A DNA stretch of 64,000 bases, taken from assembly GCF_014850955.1 (NCBI RefSeq), contig NZ_JACXSS010000001.1, positions 3,100,001-3,164,000 of the forward strand. The letters run 5' to 3'. The stretch comes from Methylomonas albis (GTDB lineage Bacteria > Pseudomonadota > Gammaproteobacteria > Methylococcales > Methylomonadaceae). The notes beneath the pieces were generated by a model, which was not told where the DNA came from, did no database searches, and was given only the letters and a program-made list of their open reading frames with translations. Each line of letters starts with the position of its first letter. Position 1 is the stretch's first letter. Made by a program: the position numbers and the translations under genes. This document shows positions 1-64,000 of this stretch, piece by piece.

Positions 1-2
1 AT

Positions 3-257
3 GTCTACACATCTCAACATGCGATGGAAGAAATGCCTGCCACGGAACAAATCGTCGACATGCTGGCAAGATTGCCGTTAGAGCTGCGTATAGAGCTGAG
101 GTATGAACTGATCTGCCTGAACAGTGACAACATAATAGAAATCATACAACGGATAGCAGGCATCGATGCCACGTTAGCGCGGACTTTGTCCAAGCCGGCG
201 GAAAGCTTCGATTATCCGGCCATCTTGCAATGGTTGGACGAGTCGGAACAGCTCTAG
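3..257 (+). CDS. C-terminal tail of a probable hybrid sensor kinase (5' truncated by window edge)
   Basis: The frame is open to the left edge and ends at a stop at 255-257, so this is the last 84 codons of a longer gene. The visible residues form two amphipathic helices ending in FDYPAILQWLDES. A tail with a LPLELR-like helix and a final FDY..ILQWL helix is what usually follows the last receiver domain in large bacterial hybrid histidine kinases, which is the basis of the call. No catalytic domain is in view. An internal ATG at 24 gives a 77-residue version, but the open upstream frame makes a partial gene more likely. Confidence 0.5.
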   Translation, partial: VYTSQHAMEEMPATEQIVDMLARLPLELRIELRYELICLNSDNIIEIIQRIAGIDATLARTLSKPAESFDYPAILQWLDESEQL

Positions 258-477
258 TGTCATATGCTTTAACAACATCGTAACTATTCAGCATCCGCCA
301 ACAAACAGGTGATTTATCTTCTCTATGCTGACGGAGAGGAATTTGCGCATCACTGAATAATGACACGACATTCAGCGATGCCGCCTGGGAGCCCATTATT
401 ACTTGGCGCCGTATAGCCACTTCAAATGAATCTGGCTGACCATAGAGTCGACGTTCCATAACAGGAGAGATGCTACG

Positions 478-1371
478 ATGATTAATAATAGCCCGCATCA
501 ATTAAGGCGATCCGCCATCCTGCGGTATCTGGCGATTGTCGCACTTATCTGGAATGGCCCCCTAGTTAGCCATGCTTCGGAAGGTGGTGGAAGCAATTAT
601 CTGCCGGGTTTTTACGGCGATTTTGCAATGGCGGTCATGCCTGAAAAAGGTACTTTCTTTAATAATTTCTATGCCGCCTATAAGGACACCAAGGGACAGA
701 CTGGAACCATTCTCGAAATGCCAAGTATCGTTCATGCCACCGGCCAAAAAATACTGGGCGGAAATTTTATCGTTGCCCTATATCCCGGATTAGTGGCCGC
801 AAAAGATCAAAGTAACAATAACGATATGACCCGATTTGGTCTGGGTGATGCCTATCTGATACCAATAGCACTGAATTGGCAATGGGGTAGTCTTACGGCT
901 TTAGCTTTTGAAGGTGTTGTTGCGCCTACCGGATATTATGAAAAAGGCGCATTAAATGCCGGCCGTAATGTCTGGACATTCGATCACATCCTGTCTCTAA
1001 CCTGGCAATTACCAGCAGATAATGAACTGTCGGTTACTCTAGGCTACATGAACAATCTAAAAAATCCGGCCACCGCTTATCAAAGCGGCGATGAATTTCA
1101 TGTTGATTATATGCTGGGACATTACATTCGACCCGATCTTGCAGTTGGTATCACCGGTTCGCACTATCGCCAAACCACTGCCGACAGGGCAAGTGCCGAA
1201 ACCTTAGTGAATGTCAATAGCGAAGCTTCCAGCTTAGGCCCAGTAGCCATGTATACCCCACACCTATTCGATCGAGATGTTACTGTTTCAGTGAAGTATC
1301 TGCGAGAGTTCAGTGTTCAAGGTCGTGCCGACCAAGAATACTTGATTTGTCGTATTTTTATGGCCTTTTGA
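478..1371 (+). CDS. MetA-pathway/SphA-type outer membrane barrel protein
   Basis: The 297-residue product has a signal peptide (hydrophobic stretch at about residues 15-33, cleavage near SHASEG), followed by alternating hydrophobic strands and a C-terminus ending in phenylalanine (RIFMAF), as expected for an outer-membrane beta-barrel. The order of motifs (LPGFYGDF near the mature N-terminus, then GLGDAYLIPIAL and a Y..GDEFHVDY segment) fits the Phenol_MetA_deg/SphA family, whose members often sit near hydrophobic-substrate catabolism genes, although no such genes are nearby here. A GGAG ribosome site lies just upstream of the ATG at 478. The substrate cannot be predicted. It appears monocistronic. 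Confidence 0.75.
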   Translation: MINNSPHQLRRSAILRYLAIVALIWNGPLVSHASEGGGSNYLPGFYGDFAMAVMPEKGTFFNNFYAAYKDTKGQTGTILEMPSIVHATGQKILGGNFIVALYPGLVAAKDQSNNNDMTRFGLGDAYLIPIALNWQWGSLTALAFEGVVAPTGYYEKGALNAGRNVWTFDHILSLTWQLPADNELSVTLGYMNNLKNPATAYQSGDEFHVDYMLGHYIRPDLAVGITGSHYRQTTADRASAETLVNVNSEASSLGPVAMYTPHLFDRDVTVSVKYLREFSVQGRADQEYLICRIFMAF

Positions 1372-1452
1372 ATAAGGCATAAGCCGATAAGATACGTTGA
1401 AAATTTAATTGGATTTATCAATTAATCAACCACTTATAAGTTGACTCAAAAT

Positions 1453-1635
1453 ATGAATCAAGAGAGCCATACAGAAATCAATGCGGTGCTTGCTTATATT
1501 TTTACAGTGCTTATGTCCGAAATCATCCCGTTCTCCGTTTCGAACAAACAACAAAAATCAGACCTTGACGCGTTTATTGATGTAGCACTAAACGCACAAG
1601 CCAAAATGCTGCTCGCGAATGGCAGAATGCCTTAA
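1453..1635 (+). CDS. Small hypothetical protein
   Basis: About 60 residues from the ATG at 1453; a TTG at 1441 would add four. The middle is hydrophobic (VLAYIFTVLMSEIIPF) and is followed by a lysine/glutamine/aspartate-rich helix. There is no good ribosome-binding site and no family is recognised. It occupies the only protein-like stretch in the gap between the barrel gene and the convergent gene ending at 1915. It could be a real small gene or chance. Confidence 0.3.
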   Translation: MNQESHTEINAVLAYIFTVLMSEIIPFSVSNKQQKSDLDAFIDVALNAQAKMLLANGRMP

Positions 1636-1769
1636 TCGCGAGCCTGGACAGCCTTGCGCGCAGACCAAAAGGCCATTCGCGCGCGGCCAATTGCTGCAAA
1701 CGATTGACGGGGCTGTTGAATGCTTCAATCGTTCGGGCAGAGACGCCTCTGCGGCGACATTCAGGAGAA

Positions 1770-1801
1770 CCTTGTCGAAGCATAAGCCGCGTTTCGACAG
1801 G
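1770..1801. repeat. REP-like hairpin
   Basis: CCTTGTCGAA and TTCGACAGG face each other across a 13-base loop. Palindromes with a TTCGACAGG or TTCGACAAGG core are common extragenic repeats in gammaproteobacteria. The rest of 1636-1914 contains further GC-rich short palindromes (for example GCAGAGACGCCTCTGC near 1738) and no convincing gene. Confidence 0.45.
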
Positions 1802-1914
1802 CGGACGGCCATTAAACCTTCACCAAGCCGGATCAATAGTGGGGGCAATCGCATTGTCAACGACAGCGGAGTGCTTACACCGATTTAGGCGAGCAGCTTG
1901 GATCGAAAAACGGC

Positions 1915-2271
1915 TTATTCAGCCATCAAACCTGCAATTTGGGCTTTCGCGTTACATTGGCTGATGGCCTCGGCCACCTGAGACGCCGTGAGCTTGTGCT
2001 TGACGGCTACCGCGCCGTGCCAATCAAATGCTTGATATTCCTTTTGTGCAAATGTGGCGATCTGGCATTTTTTAGATGGCGAGTTTTCAAAAGGCATTTT
2101 GCTATCGGCCGGCAACGGGTTCATGTTTTCCGAGCTTGGCGCGTAAATTAAAAAATCGCCCTTGATCGCCAAGACCGCCCGGTATTGCTGGGCAGTGGTG
2201 AAGTACAAATCACCGACCTCAATTTCAACTTCTTTTAGCAACAGATTTTTGTTTTTCTTGCTCTTTTTCAT
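1915..2271 (-). CDS. Hypothetical protein, paired with the TerB-like gene
   Basis: 118 residues with a very basic N-terminus (MKKSKKNKN), a central predicted beta region and a C-terminal helix (ASQVAEAISQCNAKAQ). No signal peptide or membrane segment is visible and no family is recognised. It starts 36 bases after the stop of the upstream TerB-like gene on the same strand, so the two are probably cotranscribed and may act together. Confidence 0.6.
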   Translation of the reverse strand: MKKSKKNKNLLLKEVEIEVGDLYFTTAQQYRAVLAIKGDFLIYAPSSENMNPLPADSKMPFENSPSKKCQIATFAQKEYQAFDWHGAVAVKHKLTASQVAEAISQCNAKAQIAGLMAE

Positions 2272-2307
2272 GAGTGATTCATTTTAAAAGTGTTGGTCCG
2301 GCGATAG

Positions 2308-2760
2308 TCAGGGATTGGGATTCGCGCGCAGTTTGGCCAGAATAAAATCGGTATGCGAGACGCCAAGAAGATCGGCAATCTTGCGCACCATATACTCCTC
2401 TTGCGGATCGATATTGCCATCGGCATAAGCGATTTGCCAGAGGGATTTAACAAACGTTATCTTCTCCTCAGGGCCGAGACATTGGTTGATTGTTGAGGTA
2501 AATTCGTAATAATCAACCGCCTGCTGACGCTTTTGTTCCGCATTGGCCATCAAGATCTCGGCCTGTTCGGTGGAGAGGGAAAAACACTTTTTCACCAAGG
2601 ACAGAATCTTGGCCCGTTCGACATCCTGGCAGACATCGTCCATGATCATCATTTCCGTCATTAAGGCAGTCAAGGCCTCCTGAAGCTTTGCTTCCGCTGC
2701 AAGCTCGGGTGACGGTAAGGAAAGGTGTTTTTCAAAAAACAATTTGATTTGCTCGAGCAT
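2308..2760 (-). CDS. TerB-like (tellurite-resistance fold) protein
   Basis: The 150-residue all-helical cytoplasmic protein matches the TerB pattern: a first helix pair with ALTALMTEMMIMDD, then AYADGNIDPQEEYMVRKIADLL near residues 112-132, the acidic turn (ADGxIDPxE) that is the family hallmark. TerB-like proteins bind metal ions and act in diverse stress or envelope contexts; despite the name, most lone copies have no shown role in tellurite resistance. The start is the ATG at 2760 with only a weak GGA upstream. It heads a two-gene unit with the hypothetical gene downstream. Confidence 0.8.
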   Translation of the reverse strand: MLEQIKLFFEKHLSLPSPELAAEAKLQEALTALMTEMMIMDDVCQDVERAKILSLVKKCFSLSTEQAEILMANAEQKRQQAVDYYEFTSTINQCLGPEEKITFVKSLWQIAYADGNIDPQEEYMVRKIADLLGVSHTDFILAKLRANPNP

Positions 2761-3158
2761 GTTGGATTTCCGGAATACGTTTCAAACAATTAAATTCGGG
2801 TGGTTTAAGGCAACAATAAGAAACCGGCAATAAAGTGAAGGCTACCAACATTCACCAGTCTGACCTTAATGAACACCAAAACCGACAATCAGAGAGCCAA
2901 GTTGCCGAAAAAACTCTACATGGCGACCGATGGATCGTTGAAGTTATGCGTTACCGGGCCATTGATGGAGTTACCCATCGATTTTCAGGCCTGGCCGCGA
3001 ACTGATACCGCCAACATCGTATTGTTTGTCCGCAAAGCCGCGTAGTCCCGATACAAGCCGAGTATTTTAGCGGTTTGCCCTTGCTTACGCTGAAATCGGC
3101 CATTCAGGACAATATGTCTAATCCTGGCATCAACGGCTCATCCAGCGCCAGCAGCCCT
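2761..3158. other. Intergenic, no convincing gene
   Basis: The stretch 2870-3050 on the + strand reads as a short open frame (with LPKKLYMATDGS) that resembles decayed coding sequence, possibly of a transposase, but it cannot be assigned. No terminator or palindrome stands out. Confidence 0.3.
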
Positions 3159-4712
3159 TTACTGGCTTGTTTCGTCGCGGCTGTCCAACATCAGGCTGGC
3201 AAGACGATGACCGGCCTCGACCAAAGGATGAATCACAAAATTGGCACCCAAATTTAATAATTGCTGTTCTTCCACACCGTGATAAAAAATACTGCTTATT
3301 TGTCCGGTGAAGCCGCGTTTTCTAAGCTGGGCGACAGCGTTTAGACGCACATCAAAAGCCGGTACGGTGAGGAAAATGCCTTTGACTTTGTGCAAGGGCA
3401 AACCCATCCATAACTCGTTATCTTCCGCGTCGCCATAAACCACCCGTCGCCCGGCAGCAAGATGATATTCCAATACGGTGGGGTCGGAATCCAGCCCAAC
3501 CACGCGTTGTTCTTGTTTGCACAAGGTTTTGTAAACTACTCCACCGGTCCGTCCCATGCCGATCACCAACCATTCGGCGGCACCGAAAGAGTCGGGCAAG
3601 CGGTCAGGATGCTCGGATTTTCTTTCCAAACGCAGCAGCACCGGCTCGGCCCAGGAAAACAATCGATGCGAATAGCGGTTTAAGGGCGCGGCAATCGCCA
3701 GTGAACCGGCCACCGCCAGACTGATAATGGCGTTCCATTCCGCCGGCAGCAGTTGAGCGTTGACCACCGCACCGGTAGTAATCAATGCAAATTCGCTATA
3801 CGTCATCAAGGCCAAGGACGATACAAAGGCGTTGCGCGCCCTCAGTCCGGCCACCACAAACAAACCGAAGAACAGCGCGCCTTGCAACGGCAACAAAGCC
3901 AGCAGTTGCAAGGCGTCGATGATCTGCTCGCGGTTGGGTAAATCGCTGACACCAATCTGCAAGAAAAACGCGACTAAAAATAGTTCTTTCAAGCCCCATA
4001 GCCTATCGCTTAACTCCTTGATCCTGGGATGATTTGCCAACATGACGCCGGTCAATAAGGCGCCAATGTCAGCGGCAATACCCACAGATTCCGCCGCCAC
4101 GCCGCCCGCCAAAGCCAAGGTAACGCCCAACAACAGCTTCAGTTCGGAGGAGCGGCTGACCGACAGCACCCGATGCGCAACGGGCCGTAAAAGCGGTAAC
4201 AAGAACAAAGCCAAAGCCCAGGGTGTCGGCTGCCTGCCTTCGGCCAGTGCCAGCAGGCCTATCGCCACGATGTCCTGCAAGATCAGGATACTCATCACAT
4301 CCCGGCCGTGCAGCGACGACAACTCGCCATTATCTTCCAGCACCTTGATCGCCAACACTGTACTGGAAAACGCCAAACTAAGGCCCAGCACCAAGCCGCC
4401 GGTCATACGCTCGTCCAGCCACAGAAACACCAGAGCGGAAATCATCGCCATCAGCAGCAAATGCAAGCCGCCAACGCTAAGCACCTCCCGGCGAATCAGC
4501 GAACTGGGCTTGAGTTTCAGACCCACCGAAAACAACAGTAGCTCGATACCGATATCCGCCAGATGGTGAAGATCGGGCAACACGGCAATGCCTAAGCCAT
4601 GCAACACGTAACCGGCCACCAAATAACCGACCAGCGGCGGAAAAGACAGGCGACTGGCCACCAAACCAGCCATATATGCCGTGCTAATCCAGATTAGTTC
4701 CATCATATACAT
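3159..4712 (-). CDS. Cation:proton antiporter, CPA2 family with TrkA-N domain
   Basis: 517 residues. The first two thirds hold about 10-12 membrane helices with the Na+/H+ exchanger signature (FPPLVGYLVAGYVLHG near residue 25, then a long half containing FSSTVLAIKVLED). From about residue 385 a cytoplasmic Rossmann domain follows (WLVIGMGRTGGVVYKTL, then VVGLDSDP), the TrkA-N nucleotide-binding domain of KefB/KefC/YbaL proteins. It should exchange K+ or Na+ for protons at the inner membrane, gated by nucleotide. No separate TrkA-C domain is obvious, so it is closer to YbaL-type proteins than to classic KefC. The ATG at 4712 is chosen over the preceding TTG. It is divergent from the aminotransferase gene. 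Confidence 0.85.
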   Translation of the reverse strand: MYMMELIWISTAYMAGLVASRLSFPPLVGYLVAGYVLHGLGIAVLPDLHHLADIGIELLLFSVGLKLKPSSLIRREVLSVGGLHLLLMAMISALVFLWLDERMTGGLVLGLSLAFSSTVLAIKVLEDNGELSSLHGRDVMSILILQDIVAIGLLALAEGRQPTPWALALFLLPLLRPVAHRVLSVSRSSELKLLLGVTLALAGGVAAESVGIAADIGALLTGVMLANHPRIKELSDRLWGLKELFLVAFFLQIGVSDLPNREQIIDALQLLALLPLQGALFFGLFVVAGLRARNAFVSSLALMTYSEFALITTGAVVNAQLLPAEWNAIISLAVAGSLAIAAPLNRYSHRLFSWAEPVLLRLERKSEHPDRLPDSFGAAEWLVIGMGRTGGVVYKTLCKQEQRVVGLDSDPTVLEYHLAAGRRVVYGDAEDNELWMGLPLHKVKGIFLTVPAFDVRLNAVAQLRKRGFTGQISSIFYHGVEEQQLLNLGANFVIHPLVEAGHRLASLMLDSRDETSQ

Positions 4713-4901
4713 CAACCAAAATAATAACGCCGTTTAATATATTGGGATCGTAACCTGTTTTAAAAGCTTTCCGGTTAATTTTTAAACCGCGTTGAATTTG
4801 ACGCCGGCATTAGCTAGAGATAGGTGCGCACATCAGAGGTTGATAGGCAGGATGTTTTAACGCATCATCCGTACAGGTCCATTCATTTACCGGTATAGCC
4901 C

Positions 4902-6023
4902 ATGAAGCATGCAGAATTCCCATTAACCGACGAGCTGATTTATCTAAACCACGCCGCCGTCGCCCCTTGGCCGAAACGCACCAGCGCGGCAGTAGTGCAG
5001 TTTGCCGAACAAAACAGCCAGTTCGGCTCGCATTACTATTTGGACTGGTTGAAGAAGGAAAACGAAATCCGCCGGCAATTGCAAGAACTGTTGAATGCGC
5101 CCTCGTCCGACGATATTGCCCTGGTGAAAAACACCTCGGAAGCCTTGTCCTTCGTCGCTGTTGGTTTACCCTGGCAGGCCGGCGACAACATCGTCTCCAG
5201 CGACGAGGAATTCCCCTCCAACCGCCTGCCCTGGCAAGCCCTGGCCGAACAAGGCGTAGAATTTAGACAAGCCGATTTGCACAGCACCCAAACCCCGGAA
5301 GACGCCTTGTTTGCACTGGTGGATAGCAACACGCGTTTGCTGACCATCAGCTCCATCCAGTTCGCCTCCGGCTTGCGCATGGATCTGGAACGCATCGGCG
5401 AATTTTGCCAGCAGCGCGGCATCCTGTTTTGCATCGACGCGATTCAAAGCCTGGGCGCGGTGCAGTTCGATGTGCAAGCTTATCACGCCGATTTCGTGAT
5501 GGCCGATGGGCATAAATGGCTATTCGGCCCGGAAGGCCTGGGAGTGTTTTACACCAACCCGGCCGCGCGCGACCGGCTAAAGCTCAGCCAATACGGCTGG
5601 CACATGATGAAAGACACGCATAACTACGAAAACCTGCCTTGGGAGATCCATCCCAGCGCCCGCCGCTTCGAATGCGGCAGCCCAAACATGTTGGGCATTC
5701 ACGCCTTGTCGGCCAGTTTGTCCTTATTGCTGGAAACTGGCATGCCGACGGTCGAGGCCCTGGTTCTGGAACGCAGCAACTACCTGCGCGACGCCATCAG
5801 CGCCAACGCCGAGCTGATTTTACTGTCGCAGCGGCACAGCCGTTTGCAGTCCGGCATCGTCAACTTCAAGCATCGGCGTATAGACAATGAAGTGCTTTAT
5901 AAGCATCTGCAGAAAAACGGGGTGGTCTGCGCGTTACGCGGCGGTGGGATTCGTTTCTCGCCACATTTTTATAACACGCTGGCGGAATTGGATAAGGCAC
6001 TGGCGCTGGCCGTTGCTGAATAA
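4902..6023 (+). CDS. Class V PLP-dependent aminotransferase (cysteine desulfurase-like)
   Basis: 373 residues with the fold-type I layout: an N-terminal YLNHAAVAPWP segment, a cofactor region KNTSEALSFVA, an aspartate pair in FCIDAIQSLGAV, and the Schiff-base lysine in MADGHKWLFGPEGLG near residue 205. The family includes cysteine desulfurases, isopenicillin epimerase-like enzymes and kynureninase relatives. The typical active-site cysteine loop of IscS/SufS is not evident in the C-terminal part, so desulfurase activity is unproven. It stands alone between a divergent antiporter and a repeat element. Confidence 0.8.
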   Translation: MKHAEFPLTDELIYLNHAAVAPWPKRTSAAVVQFAEQNSQFGSHYYLDWLKKENEIRRQLQELLNAPSSDDIALVKNTSEALSFVAVGLPWQAGDNIVSSDEEFPSNRLPWQALAEQGVEFRQADLHSTQTPEDALFALVDSNTRLLTISSIQFASGLRMDLERIGEFCQQRGILFCIDAIQSLGAVQFDVQAYHADFVMADGHKWLFGPEGLGVFYTNPAARDRLKLSQYGWHMMKDTHNYENLPWEIHPSARRFECGSPNMLGIHALSASLSLLLETGMPTVEALVLERSNYLRDAISANAELILLSQRHSRLQSGIVNFKHRRIDNEVLYKHLQKNGVVCALRGGGIRFSPHFYNTLAELDKALALAVAE

Positions 6024-6148
6024 GCATTCGGTGCAACAGTCTCATTGAGAGCTTTTAGGAAATAAAACGGGGGTGTATCGCTTTGCAGGACTTCCAAGGT
6101 ATCCGTGCGCATTGCCGACACCCGTGAAGGCATTCCAAACTACCTAGG

Positions 6149-6303
6149 TGGCGTATAAAACTCCCTGGAAGGCACGTCCCGGCATCCCAACTGCACCTTC
6201 GCCAACAGGGAATGCAACCCCGGCAGGTTCGGCGGTGCCCCCAGAAGACTCGGGGGCGCCGCCGGACGGCTTGGTGATGCCTTCCGGATAGTTTTATACG
6301 CCA
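6149..6303. repeat. 155-bp inverted-repeat (MITE-like) element
   Basis: The arms 6149-6174 and 6278-6303 are 26-base inverted repeats with 3 mismatches (TGGCGTATAAAACT at the outer end, GGAAGGCA at the inner end). Inside is a second hairpin, GGCGGTGCCCCC at 6231-6242 against GGGGGCGCCGCC at 6252-6263. A third palindrome abuts it (CCAACGGC at 6301-6308 with GCCGTTGG at 6330-6337, around ACTGCGCAGT). There is no reading frame inside. The structure fits a non-autonomous mobile element or a bulky extragenic palindrome between converging genes. It fills most of the gap 6024-6416. Confidence 0.6.
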
Positions 6304-6416
6304 ACGGCTTCGCTTACTGCGCAGTCACGGCCGTTGGAAATATTATCGACGTATTTTATGAAGGCTTTGCGCAACCGGGTAAATCCCCCTGACAAGCTTC
6401 TCTAACTACGCCGTTG

Positions 6417-7853
6417 TTATGGCAAGCACGGATTCAATGCGTTGCAGATTTTTTTGCCTGATTGGCCGGCTGGTTTGCCGAACATGGCTTTGAATTTGCT
6501 CAGATCGGACAAGTCTACGCGTCCGTCTTCGTTCAAATCCAATTTTGGGTTACGCGCCGCATCGCGGAAGTCCTGCTTGAAGATGCGCAAATCCACCAAG
6601 TTGGCTACCTGGTCGCCCAAGTTATTGGCCCAATGTGCGTCGCAAGCGTTGCCGATGCCATCGCCGTCATCGTCTCGTTGCGCAACGTCGCCGTGATGAT
6701 TAGGTTCCACGATGCAATTGTCATTGCCGTCATCGATGCCGTCACCGTCCGAATCCAGATTCACCGCAACCATTTGCACGCCCTGTAGATTACCGATAGC
6801 CGCGTCAAGCGGATTGCCATTGGCGTCAACATCAATATCCGCTTGCGGATCGGCTTCGCCTTCTACCGTCAATGTCCCGGTGTATTTGTAGAACTCGTAG
6901 CGGCGAGTGACCGATTTCTTGCCATTCTGCAATTGCCCACCGTTGGCTTGTTTGGCAACAGCCGCGCCGCCGTTACCGCCTTTTTTTCCACCGCCACCCA
7001 AGAATAGGGGGTTGCGCTGTTGCATGATTTCCCATTCGATCTCGGTTTCAACCACATTGTTCACGTCGTCATTGACCGGGTTTTTAGGGTCGTCGAACAG
7101 CAAATGTTCCAGTTTGGCCGATTGTTCGGTTTCAGTCTTAATAACCTTCATCCATTGTGCCGGTCCAAACTTATCCTCAGGGTGTTCGAGTTCAGGCGCT
7201 TCGACTTCGGCAATGACTTCCGGCTGCGGATTCAGGTCCGGTTGTTGGGCCGGCTGCACATTCCAGATAGGGGCAGGAATAGAGGCTGACACCGGCAACC
7301 CGGTACCCGGATTGGTGACTGGAATCAGGTTGCCCGGCGTAGCAGGATCGGCTACCAGCCAGCGGTAAATAGTTTGCGTCGCGGTGCCGATAACACCAAC
7401 CCCAAAATGCTCACAGCCGCTACTAGCATAATTACCAATCGGACCGCCAAGGTAGCAGGCGTGCCCGCCAGTATTCGTCACTGCCGGCGCACGAGGCGTG
7501 GTTTCGGTGAAACGGCTAGCCCCTGCATCGTAAGGTGATTCATAGCGTATGCGGGTAACCGCCTTACCTTGCGCATCGATGCCGCCGTCGATAACCAGTG
7601 GATTACCGTAGCGTTGGTAAGGGGCACCGAAAGAGTAGCCTATCTCCGATTTCGATACGCCGTGCAGCTCGATTTCGAAACCATGCACCTCCACTTCCGG
7701 AGGATTGTCGTTGTAAACGTCAAAATTGCTTAAGGAGCCGTACAAAGGCGCATTCGGATCGGTCACGGCTGTAGCAACAGAGGCAAAGGCAGACATGGCG
7801 ACCATCATTGCCAATAGCGTTGGTCGATTGGGACGAATTGAAGTAATGCTCAT
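6417..7853 (-). CDS. Secreted protein with thrombospondin type 3 repeats and a C-terminal dockerin
   Basis: 478 residues. A signal peptide (LLAMMVAMSAFASVATA) leads into a long domain of no recognised family with two cysteines. A glycine-rich linker (FLGGGGKKGGNGG) sits near residue 280. From about residue 370 there are calcium-binding thrombospondin type 3 repeats (DSDGDGIDDGNDNC, then DDDGDGIGNACD), and the last 60 residues hold a dockerin-like pair: a degenerate first loop ending VDLRIFKQDF and a clean second loop LDLNEDGRVDLSDLSKF. A CCAGGAATTAAT ribosome site precedes the ATG at 7853. The gene starts 33 bases after the stop of the upstream cohesin-like gene, so the two are probably one operon. 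The function is unknown; a calcium-stabilised extracellular part is the safest statement. Confidence 0.8.
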   Translation of the reverse strand: MSITSIRPNRPTLLAMMVAMSAFASVATAVTDPNAPLYGSLSNFDVYNDNPPEVEVHGFEIELHGVSKSEIGYSFGAPYQRYGNPLVIDGGIDAQGKAVTRIRYESPYDAGASRFTETTPRAPAVTNTGGHACYLGGPIGNYASSGCEHFGVGVIGTATQTIYRWLVADPATPGNLIPVTNPGTGLPVSASIPAPIWNVQPAQQPDLNPQPEVIAEVEAPELEHPEDKFGPAQWMKVIKTETEQSAKLEHLLFDDPKNPVNDDVNNVVETEIEWEIMQQRNPLFLGGGGKKGGNGGAAVAKQANGGQLQNGKKSVTRRYEFYKYTGTLTVEGEADPQADIDVDANGNPLDAAIGNLQGVQMVAVNLDSDGDGIDDGNDNCIVEPNHHGDVAQRDDDGDGIGNACDAHWANNLGDQVANLVDLRIFKQDFRDAARNPKLDLNEDGRVDLSDLSKFKAMFGKPAGQSGKKICNALNPCLP

Positions 7854-7886
7854 ATTAATTCCTGGGTCGAATGTAACAAGGACGAC

Positions 7887-8501
7887 TTAAGCCAACGCGG
7901 CTGAACGAGTACGCAAACCGACGAAACCGGCCATAGCGCTGGCAAACAACCAGGCGGCACCAGGCAGAGGTACCGCTTGTGGCACCGGCGTTACCGTCAA
8001 TGTTGATCCGGCAAATGAAATGACCGGGATAGCCGGGTTCGGATTACTGGCGTCGAAGAAAGTGAATCCGCCGTTGAAGACGTTTTCCAGCAGGTCGATT
8101 TGACTGATCCCATCACTGACTGCGGTGAAACTGATGGAACCAATCAGAAAGCTGCCTGTTTTACCGCTGAAACTGCCGAACCCCAAACGGTTGGCATGAC
8201 TGCCTGCGTCATCGATGACTGGATTGTCGGAAAAGCTCTCTTCCCAGGAAGGATCGAATGTTGCCGCGTCAATACGCAGTACGCTTGGATCGCTGGAGGT
8301 AATGTCTAGGCCGCCGCCCAATAATTCGAGATTTACCGGAAAATCGGTTGCCAGTATAGATAGTGAAAACGAGCTGCCTGGATGTATTTCCGCCAGCGGC
8401 GCGCTAAACGAAATAGTTGGCGCGGCTTGGGCCGCCTCGCAGCCTGCAACCAGGGAAATAGCGACCGCCAGAGTGCGCATGGATGAAAAAAAACGGTGCA
8501 T
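7887..8501 (-). CDS. Exported cohesin-like protein with VPLPGA C-terminal sorting tag
   Basis: 204 residues from the ATG at 8501, preceded by AAGGATTCTT; a longer frame upstream lacks a signal-peptide logic. The signal peptide is at about residues 8-27 (ending EAAQA). The body is a single beta-sandwich-like domain with the cohesin-type rhythm: an opening strand ending EIHPGSSFSLSILATD, then LDITSSDPSVLRIDAATF, and GSFLIGSISFTAVSDG. The C-terminus has the tripartite PEP-CTERM/VPLPA-CTERM signal: VPLPGAAWLF, a membrane helix, and an Arg-containing tail (LRTRSA). Such tags are processed by exosortase-type enzymes. It lies directly upstream of a dockerin-bearing gene. Confidence 0.75.
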   Translation of the reverse strand: MHRFFSSMRTLAVAISLVAGCEAAQAAPTISFSAPLAEIHPGSSFSLSILATDFPVNLELLGGGLDITSSDPSVLRIDAATFDPSWEESFSDNPVIDDAGSHANRLGFGSFSGKTGSFLIGSISFTAVSDGISQIDLLENVFNGGFTFFDASNPNPAIPVISFAGSTLTVTPVPQAVPLPGAAWLFASAMAGFVGLRTRSAALA

Positions 8502-8825
8502 AAGAATCCTTTTTGAAATTATTGATAAACCGACACCTGCCGAGACTAAAACGCCTTTGCAAGACCTAGCGCGCCCTGAAGACACACTAGCGTTAATGCC
8601 GGTTATGTGGCCAAAGGTTCAAACAGGATCAGATATTTTTCAACGCTGCGAAATCAATTACTTGCACCATCTCTAATGCGCCCTATGAAATTGTTTTTGC
8701 GCTTTATGGCTTTACGTGATCGGGAACAGTGAAATGCGGTCGATGCTTTTTAAACACTAAAAATCAAATGCGAAACTTTAATGGGATGGTTGTTGGAGCT
8801 TACGGCTTAAGGCCTTCAACACATA

Positions 8826-10703
8826 CTACAACTCGATTCGAATACCCACTTCAATTACTTGATCAACTGGCAACCTGAAATATTCAATGGCACTGGAGGC
8901 GTTGTGAAGTAAAAATCGGAATAGTGCCCGTCGCCATTTCGGCATAGGACTTTTTCTGCGAAAAGACACTTTTTCACTTCCCACAAAAAAGGAAGCTAGT
9001 TTCTCATCAATCACTAACCCTTCGTTTCGGCAGAGATGTAATGCCCGGCGCAAGTCTGGCTGGTCCATAAAGCCAAAGTAGAGTTTGACGCGAAAGAAAT
9101 TACGTTCGTCGCCAAACACGCGAACTTTAAGACGGTTGGCTTCGTCGACGTAGGGCTCTTCTTTAGTAACCATGGTTAACACGATAATCTGCTCGTGTAA
9201 CACCCGGTTATGCTCCAGATTATGCATCAATACCTGTGGAACCCCATGCAAGGTCTTTGCTAAGTAAATAGCTGTGCCTTTGACCTTTGCTAACTGTCCC
9301 GCCTGTATTTTTTGTTCGAGTTCCTCGAACAAAACCCTTTTTTCGTCCATTTTCTTGGCTAAGAGTGCTCGCCCTTTGATCCAAGTGGTAAATATCAGGA
9401 ATAGACCCAGCCCAACTGTGAGCGGCAACCAGCCGCCTTCCGGAATTTTTAAGGAATTAGCCAGGAAATACAGAACGTCTAATGTCAAAAACGTGGCTAA
9501 AAAAGTGGTGCTGGTAGCAGTGTTCCATTTCCACAATTTCTGAATAACGATAAAAGCTAACATCGTCGTAGTAATCATAGTGCCTGTGACTGCCAGACCA
9601 TACGCATTCGCAAGTGCGCTGGATGACTTAAAGCTAATCACCAGAATAAAGACTGAAGCCATCAGCAGCCAATTGACAGCCGGAATGTACACCTGGCCCA
9701 TTTCATCACCCGAGGTGTGCTGGATTTCCATACGAGGGGAATATCCCAGCTGAATGGCCTGCCTGGTCAGCGAAAATGCTCCGGAGATCACCGCCTGAGA
9801 AGCGATTACAGTGGCGAAGGTAGCCAGAATTAGCAAAGGGTAGAGAGCCCAAGTGGGTGCCAGTAAATAAAAAGGATTTTCTATCGCCGACGGGTTGCCA
9901 ATCAACAGCGCTCCCTGACCGAAATAATTCAACAACAATGCAGGAAACACGAAACTAAACCACGCAAATCGAATGGGCTTCAATCCAAAATGCCCCATAT
10001 CCGCGTAAAGCGCCTCAGCTCCTGTAATGGCGAGGACAACGGAACCCATGATAAGAAAGCCTTTCCAGCCTTCTTCGAGCAACAGTTGAATTCCCCAAAT
10101 AGGGTTGACAGCTTTAAGTACGGCTGGCTCTTGGATGATATTTATTGCTCCCAGGACCGCTAAAGTTAAAAACCAAAAACACATTATCGGCGCAAATAGT
10201 TTCCCGACGGCCTCTGTTCCTCTCGCTTGAATGGCAAACAATACGCCTAACACCAGGATGGTGGTGGGTAATACATACGCGTCTAACTTTGGGGCGATAA
10301 TTTCCAAGCCCTCGACCGCGCTTAACACGGAAATGGCCGGCGTAATAATACTATCTCCGTAAAACAGTACCGTGCCAATCAACCCAATCGTGATGATCCT
10401 GTTAGTTTTTTGATTGTCATTTTTGGCAGTCTGTAAGGCCAGTGCGAGCAGCGCCATAATGCCGCCTTCGCCTTTATTGTCTGCTCTCATGATGAAAATT
10501 GCGTATTTCGTAGCAACCACCAGAGTGAGCGACCAGAAAACCAGCGATAACACGCCAAGTATATGGGGTATGTCCGTAGTCAAACCATTATGGAATACTT
10601 CCTTAATCGCATACAAAGGACTGGTGCCGATATCGCCAAATACAACGCCTATGGCACTCAGCGTTAACCCGGTAAATTGAGAAGACTTGATATTTTCAGA
10701 CAT
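8826..10703 (-). CDS. kup: Low-affinity potassium transporter Kup
   Basis: 625 residues, close to the usual 620-630. The N-terminal signature GVVFGDIGTSPLYAIKEVF is diagnostic of KUP/HAK/KT transporters. About 12 membrane helices follow to near residue 440, then a cytoplasmic C-terminal domain (RVKLYFGFMDQPDLRRAL). It imports K+ with protons at the inner membrane. The ATG at 10703 is chosen; an in-frame TTG at 10718 has a slightly better spaced purine stretch and cannot be excluded. It is divergent from the high-affinity kdp operon, separated by 440 bases. Confidence 0.93.
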   Translation of the reverse strand: MSENIKSSQFTGLTLSAIGVVFGDIGTSPLYAIKEVFHNGLTTDIPHILGVLSLVFWSLTLVVATKYAIFIMRADNKGEGGIMALLALALQTAKNDNQKTNRIITIGLIGTVLFYGDSIITPAISVLSAVEGLEIIAPKLDAYVLPTTILVLGVLFAIQARGTEAVGKLFAPIMCFWFLTLAVLGAINIIQEPAVLKAVNPIWGIQLLLEEGWKGFLIMGSVVLAITGAEALYADMGHFGLKPIRFAWFSFVFPALLLNYFGQGALLIGNPSAIENPFYLLAPTWALYPLLILATFATVIASQAVISGAFSLTRQAIQLGYSPRMEIQHTSGDEMGQVYIPAVNWLLMASVFILVISFKSSSALANAYGLAVTGTMITTTMLAFIVIQKLWKWNTATSTTFLATFLTLDVLYFLANSLKIPEGGWLPLTVGLGLFLIFTTWIKGRALLAKKMDEKRVLFEELEQKIQAGQLAKVKGTAIYLAKTLHGVPQVLMHNLEHNRVLHEQIIVLTMVTKEEPYVDEANRLKVRVFGDERNFFRVKLYFGFMDQPDLRRALHLCRNEGLVIDEKLASFFVGSEKVSFRRKSPMPKWRRALFRFLLHNASSAIEYFRLPVDQVIEVGIRIEL

Positions 10704-11010
10704 GATGCTAATCGACAACCCTGGCCTTGTTAGCTCATTACCCTGGTTAAGCAGGGCAAAGTAGATCGAGCTATGGAATAAAAAATAAGGCGCGACTATA
10801 TCGACTATCGTCTAAAAAATTTGTAAAAATTCGGCAATTCACGAGCCAGCCACGAACAGCTTGAAGAAGCGCATCATTCGCGATTGGTTCGGTTCGTAAA
10901 GTCGCCAAAAGCTTGGTTGGACATTTGTCCTGTTTAATCTGACGAATTTTGGCTTTACCCAGCCAATCCCCCCATTGGGTTTTACCTTTTCTTAACGACC
11001 AACCCGGGAA

Positions 11011-11034
11011 TTTTTACGACATTTTTATCCGCCA
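11011..11034 (+). promoter_or_regulatory. Candidate KdpE operator / kdp promoter region
   Basis: A T-rich double motif, TTTTTACGACATTTTTATCC, lies about 110-130 bases before kdpF. The E. coli KdpE site is a similar run of T-tracts ending in a C/G-rich edge. The match is by eye only. The whole kup-kdpF gap (10704-11143) should hold both divergent promoters; no riboswitch-like fold is apparent. Confidence 0.3.
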
Positions 11035-11143
11035 ATCGGTAGATTGTGTCCCAGGCGATCTGAAACGCATCAACCGACACTTGGGTCGGTGCCAACACTC
11101 GCCAAATTCGAAAATTGTTTGCACTTCCTCACAGGAGGTCTAT

Positions 11144-11233
11144 ATGAGCGGGATTTATCTATTAAGCGGCGGCTTGGCGCTGCTGGTGTTTGTATATCTG
11201 GTGGTCGCTTTGTTTTATCCGGAGAAATTCTGA
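11144..11233 (+). CDS. kdpF: KdpF, small subunit of the Kdp K+-ATPase
   Basis: 29 residues, the same size as E. coli KdpF, forming one membrane helix ([19 protein letters not shown]). A perfect AGGAGG precedes the ATG at 11144. The stop codon overlaps the kdpA start by one base (TGATG). KdpF stabilises the KdpABC complex in the inner membrane. Position, size and the terminal YPEKF motif make the assignment secure even though the gene is very short. Confidence 0.92.
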
Positions 11234-13041
11234 TGAACGAAACCGGCTTCCTACAAATTTTTTTCTATCTGCTGGCCTTACTCCTGTTGAGCAAGCCGCT
11301 GGGTACGTACATGGCACGGGTGTATCAAGACGAATCCATCGTCGCCAACACTTGGTTTGCCGGGCTTGAGCGCTGGCTGTATCAGCTGTGCGGCGTCGAG
11401 GCCGATCAAGATATGCGCTGGCAGCAATATGCGGGTGCTTTGCTGATTTTTAACTTGCTCGGTCTGCTAGTCGTTTACGCGCTACAAACTTGCCAAGACC
11501 TATTGCCACTAAATCCGCAGGCTTTACCGGCGATCAGCACTGACTCAGCTTTAAATACCGCCATCAGTTTTGCCACCAACACCAATTGGCAAGGTTATGC
11601 CGGTGAAGCCAGCATGAGTTATCTCACGCAAATGCTGGGTTTATCCGTACAGAACTTTTTGTCGGCAGCCAGCGGTATGGCAGTGTTAGTAGCTCTGATA
11701 CGTGGTTTCAGCCGCCGTAACACCCACACTATCGGCAATTTCTGGGTGGATATGACGCGCTCAACCTTGTATATCCTGCTGCCGTTGTCGTTGCTGCTGG
11801 CCGTCGTCCTGGTCGGGCAAGGCGTGGTGCAAACCTTTGATCGCTATGCCACTGTCAAGCTGCAAGAACCGCTGACTTACTCGGTACCAGCGCTTGATGC
11901 GGATGGACACGCTGTTCTGGATGCACAAGGTCAACCCGTCACTCAAACCCAGCAAAGCCAGGAACAAATCCTGGCCTTGGGACCGGCGGCATCACAAATT
12001 GCTATCAAGCAGCTCGGTACTAACGGCGGCGGATTTTTCAATGCTAACTCGGCGCATCCTTACGAAAATCCCACACCGCTAAGCAATTTTTTGGAAATGC
12101 TCGCCATCCTGTTAATCCCCGCCGCGCTGTGCCATACCTTCGGCTTTCTGGTCGGCGATAGCCGGCAAGGCTGGGCGCTGTTGGCAGCAATGACGCTGGT
12201 GTTTGTCGCGTTGATTTTCGTCACCGTATCGGCAGAGCAAAACGGCAATCCGGCACTGACCACATTGGGCGTGGATCAAGCCTCTTCCGTTCAGCAAACC
12301 GGCGGCAATATGGAAGGCAAAGAAATCCGCTTCGGTATCGTCAATTCCGGGCTATGGGCAGTCGCCACTACCGCCGCCTCCAACGGTTCGGTGAACGCCA
12401 TGCACGACTCTTTCACCCCCATCGGCGGGATGGTGCCGATGTGGTTGATACAGCTGGGCGAAGTGATCTTCGGCGGCGTCGGCTCTGGCCTTTACGGCAT
12501 GCTGGTATTCGCGCTGGTCGCAGTGTTTATCGCCGGCTTGATGATAGGCCGCACCCCGGAATATTTGGGCAAAAAAATCGAAGCTTTCGAGATGCAGATG
12601 GCCGCAGTGATTATTCTGATACCCCCGCTGCTGGTATTGGGCGGTACGGCACTCGCACTTATGAGCGAGGCTGGCAAAGCATCCATCTTTAACCCCGGCG
12701 CCCACGGCTTTAGCGAAGTGCTCTACGCACTGTCCTCCGCAGGCAATAACAATGGTAGCGCCTTCGCCGGCTTATCGGCCAATGTGCCGTTTTATAACTA
12801 CCTGCTCGGCCTGGCCATGCTGGTATCGCGTTACGGGCTGATGATTCCGGTATTAGCTATCGCCGGCTCGCTGGCCGCTAAAAAACACGTACCGGTCGGC
12901 CCCGGCACCTTGCCGACCCATACGCCCTTGTTCGCGGTGTTGCTGATTATCACGGTGTTAATGGTCGGCGCGTTGACCTTTGTTCCGGCGCTGGCCTTGG
13001 GCCCTATCGTTGAGCAGCTGCACATGCTCGCTCATTCTTGA
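11233..13041 (+). CDS. kdpA: KdpA, K+-translocating subunit of the Kdp ATPase
   Basis: 602 residues, somewhat longer than the E. coli protein (557). The start is the ATG overlapping the kdpF stop; the frame extends further upstream but reads through kdpF in another frame. The four pore-loop regions are recognisable: [50 protein letters not shown] and [13 protein letters not shown]. Ten or so membrane helices. It forms the selectivity filter and K+ path of the high-affinity pump. Confidence 0.95.
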
Positions 13042-13060
13042 TTTCCTAGCAGGTAAGCAT

Positions 13061-15133
13061 ATGACACACAAAGCGCTCTCTTCTTCTTTATTCGACCCTG
13101 ACCTGCTCAAACAAGCGGTTTGGGAAGCCTTTAAAAAACTGACGCCGCAGCAACAATGGAAAAATCCGGTGATGTTTGTCGTTTATCTGGGCAGCCTGCT
13201 AACTACGCTGTTGTGGCTGCAAGCTTTGGCCGGTGATAGCGAAGAACCGGCTGGCTTTATATTAACCATCACTATCTGGTTATGGTTTACCGTGCTGTTC
13301 GCCAATTTTGCCGAAGCCGCCGCGGAGGGCCGCAGCAAGGCCCAAGCGGCCTTCTTGCGCACCGCCAAACGCGATATTGCCGCCAAGAAGCTGGATGAAC
13401 CGCGTTACGGCAGCAATTATTCGAAAATCGCCGGCTCCAATTTGGTAAAAGGCGATGTGGTGCTGATCGAAGCCGGCGATTTCGTCCCCGGCGATGGCGA
13501 TGTCATCGAAGGTGTGGCCTCGGTGGACGAAAGCGCCATCACCGGCGAAAGCGCGCCGGTGATCCGTGAATCGGGCGGTGACTTTAGCTCAGTCACCGGC
13601 GGCACTCGCGTACTATCGGACTGGCTAGTGGTGCGGATTTCCGCCAACCCCGGCGAAACCTTTCTGGACCGGATGATTTCCATGGTCGAAGGCGCGAAAC
13701 GGCAGAAAACCCCGAATGAGATTGCCTTGACCATCTTGCTGGTCGCGCTAACCCTGGTGTTTTTAATGGCGACGGTGACTTTACTACCCTTCTCTCTCTA
13801 CAGCGTGGAAACAGCCGGCGCGGGGCGGCCTATTTCGATCACCGTACTGGTGGCCTTGTTGGTTTGTTTGATTCCCACCACCATAGGCGGCTTGCTGTCG
13901 GCTATCGGCGTGGCCGGGATCGGCAGGATGATGCAAAAAAACGTGATCGCCACCTCCGGCCGCGCGGTAGAAGCGGCCGGTGATGTGGATGTGTTATTGC
14001 TGGATAAAACCGGCACCATCACCCTGGGCAATAGGCAAGCCGCGGCTTTCATGCCAGCCAGGGGTATCAGCGAAACCCAGCTGGCCGATGCCGCGCAACT
14101 GGCGTCCTTGACCGACGAAACCCCGGAAGGCCGCAGCATCGTGGTGCTGGCCAAACAAAAGTTCGGTTTGCGCGAGCGCGATGTGCAATCCCTGGGCGCG
14201 ACCTTCATCCACTTCAGCGCCCAAACCCGGATGAGCGGGGTCAATCTGCACGGTCGGCAAATTCGTAAAGGTGCGGAGGACGCGATTCGACAGTATGTTA
14301 CCGAGCAAGGCGGCGGCTTTCCCGACGAAATCCAAAAAATGGTAGTCGATGTGGCCAGACGCGGCAGTACGCCGCTAGTGGTGGCTGATGGCAAACAGGC
14401 TCTGGGCGTGATCGAATTGAAAGACATCGTCAAGGGTGGTATCAAGGAACGCTTTATCGAACTGCGGCAGATGGGTATCAAAACCATCATGATCACCGGC
14501 GACAATCGCCTGACTGCGGCTGCAATAGCTGCAGAAGCCGGGGTCGACGACTTTTTGGCCGAAGCCACGCCGGAAGCCAAGTTGGCCTTGATTCGGCAAC
14601 ATCAGGCGGACGGCAGATTGGTAGCTATGACTGGCGACGGCACTAACGATGCGCCGGCACTGGCCCAAGCCGATGTGGCGGTAGCGATGAACAGCGGCAC
14701 CCAGGCCGCCAAGGAAGCCGGCAATATGGTCGATCTGGATTCCAACCCAACCAAGCTAATCGAAATCGTCGAGACCGGCAAACAGATGTTGATGACTCGC
14801 GGGGCGTTGACCACCTTTAGCGTGGCCAACGACGTGGCAAAATATTTCGCCATCATCCCCGCTGCGTTTGCCACCACCTATCCGGCGTTGAACGTGTTAA
14901 ACGTGATGGGCCTGGCGACGCCGGCCAGCGCAATATTGTCAGCCGTCATTTTTAATGCACTGATAATTATCGCCTTGATTCCACTAGCCTTGAAGGGTAT
15001 TAAATATAAACCGGTAGGCGCCGAGAAACTGTTACAAAACAATTTATTGGTCTACGGGGTCGGCGGATTGCTGGTACCGTTTATAGGCATTAAGGCGATT
15101 GATTTAGTTCTGGTAACGATGAATCTGGTGTAA
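13061..15133 (+). CDS. kdpB: KdpB, P-type ATPase catalytic subunit
   Basis: 690 residues, normal for the family. P-type ATPase motifs are intact: [10 protein letters not shown] (actuator), the phosphorylation site [12 protein letters not shown] with the aspartate near residue 315, the nucleotide-binding and [10 protein letters not shown] regions, and the hinge [15 protein letters not shown]. The start is the ATG at 13061 behind AGGTAAGCAT, 19 bases after kdpA; the frame continues upstream inside kdpA. It hydrolyses ATP to drive K+ uptake through KdpA. Confidence 0.96.
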
Positions 15134-15144
15134 GGGAGCAGAAC

Positions 15145-15735
15145 ATGACGACTTATTTCAAACCAGCCGCGACGCTGTTGTTGCTGATGACATTAATCAC
15201 CGGCGGCCTCTATCCGGCATTGGTGACCCTGATAGCGCAAACCGTTTTTCCAGCCCAAGCCAACGGTAGCCTGATACACGATAAATTAGGCCAAGCCATA
15301 GGCTCGGTTCTAATCGGTCAAGGCTTTAGTGAACCGCAATATTTTTGGAGCCGGCCGTCGGCAACCGCACCCTACCCTTACAATGCGGCCGCTTCCGGCG
15401 GTTCCAATCTCGGCCCGACCAATCCGGCTTTAAGGGATGCGGTCACCCAGCGCATTCAGGCCTTGCAGCAACTCGACTCTGGCAATCATGCGCCGGTGCC
15501 TGTGGATTTGATCACCGCATCCGCCAGCGGCTTAGATCCGCACATCAGCATTGCGGCGGCCAATTACCAAATCAAGCGCGTGGCCAAAGCCCGCAAATTG
15601 CCGGAAAGCGTCGTTCGGAATTTGGTCGAATCGCATACCCAGCCTAGACAATGGCGGGTGTTCGGCGAACCCAGGGTGAATGTCTTAGGCTTAAATCTGG
15701 CTTTGGACGCCGCTGCGCAACCTGCTCAGCCATGA
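15145..15735 (+). CDS. kdpC: KdpC, accessory subunit of the Kdp ATPase
   Basis: 196 residues, with one N-terminal membrane helix ([20 protein letters not shown]) and a periplasmic domain carrying the family signatures [21 protein letters not shown] and [24 protein letters not shown] precedes the ATG. The stop overlaps the kdpD start as ATGA (15732-15735), so the sensor kinase is translationally coupled to the pump. Confidence 0.95.
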
Positions 15736-18470
15736 ACGAACCACGCCAGGACCCCGACCAACTACTGGCCCGCGTCGAACGCGACGAAGCCAAGGCCAAA
15801 CGCGGCCGCCTGAAGATTTTTTTCGGCGCGGCGGCCGGGGTCGGGAAAAGCTATGCCATGTTGCTGGCGGCACGGGAACGGCGCGCAGAAAATCTCGATG
15901 TGATAGTCGGCTTGCTGGAAACCCATGGTCGCGCCGACACCGAAGCGCTGTTGGCAGGCTTGGAAATCCTCCCAACCCGCAAGATCGACTACAAAGGCGC
16001 CGTGTTACAGGAGTTTGATATTGATGCGGCCCTAAAACGCCGGCCGGCCATCATACTGGTTGACGAACTGGCGCATACCAACGCCCCCGGCTCGCGCCAC
16101 CCGAAACGCTGGCAAGATATTCGCGAATTGCTGGAAGCCGGGATTGATGTGTATACCGCGCTGAACGTGCAACATCTGGAAAGCCTGAACGACGACGTCG
16201 GCCAGATTGCCGGCGTCCGCATCTGGGAAACCGTGCCGGACACGGTATTCGAGTGCGCCGATGAAGTGGAACTGGTCGATTTGCCGCCGGACGAATTGTT
16301 ACTGCGCTTGAAAGAAGGCAAAGTCTATTTGCCTCAACAAGCCGAACACGCGATTCAGCATTTTTTCCGCAAGGGCAATCTGATTGCCCTGCGCGAACTG
16401 GCATTGCGACAAACCACCAATCGCGTCGATGCACAGATGTTGGATTATCGCGAAGACAACGCCATTCGCGAAGTCTGGCAGGTCAATGAACGGCTGATGG
16501 TATGCATAGGTCCGAATGTGCTGGCCGAGCGCCTGGTCAGAGCCGGCAAACGCTTGGCGACCAGTCTACGTACGGCCTGGATCGCGGTGTATGTCGAAAC
16601 CCCGGAATTAGCGCGCTTGCCCGCGGAAAAGCGCGACGGCATCCTGCGGGTATTAAGGCTGGCGGAACAACTGGGTGCCGAAACAGTGACGCTCAGCGCG
16701 CCGGAGATGAGCGAAGCACTGATTCGCTTTGCCCGCGAGCGCAATATCAACAAGATTGTGGTCGGTAAACCCAGCCGGCGCGGCTGGCGGCGCTGGCTGC
16801 TGGGTTCGGTGGTGGATGTGCTGATCAGCCACGCCCACAATATCAATATTTACCTGCTGGGCAGCCCGCACATGGGCGAACGCGAGGAACTGGAAGCCGA
16901 GCTGTCTTTATTCAAGAAATCACCCCTGCCCGGCCTGCGGCAACGCATTCCCAGTAAAACTCGCCGACGCTATCGCGGCTATCTGTGGGCGATGGCAACG
17001 ACTTTGCTCTGCACCGCAGTGGGCAAAATGCTGTTCGGCAAGGTAGAACTGGCCAATGTGGTGATGGTGTATTTACTCGGTGTGGTATTCATCGCTACCC
17101 GCTTCGGCCGGGGACCGTCGGTGTTGGCGTCCTTACTCAGCGTCGGCGTATTCGATGTGCTATTCGTGCGGCCTTTCTACAGCCTGTCGGTAGCCGACGG
17201 TGAGTATCTGATTACCTTGCTAGCGATGCTGGTGGTGGCTATCGTCATCAGCAATCTGATGGTCAATGTGCGCGCGCAAGCCAAGGTCGCCGCGCATCGG
17301 GAACGCCGTGCCGCCGCCTTATACGCCATGAGTAAAGAGCTGGCGGTGGCCCAGAGCGAGGTGCAGGTGGTCGCGATAGCGGTTAAGCACTTGTACGCCG
17401 AATTCAGCAGCCGCAATGTGATTTTATTTGCCAACCCAGCCGGACGTCTGATCTACCCTAAACAACGCAGCCTGGCCCAATCCTTACGCAGCGCGGATTT
17501 GAGCGTGGCGCAGTGGGTATACGATCATAACGAAATGGCCGGACAGGGTACCCATACCTTACCCGGCAGTGCCGCGATTTATTTTCCGATTCAGGATGAC
17601 GATAAAGCCATAGGGGTGCTGGCGCTGTTACCGGTCAACTTGCGCCGAGTGTTCCTGCCGGAACAACAAAAATTGCTGGAAACCTTTTTGCGGCAGATCG
17701 GCCAAGCCGTGGCGCGGCTACGTTTTTCCGAACAAGCCAAGCTGTCGCAGATGCAAATCGAGGCGGAACGGCTACGCAACTCGCTGCTGAGCGCCATTTC
17801 ACACGATTTACGCACACCGTTGGCAACAATAATCGGCTCAGCCAGCGCATTGGTCGAAGACGAAGGACATTTACAAACCCAGCACCGCTTAGAGCTCAGC
17901 CGCGCCATCTATGACGAAGCCGAACGCATGGCCAATTTGGTGAATAATATTCTGGACATGGCCAGACTCGACGCCGGCGTGGTGGAATTAAACAAGCAGT
18001 GGCATCCTGTCGAAGAAATCATCGGCACAGTCCTGACCCGCTTGCAAAAACATCTAAGCGGTCGCAAGGTCAGTGTCACCTTGCCGCCTGGCATTCCGCT
18101 GGTATTTGTCGATGCGGTGATGATCGAACAAGTGCTGATTAATCTACTGGAAAACGCCTTGCGCTATACCGCTACGAATACCGAACTGGAAGTGCTTGCC
18201 AAAAACGTGGGTAAGACGATGGAAATCTCGGTCGCCGATCACGGCCCAGGTATTCCCAAAGGCTTGGAGGACAGATTGTTCGAAAAATTTTACCAAGCCC
18301 GGCATGAATCGGCGCAAAGCGGCGTCGGCTTGGGGCTGGCGATTTGCCGGGCCATTGTCGAGGTCCATGGCGGCCGGATTCGCGCCAAAAACAGAGTGGG
18401 CGGCGGCGCGATATTTACCTTCACGCTGCCCACAGACGAACTACCACCCTCTATGGAGCCGGAGGAATGA
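15732..18470 (+). CDS. kdpD: KdpD, osmosensitive K+ channel sensor histidine kinase
   Basis: 912 residues, full length. Order: N-terminal KdpD domain with a Walker A motif ([15 protein letters not shown]), a second motif ([14 protein letters not shown]), a universal-stress-like domain (about 250-370), four membrane helices (about 415-515), a GAF-like region, the HisKA helix with [16 protein letters not shown] (His near 689) and a C-terminal ATPase with [10 protein letters not shown] and DHGPGIPKG. It senses low K+ or osmotic/ionic stress and phosphorylates KdpE. The start is the ATG overlapping the kdpC stop. Confidence 0.95.
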
Positions 18471-18494
18471 ACGCACTCTTACCCGCTTTGCGCC

Positions 18495-19193
18495 ATGGCT
18501 AAAACCCATCCCGTTATTATCGTCATCGAAGACGATCCGCCGATCCGACGCTTTTTGCGTACCAGTCTGGCGACGCAAGACTTTGCGGTATTCGAAGCAG
18601 AGACCGGCAAACAAGGCCTGATCGAAGCCGGCGTGCGTAAACCGGATTTACTGATATTGGATTTAGGCTTACCGGATATGGATGGCGTCGACGTCATCAA
18701 GGCAGTGCGCAATTGGTCAGCCGTACCTATCATCGTGTTGTCCGCCCGTAGTAACGAGCAACAAAAAATCGACGCCTTGGACGCCGGCGCGGACGATTAT
18801 CTAACCAAGCCGTTCGGCTTTGGCGAATTGCTGGCACGCATACGGGTGGCTTTACGGCATGCCAGCCGGCCGGCGGAATATGCACAAGACGAGGTGTTTA
18901 TCGTCGATGCGCTGAAAGTGGATTTACGCAATCGAGTAGTTAGTGTCAATGACAGCGAAATTCATCTGACGCCGATTCAATACCGCTTGCTCTGCGTGCT
19001 GATCAAGCACGCCGGCAAAGTTTTGACGCATCAGCAGATTCTTAAGGAAGTTTGGGGGCCTTCGTATCAGGAAAATCCGCATTATTTGCGAATTTACATG
19101 AGCCAATTGCGGCAAAAGCTGGAAAGCGATCCGACTCAACCAAAATACCTGCTGACTGAGTCGGGCGTGGGTTATCGATTTAAAATGAACTAA
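18495..19193 (+). CDS. kdpE: KdpE, OmpR-family response regulator of kdp
   Basis: 232 residues. The receiver domain has acidic residues EDD at 12-14 and the phospho-acceptor in ILDLGLPDMDG (Asp 56), with the TKPFGFGELLARIR segment at its end. The winged-helix DNA-binding domain follows (HLTPIQYRLLCVLIKHAGKV, then RIYMSQLRQKLE). It starts 24 bases after kdpD with a poor ribosome site, so coupling to kdpD is likely. The stop codon forms the first bases of a repeat element that closes the operon. Confidence 0.95.
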   Translation: MAKTHPVIIVIEDDPPIRRFLRTSLATQDFAVFEAETGKQGLIEAGVRKPDLLILDLGLPDMDGVDVIKAVRNWSAVPIIVLSARSNEQQKIDALDAGADDYLTKPFGFGELLARIRVALRHASRPAEYAQDEVFIVDALKVDLRNRVVSVNDSEIHLTPIQYRLLCVLIKHAGKVLTHQQILKEVWGPSYQENPHYLRIYMSQLRQKLESDPTQPKYLLTESGVGYRFKMN

Positions 19194-19340
19194 GGCGATT
19201 TATGGTAATGAATGTACCCGAGCCAAGCAATTTTCCGTGGACTGAGCGGCGCCGAAGTCAACCGTTCGCTTCGGCTACGCTCAGCGAACGACATAGTTGG
19301 CATTGCCAATGGATATTAACTTTCTCAAAAATCACCTAAG
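19191..19340. repeat. Palindromic dispersed repeat, copy 1
   Basis: About 150 bases that recur, with scattered mismatches, at 53969-54140. Shared blocks include CAATTTTCCGT, GACTGAGCGG, CGCTCAGCGAACGACATA, TTGGCATTGCCAATGG and TTTCTCAAAAATCACC. The ends are imperfect inverted repeats (TAAGGCGATTTATG against the complement of AAAAATCACCTAAG). The middle is a GC-rich hairpin. It begins inside the kdpE stop codon and may end that transcript. The layout is that of a MITE or large REP-type element. Confidence 0.7.
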
Positions 19341-19381
19341 CAACACTCTCCGCCCGCTTGCTTAGTTTGCGAAAAGCCGAA

Positions 19382-20269
19382 TCAACTCCCGATTTCTACC
19401 CGGTTTCTACCGCGTTGTTTGGCTTGATACATCGCGGCATCGGCACGTTTGATCAACGATTCCGGGCTATCGCTACCTTTTAAGGTAGCAACGCCCAAAC
19501 TGGCGGTCAGATTCAACACGTCCATACCATAGGCCAAGGTATGCGATTCAATATCTGCTCGGATGCGTTCGCCTATCACCAAGGCGCCGTCGATGTCGGT
19601 ATCGCTCAGCAAGATCACAAACTCTTCGCCGCCGTAACGAAACACCGCGTCGCTGCCGCGCACGCTGTCTTTCAACCAACCGGCCAATGAAGATAAAGCC
19701 AAATCGCCACAACCGTGACCATAATCGTCGTTGATGTGCTTAAAATGATCCACATCGACAAAAATTACCGATAGATTCTGCGAGTTACGCTCAGCGCGTT
19801 TAATCTCGCGCATCAAACAATCGTTAAACGCCGTGCGGTTATTGGTTTTGGTTAACGGATCGGTAAATGCCATTTTCAACGCTTGCTGAAACAAGGTGGC
19901 ATTTCTCAATGGGTAAATCAGGCAGCACAACAGGCTTTCCAGCATTTTCAACTCGTCTTTGCCGAATCGGTTGCTGCGGGTCAATTTCAATTCGCCCAGC
20001 TGTTGATCTTCGACTTTCAACGCATAGTTGCAAGAGTGCCGCGCCATCACGCCGCGTTTGAACTCTAAATTGAAATCTTCGTTGATATATTCAAAGCCAT
20101 TATGTGGAATGGTGTTTTGAATTTTATCGCAGAAAATACTGATCAGCTCGTTGAATTCCAATGAGGTCTGCAAAGCACTACTAATATCGTAGTGATGCAA
20201 ATTGACAGCGGTAGACGCTTCAAAGGTTTTATTGCTGACAATGGCTAATTCGGCTGCTTTATCTCTCAT
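19382..20269 (-). CDS. Diguanylate cyclase (GGDEF protein)
   Basis: 295 residues. The C-terminal half is a full GGDEF domain: DPLTKTNNRTAFND, VDVDHFKHINDDYGHGCGD, the active-site loop RYGGEEFVILL near residue 210, and KRADAAMYQAKQRGRNRV. GGEEF is an accepted active variant, so it should make cyclic di-GMP. The N-terminal about 120 residues look like a degenerate GAF-like sensor (SCNYALKVEDQQLGELKL) with no membrane segment. An inhibitory RxxD motif is not seen at the usual place five residues before GGEEF. Transcribed alone. Confidence 0.88.
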   Translation of the reverse strand: MRDKAAELAIVSNKTFEASTAVNLHHYDISSALQTSLEFNELISIFCDKIQNTIPHNGFEYINEDFNLEFKRGVMARHSCNYALKVEDQQLGELKLTRSNRFGKDELKMLESLLCCLIYPLRNATLFQQALKMAFTDPLTKTNNRTAFNDCLMREIKRAERNSQNLSVIFVDVDHFKHINDDYGHGCGDLALSSLAGWLKDSVRGSDAVFRYGGEEFVILLSDTDIDGALVIGERIRADIESHTLAYGMDVLNLTASLGVATLKGSDSPESLIKRADAAMYQAKQRGRNRVEIGS

Positions 20270-20494
20270 GACGGTTCCCCGAGTCTTGAATCAAAGTTCA
20301 AGTACAAACAAGCCAGGAACATGCCAATATATAATATTTAATAAAAATCAGTTGTTTATAAAAATTCGCACCCGATTCTTACAACAAGCGGCAATTTTTC
20401 GCCACCTGTCTGCCGCCATTCATAAAAGCGGGCTCCGCCATACTAGCCGAATGGTTTAACGGCTAGCCACTCAATCGGCTCAAGCCCAAAATGC

Positions 20495-21043
20495 TTAAAA
20501 CAAACCCAATTGCACTTGCGCCACTTCGGACATCATTTCCCGCGACCAGGGTGGATCCAAAACCACTTCGACATCAACTGAGCTAACCCCAGGCAGAGCG
20601 CGCACGCATTTCTCGACGTCGCTTTGAATGACCGGGCCCATGCCGCAACCCGGCGCGGTTAAGGTCATCTGAATATGCACATCGTTGCCGCCGCTGGCAT
20701 TGGGGCTGGCGCTGCAATGGTAAACCAAACCTAAATCGACGATGTTGACCGGAATTTCCGGATCGTAGACGGTTTTCATCACTTCCCAACAGTTCTGTTC
20801 GACAGCTCTGCGGTCGGTTTCCGAGACCAAGGTTTGTAAATGCTGGGTTTCCTTGCCCAAGGCATCGGCATCGATACCGGCGATGCGTACCATGTGGCCG
20901 TAATCGGTCACCACGGTGTAATTGCTGCCCAAAGCCTGGTGTATCGTGACTTCCTGGCCTTTACTCAAGGTGCCGTGATTGCCGTCGGGAATGGTGACGA
21001 TGTTGACCTCGCGGGTTAAAAATACAACTTCTCTGTCTGCCAT
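20495..21043 (-). CDS. sufT: SufT-like Fe-S cluster assembly factor (MIP18/DUF59 domain)
   Basis: 182 residues from the ATG at 21043; a TTG 33 bases upstream would overlap the yciK stop. An N-terminal about 75-residue segment (VNIVTIPDGNHGTLSKGQEV) is followed by a MIP18-family domain with VYDPEIPVNIVDLGLVY, LTAPGCGMGP and LDPPWSREMMSEV. This two-part layout matches the SufT family, which helps mature Fe-S proteins. No other suf gene is adjacent; it closes the ubiG-mupP-yciK-sufT unit with only 7 bases after yciK. Confidence 0.85.
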   Translation of the reverse strand: MADREVVFLTREVNIVTIPDGNHGTLSKGQEVTIHQALGSNYTVVTDYGHMVRIAGIDADALGKETQHLQTLVSETDRRAVEQNCWEVMKTVYDPEIPVNIVDLGLVYHCSASPNASGGNDVHIQMTLTAPGCGMGPVIQSDVEKCVRALPGVSSVDVEVVLDPPWSREMMSEVAQVQLGLF

Positions 21044-21050
21044 AAGTTTC

Positions 21051-21779
21051 TTAAGGTTTAAAAGTTTGGGCGTCAATTATTTGACCGGTCTTGCCGATAC
21101 TGGCGTCGCTAAATAGGTAAACATACAGCGGGTCCAGACTGCTCATGCTCGGCAGTCTGGTTTTATCTTCGGCCGGGAAAGCTTTCTTTCGCAACGGTGA
21201 ATCCACCGGTCCCGGTACCAAAGTATTAACACGGATTTTTCCTGCTGCTTCCAGTTCCGCGGCCAGAATGCCTGCTAAGCCTTCCAGCGCGATTTTCGCT
21301 ACGCCGTAAGCACCGGAATAAGCCTGGACTTTACGCGCCGAGGAATCGGAGATAAACACGATGGAAGCATGCTCGCTGCGTTGCAGCAAAGGCAACAACA
21401 CCCGGCACAGCAGGAAAGGCGCACTGAGGTTGACGTTTAAGGCATGTCCCCAATCCTTGGTTTTGTAGTTGGCGATGGGGCTGTATGCGCTAAATTCCAC
21501 GGCCGCATGTAATACACCATGCAAAGCACCGTAGCGTTGCGTTATTGCCTCGGCCATTTCTTCGTATTGCGCTTCACTGGCGCCGGCCAAATCGAAGGGA
21601 TACATGACAGGTTCCGGGCCGCCGGCAGCCACAATCGCATCGTAGACTTTTTCCAGCTTAGGAATACTTTTATCCAGCAGAATGATTTGCGCGCCCTGCC
21701 CGGCTAAGGCCTGCGCCGCCGTGCCGCCCAAACCGCCGCCGGCACCGGTAATGAGTAAAACCTTATTGCTTAATAACAT
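21051..21779 (-). CDS. yciK: YciK-type short-chain dehydrogenase/reductase
   Basis: 242 residues of a classical SDR: cofactor motif ITGAGGGLGGTAAQAL, an NxS block in VNLSAPFLLC, and the catalytic YGVAK in SGAYGVAKIALEGLAG, preceded by serines in VFISDSSARKV. The substrate of YciK proteins is unknown. Its start overlaps the mupP stop by 10 bases. The order ubiG-mupP-yciK is the same as in Pseudomonas. Confidence 0.85.
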   Translation of the reverse strand: MLLSNKVLLITGAGGGLGGTAAQALAGQGAQIILLDKSIPKLEKVYDAIVAAGGPEPVMYPFDLAGASEAQYEEMAEAITQRYGALHGVLHAAVEFSAYSPIANYKTKDWGHALNVNLSAPFLLCRVLLPLLQRSEHASIVFISDSSARKVQAYSGAYGVAKIALEGLAGILAAELEAAGKIRVNTLVPGPVDSPLRKKAFPAEDKTRLPSMSSLDPLYVYLFSDASIGKTGQIIDAQTFKP

Positions 21780-22441
21780 AAATTAGCGTGTATCCATTCC
21801 ATCAATTGTGGCGGTTGTTCGATCAAGGCGTCGGCACCCCAGGTGTGGGGTTGGTCGTCGCTTTGCAAATAGCCATACAAGGCCGCCAGAGTTTTCATAT
21901 TCGCGCGTTTGCCGGCAGTGATGTCGTGTATCGCATCGCCGATATACACGCAGTTTTCCGGCGATACACCGGCTTGGCGACAGGCAGCCAACATCGGTTC
22001 GGGATGCGGCTTGCTGTTGGGCGTGGTGTCACCGCTGATAATGCAGGCTGCTCGTTCAGTGAGCTGCATCGCGGCCATCAACGGCCCGGTAAAGCGGGAT
22101 TTCTTGTTGGTAACCACTCCCCACTTCAAACCTAGCTGTTCTATCGCTTCCAAGCTATCGGCAACACCCTGAAAGAAACGGCTGTGTTCCGCGATATTGT
22201 TTTCATAAGCGTCCAACATGAATGACAACATCTGCTGCGCCACGCTGTCGTCCACGCTCACGCAATGCCTGATCATCGGCATGGCGCCATGGGAAATGAA
22301 GGGCCGCACTGACTCTGTCGGCGCTTCCGGAAAACCATGGGCCAGCAGCGTCTTATTCAAACAGGCGATCAGATCGGGCGCAGTATCGACCAAGGTACCG
22401 TCCAGATCGAACAACACACAATCCAGTTTAAATCCGGTCAT
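21770..22441 (-). CDS. mupP: HAD phosphatase, probable N-acetylmuramic acid 6-phosphate phosphatase MupP
   Basis: 223 residues of a haloacid dehalogenase phosphatase: DLDGTLVDTAPDL (nucleophile Asp near 12), WGVVTNKKSRFTGPLM, a lysine in PNSKPHPEPMLAAC, and YIGDAIHDITAG. It would usually be called phosphoglycolate phosphatase (Gph), but the motifs WGVVTNK.RF, NSKP.PEP..AC and the terminal WGAD, and the position between ubiG and yciK, match MupP of Pseudomonas, which acts in cell-wall recycling. The reaction is inferred from resemblance and synteny. Confidence 0.75.
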   Translation of the reverse strand: MTGFKLDCVLFDLDGTLVDTAPDLIACLNKTLLAHGFPEAPTESVRPFISHGAMPMIRHCVSVDDSVAQQMLSFMLDAYENNIAEHSRFFQGVADSLEAIEQLGLKWGVVTNKKSRFTGPLMAAMQLTERAACIISGDTTPNSKPHPEPMLAACRQAGVSPENCVYIGDAIHDITAGKRANMKTLAALYGYLQSDDQPHTWGADALIEQPPQLMEWIHANLCY

Positions 22442-22447
22442 GCAAAG

Positions 22448-23155
22448 TCACTCGGGGCGCTGAAAGGCGGCGATGTAATTAACGTCGATATCCTTACCAA
22501 GGCTAAAGCGTTTGCTGAACGGGCTGTATTCGATACCGACCATCCCTTGTAACTCAAGCCCTACGCTTCTGGCCATCTGCCCTAATTCGGAAGGTTTGAT
22601 AAAGGTTTTGTACTCGTGCGTACCTTTAGGCACCATTTTTAACACGTGTTCGGCCGCGACGATTGCCAGTAACCAGGCTTTGGGCACCCGGTTCAAAGTC
22701 GAGAAAAACACCATGCCGCCGGGCTTAACCAGCGTTGCACAGGCGGCAATGATGGACGCGGGATCGGGTACGTGCTCCAGCATTTCCATACAGGTCACAT
22801 GATCGAAGCCGGCCGGCTGTTCCTCGGCCAGTTGTTCGGCGCTGATTTTCCGGTAACTGGCGTTGACGCCGGTTTCCAAGCCATGCAAATCGGCAATATC
22901 CAGCAAGTCTTCGCTTAAATCCACACCCAAAGCGTCCGCGCCGGCCTTCGCCAGTCCTTCGGTGAGAATACCGCCACCGCAGCCGACATCCACTACTCGC
23001 TTGCCTTGCAGATCGGCGTATTGCTGAATAAATTGCAAGCGCAAAGGATTGACGTCATGCAAGGTTTTAAACTCGCCGTTTGGATCCCACCAACGCTCGG
23101 CTTGCGAACCAAACTTATGAATTTCATGGGGATGTACGTTTTCTGTCGCTGTCAT
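22448..23155 (-). CDS. ubiG: UbiG, bifunctional O-methyltransferase of ubiquinone synthesis
   Basis: 235 residues. SAM-binding motif I is VVDVGCGGGILTEGLAKAGA; the family markers WWDPNGEFKTLHDVNPLRL near the N-terminus and EMLEHVPDP and FFSTLNRVPKAWL downstream identify UbiG rather than a generic methyltransferase. It methylates two hydroxyls during ubiquinone synthesis at the inner-membrane face. It is the first gene of the unit ubiG-mupP-yciK-sufT, and in other gammaproteobacteria would be preceded by mtaD, which here lies 5 kb upstream. Confidence 0.93.
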   Translation of the reverse strand: MTATENVHPHEIHKFGSQAERWWDPNGEFKTLHDVNPLRLQFIQQYADLQGKRVVDVGCGGGILTEGLAKAGADALGVDLSEDLLDIADLHGLETGVNASYRKISAEQLAEEQPAGFDHVTCMEMLEHVPDPASIIAACATLVKPGGMVFFSTLNRVPKAWLLAIVAAEHVLKMVPKGTHEYKTFIKPSELGQMARSVGLELQGMVGIEYSPFSKRFSLGKDIDVNYIAAFQRPE

Positions 23156-23690
23156 AATGCCAACCTGTTCATAGGGCTATAGTTTACTATATTACTGGGT
23201 ATTTAACATCAAATCGGCTATCAACCGGGACCTCAAGCTCGGGTATCCAAAGAGGAGCAAGGCAATTGAATGTTGAAGTATCTGTTAATCACATACTAAT
23301 TAAAAAAATCGGCCAGATTGACTAGTAGACGCCCAGGATTGAGCATATCAACCGGAGGCCATTTGAATAAACGTGACTTAACTGTATGGGAATTCGAGGG
23401 AATTTCCAGAAAACTTTTAACCAAGATATAAAACCTCTGAAAAAGTCGGCAACCTGCGCAAAACTGCTTAACTGGGAAATCTTTATCCTGGCAACAACGC
23501 GGTCTATTCTCTCCGGTCTTTATCAAGAAGACTAAACAAACCCGCAAGCAACAATTTCAGAGGAGATGAGGAGCTAGTTACTCCCCGCGCGGGATTTGCC
23601 GAGCTCTCAAGAGGACAGCTACGTCCTTACCGGATTCTCCTGCTTGGCCGTGCCAGGATAAGCGCTTAACTTGAGCTGATCACCATTCTA
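23156..23690. other. Intergenic junction of the glycosylation cassette
   Basis: 535 bases without a supportable gene. An 83-codon frame at 23296-23547 on the - strand has odd composition and no family. GC-rich and AT-rich stretches alternate, which fits a scarred insertion boundary. No direct repeat or tRNA end was recognised. Confidence 0.35.
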
Positions 23691-25265
23691 TCAATTGCGT
23701 TCACACCATATATTTGCGAGACTTGCGGAGTAGATTTTAGCCTCATTAGGACTTTTCATCGTTTGAAGCTTGGCGGTTAAACTAGTCGACAGATATTTCG
23801 ATACAGTCAAGAGCATATCAAGAACATAAATACCATTACCAGTATTTGATGGTGCTATCTTCTCGACCTCATTCCAGCAGGAAGGAACTTTTTCTATTTT
23901 TACATCGCTAATACCCCACCCTAAAGTCTCCCGGTCAATTACTGTGTACACATGGGTGTCGACAGTTTTTCTCAAATCTTCTGGAATTTGAGAATACTCG
24001 TAAACTTTACTATCCAAGCAAGTGTTACCGTTTATGAGCCGATAGAAGCATGCAATTCTTTTATTATTAACTGATCCAAAAATATATTGATCAGGATGCT
24101 TTACTGAAAACTCCATTAACCCTCGACTGTTCGCGGTAAAAACCTGATAAGCCTGCTGCTCTAAGGCTGCTAGTGCAATACCTCCTGACACGAATAATAC
24201 AATTAAAATACTAGCAGTTCTACGAGAAAAATAAGATACTGCAGTTCCGGCAATCAGAGAAATTGGAGCCAAAAACAATGTTATGTAATTAGATTGCTTC
24301 ATTGCAAAGCGTATAGGCGAAAAAGAGACCGGAAAAAAAGATAAAACCACTAATAACGACAGTAACCAAAATAAACAAAACCTCAAAGAATTAGCACATT
24401 TTAATTGATTTTTTTTATTTATAAACACCAATAATAACAATGCAATTAAAGGCATTAACCAAGTGTGCTTTATATCAAAAAAAAGATAATAAAAATAATA
24501 CCAAGGACTGTCTTCACCTTGACTATTTGATATAAAACTCCTATTTACCTGACCTAATACCGTCTTAATCGCATGAAATGGATCTCCCGCGATAAACTCC
24601 ATTAATACAAAGTGTCCCAGCAGCATAAATAAACCGCCAAAAACCAAGTAAAACCAATCGGAATTTAGCTTTCTAAAAACAAGAGGATAAAAAATGAAGG
24701 CAAAAAATACTATCGCCGCCAGCTCCTTAACCCAAAACACACAGCCTAAAAGTATTCCAGTAAAGAAATACATTACTTTGTTGGAATTGCGCTCCGCTAT
24801 ATAGAAAAAAACAAAGCTAAGCGTCAAAAACATCGAAACCACTGGATCGGCATGCAAGCGAGTGGACACCGCAACATGAAGTGGAGTGAAGGCTAAAAAC
24901 AAACTCGACAGGATAGCGGCCTTGTGACTTATAAATTTTGACGCGAAATAATAGACAGCACAGATTTCTATTATGGAACAAGATAAAGCCCAGAGGTTCG
25001 CAGTGTAAATATTTAACCCAAATAAATAAATCAAAAACCCGGAAGGAATATTATACCCATATCTCAGCGCTCCATTATAGTTGGAACTTGACCACTCCCC
25101 ATTAGTTACTTCTAGCGACCTTACCAGATAGGTTATTTCATCCGTTCCAAAAGGACCATTAAAGAAAATCAACCTCAGCGAAATCGCACTGAAAAGTATA
25201 AAAAACAATTCAACGCTAAATAACTTTTTAATACCACGCATCTGAAAAAAACTTAAAAATTTCAC
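23691..25265 (-). CDS. Polytopic glycosyltransferase (GT39/ArnT-like), putative GtrC-type sugar transferase
   Basis: About 524 residues with 10-12 membrane helices and a short periplasmic tail. The first periplasmic loop has GPFGTDEITYLVRSLEV, with the acidic residues expected for polyprenyl-sugar-dependent GT-C transferases, followed by LHADPVVSMFLTLSFVF. The GTG at 25265 is preferred: GAGGAG inside the end of the previous gene precedes it and it lies one base after that stop; a TTG at 25283 and an ATG at 25241 are alternatives. Next to a GtrA-GtrB fusion, it fits the serotype-specific transferase of a gtr operon that decorates O-antigen or another surface glycan in the periplasm. The sequence is distinctly AT-rich. 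Confidence 0.75.
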   Translation of the reverse strand: MKFLSFFQMRGIKKLFSVELFFILFSAISLRLIFFNGPFGTDEITYLVRSLEVTNGEWSSSNYNGALRYGYNIPSGFLIYLFGLNIYTANLWALSCSIIEICAVYYFASKFISHKAAILSSLFLAFTPLHVAVSTRLHADPVVSMFLTLSFVFFYIAERNSNKVMYFFTGILLGCVFWVKELAAIVFFAFIFYPLVFRKLNSDWFYLVFGGLFMLLGHFVLMEFIAGDPFHAIKTVLGQVNRSFISNSQGEDSPWYYFYYLFFDIKHTWLMPLIALLLLVFINKKNQLKCANSLRFCLFWLLSLLVVLSFFPVSFSPIRFAMKQSNYITLFLAPISLIAGTAVSYFSRRTASILIVLFVSGGIALAALEQQAYQVFTANSRGLMEFSVKHPDQYIFGSVNNKRIACFYRLINGNTCLDSKVYEYSQIPEDLRKTVDTHVYTVIDRETLGWGISDVKIEKVPSCWNEVEKIAPSNTGNGIYVLDMLLTVSKYLSTSLTAKLQTMKSPNEAKIYSASLANIWCERN

Positions 25266-25266
25266 A

Positions 25267-26727
25267 CTAAATAATCTCCTCAATAAAATACCTTGGCCGC
25301 CTCTTTGTCTCCATGTATGCCTTGGAAAGATACTCCCCGAGTATTCCAGTACTTAACAACTGTATACCCCCTATGAAATAAATAGGAAGGACCGAAGAGG
25401 CCCAGCCAGGAATTGTGGAGTTCAGGGCAAATTTACCAATCAAAATCCATACAACCATTGCTAAACTGCCCAAACTCACAAAAAACCCAAGCCAAGTAAT
25501 CATATGCAACGGTATAACGCTAAAAGAAGTAATACCATCGGCGGCAAGCGCAAGCATTTTACTCAACGGATATTTAGATTCCCCAGCATACCGTTCGCTA
25601 CGTTCGTAGAAAACAGTTGCTGTACGAAACCCTAATTGAGGAATTATTCCTCTCAAGAACAAATTAACTTCGTTATATTCCTTTAGACAATCAATAACCC
25701 TCCGACTCATCAATCGATAATCCGCGTGATTATAAACAAGATCAACTCCCATTAACTTCAAGATCCTATAATACAACTGTGCGGTGAATCGTTTAAAAAA
25801 TGTATCACTTTTTCTTGACGACCTTACACCATAAATTATTTCATTGCCTTCGTTAAAACCATCCACCATTTCTTTAATTACATTGATATCATCCTGCAAA
25901 TCAGCATCAATTGAAACGACGACATCACCTGGAGCATTAAAAACACCTGCGAGCAAAGCATTTTGATGCCCTCGATTTCTAGACAGCCTTATCCCATGAA
26001 CAGACGAACTTTTAGCATTATAATTCGAAATCAATTCCCACGTTCTGTCTCGACTACCATCATCCACATAATAAATTCCACTATTTTCAGAGATGAGCCC
26101 GGTTTCTTGCATTGTTGCCATTAAACCAAGTAACCTGCGATTTGTTTCCGGCAAAACCTCTTCTTCATTGTAACAAGGAACTACAATAGCGAGATTAGTA
26201 TTCATAAATAACCTGGGTAAATGAGGATTATTTGAAGTAGTTAGGTTATCAGCCAAATCCTTAGTCTTCCTAAAAACGATCAGTTTTTGAACACAAAAAG
26301 AAAATAGCGTAACAGGAACAAGAGCGACAGCACCAGCTTCGTAAGCATTTAACCCAAAATATATTAACTTACCAATAAGAAAAATATTGAAAATATATAT
26401 AATAAACCAACAAATCACAAAGCGAACAAAAAGCCTATTATCAAGATTACCAAATACAAATCGCCCCTGCGTATTAAAGCTAAATACAATACCTAAAACT
26501 AGAGATCCAAAATTTGCCAGTTTATATTCAACCCCTAAAAACAACAAGAATGAATACACGGCATAGCTGAACCCAGTATTAATTGAACCAACAATCAAAA
26601 AACGCACGAACCGTATATCAAATACCCTAAAAACTCGGCTTAATCCTGATTTTTTTCTGTCAAAAGAGGCAATCTTTCTTTTGTTTTTAACTCGCTTACG
26701 TTGCTGATGACTTTTAAGCTTTGTCAT
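25267..26727 (-). CDS. GtrA-GtrB fusion: flippase domain joined to GT2 polyprenyl-phosphate glycosyltransferase
   Basis: 486 residues. Residues about 36-155 are a GtrA domain with four membrane helices (RFLIVGSINTGFSYAVYSFL; GIVFSFNTQGRFVFGN). From about residue 177 a DPM1/GtrB-like GT2 domain begins (LAIVVPCYNEEEVLPETNRR, YYVDDGSRDRTWELI, SIDADLQDD), ending in two membrane helices. Usually these are separate gtrA and gtrB genes. GtrB loads sugar on undecaprenyl phosphate and GtrA flips it. A possible internal start (ATG at 26205, weak AGG upstream) could also give GtrB alone. It overlaps the upstream methyltransferase remnant by 14 bases. Confidence 0.85.
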   Translation of the reverse strand: MTKLKSHQQRKRVKNKRKIASFDRKKSGLSRVFRVFDIRFVRFLIVGSINTGFSYAVYSFLLFLGVEYKLANFGSLVLGIVFSFNTQGRFVFGNLDNRLFVRFVICWFIIYIFNIFLIGKLIYFGLNAYEAGAVALVPVTLFSFCVQKLIVFRKTKDLADNLTTSNNPHLPRLFMNTNLAIVVPCYNEEEVLPETNRRLLGLMATMQETGLISENSGIYYVDDGSRDRTWELISNYNAKSSSVHGIRLSRNRGHQNALLAGVFNAPGDVVVSIDADLQDDINVIKEMVDGFNEGNEIIYGVRSSRKSDTFFKRFTAQLYYRILKLMGVDLVYNHADYRLMSRRVIDCLKEYNEVNLFLRGIIPQLGFRTATVFYERSERYAGESKYPLSKMLALAADGITSFSVIPLHMITWLGFFVSLGSLAMVVWILIGKFALNSTIPGWASSVLPIYFIGGIQLLSTGILGEYLSKAYMETKRRPRYFIEEII

Positions 26728-27309
26728 ATATTAGTTTTAGCTCATTACAAATAAATATTTTTCCAAAAAACTCAAATGGCAAGGGAAAGTACGTTTCACT
26801 AGTCAACTTATATCCCGAGAGAAATTCCAAATGATTTGTAGGCACGTATGAATTATCGATAAATGTACGATGTATTTTGTCTGAAGCATAGCCCATTCCC
26901 CCTAGAACGATGATAAATATTTTTTCAATACCAAGACCCTTAGCCGAATTGCAAAACTTACGCATTACATCAGCAGCATCAGAAAAATACTCCAGCACAT
27001 GCAAAATAATAAGATTTTTGAACTGGCTCGCAGGAATATCTGAAAACAGAAAATCGTCCTCATTCATATCATATTGCTTCACATTCATGCCATAAGACCT
27101 TAGAGCCTCAATAAGGAATTAAGCCCAAGAGAACCAGATGTAAGCCTTGACAATAATTGTCCAGCACCACGACCAACATCTAGAGAGAAGCCATTCAAAT
27201 CTTTTAAAATATTAATATAGAATCGCTTAATAAATCTTCTAATAAAATGCTGACTTCTACGTAACTACTCATTAGCATAAACTTGATAAAATACATTTTC
27301 ACCTTGCAT
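26714..27309 (-). pseudogene. Broken class I SAM-dependent methyltransferase
   Basis: A methyltransferase of about 198 codons can be read from the ATG at 27309 (behind AAAGGTGGGTT), with two lesions. Codon 15 is TAG (27265-27267). Near 27115-27125 the frame shifts: one frame carries LDVGRGAGQLLSRLTSGSLGLN and then hits a stop, while the next resumes with FLIEALRSYGMNVKQYDMNE and runs to the stop at 26714 through ILHVLEYFSDAADVMRKF. Motif I reads DVGRGAGQ where most relatives have DVGCG. An intact 124-codon 3' part (from 27088) could still be translated but would lack the SAM-binding motif. Either a decayed gene or sequencing errors. Confidence 0.75.
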
Positions 27310-27323
27310 AACCCACCTTTATT

Positions 27324-28172
27324 TCAATGAGGAAGGTAATATTTGTAGAACAACAGCCTGAGGTAGTTATTAATTTTAGCCATAAATCTGCCAAACATAC
27401 AATCCAGAGGACTTATTCGGTAGACAGGGTTTTGAATACATCGATTAATAAAGCCTATAAAATCTTGGCTCTGCCTAGATCCTATATCAATACTCCAAGA
27501 CCCTGCGGCCACTCGAAAAGACGCCAAAGGCTTATCAATATAATAAGCATCACCATGCAGTAATAAACGAAACCAATAGTCAAGGTCAATAATATAAGAT
27601 ATACCGCCATCAAATGGCCCGACTTTGTCGGCAAGACTCTTGCGAAACAATACAGCACCGGGTTCACCTATCAGATTAGTCCCTAATCGCACACACTTTT
27701 TTATTGTATCACCGCCTGAAACAACACCTTGCCTACCCCCTCGATAGCCTCTGGTAGCAATAGTTTTTTCGTTACAATCTACAATGTGACGAGCACAAAA
27801 AACCAGCGCAATTATTTCTTTAACGTCTTCATCAAGCACTTCGACTTGCTGGCGTAAACAATCAGCTGCCAAAGTATCATCGTGGGGCAACAGTTTTAAA
27901 TACTTACCTTTAGCTTCAGCCAAACATTTATTCCAATTCCCCTCAGGCCCAAGATTTTCGGAGTTTTTTATATATTTAATCCTTTCATCTTGATAACTCG
28001 AAACTATCTGCCAAGTTTTATCTGGCGAGTTATCATCAATTACGATTAACTCGTAATTTGTAAAACTCTGATTGAGCACGGATTCAATAGCTGCGCCAAT
28101 ATGAGCCTCACCGCGAAAAGTAGGAATACAAACAGAGACAGTTGGTGGATCTATTTGATTCATTGTGCTCAA
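27324..28172 (-). CDS. Family 2 glycosyltransferase
   Basis: 282 residues, soluble GT-A fold: VSVCIPTFRGEAHIGAAIES, a nucleotide-binding DDNSPD, the metal-binding LLPHDDTLA near residue 100, and DLDYWFRLLLHGD. It probably adds a sugar in surface polysaccharide synthesis. The TTG at 28172 has GGAGA at good spacing; the ATG at 28163 is the alternative. First gene of the AT-rich cassette; the upstream gap 28173-28326 holds no clear signal besides a weak AT-rich promoter-like stretch. Confidence 0.85.
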   Translation of the reverse strand: MSTMNQIDPPTVSVCIPTFRGEAHIGAAIESVLNQSFTNYELIVIDDNSPDKTWQIVSSYQDERIKYIKNSENLGPEGNWNKCLAEAKGKYLKLLPHDDTLAADCLRQQVEVLDEDVKEIIALVFCARHIVDCNEKTIATRGYRGGRQGVVSGGDTIKKCVRLGTNLIGEPGAVLFRKSLADKVGPFDGGISYIIDLDYWFRLLLHGDAYYIDKPLASFRVAAGSWSIDIGSRQSQDFIGFINRCIQNPVYRISPLDCMFGRFMAKINNYLRLLFYKYYLPH

Positions 28173-28326
28173 GTGAATTCTCCAATTATATTTTTGATTT
28201 GCGTATGTCGAATGATGAATGAAATTGACGAATTTGCCAATCTCCCATTACCTCTCTACCTATCCTAATGGACTGAGCTAAAATAGCTGATCAATGATTG
28301 TTAAGCGGAAGTTGATCGAAACCGGT

Positions 28327-29634
28327 TTATTTCAATCGTCTGGACCAAACGTCTACACGGCGCAAAAGATCTTCATAATTCAGCGTGGTTAGTCGCCTTG
28401 CTTTCAGCAACTGCTTTCCGTTGACCCATACATCAGTAACCTGATGCCGACCGGCGGCATAGACGATCTGCGCCAGCGGATTGAACAAGGGCTGAGTTTC
28501 AAGCTCACTCAGGTCTATTGCCACCACATCGGCGGCTTTACCGATAGCCAGCGAACCGATTTCCGCATCCAGCCCCAAGGCCTTGGCACCATTGATGGTC
28601 GCCATTTGCAATGCGGTCCTCGCCGACACCGCGCTGGCATCGCCAGCCACACCCTTGCCCAGTAAAGCTGCGGTGCGCATTTCCGACAGCATATCCAGAT
28701 CATTATTGCTGGCGGCACCGTCGGTACCCAGAGCCACATTGATGCCGGCCGCTAGGCATTCCGCAACCGGACAAAAGCCGCTACCCAATTTCAAATTGGA
28801 TTCAGGACAATGCACGATGTGACCGCCGGTCCCTGCGTAAAACAGGATGTCTTCGCTAGTTAGTTGCGTCATGTGCACCGCGATAAATGATGGCGTCAGC
28901 AAACCCAGCTCGTGTAACCGCTGTAACGGCGTTTGACCGTTTTTAGTTCTTTGCTCGTCGACTTCGTGCGCAGTTTCGTGCAAATGCATATGCACGGTGA
29001 GATTCATCTCGTCGGCATAAGTTATGACATTGCGCAACGGTCCATCCGACACGGTATATGGCGCGTGCGGCGCAAATGAGGTGCTAATCAATGTTTCATT
29101 TCGCAGTTGCTCGTGCAGCGCCAAGCCCTTGCTCAGGTAGGTGTCGGCGTTTTCTGCCCACACGGTCGGAAAATCGAACACGATCAAGCCAATATTGGCA
29201 CGGATGCCATGTTGTATGGCTTGTTGAGCCGCAATTTCCGGGAAAAAATACATGTCATTGAAACAGGTCGTGCCGCAGCGTAGCATTTCGGCAATCGCCA
29301 GATCGGTGCCGTCCCTGACGAAGGCTTCGCTGACCCATTTTTGCTCAGCCGGCCAGATATGGTTTTGCAGCCAGTCCATTAAATGCAGATCATCGGCAAT
29401 ACCGCGCAGCAAAGACATCGCGGCGTGGGTATGGCAATTGATCAGACCGGGAATCAGTGCATGCTGGTCCAGCACTTCCACATTGCGTGCTTGATACTGC
29501 AACATTGCCTGCGCGGTCGGTAACAAATCGACGATTCTGCCGTCATCTATCACCAGACTGGAGTGCTCATGGATTGCGGACTCCGGCTCAACCGGTATAA
29601 TCCAACGGGCTTGAATGAGAAGATCGACCAGCAT
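28327..29634 (-). CDS. mtaD: 5-methylthioadenosine / S-adenosylhomocysteine deaminase (TRZ/ATZ family)
   Basis: 435 residues from the ATG at 29634, which has GGGAG upstream. An amidohydrolase with the metal-binding GLINCHTHAAMSLLRG, VHMHLHETAHEVDEQ, an HCPESNLKLGSG block and LGTDGAASNNDLDM. These match MtaD-type deaminases that convert MTA or SAH to inosyl products. Its neighbour mtnA, read divergently, acts in the same methionine-salvage area. In Pseudomonas the homologue directly precedes ubiG; here a glycosylation cassette lies between. Confidence 0.87.
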   Translation of the reverse strand: MLVDLLIQARWIIPVEPESAIHEHSSLVIDDGRIVDLLPTAQAMLQYQARNVEVLDQHALIPGLINCHTHAAMSLLRGIADDLHLMDWLQNHIWPAEQKWVSEAFVRDGTDLAIAEMLRCGTTCFNDMYFFPEIAAQQAIQHGIRANIGLIVFDFPTVWAENADTYLSKGLALHEQLRNETLISTSFAPHAPYTVSDGPLRNVITYADEMNLTVHMHLHETAHEVDEQRTKNGQTPLQRLHELGLLTPSFIAVHMTQLTSEDILFYAGTGGHIVHCPESNLKLGSGFCPVAECLAAGINVALGTDGAASNNDLDMLSEMRTAALLGKGVAGDASAVSARTALQMATINGAKALGLDAEIGSLAIGKAADVVAIDLSELETQPLFNPLAQIVYAAGRHQVTDVWVNGKQLLKARRLTTLNYEDLLRRVDVWSRRLK

Positions 29635-29764
29635 GGGCTCTCCCAAAATGCAAAGCGACGATTATACCTCGTTAGCCGGCTTACTCGCCTGTGAAGTCAC
29701 TGCAGCCAAGACCATTTATCGTCACCCTTTGGACCGTCACTTCTTTACAGTCAGGAACCAAACT

Positions 29765-29860
29765 ATCTCACTGGCGACTATCCTGATCGTGGACGACACG
29801 CCATCAACGCGATTAGTTACAAGGCTAAGGTACCCAGCAGCAAGCGCAAAAACGCCTTAA
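29765..29860 (+). pseudogene. Possible receiver-domain N-terminal remnant
   Basis: A 31-codon stretch reads ATILIVDDTPSTRLVTRLRY before a stop. This looks like the first strand and acidic pocket of a response-regulator receiver domain, cut off after the first helix. There is no start codon close by and no continuation in other frames. It lies in the 352-base gap between mtaD and mtnA. A chance match is possible. Confidence 0.25.
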
Positions 29861-29911
29861 AATAGCCGCTGAATAATTACCCATGCCACGCGGCCCAACA
29901 GCTCCGGCGCT

Positions 29912-29942
29912 TGTGCCCGGAGGGTTCTGGTCCCAGGGCACA
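29912..29942 (+). promoter_or_regulatory. Hairpin in the mtnA leader
   Basis: TGTGCCC at 29912-29918 pairs with GGGCACA at 29936-29942 around a GC-rich loop, 45 bases before the mtnA start. It could be a leader structure or a weak terminator, but no known riboswitch consensus is recognised. Confidence 0.3.
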
Positions 29943-29986
29943 CGAACCAACTAAATAATTTTATCTTTGCTTTAATCGGAACCACC

Positions 29987-31024
29987 ATGAGTACATCCCA
30001 AAAACTTTCCGTACAAGCTTTGCAATGGAGCGGGCACAGCTTAAAAGTACTGGACCAACGCTTGCTACCGGAAACCATTGCTTACGACGAATACCACGAT
30101 GCCGCCGGCGTTACCGAAGCCATCGCTTCGATGCGGGTGCGCGGCGCGCCGGCCATCGGTATTGCTGCCGCCTATGCCGTCGTGCTATCGGCGATGCAAC
30201 ATTATCCGAGCGGTGATTGGCAAAACGCCGTGGCGTCGGACATCCAACAGCTCGCCGCTTCCCGACCAACGGCGGTAAACCTGTTCTGGGCACTGGATAA
30301 AATGCGGGGCTTGTTAGCTGAAAATCCGGCGGAACCCATCGCGGCCTTGAACCAATTGGCCGAGCAAATTCACGCCGAAGACATCGCCGCCAATCACGCC
30401 ATGGGTGAGCGCGGCGCGGATGTGATCGGCGCCGCCAAAGCCGTGTTGACGCACTGCAACGCCGGCGCGCTAGCCACCGGCGGTTACGGCACCGCGCTGG
30501 GGGTGATTCGCAGTTTGCACCAGCGCGGTCAATTGCAAAACGTCTACGCCGACGAAACCCGGCCCTGGCTGCAAGGCGCGCGCTTGACGGTGTGGGAGCT
30601 GGCGCAAGACGGCATCCCCGCCACACTGCTCGCGGATTCGGCGGCGGCCTGGCTGATGAAATCCGGCAAGGTCGACTGGATCATCGTCGGCGCCGACCGT
30701 ATCGCCGCCAACGGCGACGTCGCCAACAAAATCGGCACGTATTCGCTGGCGGTGTTGGCTAAACAGCACGGCGTAAAAATGATGGTGGCAGCGCCCTCTT
30801 CCACCTTCGACTTCAGCATGGAAAACGGCGACAGCATCGAAATCGAACAACGTAATCCCCAGGAACTGTTGGCGGATTGTTACTTAGAGGAAGGCTCACT
30901 GGTGAACGCCTGGAACCCGGTGTTCGACGTCACCCCAGCCGCCCTGATTAGCGCCATCGTCACCGAACGCGGCGTGGTTATCGATCCCGGCCTGCACGGG
31001 GTAAGGAGCTTGGCACCATGTTAA
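29987..31024 (+). CDS. mtnA: S-methyl-5-thioribose-1-phosphate isomerase
   Basis: 345 residues, normal length. Family motifs: SMRVRGAPAIGIAAAYAV, a catalytic cysteine in VLTHCNAGALATGGYGTALG, and the aspartate in WIIVGADRIAANGDVANKIG. It isomerises methylthioribose 1-phosphate to methylthioribulose 1-phosphate in the methionine salvage pathway. Other salvage genes (mtnB-D) are not in the window. Its end overlaps cysZ by 7 bases. Confidence 0.94.
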   Translation: MSTSQKLSVQALQWSGHSLKVLDQRLLPETIAYDEYHDAAGVTEAIASMRVRGAPAIGIAAAYAVVLSAMQHYPSGDWQNAVASDIQQLAASRPTAVNLFWALDKMRGLLAENPAEPIAALNQLAEQIHAEDIAANHAMGERGADVIGAAKAVLTHCNAGALATGGYGTALGVIRSLHQRGQLQNVYADETRPWLQGARLTVWELAQDGIPATLLADSAAAWLMKSGKVDWIIVGADRIAANGDVANKIGTYSLAVLAKQHGVKMMVAAPSSTFDFSMENGDSIEIEQRNPQELLADCYLEEGSLVNAWNPVFDVTPAALISAIVTERGVVIDPGLHGVRSLAPC

Positions 31025-31752
31025 ATTTACCACGCGGCAATAACCCTGTCTTTGCGCTGAACTGCTTGTGGCAGGGCGTGAAAATGCTCACCCACCCCGA
31101 ACTGCGCAAATACCTGTTGATACCCTTGTTCATCAATATGGTGTTGTACACCGGCGCTTTCGTGCTGGGCTACCATTCGGTATCGGCTTTGATACATTCC
31201 TTTATCCCAGACTGGTTGTCCTGGCTAAATTGGATTTTATGGCCGCTGTTTTTTGTCAGCTTTTTAGTGATCGGCTTCTTCACCTTCACGCTGTTTGCCA
31301 ATCTGATCGCCGCGCCGTATTACAGCCAGCTAGCCGCTAAGACGCTGCAACTGATCAGCGGCGGCAGCGTCGCCAAAGCCGAACTGTCTTGGGATAAAGT
31401 GTTTTTCGGGGAACTGCGCCGGGTCGGCTATTTGTTACTGCGGGTATTGCCCTTGCTGCTGCTGTTTTTAATTCCGGTCGTCAATTTGATCGCACCCTTT
31501 ATTTGGGCGGTATTTGCCGCCTGGGGCATAGCGATGGAATTTCTGGCGTATCCACTGGAAGAACGCGGCCTGCCGTTTCCCAAACAGAAACAATTCATGC
31601 AGCAAACCCGTTGGGGGGTATTGAGCTTCGGCGGCTTGACTGGCTTGGGTTTGACGCTGCCTATCGTCAATTTGCTGATGGGCCAGGCGGCGGTGATAGG
31701 GGCAACGATTTATGTATACCGTTTGTCAGAAGCCGAGCAGACACCTAATTAG
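31018..31752 (+). CDS. cysZ: CysZ-like sulfate uptake membrane protein
   Basis: 244 residues with about four long membrane helices. The segments CLWQGVKMLTHPELRKYLLIPL at the start, FTFTLFANLIAAPYYSQLA and YPLEERGLPFPKQKQF are typical of CysZ (EI24 family). CysZ mediates sulfate entry for cysteine synthesis; the link to sulfur metabolism fits coupling to mtnA, whose stop it overlaps. Confidence 0.85.
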   Translation: MLNLPRGNNPVFALNCLWQGVKMLTHPELRKYLLIPLFINMVLYTGAFVLGYHSVSALIHSFIPDWLSWLNWILWPLFFVSFLVIGFFTFTLFANLIAAPYYSQLAAKTLQLISGGSVAKAELSWDKVFFGELRRVGYLLLRVLPLLLLFLIPVVNLIAPFIWAVFAAWGIAMEFLAYPLEERGLPFPKQKQFMQQTRWGVLSFGGLTGLGLTLPIVNLLMGQAAVIGATIYVYRLSEAEQTPN

Positions 31753-31847
31753 CGTTGCATCCGAAATCAAATAATCCGTGCTTTCAAACCCATATGATTA
31801 AGTTACAGCCAACACCTAAACCTCGCTAGCGTAGCGTAACTCGTAGT

Positions 31848-34148
31848 CTATTCTGCCCGTGTTGCGTCAACCACTAAACTTGACGAGCGCCCTTGATCGT
31901 CAACCACGACGATCTCGACGCGGCCGGGTTTCGCCGGCCACAACACAGTGGCACCTTCACCTACAAAACTATCGTCTACAAACCAAAATAAACGATGCTG
32001 GCCACCGGCGGCGATAGCGCTGAATTCAATGCCGTTTTGCTGCCCACCGCGTACCGGATAGCTCACCCCTGGTTGCGGAGACACTATTTTGGGCGAATCG
32101 ATTACCACATCGACCGATCGACTTTGCTCGCATAAGCGTTCGAAAGGTGGCGGATTGTCATGGCGGATGCCGGCCTGACGGAACGCCTCCAACTCGTCAC
32201 TATCCCAAAATTCAGCGACACGGGTTTCGCCTGGTGTATCGTCTTCCGGGCACTTTCGTAAGCCGTTGGCCGGGTTGATACGTATCGATCTATGCAAGGT
32301 GCAGGTTTTAATTGGCGACACGCCTGGAATAATCCAGCCTTCCTTGCGATGTGGGCACCAATCAGATACCGGTTGTCCCGACAACGGGCAGATTTCGATG
32401 CGTTTCAACCCAGGTGGCGGAATTTTATCGACAGGACTTGGCCGTTCCATGGCGACGGCATCCAGAATATCGAACAACAGCGGCCCTAGCAATTCTCGTC
32501 CGACCAAGTGGCGGTTGGGGCTGCCGTCAAAATTGCCGGCCCATACACCGACCAGCAAATCGCCCATGACGCCTATGGCCCAGGCATCTTTCAGGCCGGA
32601 AGACGTACCGGTTTTCCACGCGACGGCCCGTTGTCGACCGAAACTGCGTCCGCCAAAACTGCGTTGCGGGCGTGGATTGCTTTCCAGCATTTCGCCGACT
32701 AGAAACGCCGATTCCGGCGTCAACAGCGGCTTACCTGCAGGTTGATCCTCCTGATTCAACCACCGTAACTCCCGCAACTCACCGGCATTGGCCAACATGC
32801 CGTACAGTTTCATTAAATCCTCCATGGAGATCTCTGCTCCACCTATCGCTAGACTCAGCCCGTAATTGGCGGCCTGTTTGGGGATATTTATGCCGGCCTG
32901 AAGTAGAAATTGGTGAAACGTCGGTTTTTGCAATTGCGCCAACAGGCTGATAGCCGGAATATTTCGGCTGCGCACCAAGGCCTCGGTGGCCGACAGCGGG
33001 CCGTAGAAGTTACGCTCGAAGTTTTCCGGTTGGTAGTCGCCCAGACGCAACGGCGTATCCTTTAGACGAGTATCCGGCGTGATCAGACCTTGAGTGATGG
33101 CCTGAGCATAAATGAAGGGCTTCAAGGTAGATCCTGGCGAACGCGGCGACTTCAAGCCATTGACGTAACCATGAATATCGGCGTTGAAATAATCCGCCGA
33201 ACCCACATAGCCCAACACTGCCATGCTCGGCGCATGCACCACCATCACACTGGCGTTGGCTACGCCCTGCAATCTATGTTGACGCAGAAAACCGCCCAGC
33301 AATTCCTCGCTTAGTGCCTGCACGGTGCCATCCAACGTTGACGACAAGGTTGCCGATTCAGGATGCAGACTATGCAATCGTTCGGCGAAATGTGGCGCGC
33401 CGAACGGCAGCTCCTTGCGCGACCTGAACCAGAGACGGTCGAATCCGGGATCGTTACCGTATGCCGCCTGCCAGGCCAAGTGTAGCCTTTGCCGTGCAGC
33501 AGGATTCATAGGCGCCCTTGCGTGGGGGTTTTGCGGTATCAGCGCCAGAGCCCGCGCCTCGTCTTGATTGAGCGCCGAAATCGGCTTGTGGAAATAAACC
33601 CAGGCCGCCGCGCCGGCGCCCTCAATGTTGGCGCCATAGGGCGCCAGATTAAGATAGGCTTCCAACAATGCCGTTTTAGTGAAATGCCGCTCCAACCACA
33701 AGGCATAAGCCATTTGCTTTAACTTGCCGTCTACGGTATCGGTCTTCAAGCGCCAGCGCTGCCGCGCCAATTGCATGCTCAGCGTCGATGCGCCCATACG
33801 ACGATCTTGCGTGATCAAACTGCTCCACACCGCCCGCAACAGCGACACCGGATTGATACCGGGATGCCGGTAAAACCAGCGGTCTTCGTAATACAGCGTC
33901 GCATCTTGCAAGGATTGCGGCAATTCTGCCAACGGCGTCCACAGCCGGTATTTTTCGTCGGACGTTAGACTCAATCGCAGCAAGCGACCATTCTTGTCGG
34001 TCACGACATAGGAGCCGTTGGCTCGGTTGACCAACAACGGTTGCGGGCTAAAGCCCTGTGCCAGCCAGATCAGTAATGTCAGTAAAACCGTCGCCAACAA
34101 CAGACGTTTGGCCGGCGAGGATTTCAAAACCTTGACGGTAAATTTCAT
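31848..34148 (-). CDS. pbpC: Penicillin-binding protein 1C
   Basis: About 766 residues. One N-terminal membrane helix, a family 51 transglycosylase domain (YYEDRWFYRHPGINPVSL; GASTLSMQLARQ), a transpeptidase domain with the SxxK serine in SPGSTLKPFIYAQA, SRN in VRSRNIPAISLL and the KTGTSSGLKDAW box, and the C-terminal BiPBP_C domain. It polymerises peptidoglycan in the periplasm and typically partners an alpha-2-macroglobulin, as here. The ATG at 34148 is used; the frame extends to an ATG at 34193, and a strong GGAGGTG at 34185-34191 could serve a TTG at 34172. Confidence 0.92.
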   Translation of the reverse strand: MKFTVKVLKSSPAKRLLLATVLLTLLIWLAQGFSPQPLLVNRANGSYVVTDKNGRLLRLSLTSDEKYRLWTPLAELPQSLQDATLYYEDRWFYRHPGINPVSLLRAVWSSLITQDRRMGASTLSMQLARQRWRLKTDTVDGKLKQMAYALWLERHFTKTALLEAYLNLAPYGANIEGAGAAAWVYFHKPISALNQDEARALALIPQNPHARAPMNPAARQRLHLAWQAAYGNDPGFDRLWFRSRKELPFGAPHFAERLHSLHPESATLSSTLDGTVQALSEELLGGFLRQHRLQGVANASVMVVHAPSMAVLGYVGSADYFNADIHGYVNGLKSPRSPGSTLKPFIYAQAITQGLITPDTRLKDTPLRLGDYQPENFERNFYGPLSATEALVRSRNIPAISLLAQLQKPTFHQFLLQAGINIPKQAANYGLSLAIGGAEISMEDLMKLYGMLANAGELRELRWLNQEDQPAGKPLLTPESAFLVGEMLESNPRPQRSFGGRSFGRQRAVAWKTGTSSGLKDAWAIGVMGDLLVGVWAGNFDGSPNRHLVGRELLGPLLFDILDAVAMERPSPVDKIPPPGLKRIEICPLSGQPVSDWCPHRKEGWIIPGVSPIKTCTLHRSIRINPANGLRKCPEDDTPGETRVAEFWDSDELEAFRQAGIRHDNPPPFERLCEQSRSVDVVIDSPKIVSPQPGVSYPVRGGQQNGIEFSAIAAGGQHRLFWFVDDSFVGEGATVLWPAKPGRVEIVVVDDQGRSSSLVVDATRAE

Positions 34149-34446
34149 TAGTTTTGGTGAAATAGAGACCAAGCGGCGACAATTCACCTCCATTTTGAGA
34201 GATTTTGTCGGAGCATCTAACCTGATCCGTTAAGCAAATATTGCCTGACCGTCGCCTAGCAGTTTGGAAAAAAAATTCAGCCCGCGACCCAGCATCCAGC
34301 GTTCGCCGTTTAACCGCCGCCCAATTCTCGGCGTTTTCGTGCCAGGCACTCCCCACCTCCATCCCTTACTTGGTTTTTTTCGCGCGTAAACCTTCGATAA
34401 GGCTGAGCTTCAGAACTGTCAGGATCCTGTTCAATATGGCAGTTTA

Positions 34447-34563
34447 TTAATCCGTCTCATGCTCCTTAAGCCAGCCTTTCAGCGCATCATTCATCCCCAG
34501 CCACGGCCTTTGGCAAGGAAGGCCTCCAGTACATCCTTATCGAAACGAACGATAAGGAGCAAT
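34447..34563 (-). pseudogene. Decayed BrnA-like antitoxin remnant
   Basis: Read on the - strand, one frame gives LLLIVRFDKDVLEAFLAKGRGW and then a stop; the next frame continues with MNDALKGWLKEHETD to a stop at 34447. Joined, these match the ribbon-helix-helix end of BrnA-type antitoxins (a strand R.D.DVL..F...G.G..., then a helix ending ALR.W). A short deletion at the junction has removed about three residues. No BrnT toxin is visible. It lies in the spacer between the alpha-2-macroglobulin and pbpC genes; the rest of 34149-34604 shows nothing else. Confidence 0.5.
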
Positions 34564-34604
34564 CGAGTACGCAATCAGCATCCATATAGTATCTTCCTTT
34601 TTTA

Positions 34605-37600
34605 TTATTCCTCTACCTTCACCACATCCCCCAAGCCCCTAAACAAAATCTCGCTGTCATACATCCCCTCTGCAAACACAGGCGGCACCTTGTAAGCGCC
34701 TGAGTTCAAGGGCTTTAAGCGGAACTCGAAATATTTTTCGCCGCCATCCAGCGCGCCGAACATCACTAAACGATCTTCCTGCACGTCAATGTAATCCGGC
34801 TGCCAAAGCGGTTTCTTGTCTATAGGCAGCGACTTGCGCTCGGCCAAGCCTTGCTCGCTTAGGTCGATTTCGAAACCGCCGGGGATCAGCATCACCACTG
34901 CCACGTCCTTCATCGCCCGATCAGGATGCAGGCCCACCCGAACGTACAGTTTGTCCTGCAATCCGATGTGGTCGACTTTTTCGCCTTTATCGTTGAGCAA
35001 CTGCCTGGTAATGCTGAGCTTTTCGACGATGGCTGTGGCCGGCGCGGCTTTGTCGTAGCCGCGTTCACTAAGCTGGTAGTACAGATTCCAACTGCCTTCA
35101 CCGCGAATTTCCAAAGGCCGCAGCACCGGCGTCAGCATGATACTTTTGATGGTTTTGCCTTCCAGGGCCAGTTGCGCCAGCGGCGTGCCGGCCAACACCG
35201 TAAATGTTTTTTGCTGATCCTGTTCAAAGCGCGTCCACAAGCTGCCCAGGCCCAGCAAAGCCATCGATCCACGGAACGAGTTCATCCGCTGTTTGACCAA
35301 ATCCTGGCCCAGCTCCAGCAGATAGCGGCCGAATTGCGGGTCCTGGCTGTCGATCAGCTCCGGCATGTGCTTGCCGACCAGATACAGGTATAGACTCAGG
35401 TCTTCCGGATTGTTCTGAATGTCCTTGGGCAACAAGCCGCTGGATTTCCATTGCCGTTGGAATTCGCCGAAATGGCGGTCGGCATTCTGATCCAGATGAT
35501 GCAGCTTGTAGGCGGCACCAATGAAGAAACGGCTGCGGCTAGCTATTGCGTTTCCGCTGCTTTTGCTTTGCGCCTGCAGATCGGCTTCGAAAGCCCGCAA
35601 GCGTTCGGCCACATTCCGGCCGCTTCGAGCCAACAGATAGAACGCATAGGCTTTGGCATCGTGTTGCAGGAATTGGTATTGCCGGGATTGGGCATACTCG
35701 TCGGCAAAACCCAGCGCGCGTTCCAGCATCGCATCCGGCACCTGATGGCCGCGCTCCTTGGCTTCCATCAACATATGGGTGGCATACATCGAGTAAAACG
35801 GCATGCCTTCGTCCGCCACTGTCCAATAACCAAAACTGCCGTCATGCCGCTGCCGGGTTTGCAGGGTGTGAATGCTGCGGCCAAGCAATTGCTGAACGTC
35901 GTCGGCCGACAAACCCAATTCAGGATTGGCGCCCAACACCACCGCAGGGAAGGCCTGGCTGGTGATCTGTTCGGTACAACCGTAAGGATAGTGTTTCAGA
36001 TAATCGACGATGCCGCGCAGATAGGCTGCCGGCGTCATGGATACCGAAAATTCCACCTGCCGTTGGGCGTCATACATGTCGCGTTTCACGTCCAACTGGC
36101 GCACATTGCCCTTGCGCTGTTCCTCTATGGTCAGCACCCCACCTTGCAGCGTGGTGAGTAAGGGTTGCGACGGCCGGATGCTGATTTCCTCGCGGTAGTC
36201 GGCGCTCTTGCCGGCGGCAGAGACCTGGTAATGCACATCGACCGGACCGAGTTTGTTGTCCTTGACCTTGGCATGGAAACGCACCGTACCATCCTGGCCC
36301 TGAGCCAACGTCAGGGTTTGTGGATTGGGCGACAACAATTCCAACGAGTCGCCAGCGGCGATGTTTACTTGCAAGGGCAGAGTGCCGGCTGCGCCGCTAT
36401 TGTTGGCGACCAGTACGCCCATGTCGAACTCGTCGCCCGGCGCGGCAACATAGGGTTGCTGCGGCTGGATCACGTAAGCCTGGCTGGCAACGCTGCTCGC
36501 CACCGGCACCGCCAGTTTGCCGGCATTGGCCGCCACGGCGATCACGCGGATTTTGCCATTGAAATAATCCGGCACCGGAATCGCCAGGCTGTGTTCGCCG
36601 GGCTGAGCGTCGATGATGCCGGACCAGAACGCCATAGGCGGTTTGTGTTTGCGGGCGAAGGGATTTTTATATTTACCCAGCTGTGCATCCTCATCGCCGC
36701 CCGGCGCCGATAGATGCTGTACCAAGGCAAAATCCGGCAGGATCAAATCCAGAATCTGGTGACTTTTAACCTGCAAGGCGCGTTTGCGGAAGAAATAATC
36801 CAACGGCGCCGGATTCTGATAATGGGCAAACTGCAAAATGCCCTCGTCGACTGCGTATAACAGCAATTTGGTCGGTTCCTTGACACGGTAGCCCACATCC
36901 AGCGTCTTGCCGGGTTGCACAGTCTCCGGCACCTTAAGTGCTATCTCCTGGGTATAGCGTTGTTTGGAGATATTGAACGGCACCACGCCATAGCTGAGCG
37001 GACTCATGTAGATTTCCCGCGAATCCAGCGAACGAACGAAAGCCACCGACAGATAGGCGTTGCCGCTGATATTTTTCGGCAGCGCGACACGCTGGCTGGA
37101 GGCAGTGGTGCTGGTCTTGAACCATTGGCTAGTGAGTACGCCGTCCTGTTCGACGGTAATCAAACCAGCGCCCTGATACGGCGCGACAATTTGTACTTCC
37201 AGAGTTTCGCCGGGTTGATACTCGGTCTTATTCAGGGTCAGATTCAGCTCGGCGTTGTGCTCTATGTTGCGGGTGACGTTGCCGGCACCGGCGACAGTGT
37301 AATCGACTCGGTTCAGTTCCTCGCCCTGGGTATTTTTGAAGATTACATAGAAACGGCCGGGATTGTCGCTGGGCAAGATCAAGTCGGCCACGCCTTTGGT
37401 CAAGGCCAGCGGCAGAGTTTTGCGCAGTTCCTGGCGTTGCATGGACTGGTATTGATACAAGCCGTCGCTGCGTTTAACCAGCGTCGAGACATAGCGGGTT
37501 TCAAATATCTCGGCATTCAATGTTTCGGCTTGCCGTGGCTGAAAGTCGCTACCCAGAGCTAGCAAATCCAGCTTGCGCGTACTGTCCTTGGCAATGTAAT

Positions 37601-40600
37601 CCAGACTGCCATCGGGTTTATAACCCAACAGATAAGCTTGTTTGGACACCAACGCCGAAGTCATGGCCACCACCGAACGGCCCGAGCCTTTCTCGAAGCC
37701 CTCCCCGGCCAGCGCTATTTCGTAGACCGGTTCGGCGACGCTTGCCAGCGGCAGGTCAAATACGGCCTCGCCCTGGGCGTTGGTCTTGGTTTCACCCAAC
37801 TCTTGAGGCACATCAGGGATGCTATCCGTCGCCGAGCGCCGGAAGCGGTAATCGGCATAACCCGGCACCTGGCCTGACCAGGGCCTTGCAGTCAGTTGCA
37901 GTTTGGCGCTATTGCCTTCGGCCGGGGTGCCGAACAGGTTGCGGACCGTAACTTTGGCCTTGGCAGCATCAGGGGACAGCCACCCCTTGGCCGGTGCGGC
38001 GGGAATCTCGGTCTTGACCTGCAAGCGATCAGGCTGAAACTCCTCTATTCTGACCTTGGTGCTGCCCAGCGACTTTTTACTCTTGTCAGCAACGATCAAC
38101 TCCACGCGATAGGTACCGGTCTTGCCGGCGGCTGAACTGGTCCAGGCAATTTCCTCGAAACCTTCAGCGCCGAAACTCAAGGTTTTGCTCCAGACTTCCT
38201 GATTTTCCGGGTCGCTGATCACGGATTTCAAAGGCAAGCCGGCCGGCAGCGCCGACCAATCGCGTTTGCGCAAAATCGCGCCGATTTTCAGCGTGTCGCC
38301 AGGCCGGTAGATGCCGCGATCCGAGAACAAAAAGGCTTGCAGGCTGTCGGCATTATCGCGCAGGCCGTCTATATCAAAGCGCGACACATCCAGCTGTCGG
38401 TTGCTGCGGTTAAACGGCAGAAAGCTCAGGTCGCCGTCTTTCTCTGCCAAATAAACGGTCGGGGTTTTCTCATCTATTAAGCCTTCGGTGGTCGGAAAGC
38501 CGACTTTGCCTTGTTCGTCAGTCTTGCCGGAAAACACCGCCACGCCGTTCTTGCCCAGCAGCGACACTTGCGCACCGGCAACCGGCTGGCCGCTGCGGAA
38601 GGACATCACGAATACTTCTTGCTTGCCGTCGGAGGCGGTTTTAACCAGCAGACCCATATCGGTCAGCAGCACCAGACGCTTGTCCGTGCTAATTGAGTCC
38701 GATCCGTTGTCGGTAGTGGCGGCACAATCACCGGATGTAGCAGCTTGTTCATCGCCGCCCTGTTCCACGTCATCGGCAGTCGGCTCCGCGCTCTCGCCGT
38801 TACCGCTTTCGGCGGTTTCGCTTGGTTCCTGCTCAGTACAAATTTGCGCCGATTCGGCTTTTTTCTCCGCCACCGACAGAATAAACAAGCCTCTCGGCGG
38901 AAAGCCTTTGTCGCGAGTAAAGCGGCCGAAGTCCACCGCGAAATACTGGCGTTCCATTTCCTTGCCGGAGGGTAAAGCCTGGTCGTAACCGAATTTCTCG
39001 GCGAAATGTTCGATTGGCAGGCTGAAGCTGGGATTTTCGAAATTACCGGAGGTGAAATGCACGACATGGTGCATGTTGTGAGGTAACACCCGTTGCAACT
39101 CCACGTGCACGTTTTGCACGCCGCGCGCGGTAACGCCCAATTGTTTATTGCCGCTGAGACTGAGCAAGGCACCTTCGTGGAGGATTTTCAGCTCGCGTTG
39201 ATTGGCGCCCAATTCCTGTAAATATCGGGCGTCGCCGCTCAATTTAAAACCGTCCAGGCTTTCTATGCCTTTGTTGACCTTGACCAACAACCGGCTATTT
39301 TCTGGAGCCGCGAAACTCAAATGCTGAACCGTAGGATCTTCACTATCCGATTCGCGCCACTTTAACGCCACCGGCGTCGACAGTTTAATGACGTCGGAGT
39401 CGATCTGATTGGCGCTTTGCCATTCGGTAACATCTTTTTCGGCGCAAAACTTGGGTCTGGCGGGATTTTTGATCCGGCAATCCGGCAACACGTAGACTTC
39501 GACGGCTTTTTCCAACCCGGCCGGGTCTTTCAACGCAATATTGGTTTTCAGCACCAGCAAACGTTCGATACTGTCATCTTGCTTGATGACACTTTGGACA
39601 ACCAGACTTTCTATTTTCAAATAATCCAGCGCGCTGGGCACGGCCAGTACGCCGATTGCTTCCTGCTTGCTAGGCTCGCCGCCGCTTTGGGCAACGACGC
39701 CTTTATCGACAACGATCTTGATTTCGCTCGGATCGTCGACCAAGTGTAATGCCGTGGTTTTCAGATAGGCCAGTTTGGGATTTTTGTCGTCGTAGCTAAG
39801 CTCGTAGCCGATCGCATCCTGGAACGTTCTGGCCGGCAAACGCCGCGACCACACCGCTGTTTTGGCGGCCAAACCATCGCGTTGCGGCGGATAATTGAAA
39901 GTCAGGGTGGCCGTCGCGCGTTTAATCTTGGCGTCTATCGGGTCATTGTAAAGCCGAACGTTACCGACCGACACAGTTAGATCCGGCATCGTCACGTAGC
40001 CGGAATACTGCGGCTTTTCAAACTTCAGCCCCGGAAAGGCCGATTGCTCAAGCTTGACTTCATATGCTTGGCCGGGTTTCAACGCATCCGCCGCTTTCGG
40101 GGTAAAAACCAAATCGCCATCGCCTTTGGATTCTCCATAGAACCATTGGCCTTCCATTTCGGGGACGATGCGAACGCCGCCCGCCACGGGCTCTCCGGCC
40201 TTGGTTTTCTTGACAGACTCTGTCAAATCCGTACCTCTGAGCCGAACACTGATTTTGCCATCGTATTGATTGGCCCAGATATCGGTGACGCTGGGAATAA
40301 CGGCTTTCGGCGCATCGAACTTATCCCAATCCCCTCGAATCATCGGCAACTCGCATTCGGCACCAGTTGCCAATTCAGCTTCGGTCGCGGCCTGATTGAC
40401 AGCCAACAACCACACTTTGCCGGCTTTAAAGCTTGCTTTAATAACAGAATCCTCGGCCGGACGCAGCAGTTGGTCGCTACTGGCCTTAATGCGCACGCCT
40501 TGACTGGCATGAATATCTATGGCCGTGCCGTTGGCCATCGCGGCGCTGAAGGCAGGATGGGCCAGCGGATAATTAAACTCCAAGTTAAATTCCAACGAAC

Positions 40601-41057
40601 GCCGCAAGGGTGCGTCGTGACTATCGACCCATTGGCATTCGTGGCGAATCATTTGCAATTCGGGAGTATGGAATTTTAGATCGGCTTGCTCCAGCTTGTA
40701 GCTGGGATGCAATTTCACGTCAGCCAAAGAAATTTTCAGCTTAGCGTCAGGCGGAATCGTCTGTCTCGCCGGAAAAAACGCCAACCGCGACGGATCCTGC
40801 CACCGCCACACGCCCTCCATGGCCGGTTCCAGTTGCGGAACACCTTCCTTCAGAGGCAAACTTTTGTCATCCGGTGGCGCGATGGCATCGGTAAAATTCA
40901 GTACCAACACCGGTGTCCAATGTTGATGATTCAACAGATATATCATCGGCGGAGCGACGCTTTTACTATCCTCTCGGCAACCGTTCAGTATCAATAACAG
41001 CCAGGCTAAGGCCACTAAACCGCTTAAAAATCCCTTGCGCAGCGAGATAGTTAACAT
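34605..41057 (-). CDS. Bacterial alpha-2-macroglobulin lipoprotein (YfhM-like, enlarged)
   Basis: 2150 residues from the ATG at 41057 (AAGGAAAAG upstream). The signal peptide ends in a lipobox (LLLILNGC), so it is anchored as a lipoprotein. Macroglobulin domains run through the length, with the MG2 signature FLFSDRGIYRPGDTLKIG near residue 940, and the thioester site YPYGCTEQITSQ near residue 1690. Such proteins trap proteases in the periplasm and are coupled to PBP1C repair of peptidoglycan. It is larger than E. coli YfhM (about 1650). An acidic low-complexity insert (about 740-795) contains a second CTEQ that is unlikely to form a thioester. pbpC lies downstream on the same strand after 456 bases. 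Confidence 0.93.
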   Translation of the reverse strand: MLTISLRKGFLSGLVALAWLLLILNGCREDSKSVAPPMIYLLNHQHWTPVLVLNFTDAIAPPDDKSLPLKEGVPQLEPAMEGVWRWQDPSRLAFFPARQTIPPDAKLKISLADVKLHPSYKLEQADLKFHTPELQMIRHECQWVDSHDAPLRRSLEFNLEFNYPLAHPAFSAAMANGTAIDIHASQGVRIKASSDQLLRPAEDSVIKASFKAGKVWLLAVNQAATEAELATGAECELPMIRGDWDKFDAPKAVIPSVTDIWANQYDGKISVRLRGTDLTESVKKTKAGEPVAGGVRIVPEMEGQWFYGESKGDGDLVFTPKAADALKPGQAYEVKLEQSAFPGLKFEKPQYSGYVTMPDLTVSVGNVRLYNDPIDAKIKRATATLTFNYPPQRDGLAAKTAVWSRRLPARTFQDAIGYELSYDDKNPKLAYLKTTALHLVDDPSEIKIVVDKGVVAQSGGEPSKQEAIGVLAVPSALDYLKIESLVVQSVIKQDDSIERLLVLKTNIALKDPAGLEKAVEVYVLPDCRIKNPARPKFCAEKDVTEWQSANQIDSDVIKLSTPVALKWRESDSEDPTVQHLSFAAPENSRLLVKVNKGIESLDGFKLSGDARYLQELGANQRELKILHEGALLSLSGNKQLGVTARGVQNVHVELQRVLPHNMHHVVHFTSGNFENPSFSLPIEHFAEKFGYDQALPSGKEMERQYFAVDFGRFTRDKGFPPRGLFILSVAEKKAESAQICTEQEPSETAESGNGESAEPTADDVEQGGDEQAATSGDCAATTDNGSDSISTDKRLVLLTDMGLLVKTASDGKQEVFVMSFRSGQPVAGAQVSLLGKNGVAVFSGKTDEQGKVGFPTTEGLIDEKTPTVYLAEKDGDLSFLPFNRSNRQLDVSRFDIDGLRDNADSLQAFLFSDRGIYRPGDTLKIGAILRKRDWSALPAGLPLKSVISDPENQEVWSKTLSFGAEGFEEIAWTSSAAGKTGTYRVELIVADKSKKSLGSTKVRIEEFQPDRLQVKTEIPAAPAKGWLSPDAAKAKVTVRNLFGTPAEGNSAKLQLTARPWSGQVPGYADYRFRRSATDSIPDVPQELGETKTNAQGEAVFDLPLASVAEPVYEIALAGEGFEKGSGRSVVAMTSALVSKQAYLLGYKPDGSLDYIAKDSTRKLDLLALGSDFQPRQAETLNAEIFETRYVSTLVKRSDGLYQYQSMQRQELRKTLPLALTKGVADLILPSDNPGRFYVIFKNTQGEELNRVDYTVAGAGNVTRNIEHNAELNLTLNKTEYQPGETLEVQIVAPYQGAGLITVEQDGVLTSQWFKTSTTASSQRVALPKNISGNAYLSVAFVRSLDSREIYMSPLSYGVVPFNISKQRYTQEIALKVPETVQPGKTLDVGYRVKEPTKLLLYAVDEGILQFAHYQNPAPLDYFFRKRALQVKSHQILDLILPDFALVQHLSAPGGDEDAQLGKYKNPFARKHKPPMAFWSGIIDAQPGEHSLAIPVPDYFNGKIRVIAVAANAGKLAVPVASSVASQAYVIQPQQPYVAAPGDEFDMGVLVANNSGAAGTLPLQVNIAAGDSLELLSPNPQTLTLAQGQDGTVRFHAKVKDNKLGPVDVHYQVSAAGKSADYREEISIRPSQPLLTTLQGGVLTIEEQRKGNVRQLDVKRDMYDAQRQVEFSVSMTPAAYLRGIVDYLKHYPYGCTEQITSQAFPAVVLGANPELGLSADDVQQLLGRSIHTLQTRQRHDGSFGYWTVADEGMPFYSMYATHMLMEAKERGHQVPDAMLERALGFADEYAQSRQYQFLQHDAKAYAFYLLARSGRNVAERLRAFEADLQAQSKSSGNAIASRSRFFIGAAYKLHHLDQNADRHFGEFQRQWKSSGLLPKDIQNNPEDLSLYLYLVGKHMPELIDSQDPQFGRYLLELGQDLVKQRMNSFRGSMALLGLGSLWTRFEQDQQKTFTVLAGTPLAQLALEGKTIKSIMLTPVLRPLEIRGEGSWNLYYQLSERGYDKAAPATAIVEKLSITRQLLNDKGEKVDHIGLQDKLYVRVGLHPDRAMKDVAVVMLIPGGFEIDLSEQGLAERKSLPIDKKPLWQPDYIDVQEDRLVMFGALDGGEKYFEFRLKPLNSGAYKVPPVFAEGMYDSEILFRGLGDVVKVEE

Positions 41058-41476
41058 CGACTTTTCCTTTTGATCTACTTTGGAGAGCGCCTTTTTCCCC
41101 AACAACATAACACTGAGGTGGACAGGCTAACGACTGGCCGGACACTTCTGAAAATCCGTGCGCATACGCCATCGCCGCGCAGGGGACTCACAAACCGTGC
41201 CTATTGGCCGACAAGCATAGACCATCCGTTATTTTTGTCGCCAAACGAATTTTGCTGACCTGCAATGGTGCCGCCGAAAGAGAAGTTCAGCGACTGTGAC
41301 ACCATGTTTACTCGTGTCTTTGGAATCCTTGCCGAACGTTACCCACCGAAAATTTTCACAATTTCTGCCAGACCAAAGCCGGTATTTTTCAATCATTGTG
41401 TCAAAACCCACCTAGGTCGTGACACAACAATCAAATAGCCTCGTTCAATCAATTTCCATTGATCCTAAACTTGGCA
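41058..41476. other. Intergenic, nothing recognised
   Basis: About 420 bases between the 3' end of the receptor gene's downstream side and the macroglobulin start. A 60-codon frame at 41229-41411 on the - strand has no ribosome site or family. The macroglobulin promoter should be here. Confidence 0.3.
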
Positions 41477-43876
41477 TCAGAACTTGATCGTCAAGCCCAC
41501 AAACGCCGAACGGCCCATCCCGGCAATGTTTCTACCCCAAGGCACCGTGACGTTGGCCGGCGCAGTTGGATTCATGCCATAGCGGTCACCCAGATAGGCA
41601 CCTGCCAAGGGATGGTAATACTGCTTGTCCAACACGTTATCCAGACCCACATCAAAACGCACTTTGCCCCATTCGTAGCCGGTGCGGGCATTTAACAAAA
41701 TATACGCCGCCGTCTCGGTTTCGTTGCGGATGGCCTGCACGTCGTCCTTGCCGTCGACAAACTGCATTTCTATCGCGCTTTGCCAAGTGTTCAAACGGTG
41801 ATCCAAACTCAGCTTCATGTTAAACGGCATGATGTGATAGAGGTTACCGCCATCCATGCGCTCGCCGCGCACATAACTCATGGTGGTGTGGGCGGCAAAT
41901 TCACCGACGGTTGAGTCTTTGTAAATCCGTGTCCGGCCGGACACGTCCATCCCCCACAATCGGGCGTCGTGATTGGCATATTGCAGATAGACGAAGCTGT
42001 TGGTGGCGGTTTGCGGTGTGGCTTTGCAACCGCTGGCTGCGGCCGTCGAGGCACTGACGCAACGGTCGGCATCGATGAAGTTGTTCACGTAGGTAAAATA
42101 CGGCGTAGCATTCACTTCCCAAAGATTGTTTTTCGGTTCGTGAAACGCGGCCGTCAAACTGACGGTATGCGCGGTTTCCTCGGTCAAATCCATATTGCCC
42201 ACGTAGCCGTTGCCGTCGCCGTGCCAGCCTATCATCGCCATGTCCATATTGCGCGCGCCCCAGACATAGCGCTCGTATAAATTAGGCGCGCGGTTTTTCC
42301 GGGCGTATCCCAATTCGTATTGACTGATGTCGTTGGGGGTGAATTGCACCAGAGCGGTCACGTCGAAAGTGTCGTTACTCCGTTCGCGGTCGCGGGCATT
42401 GAAGGCATTCGCAGCATTTAAAGCGGTAATCGCCCCAGCTCTATCCACCGTACGAGTCTGACCGGTGTTGATCAAATCGGGGTTGTAGGGTTGAACCTCA
42501 CCGGTATTGGTGGTGGTGTGATCGTAACGTAGACCCAACAAGCTGCGCCATTTGGCATCCCAATTGGCTTCCCACTCGCCAAAAAAACCCACCCGGTCGC
42601 GTTCGCCATTATTGATATTCAGATAGGCTTCCGGCGCCATCATCCAATAGGCACTGCGGACATCGGTATTATTGGCAGCGATACTGGTATTGGTGTGCAC
42701 CGCCGGCCAGTAATCGTTGATTTTGTTGCTGTGATATTCGTTGCCGATCCGGAAAGTGTCGCGCTTGTTGAATGGAATTTCCGCCTGGATTTTATACCCC
42801 AGGTTGCGGCCACGGGTTTCCATCGGCATTTGATCGTTGGGCGGCGCAAAGGTGCCGCCGCTAGCCGTGCCATCCAGAAACTGGCTGTGTTTGTCCTCAC
42901 CAATGTCCATGCTGTGCTGGGTGCTTTCGAAATAGAATTTGCTCTCCAGCGAACCCCAATCGAAACTGCCTTTGTGCATGATGTTGCCGAAGATGCTGTC
43001 GTTGTTGGTCAAATCCATCCGCTGATTCGGGAAGCCCTGGAACGGAATATGCTGCTGACCACCATGGATCACCAGCAAATGTTTATCGGATTTGAACGAC
43101 AAGGCGGCCGAGTGGTTTTGGTTTTCGTAAGCGGTGGATTTAACGATCTGGCCGTTGCCGTCGTTGTAATTCATGCTCTCGGTGTGCGACCCCGTGTAGT
43201 CCAGTCGCACATTTTGCGTCGCCACGCCGGCAGCGATGCTTCCGCCGAAGGCATCGCCGTTGCTGCGGTAAAACGACGACACGCTGCCGTCCAGCAAAAT
43301 ATCCTTGCCCGGCTCGGCAAATACCGGATCGGGCGTTTGCACGGAAATCGTGCCGCCGATGCTGTCGCCACCCAGGCTCACCGGCGTTACACCGGTCAAA
43401 ATGGTGATCTTGCCGATATTGCTGCGGTCGATATACGACAGCGGCGGATTCATATGATTGGCGCAAGCCGAGGTCAGCGTCATACCATTGATGTCGATTT
43501 TCACCCGGTCGTCGTTTAAGCCATGTATCACCGGCAAACTGGAGACGCCGCCGGCACCGTATAAACTCACCCCCGGCGTATCTTCCAGCAGTTTGGCCGT
43601 ATCGCTGACCGCCGCGCGCTTGCTGGTAAGAATATCCGCTTCCATGTCTGAAGCGTTTAAGGCCTTTACCCCTGGAAACTTGTCGGTGACGATGACTTTT
43701 TCCAGTACCACTTCATCAGCCAGGGAGTTTTCGATTGTGTCATCGGCGTTAACCGCCGAGGTAAAGCCGAGAGGCAGCATGCCAGTCGCCAACAAACCCA
43801 ATAAGCCGAGACCTGTTGTTACTGACGAGGGAGCATGCAGGACCGTTTGCTGATTGTCTACGCAGATTTTTTTCAT
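41477..43876 (-). CDS. TonB-dependent receptor, OprC/NosA-like, putative copper receptor
   Basis: 799 residues from the ATG at 43876 behind AAAGGCGAATT. A signal region (about 20-44), a plug domain with the TonB-box-like EKVIVTD and VIHGLNDDRVKIDINGM, then the plug segment SACANHMNPPLSYIDRSN near residue 135, and a 22-strand barrel ending in VGLTIKF. The CxxxM motif followed by NPPLSY resembles the copper-binding plug site of Pseudomonas OprC. Copper import is therefore inferred; zinc or another ligand is possible. The two internal cysteines in the barrel (CVSAS and GCKAT, about 630-645) are unusual. It is monocistronic with a long AT-rich upstream region. Confidence 0.85.
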   Translation of the reverse strand: MKKICVDNQQTVLHAPSSVTTGLGLLGLLATGMLPLGFTSAVNADDTIENSLADEVVLEKVIVTDKFPGVKALNASDMEADILTSKRAAVSDTAKLLEDTPGVSLYGAGGVSSLPVIHGLNDDRVKIDINGMTLTSACANHMNPPLSYIDRSNIGKITILTGVTPVSLGGDSIGGTISVQTPDPVFAEPGKDILLDGSVSSFYRSNGDAFGGSIAAGVATQNVRLDYTGSHTESMNYNDGNGQIVKSTAYENQNHSAALSFKSDKHLLVIHGGQQHIPFQGFPNQRMDLTNNDSIFGNIMHKGSFDWGSLESKFYFESTQHSMDIGEDKHSQFLDGTASGGTFAPPNDQMPMETRGRNLGYKIQAEIPFNKRDTFRIGNEYHSNKINDYWPAVHTNTSIAANNTDVRSAYWMMAPEAYLNINNGERDRVGFFGEWEANWDAKWRSLLGLRYDHTTTNTGEVQPYNPDLINTGQTRTVDRAGAITALNAANAFNARDRERSNDTFDVTALVQFTPNDISQYELGYARKNRAPNLYERYVWGARNMDMAMIGWHGDGNGYVGNMDLTEETAHTVSLTAAFHEPKNNLWEVNATPYFTYVNNFIDADRCVSASTAAASGCKATPQTATNSFVYLQYANHDARLWGMDVSGRTRIYKDSTVGEFAAHTTMSYVRGERMDGGNLYHIMPFNMKLSLDHRLNTWQSAIEMQFVDGKDDVQAIRNETETAAYILLNARTGYEWGKVRFDVGLDNVLDKQYYHPLAGAYLGDRYGMNPTAPANVTVPWGRNIAGMGRSAFVGLTIKF

Positions 43877-44295
43877 AATTCGCCTTTCGAAAGTCAAAAA
43901 TAACTTCAATTTGCTATTGGCACGAGCAACGATCATTAAGATCTTTCCGCCCTTGAAACCGTCAAAAAAGCTGGAAATCTGTAAACTGATCGAACAGTTT
44001 TAAAACCGGCAGCGGCCGGAAGCGTGAGCTTGCCAATGAGCTATACCAAATTAAAGCAAACTATATTGTAATATTAGAATTATTTAATTCAAGTTATTGA
44101 ACTATGTTATTTAACAGAATAGTTGATTACTTTCAATCTCTTACATCTAAATTACAATACTTATAAAAATAGCGTCAGCAGCAATTTATCCAACATGGGA
44201 AGCCAAAGAGCCGATGTTGGCGTTAAGTTTTGCGGTAACTCGCTGCCGCCACTTACAATAGTCACCATTTAGCCATTAACTTTTGAGAACACTCT
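43877..44295. promoter_or_regulatory. AT-rich divergent promoter region
   Basis: The stretch 44045-44175 is very AT-rich and separates the receptor gene from the divergent DUF1289 gene. Several TATAAT-like hexamers occur on both strands. A convincing Fur or CueR/CsoR-type operator could not be picked out by eye. Confidence 0.35.
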
Positions 44296-44502
44296 ATGAA
44301 ATACCAACCTTGTATCGACCAATGCACATCCGAAGGCACCCACTGCGGCGGTTGCGGCAGATCGCATCAGGAAATCACCGACACCAAAAAATTGGTGACA
44401 TCGGTCGTGGAGTTTATCCGAGAGCATGACTACGAAAATCCCGAAGACTTTGTGGAACGGATCAGTAAAAGCATTTTGAAAAAGCTGCAAAAAACCGCCT
44501 GA
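44296..44502 (+). CDS. DUF1289-family cysteine-rich small protein
   Basis: 68 residues. Four cysteines lie in a compact N-terminal pattern (PCIDQCTSEGTHCGGCGRS), the DUF1289 signature, probably a small zinc or Fe-S knuckle. The C-terminal half is a charged amphipathic helix (NPEDFVERISKSILKKLQK) not seen in the shortest family members. Function unknown. It is divergent from the OprC-like receptor and ends 50 bases before a strong terminator. Confidence 0.75.
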   Translation: MKYQPCIDQCTSEGTHCGGCGRSHQEITDTKKLVTSVVEFIREHDYENPEDFVERISKSILKKLQKTA

Positions 44503-44552
44503 CCGTTGGGAATTGATTGCCACCCACATCACTAAGAAACGGTCAGTCAAAA

Positions 44553-44577
44553 AAAAACGCCCTTAGCGGGCGTTTTT
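44553..44577. terminator. Bidirectional Rho-independent terminator
   Basis: AAAAACGCCC and GGGCGTTTTT form a perfect 10-bp stem around TTAGC, with A and T tracts at the two sides. It sits between the convergent DUF1289 gene and the exported-protein gene ending at 44603 and should stop transcripts from both. Confidence 0.92.
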
Positions 44578-44602
44578 GCTATCCAAGCCTTGCAACTGGC
44601 AA

Positions 44603-45166
44603 TCAAGCTTTACGCTTCTTCATACCGACAAATCCCGCCAGCACCGTTCCAAACAACCAAACTGCCCCAGGAACCGGCACGGCGGCCGGGGTTACCGACA
44701 CCAAGTCGTAGCTATAAGATGTCGCGTTGCTGGCTTTATCGAATACCGCGCCACCGAAGCCGCCAAAGCCCATGCCGCTGTAATAATCAAAGCCGGTGGT
44801 GCCAAAATAGTTGGAGGCTATCAGTTCCTGTTGCGCGCCGTGGATCTCGTCGCCAAGGTAAGGGCTGCCGAGGTTGTAAACCATCACCGATAATTCGGCC
44901 AGATTGTGGGTGAACGCACCAACAATAGAGTTACCGGAAAACGATAAAGAAAACGCCGATATTTCGTTGAAATTCATTCCCCAAACGGCACTTCCCACAT
45001 TAATCTGCCCGGAGTTATTGGCATCATTGACGGTAAAACTACCGGAAATCGTCGCCCCGTCGTCAAAACCGGTTTGCACAAAATTGTAAACCGCCGCGTT
45101 CGCGCCGGGCGCCAATAGCCAGGCAGCAACCGCCAAGGCCAGCTTTAAAGATTTAGTTGTCATCAT
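44603..45166 (-). CDS. Exported protein with PEP-CTERM-type (VPVPGA) sorting tag
   Basis: 187 residues. Signal peptide about residues 6-24 (ending GANA), a beta-rich body of about 130 residues (VYNFVQTGFDDGATISGSF at the start of the mature part), and a C-terminal tag VPVPGAVWLFGTVLAGFVG followed by KKRKA. The body resembles other PEP-CTERM proteins of unknown role. It begins 6 bases after the upstream exported gene, so the two are one operon. No exosortase gene is in this window. Confidence 0.8.
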   Translation of the reverse strand: MMTTKSLKLALAVAAWLLAPGANAAVYNFVQTGFDDGATISGSFTVNDANNSGQINVGSAVWGMNFNEISAFSLSFSGNSIVGAFTHNLAELSVMVYNLGSPYLGDEIHGAQQELIASNYFGTTGFDYYSGMGFGGFGGAVFDKASNATSYSYDLVSVTPAAVPVPGAVWLFGTVLAGFVGMKKRKA

Positions 45167-45172
45167 CAGACC

Positions 45173-45631
45173 TTATTGCGCAGGTGTGGAGGGCAGGAAC
45201 GGAGAGAAACGGGTACCGGCGGAAGTACCCAGTAAGCCAAAATTATTGGTCCATTGACCGATAAACGACTGTTTGTCCGGGGTAAATTGCAAATCAAAGA
45301 ATGATTGCACAGTGACATTAGGCGCCGGCGAGAAGTCTAATTGCGCCACAGCCGAGCAATCGGTGTTCATGGTGGCGGTGCCGCTTACCGGGCCGGAGAA
45401 ACCCGGCGTGATCACCCCGCTTTGCGTGGTAGTGAATGCGCAAGAACCACCTACTACACCGTTTAGAACCGTAATTTCGCAACGTCCTGTATGCAGATTA
45501 GCCAGCGCCACGCTGTTTTGATATAGCACATAACTGCCGTTCAAATTAGCGGCGCTACAACCTGGTGCGGCTTGAACTTGGCTAGACAGCCCCAGCGTGG
45601 CAGCGAGCAATAGATATTTAACGTTTTTCAT
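45173..45631 (-). CDS. Secreted hypothetical protein
   Basis: 152 residues with a clear signal peptide (LLLAATLGLSSQVQAAPG) and a mature beta-rich domain with four cysteines (GCSAANLNGSYVLYQ; GRCEITVLN; GGSCAF; NTDCSAVAQLDF). The pattern of an LNGSY opening and repeated Cys-containing strands is common in uncharacterised exported proteins. First gene of a two-gene unit with the VPVPGA-tagged protein. Confidence 0.75.
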   Translation of the reverse strand: MKNVKYLLLAATLGLSSQVQAAPGCSAANLNGSYVLYQNSVALANLHTGRCEITVLNGVVGGSCAFTTTQSGVITPGFSGPVSGTATMNTDCSAVAQLDFSPAPNVTVQSFFDLQFTPDKQSFIGQWTNNFGLLGTSAGTRFSPFLPSTPAQ

Positions 45632-45951
45632 CGTGTCCTCTCGAAAATCTTGATAGTTATTTTGTCATTGGCGAATTACCCCTAACCATTCCTGCTGATT
45701 GCGTTTCCGCGCAATGTGAGGCTTAAGTAGTTAAGCAACCCAAAAACCAACTATCAATCCTTATGCCACCGATTTAATAAGACATATAAAACATAAAGAT
45801 AGGAAAAGCGCGCATCTAACTCGTCCGGCAAAGCAGACGGATTTAAAATGATTTATGATAAAAGTTAGTGTTATGTCACAAATTATTGTAAAAGTAAGTC
45901 GTATGCCCAACCGAGGCGGGCAAATCCTCTAGGCCAAGGACACTTCAGGAC
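45632..45951. other. Divergent intergenic region
   Basis: 320 bases between the exported pair and the AraC-type regulator. AT-rich near 45770-45900, where promoters for both directions may lie. No operator was identified. Confidence 0.3.
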
Positions 45952-46914
45952 ATGACCGACACAAAAAAGGCGGGATACAAAAGGCTGAGCAGTAACGAGC
46001 TGTCCATGCAGCCCGGTCCGCAACAACATTGCTGGCGTCAATCCTTGCCTTCTCAGCTCGGCGAGGGCAGATCGCTGATTTTTCAGCTCGATCCCTCCCT
46101 AAGTTACATAGAAACGACCTATCAACCCCTGCACGATCTGGCGATCACCAGCAAAATCGATTTCGCCGAGCCGCGGCTGGTAGTAACTCTTGGGATAACT
46201 GGTCACACCCGCTTCATCGACAGCGAGAAGCATGAGCTGACATTCAGCGAAGGCAATACCACAATTACCAGTTTCGACAGCAGTAACGGCGAACGCCAAT
46301 ACCAAGCGAATAAACCCATAAAGCAATTGCGTTTTTCAATCGGCAAGCGCTGGATGGACCGCTATTTGGGCGAAAATGAATCAGCGTTTTTCTTCCAGAA
46401 AAATGCCTTGCAACTTTTAAGCTGCCGGCCAAGCCAGAATCAAAGCATTATTGCTGCCCGGCAATTGCTCGGATGCGACCTCAGCGCCCCTTTGGCACCG
46501 CTAACATTAAACGGCCATGTCATGACGATACTGGCTAGCGAACTTAGCGGACTCTGCCAACCTGCAAAATACGGCTATTCCAGATTCGATGAAGCCAGCC
46601 GGCACATAGCTGACCAAGCCCGCGAGATCCTCGAACTGCATTACCAAGATCCGCCATCGTTGGAAAACCTGGCAAAAACTCTGGGCATTACCCCATTCAA
46701 GTTAAAAAATCTGTTCCAGCATTATTTTAATAATACCCCTTACGGCGTCGTCACCGAGATCAGGATGCGGCATGCCTATCGCACACTGGCGTCAACTCGG
46801 CAACCGATCAGTTTGGTAGCGGAGATGGTAGGTTACCGGCACGCCAGCAACTTCAGCCTGGCTTTTAGTAAATATTTCGGCGTCTCACCCAAGCAAATTT
46901 CCAAGAAACGCTGA
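45952..46914 (+). CDS. AraC-family transcriptional regulator, PchR-like
   Basis: 320 residues. The C-terminal about 100 residues are two helix-turn-helix units (LENLAKTLGITPFKLKNLF; ISLVAEMVGYRHASNFSLAF). The N-terminal domain has the PchR-type pattern (LVVTLGITGHTRFI, then GERQYQANKPIKQLRFSIG), the kind that binds a siderophore. Close to an Nramp-like transporter and a siderophore receptor, a role in metal-uptake control is likely but the ligand is unknown. ATG at 45952. Confidence 0.82.
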   Translation: MTDTKKAGYKRLSSNELSMQPGPQQHCWRQSLPSQLGEGRSLIFQLDPSLSYIETTYQPLHDLAITSKIDFAEPRLVVTLGITGHTRFIDSEKHELTFSEGNTTITSFDSSNGERQYQANKPIKQLRFSIGKRWMDRYLGENESAFFFQKNALQLLSCRPSQNQSIIAARQLLGCDLSAPLAPLTLNGHVMTILASELSGLCQPAKYGYSRFDEASRHIADQAREILELHYQDPPSLENLAKTLGITPFKLKNLFQHYFNNTPYGVVTEIRMRHAYRTLASTRQPISLVAEMVGYRHASNFSLAFSKYFGVSPKQISKKR

Positions 46915-47036
46915 AAACCCCTGCTTCCCCAATTTCCACCAGTAACCATCCACCGGATTGTTAAACGGATTTGCCAAATCCAGGCAAATTTGCGGAAATG
47001 GCGGCTTTTCCAATAAAGCTTTCATTTTTGCAAACC

Positions 47037-48461
47037 ATGAACAACACCGACCTACACGCCCTCCCCCGCCACACTGTTCCCGCCTTCCCTGGCTGGTGGA
47101 AAGCACTTGGCCCTGGCGTGGTGTGGATGGCCTTGGCACAAGGCAGCGGCGAGTTGATCTGGTGGCCGTACATGATTGCCAAATACGGCCTGACTTTCTT
47201 ATGGTTGCTGGTCCCGGCCTGTTTGCTGCAATATCCGTTGAACCTGGAAATCGGCCGCTACACCCTGCTGACCGGCGAAAGCATCTTCCACGGCTTTATT
47301 CGCTTGCATCGCGGCTTTGGGATCTTTTTGTGGCTGCTGATGACCGTGTCCTTCTTGTGGTTTGGTGCCTTTGCCTCGGCCGGCGGCACCGCAATGGCCG
47401 AGCTGACGCACTGGCCGACCGGCTGGACGCAACGCGGGCAAAGCTTGTTTTGGGGCTACACCTCGATTGCGGTGTTCGTTTCGGCCATTCTCGCCAGCGG
47501 CGTGGTTTACACCTTAATAGAACGCTTCATGAAACTGGTCGCGGTAGTCACCGTGGTGGGGCTGTTATCCGCATGTTTACAAAGCGATGTGTTAAAGGCG
47601 CTGCCGGAATTTAGCCTCGGCCTGCTCGGCCCGGTCGGCGAGATGCCGCGCCCCTGGGATAGCGGCGATGCCAGCAAACTATTGACTGCTATTACCTTTG
47701 CAGGGCTAGGCGGCTTCTGGATTTTGTTTTATTCCTACTGGTTGCGCGATAAAGGCGCCGGCATGGCTGGACGAGTTGGCCGCATCACCGGCTTGGGCGG
47801 CTCAGAAGAAGCAGTATTGAGTGACGGTTTCCTGCCGGCCGACGACGCGGAGAGCGCGAAGAATTGGTCGACCTGGCGGCGGTTTTTAAGCGCGGATATT
47901 TTGGTCGGCATTATCGGCAATCTACTCACCACGCTAATGACCTGCCTGCTGGCTTATGCGCTGTTGTTTCCAAAAGGTTTATTACCGCAAGAATACGAAC
48001 TGGCGGTGGTGCAAAGCCAGTTCTTTGCAGTGAGTTGGGGCGAGATCGGCCGCTTACTGTTTTTGGTGGTGGCAGCCGCCTTTTTAACCGACACCTGGCT
48101 AGCCACCGCCGACGCCGTCAGCCGTATCCAAACCGATATTATATTGACCTTGTTTCCGAGCAGCCGCCGTCTGCCGGCCCGACGCTGGTATTACATCTTT
48201 TTGGGCTTGTTGACTATCATCACCTCACTGACCATGCAACTCGACGCCCCCGGCCCACTGATTTTAACCAGCGCCATCATCGGCTTTGGCGGCACAATCA
48301 TGTTTCCGGTAGCGCTGTATCTGCTCAACCATAAACTGCTGCCACCGCATTTGCCGGCATGGGCTAGACCTAAAGGTAAACCTTGGTTGTTGGGTTTAAG
48401 CTTTGTGGTGTATGTGCTGTTGGCCGTTTTGTATTTAAACGCCACGCTCAAACTAGGGTAG
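47037..48461 (+). CDS. Nramp-related divalent metal or Mg transporter
   Basis: About 474 residues with 11 or so membrane helices. The N-terminal helix reads ALGPGVVWMALAQGSGELIW, at the place where true Nramp proteins have the DPGN metal-binding motif; here it is absent. This places the protein with the divergent Nramp-related group that includes magnesium transporters and uncharacterised paralogues, so Mn/Fe transport should not be assumed. Start is uncertain: ATG 47037, ATG 46998 or TTG 46971; none has a strong ribosome site. Confidence 0.75.
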   Translation: MNNTDLHALPRHTVPAFPGWWKALGPGVVWMALAQGSGELIWWPYMIAKYGLTFLWLLVPACLLQYPLNLEIGRYTLLTGESIFHGFIRLHRGFGIFLWLLMTVSFLWFGAFASAGGTAMAELTHWPTGWTQRGQSLFWGYTSIAVFVSAILASGVVYTLIERFMKLVAVVTVVGLLSACLQSDVLKALPEFSLGLLGPVGEMPRPWDSGDASKLLTAITFAGLGGFWILFYSYWLRDKGAGMAGRVGRITGLGGSEEAVLSDGFLPADDAESAKNWSTWRRFLSADILVGIIGNLLTTLMTCLLAYALLFPKGLLPQEYELAVVQSQFFAVSWGEIGRLLFLVVAAAFLTDTWLATADAVSRIQTDIILTLFPSSRRLPARRWYYIFLGLLTIITSLTMQLDAPGPLILTSAIIGFGGTIMFPVALYLLNHKLLPPHLPAWARPKGKPWLLGLSFVVYVLLAVLYLNATLKLG

Positions 48462-48558
48462 TGTGGCGCTGGCTCAAACAACCAACAGGCCACCGCAGGA
48501 AAAATAATTTTTTCCGGGTAACCTGCTATTTCCTTCATGCACCACAAGGCCACTATTT

Positions 48559-48909
48559 ATGAATATCATCAAAATCACACTGCTGAGCTTATCCCTGGCA
48601 ACTAGCTACGGTATATACGCTACGACAGCCCTAGCCGCGGAAGCCACAGCCAGCAGCTCGGTAAATGTCAGCGAAACCATCTCGCACCTGGAAAAAGCCT
48701 TGGTGGAAATTGCTAAAAGCGACTTCAATACCGCCCAAGTGCATTTGAAGGCCGCCCGCACCTCCGGCGAGAAAATCACCGGTAGCGAAATCGTTGTAAA
48801 ACAAGCCGGCGCGCTGGTAATTCAAGGCCAAATTAAAGCCAAGTTAGGCGACATTAAAGCCGCTTCCGAAGAATTGAACAAAGCCTTGGCGCTGTATAAG
48901 TCACTTTAG
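48559..48909 (+). CDS. Small periplasmic helical protein
   Basis: 116 residues. A signal peptide (LLSLSLATSYGIYATTALA) is followed by a TPR-like helical hairpin run (ISHLEKALVEIAKSDFNTAQ, then ALVIQGQIKAKLGDIKAASE). No family assigned. It follows the Nramp-like gene by 97 bases and could be cotranscribed. Probably a small periplasmic protein. Confidence 0.7.
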   Translation: MNIIKITLLSLSLATSYGIYATTALAAEATASSSVNVSETISHLEKALVEIAKSDFNTAQVHLKAARTSGEKITGSEIVVKQAGALVIQGQIKAKLGDIKAASEELNKALALYKSL

Positions 48910-49034
48910 TTGAAATAACGCCAGTTCTAGAGCTGGACCGGGTTACCCCCCTCACAAACTTTTGGTCCTTCCAAAGCCGCTTGGGGATATAAAAATCTGA
49001 CTCGCAGCCCTGGCCCGCCAAGAGCTTCACGATA

Positions 49035-51551
49035 CTAAAACTCCACTCTCACCGAACCTAAGAAGCTGCGTGGCGCACCAGGCATGACCCCATTGGACGA
49101 GTTGTTGGCAGCGCTATCCCAATACATTTTGTCCAGAAGATTATTGACATTCAGTTGCGTCGTAAGCTTGGTGGGACCGACTTTCCAACTATAAGCGGCC
49201 ATCAGATTGACCAACGCATAGCCGGGCAGTTGAAAGCTATTGGCATTATCGCCTTCCCGCTGATCCCGCAAGGACATCCCGCCGCCGACTTTCAGACCGC
49301 GTAAATCGCCGCTTTGAACGTCGTAGGTATTCCACAAACTGGCGCTGTTGCGCGGCACATTCCACAGGCGATGACCCTGGTTACCATTGGTGATTTCATT
49401 GCCGACCAACGCCGTGTCCTTGGTAATTTGCGAATCGATATATGCGTAGCTGCCGATAATGTTCCAGCCAGACAATACCTCGCCGGATACGTCGAATTCG
49501 ATACCGCGATTGCGGACTTCGCCTACGGCCTTGTTAAACCCCAACAGCGCCAATACCGGATTGGGATCGGGCGTGGCAATATTTTGTTTGGTGATGTCGA
49601 ACCAAGCCAGCGTCGCTGTCAGACGGCTATCGAACAATTCGGTCTTGATGCCGGCCTCCCATTGTTGCGCGGAAGTGGGCGGCAACGGCGAGTTATTCGT
49701 CGTCAGGCCATTGGTTATACCGAAATTTTCAACATAATTTCCGTACAAACTGACTTCCGGTATCGGTTGCCACAATAGGCCAAAACGTGGTTTAACCGCC
49801 TCTTCCACCTGCACGGTATTGGCATAGGGTAAGTACGACGGCGTGCCAAAATTTAATCCGATCTGATTCCAATCATTTTTCCTGACGGTGTCGTATCTAA
49901 ATCCAGCCAATAGATGTACATGCCGGGGAAGTTCGATTTGATCCTGGGTATAAAATCCACCCCATTCCTCGACGAAACCGGCCGAACCCCAAACATTCGG
50001 CCTGTTGTACAAACCGGCATTCACACCGGTATGCACCGGGTTGTAGGCATTGAGAGGAAGAGTGTCGCTGGAATTAAAACCGAAATACTCGGTATCGTCC
50101 TGCACGCGCTGATAGTCACCGCCTATCAAAACCGTATGATGCAAGCCCCAGGTATCGAATTTACCGGTCAGATCCAAAGTCGAATAGTAACTTTCCTGTG
50201 TCCGGCGGGCCTCGTAGGTTTGTTGTCCGGTCATACAGCTAACCGTATCGCAAGCGATTGGTCCGGCAAATTTTACCTGCGGCGGGTTATCGGCGCTGGG
50301 CAATAAAAATGCATCGAAACGATGGTGAATACTCCAATTGTCGTTAAAGGCATGCGTCAAATCGTAACCCGTGGCGATGGTTTCGGATTCCGTGCCGGGG
50401 CCGGGTTCCGCCAGATTTCGCTCGCGAGGCAAATTGATGGGGCGGTTGCTGCCGGGCATCACAAACAAGCCGTTATCGAAAGGATCGTTGCTATGCTGAT
50501 ATTCCAAATGAAAATTTAACTTCGTGCGGTCGCTGATGTCCCATTGAAAATTCGGCGCGAAGAACACCCGCTCGTTATTCAAAAACTCCCGCCACGAACC
50601 GCCGTTCTCATAGGCCAGATTAACACGATACAACAAGTCTCTATCCTTATTGACCGGGCCGGTGGCGTCTACCGTGGTACGGTAGAAATCGAACGAACCG
50701 AATTGCTGTTGCAGAGAATAGTAAGGCGTTGCCAACGGCTTTTTTGTCACGATATTGACCATGCCGCCCGGTTCCATGCGTCCATACAGTATGGATGCCG
50801 GGCCTTTAAGAACCTCGACGCGCTCGACGTTAGCCGTCTCGCGCGGCCCATTTACCAAAAAGCCGTTATTGATCCGCGCGCCGTCGCGATAATATTCATA
50901 CGTTTGAAAACCGCGGATGAATATCGAACTTTGGCCGCCGCCGATACCGGCCGCGCTTTGACTAGTCAACACGCCGCTGATGTTTTCCAACGCTTTGTCC
51001 AGCCGGACCACTTGTTGATCCTTCAAAATTTGTTTGGTGATGACCTTGGCCGAAAAAGGCGATTCCATGATCGGCGTGTCGGTCTTGGTAGTCGATGCCG
51101 TTGACTGGCTATAACTGGGATTGGTGGGGTCGGTAATATCGTAAACGGCTTTACCGGTCACCAACACAGGTGCCATCGTATCCGGACTGGCTTTGTTGTG
51201 CATTTCCCGCGCTTTAGGCTGCAAAGTGATATTTCCTTCGCCGGTCGTCACGGCCTGTAGCGGCGCGTCACCCAACAAAATTCTGATCGCTTCATCGGCG
51301 GTGTAATCGCCTTGTAGGGCGCGGCTACGCAGGTTGTCGGCAATGTCGGTTCCGTACATCAGTTGTTGCTGGCTTTGCCTGCCGAACATCAACAAGGCCT
51401 GATTCAGCGACTGGGCGGGTATGTCGAAATGGTGTTTGCCGGCGGCATCGCCATGGGCGGTTTGCGAGATCAGCGCCGCGAGCAACGCGGCTTTGGCGGC
51501 ATGGCGCCGGCCTTTGCCGGCTGAGGGATTGCAATGCTTTGCGTTGGACAT
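49035..51551 (-). CDS. TonB-dependent siderophore receptor with STN signalling domain
   Basis: 838 residues. Signal peptide about 19-35, then an STN domain (FDIPAQSLNQALLMFGRQSQ ... RILLGDAPLQ) that contacts a FecR-type anti-sigma factor, a TonB-box region, a plug (RGFQTYEYYRDGARINNGFL; GRMEPGGMVNIVTKKPL) and a barrel ending in FLGSVRVEF. It should import a ferric siderophore and signal its presence through the FecR/sigma pair upstream. AGGAGTATCC precedes the ATG at 51551. Confidence 0.92.
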   Translation of the reverse strand: MSNAKHCNPSAGKGRRHAAKAALLAALISQTAHGDAAGKHHFDIPAQSLNQALLMFGRQSQQQLMYGTDIADNLRSRALQGDYTADEAIRILLGDAPLQAVTTGEGNITLQPKAREMHNKASPDTMAPVLVTGKAVYDITDPTNPSYSQSTASTTKTDTPIMESPFSAKVITKQILKDQQVVRLDKALENISGVLTSQSAAGIGGGQSSIFIRGFQTYEYYRDGARINNGFLVNGPRETANVERVEVLKGPASILYGRMEPGGMVNIVTKKPLATPYYSLQQQFGSFDFYRTTVDATGPVNKDRDLLYRVNLAYENGGSWREFLNNERVFFAPNFQWDISDRTKLNFHLEYQHSNDPFDNGLFVMPGSNRPINLPRERNLAEPGPGTESETIATGYDLTHAFNDNWSIHHRFDAFLLPSADNPPQVKFAGPIACDTVSCMTGQQTYEARRTQESYYSTLDLTGKFDTWGLHHTVLIGGDYQRVQDDTEYFGFNSSDTLPLNAYNPVHTGVNAGLYNRPNVWGSAGFVEEWGGFYTQDQIELPRHVHLLAGFRYDTVRKNDWNQIGLNFGTPSYLPYANTVQVEEAVKPRFGLLWQPIPEVSLYGNYVENFGITNGLTTNNSPLPPTSAQQWEAGIKTELFDSRLTATLAWFDITKQNIATPDPNPVLALLGFNKAVGEVRNRGIEFDVSGEVLSGWNIIGSYAYIDSQITKDTALVGNEITNGNQGHRLWNVPRNSASLWNTYDVQSGDLRGLKVGGGMSLRDQREGDNANSFQLPGYALVNLMAAYSWKVGPTKLTTQLNVNNLLDKMYWDSAANNSSNGVMPGAPRSFLGSVRVEF

Positions 51552-51724
51552 GGATACTCCTAGTTTCGGTCGGGTTACACGGCAGCATTTCGGCTCGTGT
51601 TAGTTAAGACGGAAACTTTTTGAAAACCCACATCGGGCGATCATGGATTTTTTCATTGGAAGAAACCGGCGAGAGCGAATTGAGAGGGGTGTCGTGAGTG
51701 CGGTGCTGTGTTTGCTTCGGTTTC

Positions 51725-51905
51725 GTAGGATGGGTAGAGCGTAGCGAAACCCATCGTTAATCAAGCCAGTCCCAACGCGCAGTATCGAAACCAGAAAAAT
51801 GCGGCTTGTTCTTTGTAATAAGGAGTGTCGTGGTGGAATTGGAAAATGATTTGAGGCGGGAATAAACTATTGATGATGGGTTTCACTGCGCTCTACTCAT
51901 CCTAC
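51725..51905. repeat. 181-bp element with 31-base inverted repeats
   Basis: The arm 51725-51755 (beginning GTAGGATGGGTAGAGCG) is repeated in inverted form at 51875-51905 with 3 mismatches in 31. The 119-base interior has no frame. It lies between fecR and the receptor gene and fills most of the gap 51552-51938. This GTAGGATGGG...AACCCATC repeat type is known as a common extragenic element in proteobacteria. It could affect the receptor transcript. Confidence 0.75.
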
Positions 51906-51938
51906 CGGCGGAATTGCGGTTGGCTTTAGCCTTTCATG

Positions 51939-53210
51939 TTAACGCAACACCACCAGATACGGCGTGATGCTAACAATTTGCAGCGCCGGGATGGCGGCAT
52001 TTAAACTGGCGATGGCTTGATCCAGCGCATCCAAGCGAAACAGGCCGCTGATGCGCTTGTCGGCCAAAGCCGTATTCAGCAACACGACGCGGCCTGGGCG
52101 GTACTGGTTGATTTGGGCAATCGCGTCGCGTAGCGGCAAGCCGTCGAATTGCAGATAGCCGGCGCGCCACAGCGCCATGCCGTCCGGATGGCCGGCGTGT
52201 TTTAAGGCGATACCGTTGGCGTCTATCGACGCTGACTGTCCCACCGCGAGGCGTTCATAGTGTTGTTGCCCCTCGTCTTGTATTTCAACAATCCCTTCGA
52301 CCAGTTCGACCTGGGTTTGCTCGGACTGTAGTTTTACAGCGAAGGCGGTGCCCACCGCCCGCACTTCGCTGCCAGCGGCAGCGACCACGAACGGCTGTTG
52401 CGGATTTTTAGCCACTTCGAAAAAGGCTTCGCCGGCCAATAACTCCACCCGGCGCAAGCCGGCGTCGAAGTGGATGGCCAGGGCGGTGCCGGTGTTAAGC
52501 ATCACCCTCGAGCCGTCGGCCAAGGTCACGCTGCGCTGCTCGCCCTTACCGGTCGAATAGTCCGCGCGCCAGAATGCCGGCGGATACAGCGCGGTGAGTG
52601 TGACCGCCAGCATTGCGCAACAGGCGGCAGCCAAAGTTAAGGACTGGCCGCGGCGGCGAGTTCTGGTGTTGACGCGAACTTTAAAATCCCCGAGGCTGTC
52701 ATTTCCGCGCAGACGGGAATCCAGCATGGCAACCGGACTTGCGGCCAGCGCATCCGCTGCCTTAGCTTGCCTGCCACCTTGCCCTGGAGACTGTCGTAAA
52801 AGCTCCCTCTCATCTCGGGACAACTGCACTGATGCTGAAGATGGGGCAATGTCGGGATCGATTACCGAGAGGGTTGGCGTGAGGGAATTAAAATGCGTCA
52901 AAGCGTTAGTTTGCATCCCCTCACCCTGCCCTCTCCCAGAGGGAGAGGGTTGTATTTTGGCTTGTAAGCCCCCCTCCCCCGGTAACGGTTGCGCACCGGG
53001 AATGATGCGGCGGCCGCGCAGTTGTCCCAAGCCCGCCCACAGTGCTTCGGCACGTCGCCAAGCTTGTTCGTGGGCGCTGTCGGCAGCGCGCCAGGCATTC
53101 AATTCTTGCCGCGCAGACTGAGAAAACTCACCGGAATGTAATTGGCTTAACCATGAGCAAGCCTGCTCCAGCAAACGCTCGGCATCGTCTGGCATCGGTT
53201 CGGTGGACAT
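51939..53210 (-). CDS. fecR: FecR-type anti-sigma regulator with in-frame repeat insertion
   Basis: 423 residues from the ATG at 53210 (AGGAATTGATC upstream). N-terminal DUF4880-like domain (residues 8-66), a membrane helix near 190-210, then the FecR periplasmic domain ([40 protein letters not shown]) and C-terminal segment contacting the receptor. Between the first domain and the helix lies about 115 extra residues (about 69-185) that read like translated extragenic repeats ([27 protein letters not shown]). The frame remains open, so the protein may still work, with a long cytoplasmic linker. Confidence 0.88.
52652..53006. repeat. Extragenic-repeat sequence inside fecR
   Basis: This 355-base segment holds palindromic repeat sequence, for example CCCTCTCCCAGAGGGAGAGG near 52929-52948 and GACGGGAATCCAGCATGG near 52711-52728. 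Both types are ordinarily found between genes. Their joint presence in frame suggests at least one insertion event with secondary changes. Boundaries are estimated from where FecR similarity stops and resumes. Confidence 0.6.
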
Positions 53211-53279
53211 GATCAATTCCTGATTGAACAGTGGGGGGAGATATATCATAGACGAGGCTATCGGCCTAAACCACAGTCG

Positions 53280-53795
53280 CTATTCGTCTTCATCCAGGGT
53301 TTTAGCACAATGCACTAAGGCTTTTTTGATGTTTTCTTCCACGGTGCGGAGGGAGATGTTTAGTGTTTCGGCGATTTCGCGCTGCTTCAAGCCTTCGAAG
53401 CGGTTGAGGTAAAAAATGCGCTGACACAAGGGGGATAAGCTGGTCATGCCCTCGATCAGACGGTCCAAATCCTGTTCACCCAGCGCCACGGTTTCCGCGC
53501 AGCGCAGGTCTTCGACTTCCGGCTGCGTATCCTCCGGCCATTCCACAATCGCGGCACTGCGCACGGTTTGACTGCGATAGTAATCAATCAGCAGGTTTTG
53601 CGCGGTACGGAACAGATAAGCTTTCAGATTGCCGACGGTGCTCAAGTCCTCGCTACGGCATAAGCGTACAAACGCTTCCTGGCATATGTCGGCGGCGGTT
53701 TCCCGGCAACGCACACGCGAAAACAGCACGGCTTCCAGTTCGCCGTGGCAACTGACGTATAGCTCGTGCAGGGATTGCTGGGCTTGAAATGACAT
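53280..53795 (-). CDS. fecI: FecI-type ECF sigma factor
   Basis: 171 residues. Sigma region 2 (FVRLCRSEDLSTVGNLKAYL; RTAQNLLIDYYRSQ) and region 4 (LSPLCQRIFYLNRFEGLKQR; TLNISLRTVEENIKKAL) are complete, as in iron-responsive ECF factors. It should direct transcription of the receptor gene downstream of fecR. Its stop lies 69 bases before the fecR start, same strand. Confidence 0.92.
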   Translation of the reverse strand: MSFQAQQSLHELYVSCHGELEAVLFSRVRCRETAADICQEAFVRLCRSEDLSTVGNLKAYLFRTAQNLLIDYYRSQTVRSAAIVEWPEDTQPEVEDLRCAETVALGEQDLDRLIEGMTSLSPLCQRIFYLNRFEGLKQREIAETLNISLRTVEENIKKALVHCAKTLDEDE

Positions 53796-53968
53796 TGGGC
53801 CGGTTTAGTTTTTCGGTATTGGGACGTCAGCCGAAAGTTCTTAGCAAAACTTAAACCCGATGCAGATTTCTTTATTTATTCAGGCGACTACCAAACTGGC
53901 AAGCTTTCAAGCCAGGCAGCCTTTTATTAATCTATGTTAAATGACGCTTTACATTAATGGATTTAACC

Positions 53969-54140
53969 TAAGGCGACTTATGACAATAAACGTACCCAAA
54001 CCAAACAATTTTCCGTTGACTGAGCGGACCTGTGCCGAGCGAAGCCGAAGTAGTCGAAGTCAAAAGCCCGCTTCGGCTCCGCTCAGCGAACGACATATTT
54101 GGCATTGCCAATGGGTATAAACTTTCTCAAAAATCACCAA
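53969..54140. repeat. Palindromic dispersed repeat, copy 2
   Basis: A second copy of the element at 19191-19340, 172 bases long. It differs mainly in the central hairpin, which is about 22 bases longer (with GCCGAGCGAAGCCGAAGTAG). The outer parts and end motifs match well. It sits in the gap between the LysR gene's 3' side and the sigma factor gene, which otherwise shows no gene. Confidence 0.75.
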
Positions 54141-54198
54141 AATTATCGTCTCCCGAAAAATAATAAACTCCCATAACCCAAAAACACTCCTCATGATT

Positions 54199-55128
54199 CT
54201 AGAGCTTGGTGTCTGGATCTTCGCCTCTCTCCCGACTTTTCCGGGCAGCTTCCGCCAGCAGTTCGTCGATAAAATAACGGCAGTAATTGGGCACGTATAG
54301 TTGTTTTAGATAGGCGATCTTGGTGGTCGAACTGGGTATCAAACCGGACAGATCCCTGGCGACCAAATCGCCATCCTTACTGGCTTCGTAGGCCGTACCG
54401 GCAATAATCCCCACCCCCATGCCCAAGCGCACATAGGTTTTAATCACGTCGGAATCGGCGGCCGCCAGCGTAATATCCAGGGGTAGATGGGCGCTATAAA
54501 ACGCTTTTTCTATGGTCGTACGTCCGGTAAAGCCTGGTGTATAGGTTAAAATCGGCTGAGCCGATAACCGCTGCAAGCTTATTTCGCCCTCCGCCAAAGG
54601 ATGATCGGCTGGCACTACCGCGACGTGATGCCAGTGATAGCAGGGCTTAACCACTAATTTATCGTCTTCATCCAGTTTTTCGGTGCAGATGGCGATATCG
54701 GCTTGATGCCGATGTAACAAGTTAATCAGATTATCCGGCGAAGACTGCACCATGTAGATTTTAATCCCCGGATATTTGCGCCTAAACCGGCCTATCGGTT
54801 CCGGCAGTAAATATTTGGCCTGCGTATGAGTAGTCGCTATCCGTAAGGTGCCGTTACTGTTCTCGAGAAAGTCGTCGGCAATCAGTTGGATATTTTTTTT
54901 TGCCTGATTGATTAAATCCACTTCTTCCATGATCTTTTCGCCCAAGGGCGTCAGACCAGTGAGCTTTTTTCCCTGTCTGACGAACAGCGGCGAGCCCACT
55001 TCCATTTCAAACAACTGGAGTTGCCGACTAACCGCCGATTGCACCACGTGCATTTTTTCTGCGGCTTTGCTCAAATTGAAATCGGTTTCCTGCAAAACTC
55101 GCAGCAATTCCAATTGATTAAGATTCAT
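54199..55128 (-). CDS. CysB-type LysR transcriptional regulator
   Basis: 309 residues from the ATG at 55128, with AGGAGCAAGCAT upstream. N-terminal helix-turn-helix (FNLSKAAEKMHVVQSAVSRQ) and a CysB-like effector domain (RIATTHTQAKYLLPEPIGRF; MVQSSPDNLINLLHRHQADI). The TTHTQA motif is the CysB/Cbl sulfate- or acetylserine-site feature, so control of sulfur-assimilation genes is a fair inference. It is divergent from a probable small RNA. Confidence 0.85.
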   Translation of the reverse strand: MNLNQLELLRVLQETDFNLSKAAEKMHVVQSAVSRQLQLFEMEVGSPLFVRQGKKLTGLTPLGEKIMEEVDLINQAKKNIQLIADDFLENSNGTLRIATTHTQAKYLLPEPIGRFRRKYPGIKIYMVQSSPDNLINLLHRHQADIAICTEKLDEDDKLVVKPCYHWHHVAVVPADHPLAEGEISLQRLSAQPILTYTPGFTGRTTIEKAFYSAHLPLDITLAAADSDVIKTYVRLGMGVGIIAGTAYEASKDGDLVARDLSGLIPSSTTKIAYLKQLYVPNYCRYFIDELLAEAARKSRERGEDPDTKL

Positions 55129-55261
55129 ATGCTTGCTCCTAAAAATACGGCGATTCAAAGCAAAATTTTATTACTAACCTATAATGTAATTCGACGTTGC
55201 AATGAGAATCTATTCTTTCGATATAAGAATCATATTATATCGTTTTATTTTAGAGGTTCCG

Positions 55262-55378
55262 TTCATTAACATGACAAATCGACCAGGTGATTTTGTAGGC
55301 TATTGTTAGTGATAGGTAAACCTCCTCCTAGCAACAGGGATGTTTTGATGGCGGGTTGTATAAACCCGCCATTTTTTT
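55262..55378 (+). ncRNA. Candidate small RNA with its own terminator
   Basis: A strong Rho-independent terminator (55349-55378) follows a gene-free stretch on the + strand, with no upstream + strand coding gene. The region just before it is rich in C/U (AAACCTCCTCCTAGCAAC), which can pair with Shine-Dalgarno sequences. AT-rich promoter-like hexamers lie at 55180-55185 (TATAAT) and near 55220. The 5' end is a guess. The remaining 55379-55549 shows no gene. Confidence 0.5.
55349..55378 (+). terminator. Rho-independent terminator
   Basis: TGGCGGGTT at 55349-55357 pairs with AACCCGCCA at 55363-55371 around GTATA and is followed by seven T residues. It is oriented to stop + strand transcripts. 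Confidence 0.9.
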
Positions 55379-55549
55379 CGCGGCCAATTTAGCGCTGATT
55401 GAGTCCTTCCCATGACTGAAGACAAACGGTTAGCTTGACGTATTCACCCGCCCGCTTTACCGCGAACCTCGTATAATGGATTTACTGTGCGGTCTGACAG
55501 CTCCCGTACACACGGAACTGACGACTTGGCTGATAGTTACAGAGTCGTC

Positions 55550-58500
55550 CTATCCTGCCACAGCCCGTTTATTCCGCAACTCCGCCAGAATAGTTTCCAG
55601 CACACTAGCCAAACTCTCGGCCAATACAATCGCGTCATCGGCTTGATCCTTAGCAGCCACTTCGGCTTGCTGCGCCAAACACTGTATCTTCTGAATCTCG
55701 AAAATGCCGGCAAAACCTTTCAAGTTATGCGCCATAAACTTAATTGAGGCATAGTCGCGCTGCTGAGCGGCCACTCTTAGTTTATCGACATTAGCTTGCT
55801 GCGCGCCATCCAGCGCGTTGTCGATCAACTTGTCTATAAATGCCTGACGACCATCAAAACGCTGTAGCAAGGCATCCCAATCGATCAAGCCTTCAGCAGC
55901 TACTGCCGCCACAGTGTCATTTACCGTTGCCGAAATTTCGATTACCGCTGCGGCATAGCCCTTACCACTTGTTTCATCAGGCATTTTGATGATGGACACA
56001 TGCTGCCGCAGCGCACCGACCAGGGCGTTGGCATCGATCGGTTTGGTAACTCGATCCCGCATCCCTATTTCCAGGCAGCGCTGCCGCTCTTCGGGCATGG
56101 CGTGAGCAGTCAAACCGATGATTGGTAAATCCGGTGCGATTTCCAGAATACGCCGAGCCGCCTGATAACCGTCCATCACCGGCATCTGAATATCCATCAG
56201 CACCACATCGAAGCTGGCGTAGCCGGCTTCCTCCAGTCGATCCAGAGCTTGTTGACCGTTTTCCGCAAAGGTCACCTGCGCACCTTCGTGGATTAACAAA
56301 TCCTCCAAGACCAGACGGTTTAAAGCCACGTCTTCCGCAGCCAATATTCTGAAGCCGCACAAGCGTCCGCCGTCTTGTTGAGAGTCGGCTGAATGCTCGA
56401 CGCCGGCATCAGTGGCCGGCAACGCCACACTCAATGTGAATTTGCTACCGGCTCCCAAAATGCTTTCGACCAGAATATCGCCGCCCATCAACTTAGCCAG
56501 ATCCCGACTAATCGCCAAGCCCAAACCGCTACCGCCGAATTTACGGGTTGTAGAGCTATCGGCTTGCTCGAAAGCGGTAAATAAACGGCCAATCTGCTCG
56601 GATGTCATGCCGATGCCGCTGTCGGTCACGCTGATTTCGGTCATGTCTTGCTGTCTGGAAACTTCCAGGCTGACATAGCCATGCGCGGTAAACTTTACGG
56701 CGTTGGACAATAAATTGACCAAAATCTGCCTTAAACGCAGCGGGTCGCCATTCACCCATTCCGGTAAATCCTGGGAACGATGCACTACTAGATCTAGCTG
56801 CTTTTCTTTGGCACGAATATCCACCAGGCTGATGGCATCCTCTATCAAAGCATCCAGGCGAAACGGCTGTTCATCCAAGATCATCTTGCCTGCCTCGATT
56901 TTAGAAAAATCCAGGATGTCGTTGACCACACTAAGCAAATGCATACCGGCATCGTAAATACGGGCGCTGTTTTCCCGCATGCTCTGCCCAAAATTATCGC
57001 GCACACTCATTTTGGCCAAGCCGATAATCGCATTCAGCGGCGTACGAATTTCGTGGCTCATATTGGCCAGAAACTCACTTTTCATATGCGCCAAATGCTC
57101 GGCTTCCAAGCGTGCGATTTCATGCGCCTGTTCTACCGCCTTGCGCTGACTGATGTCGCGCATCACTCCGATATAAGTGCTGCCGAAATCGTCCATTAAT
57201 TCGTTGACACTCAACTCAATGGGTACCAGGAGTCCATCCTTCCGTTTACCTTCTACCTCAGTACGCCGGCCGATAATCACCCTTTCTTTGATGTTGTCCA
57301 GATGCTGGCTCAGATAACCATCGTTCTCGGAATGATAAGGCTCCGGCATCAACATCTTCACGTTTTGCCCTAATAATTCGTCTTCTTCATAACCGAACAA
57401 TTCGCCTATCGCGTCGTTAACCAACAATATGATACCTTTGTTGTCGATCAACACCACCGCATCGGACATGGTCCGCAGTACGGCTCTGGTTCTAGCTTCG
57501 CTAGTGACTAATGCAGCCTTGGCGCGTTTATTTTCACTGATGTCGCGCACCGTGGCCTGCACGACGATTTCATTTTCGATCTCGACGCAGCTAAGCCGCA
57601 CTTCGGCAAAAAAAGTCTCGCCGTTTAAGCGCCGGTGTACCCATTCGAAATTCGTCGATCCTTCGGCAATCGCCAACGCCAGCTTTTCCTGAGCCGCCTC
57701 AGCCGATACCCGGCCATCGGCCTGCCGTTCCGGCGATAATGTGGCCGGAGTTTGCGCCAAAAACTCTTGCTCATCCCTGCAAGCAAACAGGCTAATTGCC
57801 GCAATATTACCCGATATAAATCCACGGCTGGCACTAAGCGTCATCAAGGCATCCCGCGACGACTCGAATAAGGCCCGATGGCGTTGCTCGCTGGCTTGCA
57901 AGGTTTGCATAGCCTGTTTTTGCGCGGAAATATCTCGGATAAATGCGCTGAATTCTATGGTGTCTCCCAATTTATTGGGTGTGATGGCCAACTCAATTGG
58001 AAACTCATGCCCATCGCGATGTAGCGCAACAATTTCTATGCGCTGGTTCAAAACAGACCCATCTCCGGCGTCCAAATAGCGCAACATGCCTTGTTGATGG
58101 GCTTGGCGGTATTGCTCCGGAATAATGACATCGTGTAACAATCGGCCCAAGGCGTCCGCCGTAGGCCAGCCGAATATCTGTTCGGCCTGACGATTCCAGC
58201 CACTGATCAGACCGTTGGTATCCATCTGCACTACGGCATCCAAAGCGGTATCGACAATACTGCGAATGCGAACCTCATCCTCGCGTCTTGCTGCCAATAA
58301 TGCCGCGAAACCGTCGGCCATTTCATTAACACTCTCGGCGACCTGACCAATTTCGTCGCGCATGGTTAACGGCATTCTTTGCTGAAAATTGCCGGCGGAA
58401 AACGCTTTGGCAGTTTTCGTCAATTGGCCTATGTAGCGACTAACCGCAAGATGAGCGCCAATTGCAAAATAAATTATCAGTAAAAATATGCAGCCGGGGA

Positions 58501-59473
58501 TACCGATGCTCAAGGCTAATGTGGTTTTTGCCGCACGGACTCTGGCCTTAATCAACTGTTCGGCTGCCGGGATAAAGCTATCGTATACTTCCGAATAGGC
58601 AATATCTAGCGCCAAGGTAACTGTCGAATAAAAGTACTCCGGATTGATGGAAAATTTTTCCTGAAGGATATCGGGAATGACATGTTGGGTAATTAGGTTT
58701 GCAGCATTGGCGATATTTTCCCGGGTAGACGCCAGGATCGGCCGCAATTCCGATTTGTAACGTTGAAAGTCCTGGGTTGTTTCTTCTATGGCCTTAACAC
58801 CGGTTTCGATTCTGTCTTTTATGACGAAGATATCGATCTTGTCCTGATCGCTAAACTGTTTTTTGGCTAGTAACTCCACGCCATAACCGCGCAGCTGCTC
58901 AATGCCTTCTAAGGTTCTCGGCATTTGCTCTATTACCAGCATAATCAAATGGTAGGAATCCAAGTGGGAATCGGTAACTAGTGCGTATTCCTCGCCGACA
59001 ATTTCCCCAAGCGCCAATAGATGCTCCAACAGCCGACTATGTAAAGCATAGATTTCCTGAATACTAAGTGTCGCCCCAGCTTGCCGCAGTCGCGCCCATT
59101 CGCTGTTAATCTCTGCTAATGCCTCGGCAGTCACCGAATCGTCTATTAGGACTTGCTGTAAAGCCGATAAAGACGTACCGACCTTGATTTCCGTCTGATC
59201 GCGTTTATCTTGCAAACCTTTTATGCCACTCAATACCGCAATGGACAAACCCCGATGCTGCTGCGCCACTTGCATGGTCTGGGTAATATGCTTGATTTGC
59301 GCCAAGCCGTGCAATTCCCGTTCGGCATCGATAATCACCCGATTTAGGCTTTGATACAGACTGTAAAACACCACCAATACCGCCAGTAGTGACAGCACCC
59401 CTATCACCACAAACTTCTTGCTGAAACTTAAACGATTCATCAGCGCCACAGCGGGCGAAAACAAAGCTTGCAT
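55550..59473 (-). CDS. Hybrid sensor histidine kinase (NIT-like, HAMP, three PAS, HisKA, ATPase, receiver, Hpt)
   Basis: 1307 residues. Membrane helix about 20-40, a periplasmic helical domain with [12 protein letters not shown] (nitrate/nitrite-sensing NIT type), second membrane helix about 320, HAMP, three PAS domains ([20 protein letters not shown]; next [20 protein letters not shown]; third [20 protein letters not shown]), the phospho-acceptor in [14 protein letters not shown] near His 807, ATPase [13 protein letters not shown], receiver [12 protein letters not shown] near Asp 1092 and a C-terminal Hpt domain with [12 protein letters not shown] near His 1247. A full phosphorelay. It follows the response regulator gene by 49 bases. 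Confidence 0.92.
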
Positions 59474-59522
59474 GGAAAATCCTCGACTCTATCGTCAAAT
59501 CGATAGCGATGTAGATGGGTAT

Positions 59523-60665
59523 TTAGCGGTTAATCTGGCTCGATAGCAGCAAGGATTTTTGTTTTTCGACAATTTGGTTCAAGCGCAACGCCAGCCTGTT
59601 GTCGTTCTCGAACAGGTTATCCATCTGCGTCGTCAATTCATCGACATAACCGTGCAACATGAACTCCTGGCTATCGGTCAAACCCAGATGGATAAAAGCG
59701 CTTTCCATATTCATTTTGTGCTGTTCGGCCAGATTTACCATCTGCGCGTGATTAGCATGTTGATTGGCTTCAATTTCTATCAATAAATCAGTCAACTCTT
59801 TCACGCCTTCCAAGCGGGCATTGGCTTCCTGCATGCGTTGTTGCTCGCTAATCATTGCGTCGACGCGAGCGCCGGCCCCTTCCGCAAGAATCGCCAGGTG
59901 ATCGCGCAAACGACCGATAGCGTCAGGATCGTCTGTGTCCAAGCCGGTTACCAATAAAACCACATGCGAAAAATTGAACACCAACCTGTCACCGGCCTGA
60001 TATATACGGCCCATTTTGGATACATAGGTCAGAATAGACTTTTCCAGCGGGGTACAAGCTGTTTCGGGGCTGAAATCGTATTCATCTTCGCCGGCGGTCA
60101 ATTTCACCAAACCGTTCAGACCATATTGCTGCAGGGTCTCAATTAACAAACTACCCAATTGCTGAAACGTAACGCATTGAAACGATGTCCGTAAAAACTG
60201 CAACACGGTGCCGGTTTCGCCCAAACTAGACATGGCGGTAAATGCGGTTTTTTGCGCGTAAGATAATTGTGATTGCAGTTGCCGTTTTTGCTGCTCGGCT
60301 TCGATGGCTAAATCGACCTTGCGCAGAAGCACGTCTTTTTTGGCGTTTTTCGGAATAAAATCGTTACCGCCGGCATCAAATGCGGTCAGCAAAATCTCCA
60401 GATCGTCGTGCGCGGAAACGAACATTACTTGTACATCGTCGTTGCCATCGGCGCGAATCTGCCGACATACCTCGATACCGCTGAGGCCCGGCATTTCAAT
60501 ATCCAGCAAAATCAGATGGGGAGCCAAATCCATTGCGGCCAAACATTCCTCGCCATTGGCAAACTCGTGAATTTGATAGTCATGCCCCTGCAATTGATCG
60601 GTTATGACCAAACGCAACAGAGCATCGTCATCCACTACAAAAATACAGAATGGTTTATCGGGCAT
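59523..60665 (-). CDS. Response regulator with novel C-terminal domain
   Basis: 380 residues. Receiver domain at 5-125 (FVVDDDALL, phospho-acceptor LILLDIEMPGLSG at Asp 55, PKNAKKDVL). After a coiled linker comes a domain of about 120 residues with no recognised family (FQQLGSLLIETLQQYGLNGL ... FSHVVLLVTGLDTDDPDAIG) and a long C-terminal coiled coil ending QKSLLLSSQINR. No DNA-binding or GGDEF output is seen. It is cotranscribed with the hybrid kinase, whose phosphorelay it probably receives. Confidence 0.85.
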   Translation of the reverse strand: MPDKPFCIFVVDDDALLRLVITDQLQGHDYQIHEFANGEECLAAMDLAPHLILLDIEMPGLSGIEVCRQIRADGNDDVQVMFVSAHDDLEILLTAFDAGGNDFIPKNAKKDVLLRKVDLAIEAEQQKRQLQSQLSYAQKTAFTAMSSLGETGTVLQFLRTSFQCVTFQQLGSLLIETLQQYGLNGLVKLTAGEDEYDFSPETACTPLEKSILTYVSKMGRIYQAGDRLVFNFSHVVLLVTGLDTDDPDAIGRLRDHLAILAEGAGARVDAMISEQQRMQEANARLEGVKELTDLLIEIEANQHANHAQMVNLAEQHKMNMESAFIHLGLTDSQEFMLHGYVDELTTQMDNLFENDNRLALRLNQIVEKQKSLLLSSQINR

Positions 60666-60905
60666 ATTATTTCCTAAGTTGCTAGAGGTGTAGATGAAAC
60701 AGATTTGATTACCAAAAAACTAAGCATAGCGGTCCAAGCCGGAATTGCCCGGCCACTCACTTAATTCATCTTAACAGCAACAGCGCACATCGTTGCCGGC
60801 CAGCGGGAAGAACTGTGACAACCGCATCGCTTGTTACGCTAATCTTCCGATACTCGCGGACAAACACCCTATCGCGAGCAACACATCAGCGCAGATAAGC
60901 GAGAA
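60666..60905. other. Intergenic
   Basis: 240 bases; no terminator or gene recognised. The response regulator promoter should lie in the part next to 60665. Confidence 0.3.
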
Positions 60906-62387
60906 TCAGGCGCCGTGCGCATTGGCAATGCCCAACGCCGCCCAGTCGAAGGCCGGGCCTATATCCCATTTATCACAGCGAAAATTCACATGACTGGCGA
61001 TGCCGGAATAACTCTGGAAAAAATCCAGATCGCGTTCAAATTGCCGGGCTGTGGGGGGCAAGGTTTTCTGTATGGAAAATCGCCCGCATAAGTCGTTCAG
61101 CAATAAACGAATCGCCTGCACCTGCTGCGCTGGAAAAGTGGCAAAGTACGCTTCGCCCCGATAACTGGTTTGCATATATTTATCGGTTTGGGCTTTGTCG
61201 CAGTATTTTGAACCGAATGACTCGGTTTGGCCTCGACGCGGCGACCACCAATTCAAGACGTCCGGATTATCCGCCGCCGGCCGCAACGGCCCGACATTGG
61301 CAATTTCTATCGCGATCGAGCGTTGATCCAGCCGGCCGTTAAAACCCTTCACCCCCAGATGATAAGCCCACTGCGCGGGATCGAACACTTCATAGACTGT
61401 CCCGTCGACATCGACCAAATAGGCCGCGGCGATATGTTGAGCATCACCTATCCAGGTGTCGAACGCCGACTTGGCCGACGACCCGGCTGTGAAGTGCAAA
61501 ACAATCAGATCTTTTTTCGGCCGCTCGGGAAAAAACTGCCCGGCTGGCAAGCGAAATCGAGAGCGATTAATCACCAAACCTGTGCCAACTGCGGCGGCTT
61601 GGTCACCGAGCGCCATGGTGTCGGTGTCGGCTTCGCTTTCGTTCGATGTCGCCAACACCTGCGGATTAGGCCGGTCTGTGGCCCCCGCCCAGAAAAAACA
61701 ATTGTCCTTATCCTGATACCAATAGCCGTTGCCGGACACACTATCGCCCACCGTAAAGCTGACAATCTCGACTTTACTGCCGGCATCCAAGACTCGCAGC
61801 ACTGGCGCACTGACTGATGGGCGACTGCGCAGATTGGCCCTACTCAGTAAACCCAATTGTTTGCCGGCCACTAAATTGACCGCCGGATCGGGTAAGGCAG
61901 TCGCAATCAGACTGATAATATCGATAGTGGAACCGGGACAGTTCACCGAGGCGCGAATCGCGCTATGCGACAACACATGAGCCGCATCGACGGTGATATG
62001 CCAGCGGTCGGCAATCTCTCGGATCAAATTCGAGCATGCCGCCAGTTGCGCGGCAGTAGGTGAACCGAGCAAAGGTTCTTCCAGGGCAATGCCAATCGAG
62101 AAAAAATTGGGGTTGGTATTGGGTCTTTGCTTAATGAGTTCGGCTTCAGGATTAACCACCAAACCGGCGTGAAAAGCGGTGTCCGCTTCCAGGACATATT
62201 GATGAATCTCGCCATTATTGCCGATGGCGTAATGCATAGACTGTAAAGCGCCCGACTTGTTATAACGCACACTGGCATCTGCCAGACTGCCATCCGCCGA
62301 GTGCAGGACAATGATGTCCGGTTTGAAACCAGCCGGGCGACCGACCCGACAATTTCCCGGCGCGCAACCTATCCATTTCTTGTCCAT
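60906..62387 (-). CDS. Double Amidase_2 protein with central SH3-like domain, no signal peptide
   Basis: 493 residues. Domain 1 (about 20-170) is an N-acetylmuramoyl-L-alanine amidase type 2 with zinc ligands in DIIVLHSADGS, TAFHAGLV and the HS..R..VNCPGS element (Cys as third ligand, as in T7 lysozyme). An SH3-like region follows (about 178-240; LLSRANLRSRPSVSAPVLRV). Domain 2 (about 290-480) has DLIVLHFTAGSS, WAYHLGVKG and SHVNFRCDKWDIGPAFDW. Both sets of ligands look intact. No signal peptide, so the route to peptidoglycan, if that is the target, is unclear. GAGGAGAGC precedes the ATG; it begins 9 bases after the upstream membrane-protein gene. Confidence 0.85.
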   Translation of the reverse strand: MDKKWIGCAPGNCRVGRPAGFKPDIIVLHSADGSLADASVRYNKSGALQSMHYAIGNNGEIHQYVLEADTAFHAGLVVNPEAELIKQRPNTNPNFFSIGIALEEPLLGSPTAAQLAACSNLIREIADRWHITVDAAHVLSHSAIRASVNCPGSTIDIISLIATALPDPAVNLVAGKQLGLLSRANLRSRPSVSAPVLRVLDAGSKVEIVSFTVGDSVSGNGYWYQDKDNCFFWAGATDRPNPQVLATSNESEADTDTMALGDQAAAVGTGLVINRSRFRLPAGQFFPERPKKDLIVLHFTAGSSAKSAFDTWIGDAQHIAAAYLVDVDGTVYEVFDPAQWAYHLGVKGFNGRLDQRSIAIEIANVGPLRPAADNPDVLNWWSPRRGQTESFGSKYCDKAQTDKYMQTSYRGEAYFATFPAQQVQAIRLLLNDLCGRFSIQKTLPPTARQFERDLDFFQSYSGIASHVNFRCDKWDIGPAFDWAALGIANAHGA

Positions 62388-62396
62388 AAGCTCTCC

Positions 62397-63770
62397 TCAA
62401 CCCTGCGCCTTAAGATCGCCGCGTTCGCCTTGTAAAGGATTCGCCGCTGTCGAATTATCCGAGCTTTGCGGATCGCCACCCACGGTCTGCGTGGTTTGGC
62501 GGATAGCTTTTTGCTCATCATCCTTGCGAGCGAGGCCGGAACGCAATTGCACCAGCTTACTCAAGGCGTTATACCAAAACGGCCCACCCAAGCTGAGTAG
62601 AAAAATCGATAAGATCAAACCGGGAATACTCACCAGTTTCCAATGTTTGCACCAGCTCTCCAGGTCAACCGGCAGGCTGATCAAGCCCTGTTCCGCTAGA
62701 AAATTCAAATAATACTTTTGCTTTTCCGGATCGACGCGTTCTTTGGCTTTAACAGCATCTTCCGTCGCCGCCTCGGCACCCTGCCCCGCGGCACCCTTGG
62801 CATCCGTTGATTGAACCGCAGCCTTTATTTGCTGCTCGTCGGCCAGCTTGGGCGCCAACTCCACGAAGGCCGACCGCATTTGCTCGTCCATGGACAAACG
62901 GTTGATCAAATATACCGTGTCCAACTGCAATGCAATCGCTACCAGGGCCGCGCTGATAAAGCTGACCACACGGGTGGTGGCGGTAAATCTAACGCTGACC
63001 CGGTCGATCAAATGATCGAAACTCAAACAAATTTTCGCCAAAAATTCACTGGAGGCCTCCTGCAATAAGGCATTGGCCTCACGCACGTCGTGCGCCAATT
63101 CCGGATTGGATTTTTCAAATTCCAGCGCCAGCATGCGCGCGTTTTTTAATGTAGCCACCGGATCCTCGATACCATTGTCGTGCAATACGGATTTCAACTT
63201 ATCCAGCAGATCGATTTGTCCGGCGACAATTCTCTCCAGCTTGAGATACTGCTGTTTTTTTGACTCGGCCTTTTCTTGTTTGATCTTGGCAAGCAAAGCT
63301 TCAATATCCAGGCGCTTAAAAAACCACGGATATTCCAGCAGTTTGCTTTCCAGGGCTTCCGTGGCTTGGCCGACATTGATGGTTTTACTGGCCAGCCTGG
63401 CTTTGATTTGTTCGAATTCGGTTTTGATCGATACATCGTAGCCAGCCGCCAAATCCAGCAAAATCTTGATAAATTCTTCACGATGGATCACTTCACCAAA
63501 CTGAAAAAACTGTAGCCAGGCCGGCAGTCGGCAGCGACAGCGGCCGCCGATAGTCCGTTGCGTCAGGGTTAAAGCGGCGATGGCCTCGGCTTCGGTTCGG
63601 GAAAAGCGGGCATCCAGCAATTCCAGCAAGTCGGCCAGGCCGGCGCGCAGATTGCGGCCGCGGCTGGCCAGTAGATTCAAAATGCCCTGGCTGATTAAAG
63701 TCACCGCCATGCTGACGATCAACATCACCACCGACAAACCCAATAACACATCCAGTGACTTCAACATCAT
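62397..63770 (-). CDS. Membrane protein of unknown function, linked to the amidase gene
   Basis: 457 residues from the ATG at 63770 (AAAGGAGAATA upstream). Membrane helices at about 8-27, 270-290 and 395-415; a helical, charged region lies between the first two (EFEQIKARLASKTINVGQAT). The last helix ends in LGGPFWYNALSKLVQLRSGL, a motif seen at the C-terminus of various uncharacterised bacterial membrane proteins. No family can be named. It is followed after 9 bases by the amidase gene, and preceded by the tail of another gene on the same strand. Confidence 0.8.
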   Translation of the reverse strand: MMLKSLDVLLGLSVVMLIVSMAVTLISQGILNLLASRGRNLRAGLADLLELLDARFSRTEAEAIAALTLTQRTIGGRCRCRLPAWLQFFQFGEVIHREEFIKILLDLAAGYDVSIKTEFEQIKARLASKTINVGQATEALESKLLEYPWFFKRLDIEALLAKIKQEKAESKKQQYLKLERIVAGQIDLLDKLKSVLHDNGIEDPVATLKNARMLALEFEKSNPELAHDVREANALLQEASSEFLAKICLSFDHLIDRVSVRFTATTRVVSFISAALVAIALQLDTVYLINRLSMDEQMRSAFVELAPKLADEQQIKAAVQSTDAKGAAGQGAEAATEDAVKAKERVDPEKQKYYLNFLAEQGLISLPVDLESWCKHWKLVSIPGLILSIFLLSLGGPFWYNALSKLVQLRSGLARKDDEQKAIRQTTQTVGGDPQSSDNSTAANPLQGERGDLKAQG

Positions 63771-63871
63771 TATTCTCCTTTGGAAAACCATTGCAGCTGA
63801 TCGAATCTACCATTCTCGCGAAAGCGGCGTCCAGGCTTTTGACTTTTACCGCTTCCCGCCGTAACGAAAAT

Positions 63872-64000
63872 TCAAATACCAGTCTGTATTGGCAAGCGCT
63901 CCATCAGGTAACACAAACAATCCTGGCGAATGACCCGTTCGTCCAGGGTTAACATGGACGGCATCGTCGGCCGAGTGACTTGCACTTGCCCTTCCCTAAT
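63872..64000 (-). CDS. C-terminal end of an unknown gene (cut by window edge)
   Basis: The - strand frame is open to the right edge for 42 codons and stops at 63872-63874. The visible end reads MPSMLTLDERVIRQDCLCYL and then MERLPIQTGI. It is 101 bases upstream of the membrane-protein start and could be the first gene of that operon. No family recognised. Confidence 0.4.
   Translation of the reverse strand: MREGQVQVTRPTMPSMLTLDERVIRQDCLCYLMERLPIQTGI

Follow-up and report, generated by a model that had tools for sequence, protein, structure and literature searches.

The question raised by this locus is whether two neighbouring genes encode the two parts of a cell-surface complex, a small secreted protein holding its larger neighbour through a cohesin–dockerin contact. 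The window, a stretch of 64,000 nucleotides of the Methylomonas albis genome (5.4 Mb in 2 contigs), contains both genes on the minus strand, and the open reading frames confirm the spacing of 33 bp given for the pair in the initial annotation. The features are as follows.

8501..7887, minus strand: P0001 gene, putative cohesin-like anchor protein of 204 aa (open reading frame; AlphaFold2 model with cohesin matches)
8424..8501, minus strand: P0001 signal peptide, residues 1-26 (read by eye from the sequence)
7986..8423, minus strand: P0001 cohesin-like beta-sandwich, residues 27-172 (strands of the predicted model; PDB fold matches)
7890..7976, minus strand: P0001 VPLPGA exosortase-type tail with motif, membrane helix and basic end, residues 176-204 (predicted helix; sub-threshold matches)
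7853..6417, minus strand: P0002 gene, dockerin-bearing putative cargo protein of 478 aa (open reading frame)
7767..7853, minus strand: P0002 signal peptide, about residues 1-29 (read by eye from the sequence)
6792..7766, minus strand: P0002 putative cargo domain, about residues 30-354 (no Pfam family over cut-off; homologues)
6633..6767, minus strand: thrombospondin type 3-like repeats, about residues 363-407 (sub-threshold TSP_3; relatives' profile)
6468..6641, minus strand: dockerin module, about residues 405-462 (alignments, fold matches and PDB sequence matches)
6504..6539, minus strand: second dockerin calcium loop DLNEDGRVDLSD, residues 439-450, complete (alignment)

Curated models (Pfam and NCBIfam) scored both proteins below their cut-offs throughout, which leaves families, folds and gene neighbourhoods as the basis of the case. 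For P0001, in which the initial annotation had described a beta-sandwich with cohesin-like strands, no match to Pfam Cohesin (PF00963) was found. AlphaFold2 modelling of residues 27-204 with 23 relatives gave a pLDDT of 88.7 and a pTM of 0.76, with nine strands of at least three residues each and a C-terminal helix. When this model was compared with the PDB by Foldseek, cohesins or cohesin-bearing chains occupied ranks 1-45, with a best E-value of 4.6e-8, and made up 49 of the 50 among the matches listed. The strands proposed from the letters alone are thus borne out by the predicted structure.

A profile built from the P0001 domain found relatives in 18 of the 20 wide loci fetched around homologues and was iterated over 75 further loci, the final build comprising 38 sequences. 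Pfam Cohesin was detected at E ≤ 1 in 13 of the 32 aligned family members (best 8.5e-11), and its cut-off was passed by the paired cohesins of two loci, L050 (30.4 bits) and L083 (42.5 bits). Against PDB sequences, a 24-member cohesin profile returned 12 matches at E ≤ 10, nine of them identifiable, by name or otherwise, as cohesins or cellulosomal proteins at modest E-values between 0.0057 and 3.9 (5lxv 0.0057, 6kg8 0.007, 4ums 0.09, 1ohz 0.26). The top match, at 1e-4, was 7urp, whose chain name is Ribonucleases G and E, and a further two matches were plainly other proteins. No match to the cohesin model at E ≤ 1 was obtained when the open reading frames of the 75 scan loci and of the first 20 wide loci were reversed. 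With high confidence, the predicted fold of P0001 is that of a cohesin, present as one domain.

The sorting tag noted previously was located at residues 177-182 (VPLPGA), followed by a hydrophobic stretch and then arginines, and the tail helix spans residues 155-177 of the model. Scores were sub-threshold, with 12.5 bits for PEP-CTERM (Pfam cut-off 20.7) and 14.1 bits for VPLPA-CTERM (NCBIfam cut-off 25.35). PEP-CTERM was detected at E ≤ 1 in 20 of the 32 aligned family members, among which the window's own row was entered without its tail. In addition, the host genome has two exosortase genes (PF09721, 245 and 235 bits).

In P0002, the N-terminal domain of about 325 residues had no family over cut-off in the Pfam scan. 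The C-terminal part had been read as a dockerin placed after thrombospondin type 3 repeats, and the stretch LDLNEDGRVDLSDLSKF does follow such repeats, with Pfam scores of 12.6 bits for Dockerin_1 (cut-off 22.9) and 6.4 for TSP_3 (cut-off 25). By phmmer, P0002 had a single PDB match at E ≤ 10, the dockerin 2y3n_B (E 0.038). The profile of the dockerin relatives matched 2y3n_B at 8.9e-9 and CelS at 2.3e-6, and matched PDB thrombospondins as well, via its thrombospondin part. The family has a conserved core and ends in GKPPGPSG, to which GKPAG corresponds in P0002. The predicted model of the module contains two helices at a moderate pLDDT of 70.7; Foldseek gave 32 matches at E ≤ 10, with dockerins or dockerin-bearing chains at ranks 1-17 and weak E-values (0.088 to 2.7). 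Together, model and fold matches reveal two helix-loop (F-hand) repeats, and a dockerin fold is predicted for the P0002 C-terminus with moderate confidence, supporting the earlier reading through the relatives' profile and the fold matches.

Two-fold symmetry of the recognition residues, associated with the type I dual binding mode, is a trait expected of cohesin-binding dockerins, and not all dockerins require it. When the repeats of the family were compared before the invariant Asp, the residues at position 23/50 were identical in 99 of 118 sequences versus 52 after shuffling, and those at position 22/49 in 107 of 118 versus 68. After the commonest motifs were left out, 23 of 61 repeat triplets matched versus 1.4 in shuffled sets. 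The P0002 dockerin lacks this symmetry of its relatives (NLV versus DLS); L064, L080 and L082, the three homologous pairs closest to it, have asymmetric dockerins as well.

The conservation of the pair was studied in 151 Methylococcales genomes, with up to 24 candidates scored per genome. The cohesin set consisted of 79 domain-covering matches of at least 61 bits among the matches listed, leaving out a partial row (G006:C3, 74.3 bits) and all weaker rows. For dockerins, 66 strong and 56 weak rows were used, and about ten fragments or partial rows (from G068, G092, G020, G028, G111, G012 and G002) were left out. Among the matches listed, 75 of the 79 cohesin-like genes had a same-strand dockerin gene no more than 6 kb away, these pairs not being independent events because closely related species are included. 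For 41 of the 79, the dockerin within this distance belonged to the window's class or matched that class weakly, all on the same strand. Of the remaining 38, another dockerin adjoined 25 of the 26 examined first, three of these (L162, L163 and L190) having the dockerin sequence motif only and several being weak matches with E-values up to 9e-4; the last 12 added nine more. The second dockerin model was built from four host-genome dockerins, three of which (L078, L079 and L161) are among the 25. As for the exceptions, no dockerin was found at L193, the nearest one at L198 lies about 4 kb away on the opposite strand, and L202 and L203 are cohesins at contig ends.

Since the model was trained on cohesins beside dockerins, the 12 non-training matches of at least 90 bits among the matches listed weigh most (a near copy, G034, was left out). 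A class-A dockerin was present within 1.5 kb of 11 of them, and the twelfth (L163) overlaps a gene with the dockerin motif. Twenty hand-picked PEP-CTERM proteins whose match to the cohesin profile was confined to the tail or to a part of the domain served as controls, two of their loci (L207 and L220) being shorter at contig ends. A dockerin was found at one of these 20 control loci (L206), beside a cohesin-like open reading frame of its own. Many control loci contained more than one open reading frame with a PEP-like tail. The pairing is strongly conserved, and the same gene pair does recur in related genomes.

The scan was also started from the dockerin alone in 84,980 genomes and gave 392 relatives, of which the best 80, corresponding to 75 loci, were kept; four of these loci (L084, L086, L099 and L143) are on contigs already sampled. 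A cohesin-like gene was present at 23 of the 75 loci for these best 80 of 392, in 17 cases no further than 300 bp from the dockerin gene. At the loci from the same best 80 of 392 that extend at least 3 kb either way, a cohesin-like gene was found at 10 of 34 and none was detected at 24 of 34, so the neighbourhood is not obligatory. Lone dockerins would be expected where a single anchor holds several cargoes or where the model fails to pick up the partner; it does miss some cohesins (for example, those of L077 and L050). Some loci contain several dockerin genes with one cohesin, such as L069 with four dockerin open reading frames.

The C-termini of the homologues of the P0002 N-terminal domain were then compared. 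Among 28 such homologues, whose rows share ancestry and are not independent (L040/L041 and L049/L050 are near copies), 13 have a PEP-CTERM-like tail of their own, six have a dockerin (window included) and nine have neither, two of these nine (L048 and L060) running off the end of the stretch with their C-termini not covered. A cohesin gene was located beside all six dockerin forms, four by the model and two by position and sequence; the one of these two that was scanned scored 30.4 bits with Pfam Cohesin. As two cohesins had escaped the first model, the comparison was repeated with six more cohesin queries and a limit of about 1.5 kb; the counts stayed the same, with a cohesin beside 6 of 6 dockerin forms, 0 of 13 tailed forms and 0 of 9 others. 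A seventh dockerin form is a paralogue in the host genome (L077), whose neighbour is 55% identical to the Pfam-positive cohesin. Judged from sequence, a dockerin together with a neighbouring tailed cohesin appears to replace the protein's own tail, which constitutes the strongest functional argument. The proposal that the first protein anchors the second is favoured by this exchange, since the homologues with a dockerin adjoin a cohesin and the tailed ones do not.

Co-variation within the pairs was assessed after removal of L084, L086, L099, L143 and L071. Over 43 pairs, 41 of them on one strand, the similarities of cohesins and dockerins were correlated (Mantel r 0.288, with 0 of 5000 permutations as high). 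A tree of 73 cohesins, each labelled with its neighbouring dockerin's class (43 A, 30 B), needed 2 changes versus 23.5 with shuffled labels, 0 of 500 shuffles being as low; this is a quick tree of 117 columns in which 30 of 69 inner branches are poorly supported. Co-variation could also arise without binding, through shared inheritance of the locus. About six pairs occur in the host genome (window, L077, L078, L079, L161 and L162, the last by dockerin motif only), which may be a lower bound because 24 of 108 candidates were scored there, and both dockerin classes are represented.

It could be argued that P0001 and P0002 do not bind each other, the dockerin attaching to another cohesin of the cell or the anchors being interchangeable, and that adjacency reflects co-expression only. 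Such a reading draws on the presence of several cohesin-like anchors in one genome (about six in the host) and on genomes with many unlinked dockerins and few cohesins, as in G068, where 3 of 12 strong dockerins lie within 6 kb of a cohesin. However, cohesin type follows the adjacent dockerin class almost perfectly on the tree, and cohesin and dockerin divergence correlates across pairs, which makes this explanation rather unlikely. Cross-binding within the window's dockerin class may nevertheless take place.

The state of the modules themselves bears on a second alternative, in which P0001, although folded as a cohesin, would act in the matrix or in adhesion, while the dockerin of P0002 would have decayed and lost its binding. 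The one Foldseek row for P0001 outside the cohesins, at rank 46, is a Gram-negative fibrillar adhesin domain (9ifr), the family scores of both proteins are sub-threshold, and in the alignment the first calcium loop of the P0002 dockerin is degenerate, lacking the first Asp and carrying a 3-residue insert. Against decay, the second loop is intact, judged by the calcium ligands at loop positions 1, 3, 5 and 12, the FGKPAG end is kept, and three homologous pairs (in G032, G073 and G150, with P0002 identities of 44-47%) maintain the partners side by side, so that this alternative is considered very improbable. Plain clustering of PEP-CTERM surface genes, which would put cohesin-like proteins beside dockerins and would agree with the several tailed genes at many control loci, is practically negligible, given that other PEP-CTERM loci had a dockerin in 1 of 20 cases, and that one beside its own cohesin-like gene.

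The pair is very probably one copy of a modular kit, in which a one-cohesin, exosortase-anchored adaptor displays dockerin-tagged cargo. P0001 would be the secreted single-cohesin anchor; an exosortase most likely processes its VPLPGA tail, so that the cohesin would stay on the cell surface or close to it. P0002 would be secreted cargo that docks into the P0001 cohesin, with calcium, through its C-terminal dockerin. The dockerin would thereby stand in for a sorting tail, and one small anchor could display large or unrelated cargo. As a wider proposal, towards which the balance of evidence tips slightly, Methylococcales and other proteobacteria may use a general plug-in display, with several orthogonal pairs of anchored cohesin and dockerin cargo per genome that fall into two or more specificity classes, and with dockerins exchanged for PEP-CTERM tails.

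The putative cargo is highly varied. In a Pfam scan of 28 dockerin-bearing proteins, the families over their curated cut-offs were peptidases C25, S8 (subtilases) and S11, PhoX, DUF1800, endonuclease/exonuclease, BNR repeats and a lactonase-like propeller. Cytochrome c7 (multihaem) was found in two proteins, one of which also exceeded the MtrC/MtrF cut-off, and a GH123-like match was barely over its cut-off (22.2 versus 22 bits). Kelch and one carbohydrate-binding CBM_4_9 (17.7 versus 25.9 bits) were sub-threshold, and several proteins had no family besides TSP3 or dockerin. No cellulase was detected in the 28 proteins, which fits the suggestion that the assembly is unrelated to cellulose. A cellulosome was considered and rejected, there being no scaffoldin in the window, one cohesin in P0001 and no cellulase in the scanned cargo.

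Cohesin–dockerin attachment at cell surfaces is already known in kind. The clostridial cellulosome (CipA, SdbA, OlpA; types I and II), in which a cell-surface anchor protein carries a cohesin, has the cohesin fold and the dockerin family in common with P0001 and P0002. It differs from the present system, where each anchor has one cohesin and an exosortase-type tail in place of S-layer or sortase anchoring, and where the 28 scanned cargo proteins contain no cellulases. Non-cellulosomal modules also appeared in the fold searches, namely Archaeoglobus fulgidus 2xdh (rank 29 for the P0001 model) and Clostridium perfringens NagH/NagJ 2ozn (rank 16 for the P0002 dockerin model). Non-cellulosomal cohesins and dockerins were reportedly catalogued by Peer et al. 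in 2009, and no catalogued case is known to have a dedicated anchor beside its cargo, whereas here a dedicated small gene for an exosortase-tailed anchor adjoins the cargo gene, with several such units per genome.

In anaerobic methanotrophic archaea (ANME) and the bacteria that partner with them, dockerin/cohesin proteins with variable attached domains have been described and proposed to act in surface attachment or adhesion, and an adhesin with adjacent cohesin/dockerin domains is mentioned for the bacterial partner (PMC9012536, PMC10553843). The archaeal proteins differ in combining a dockerin with up to five cohesins or in being S-layer/dockerin proteins (PMC9012536, PMC10553843), and the term PEP-CTERM has 0 occurrences in one paper (PMC10553843). 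In the gammaproteobacterium Saccharophagus degradans, two dockerin-like open reading frames and six with distant cohesin-like modules were reported; cell-surface anchoring was considered, and the available text mentions neither gene pairing nor an exosortase tail (PMC2386152). The function of cohesins and dockerins outside cellulosomes was described as not known in a 2017 review (PMC5244752). In open-access full texts, with most subscription journals lying outside this set, cohesin, dockerin and PEP-CTERM were not found together in any paper, nor was the term cohesin domain found together with PEP-CTERM, and exosortase occurred with dockerin/cohesin only in an archaeal methanotroph review, without a link between them in the available excerpt. 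An exosortase-anchored cohesin–dockerin pair thus appears to be undescribed in the searchable literature.

Cohesins and dockerins have long been recognised beyond cellulosomes, and the consistent two-gene architecture found here gives them a concrete, testable function. It would also provide a rationale for some small PEP-CTERM proteins missed by curated models and, possibly, a new set of orthogonal binding modules with which proteins could be displayed on Gram-negative cells. The P0001 tail shows the motif, membrane helix and basic end of PEP-CTERM/exosortase proteins, at sub-threshold scores, but here the protein that bears the tag resembles an adaptor, and the cargo would need no tag of its own. 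If this is true, such a system would fasten proteases and phosphatases, and even MtrC-like multihaem cytochromes, to the outer surface or the matrix, and Gram-negative bacteria would have their own sortase-free counterpart of cellulosome anchoring.

Among the dockerins of the family (L064-L158), repeats 1 and 2 agree at the recognition positions, and the motifs vary from locus to locus (SFA, NFA, NTL, NSL, DPF and STP). Since the repeats agree internally while the motifs differ between loci, many specificities are suggested for this family.

Dockerin-tagged multihaem cytochromes adjoin cohesin anchors in methanotroph genomes (L070, 6549-9206; L076, 10025-12037; locus-internal coordinates). The match to MtrC/MtrF was above the cut-off for the L070 protein and slightly under it for that of L076. 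The dockerin tag on multihaem cytochromes, together with their position beside cohesin anchors, suggests that both are electron-transfer proteins docked at the surface.

In a Desulfosarcinaceae MAG (L156), the dockerin gene is followed by a PEP-CTERM-tailed protein of 209 aa (6498-7127). It gave no match to the cohesin model begun from the P0001 domain, and it is possibly a divergent partner.

Directly downstream of the dockerin gene of the window (P0002) lies a long inverted repeat (6149-6303), with 26-nt arms of 88% complementarity spaced by 103 nt. The 161-base inverted-repeat stretch had no second match in the genome of the window.

Finally, an open frame of 1992 aa in a Chromatiales MAG (L102, 6217-12195) lies next to two genes, one encoding a dockerin and the other a cohesin with PEP-CTERM. 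Combining a cohesin-like domain with a TSP3-dockerin, the 1992-aa frame resembles an adaptor scaffoldin.
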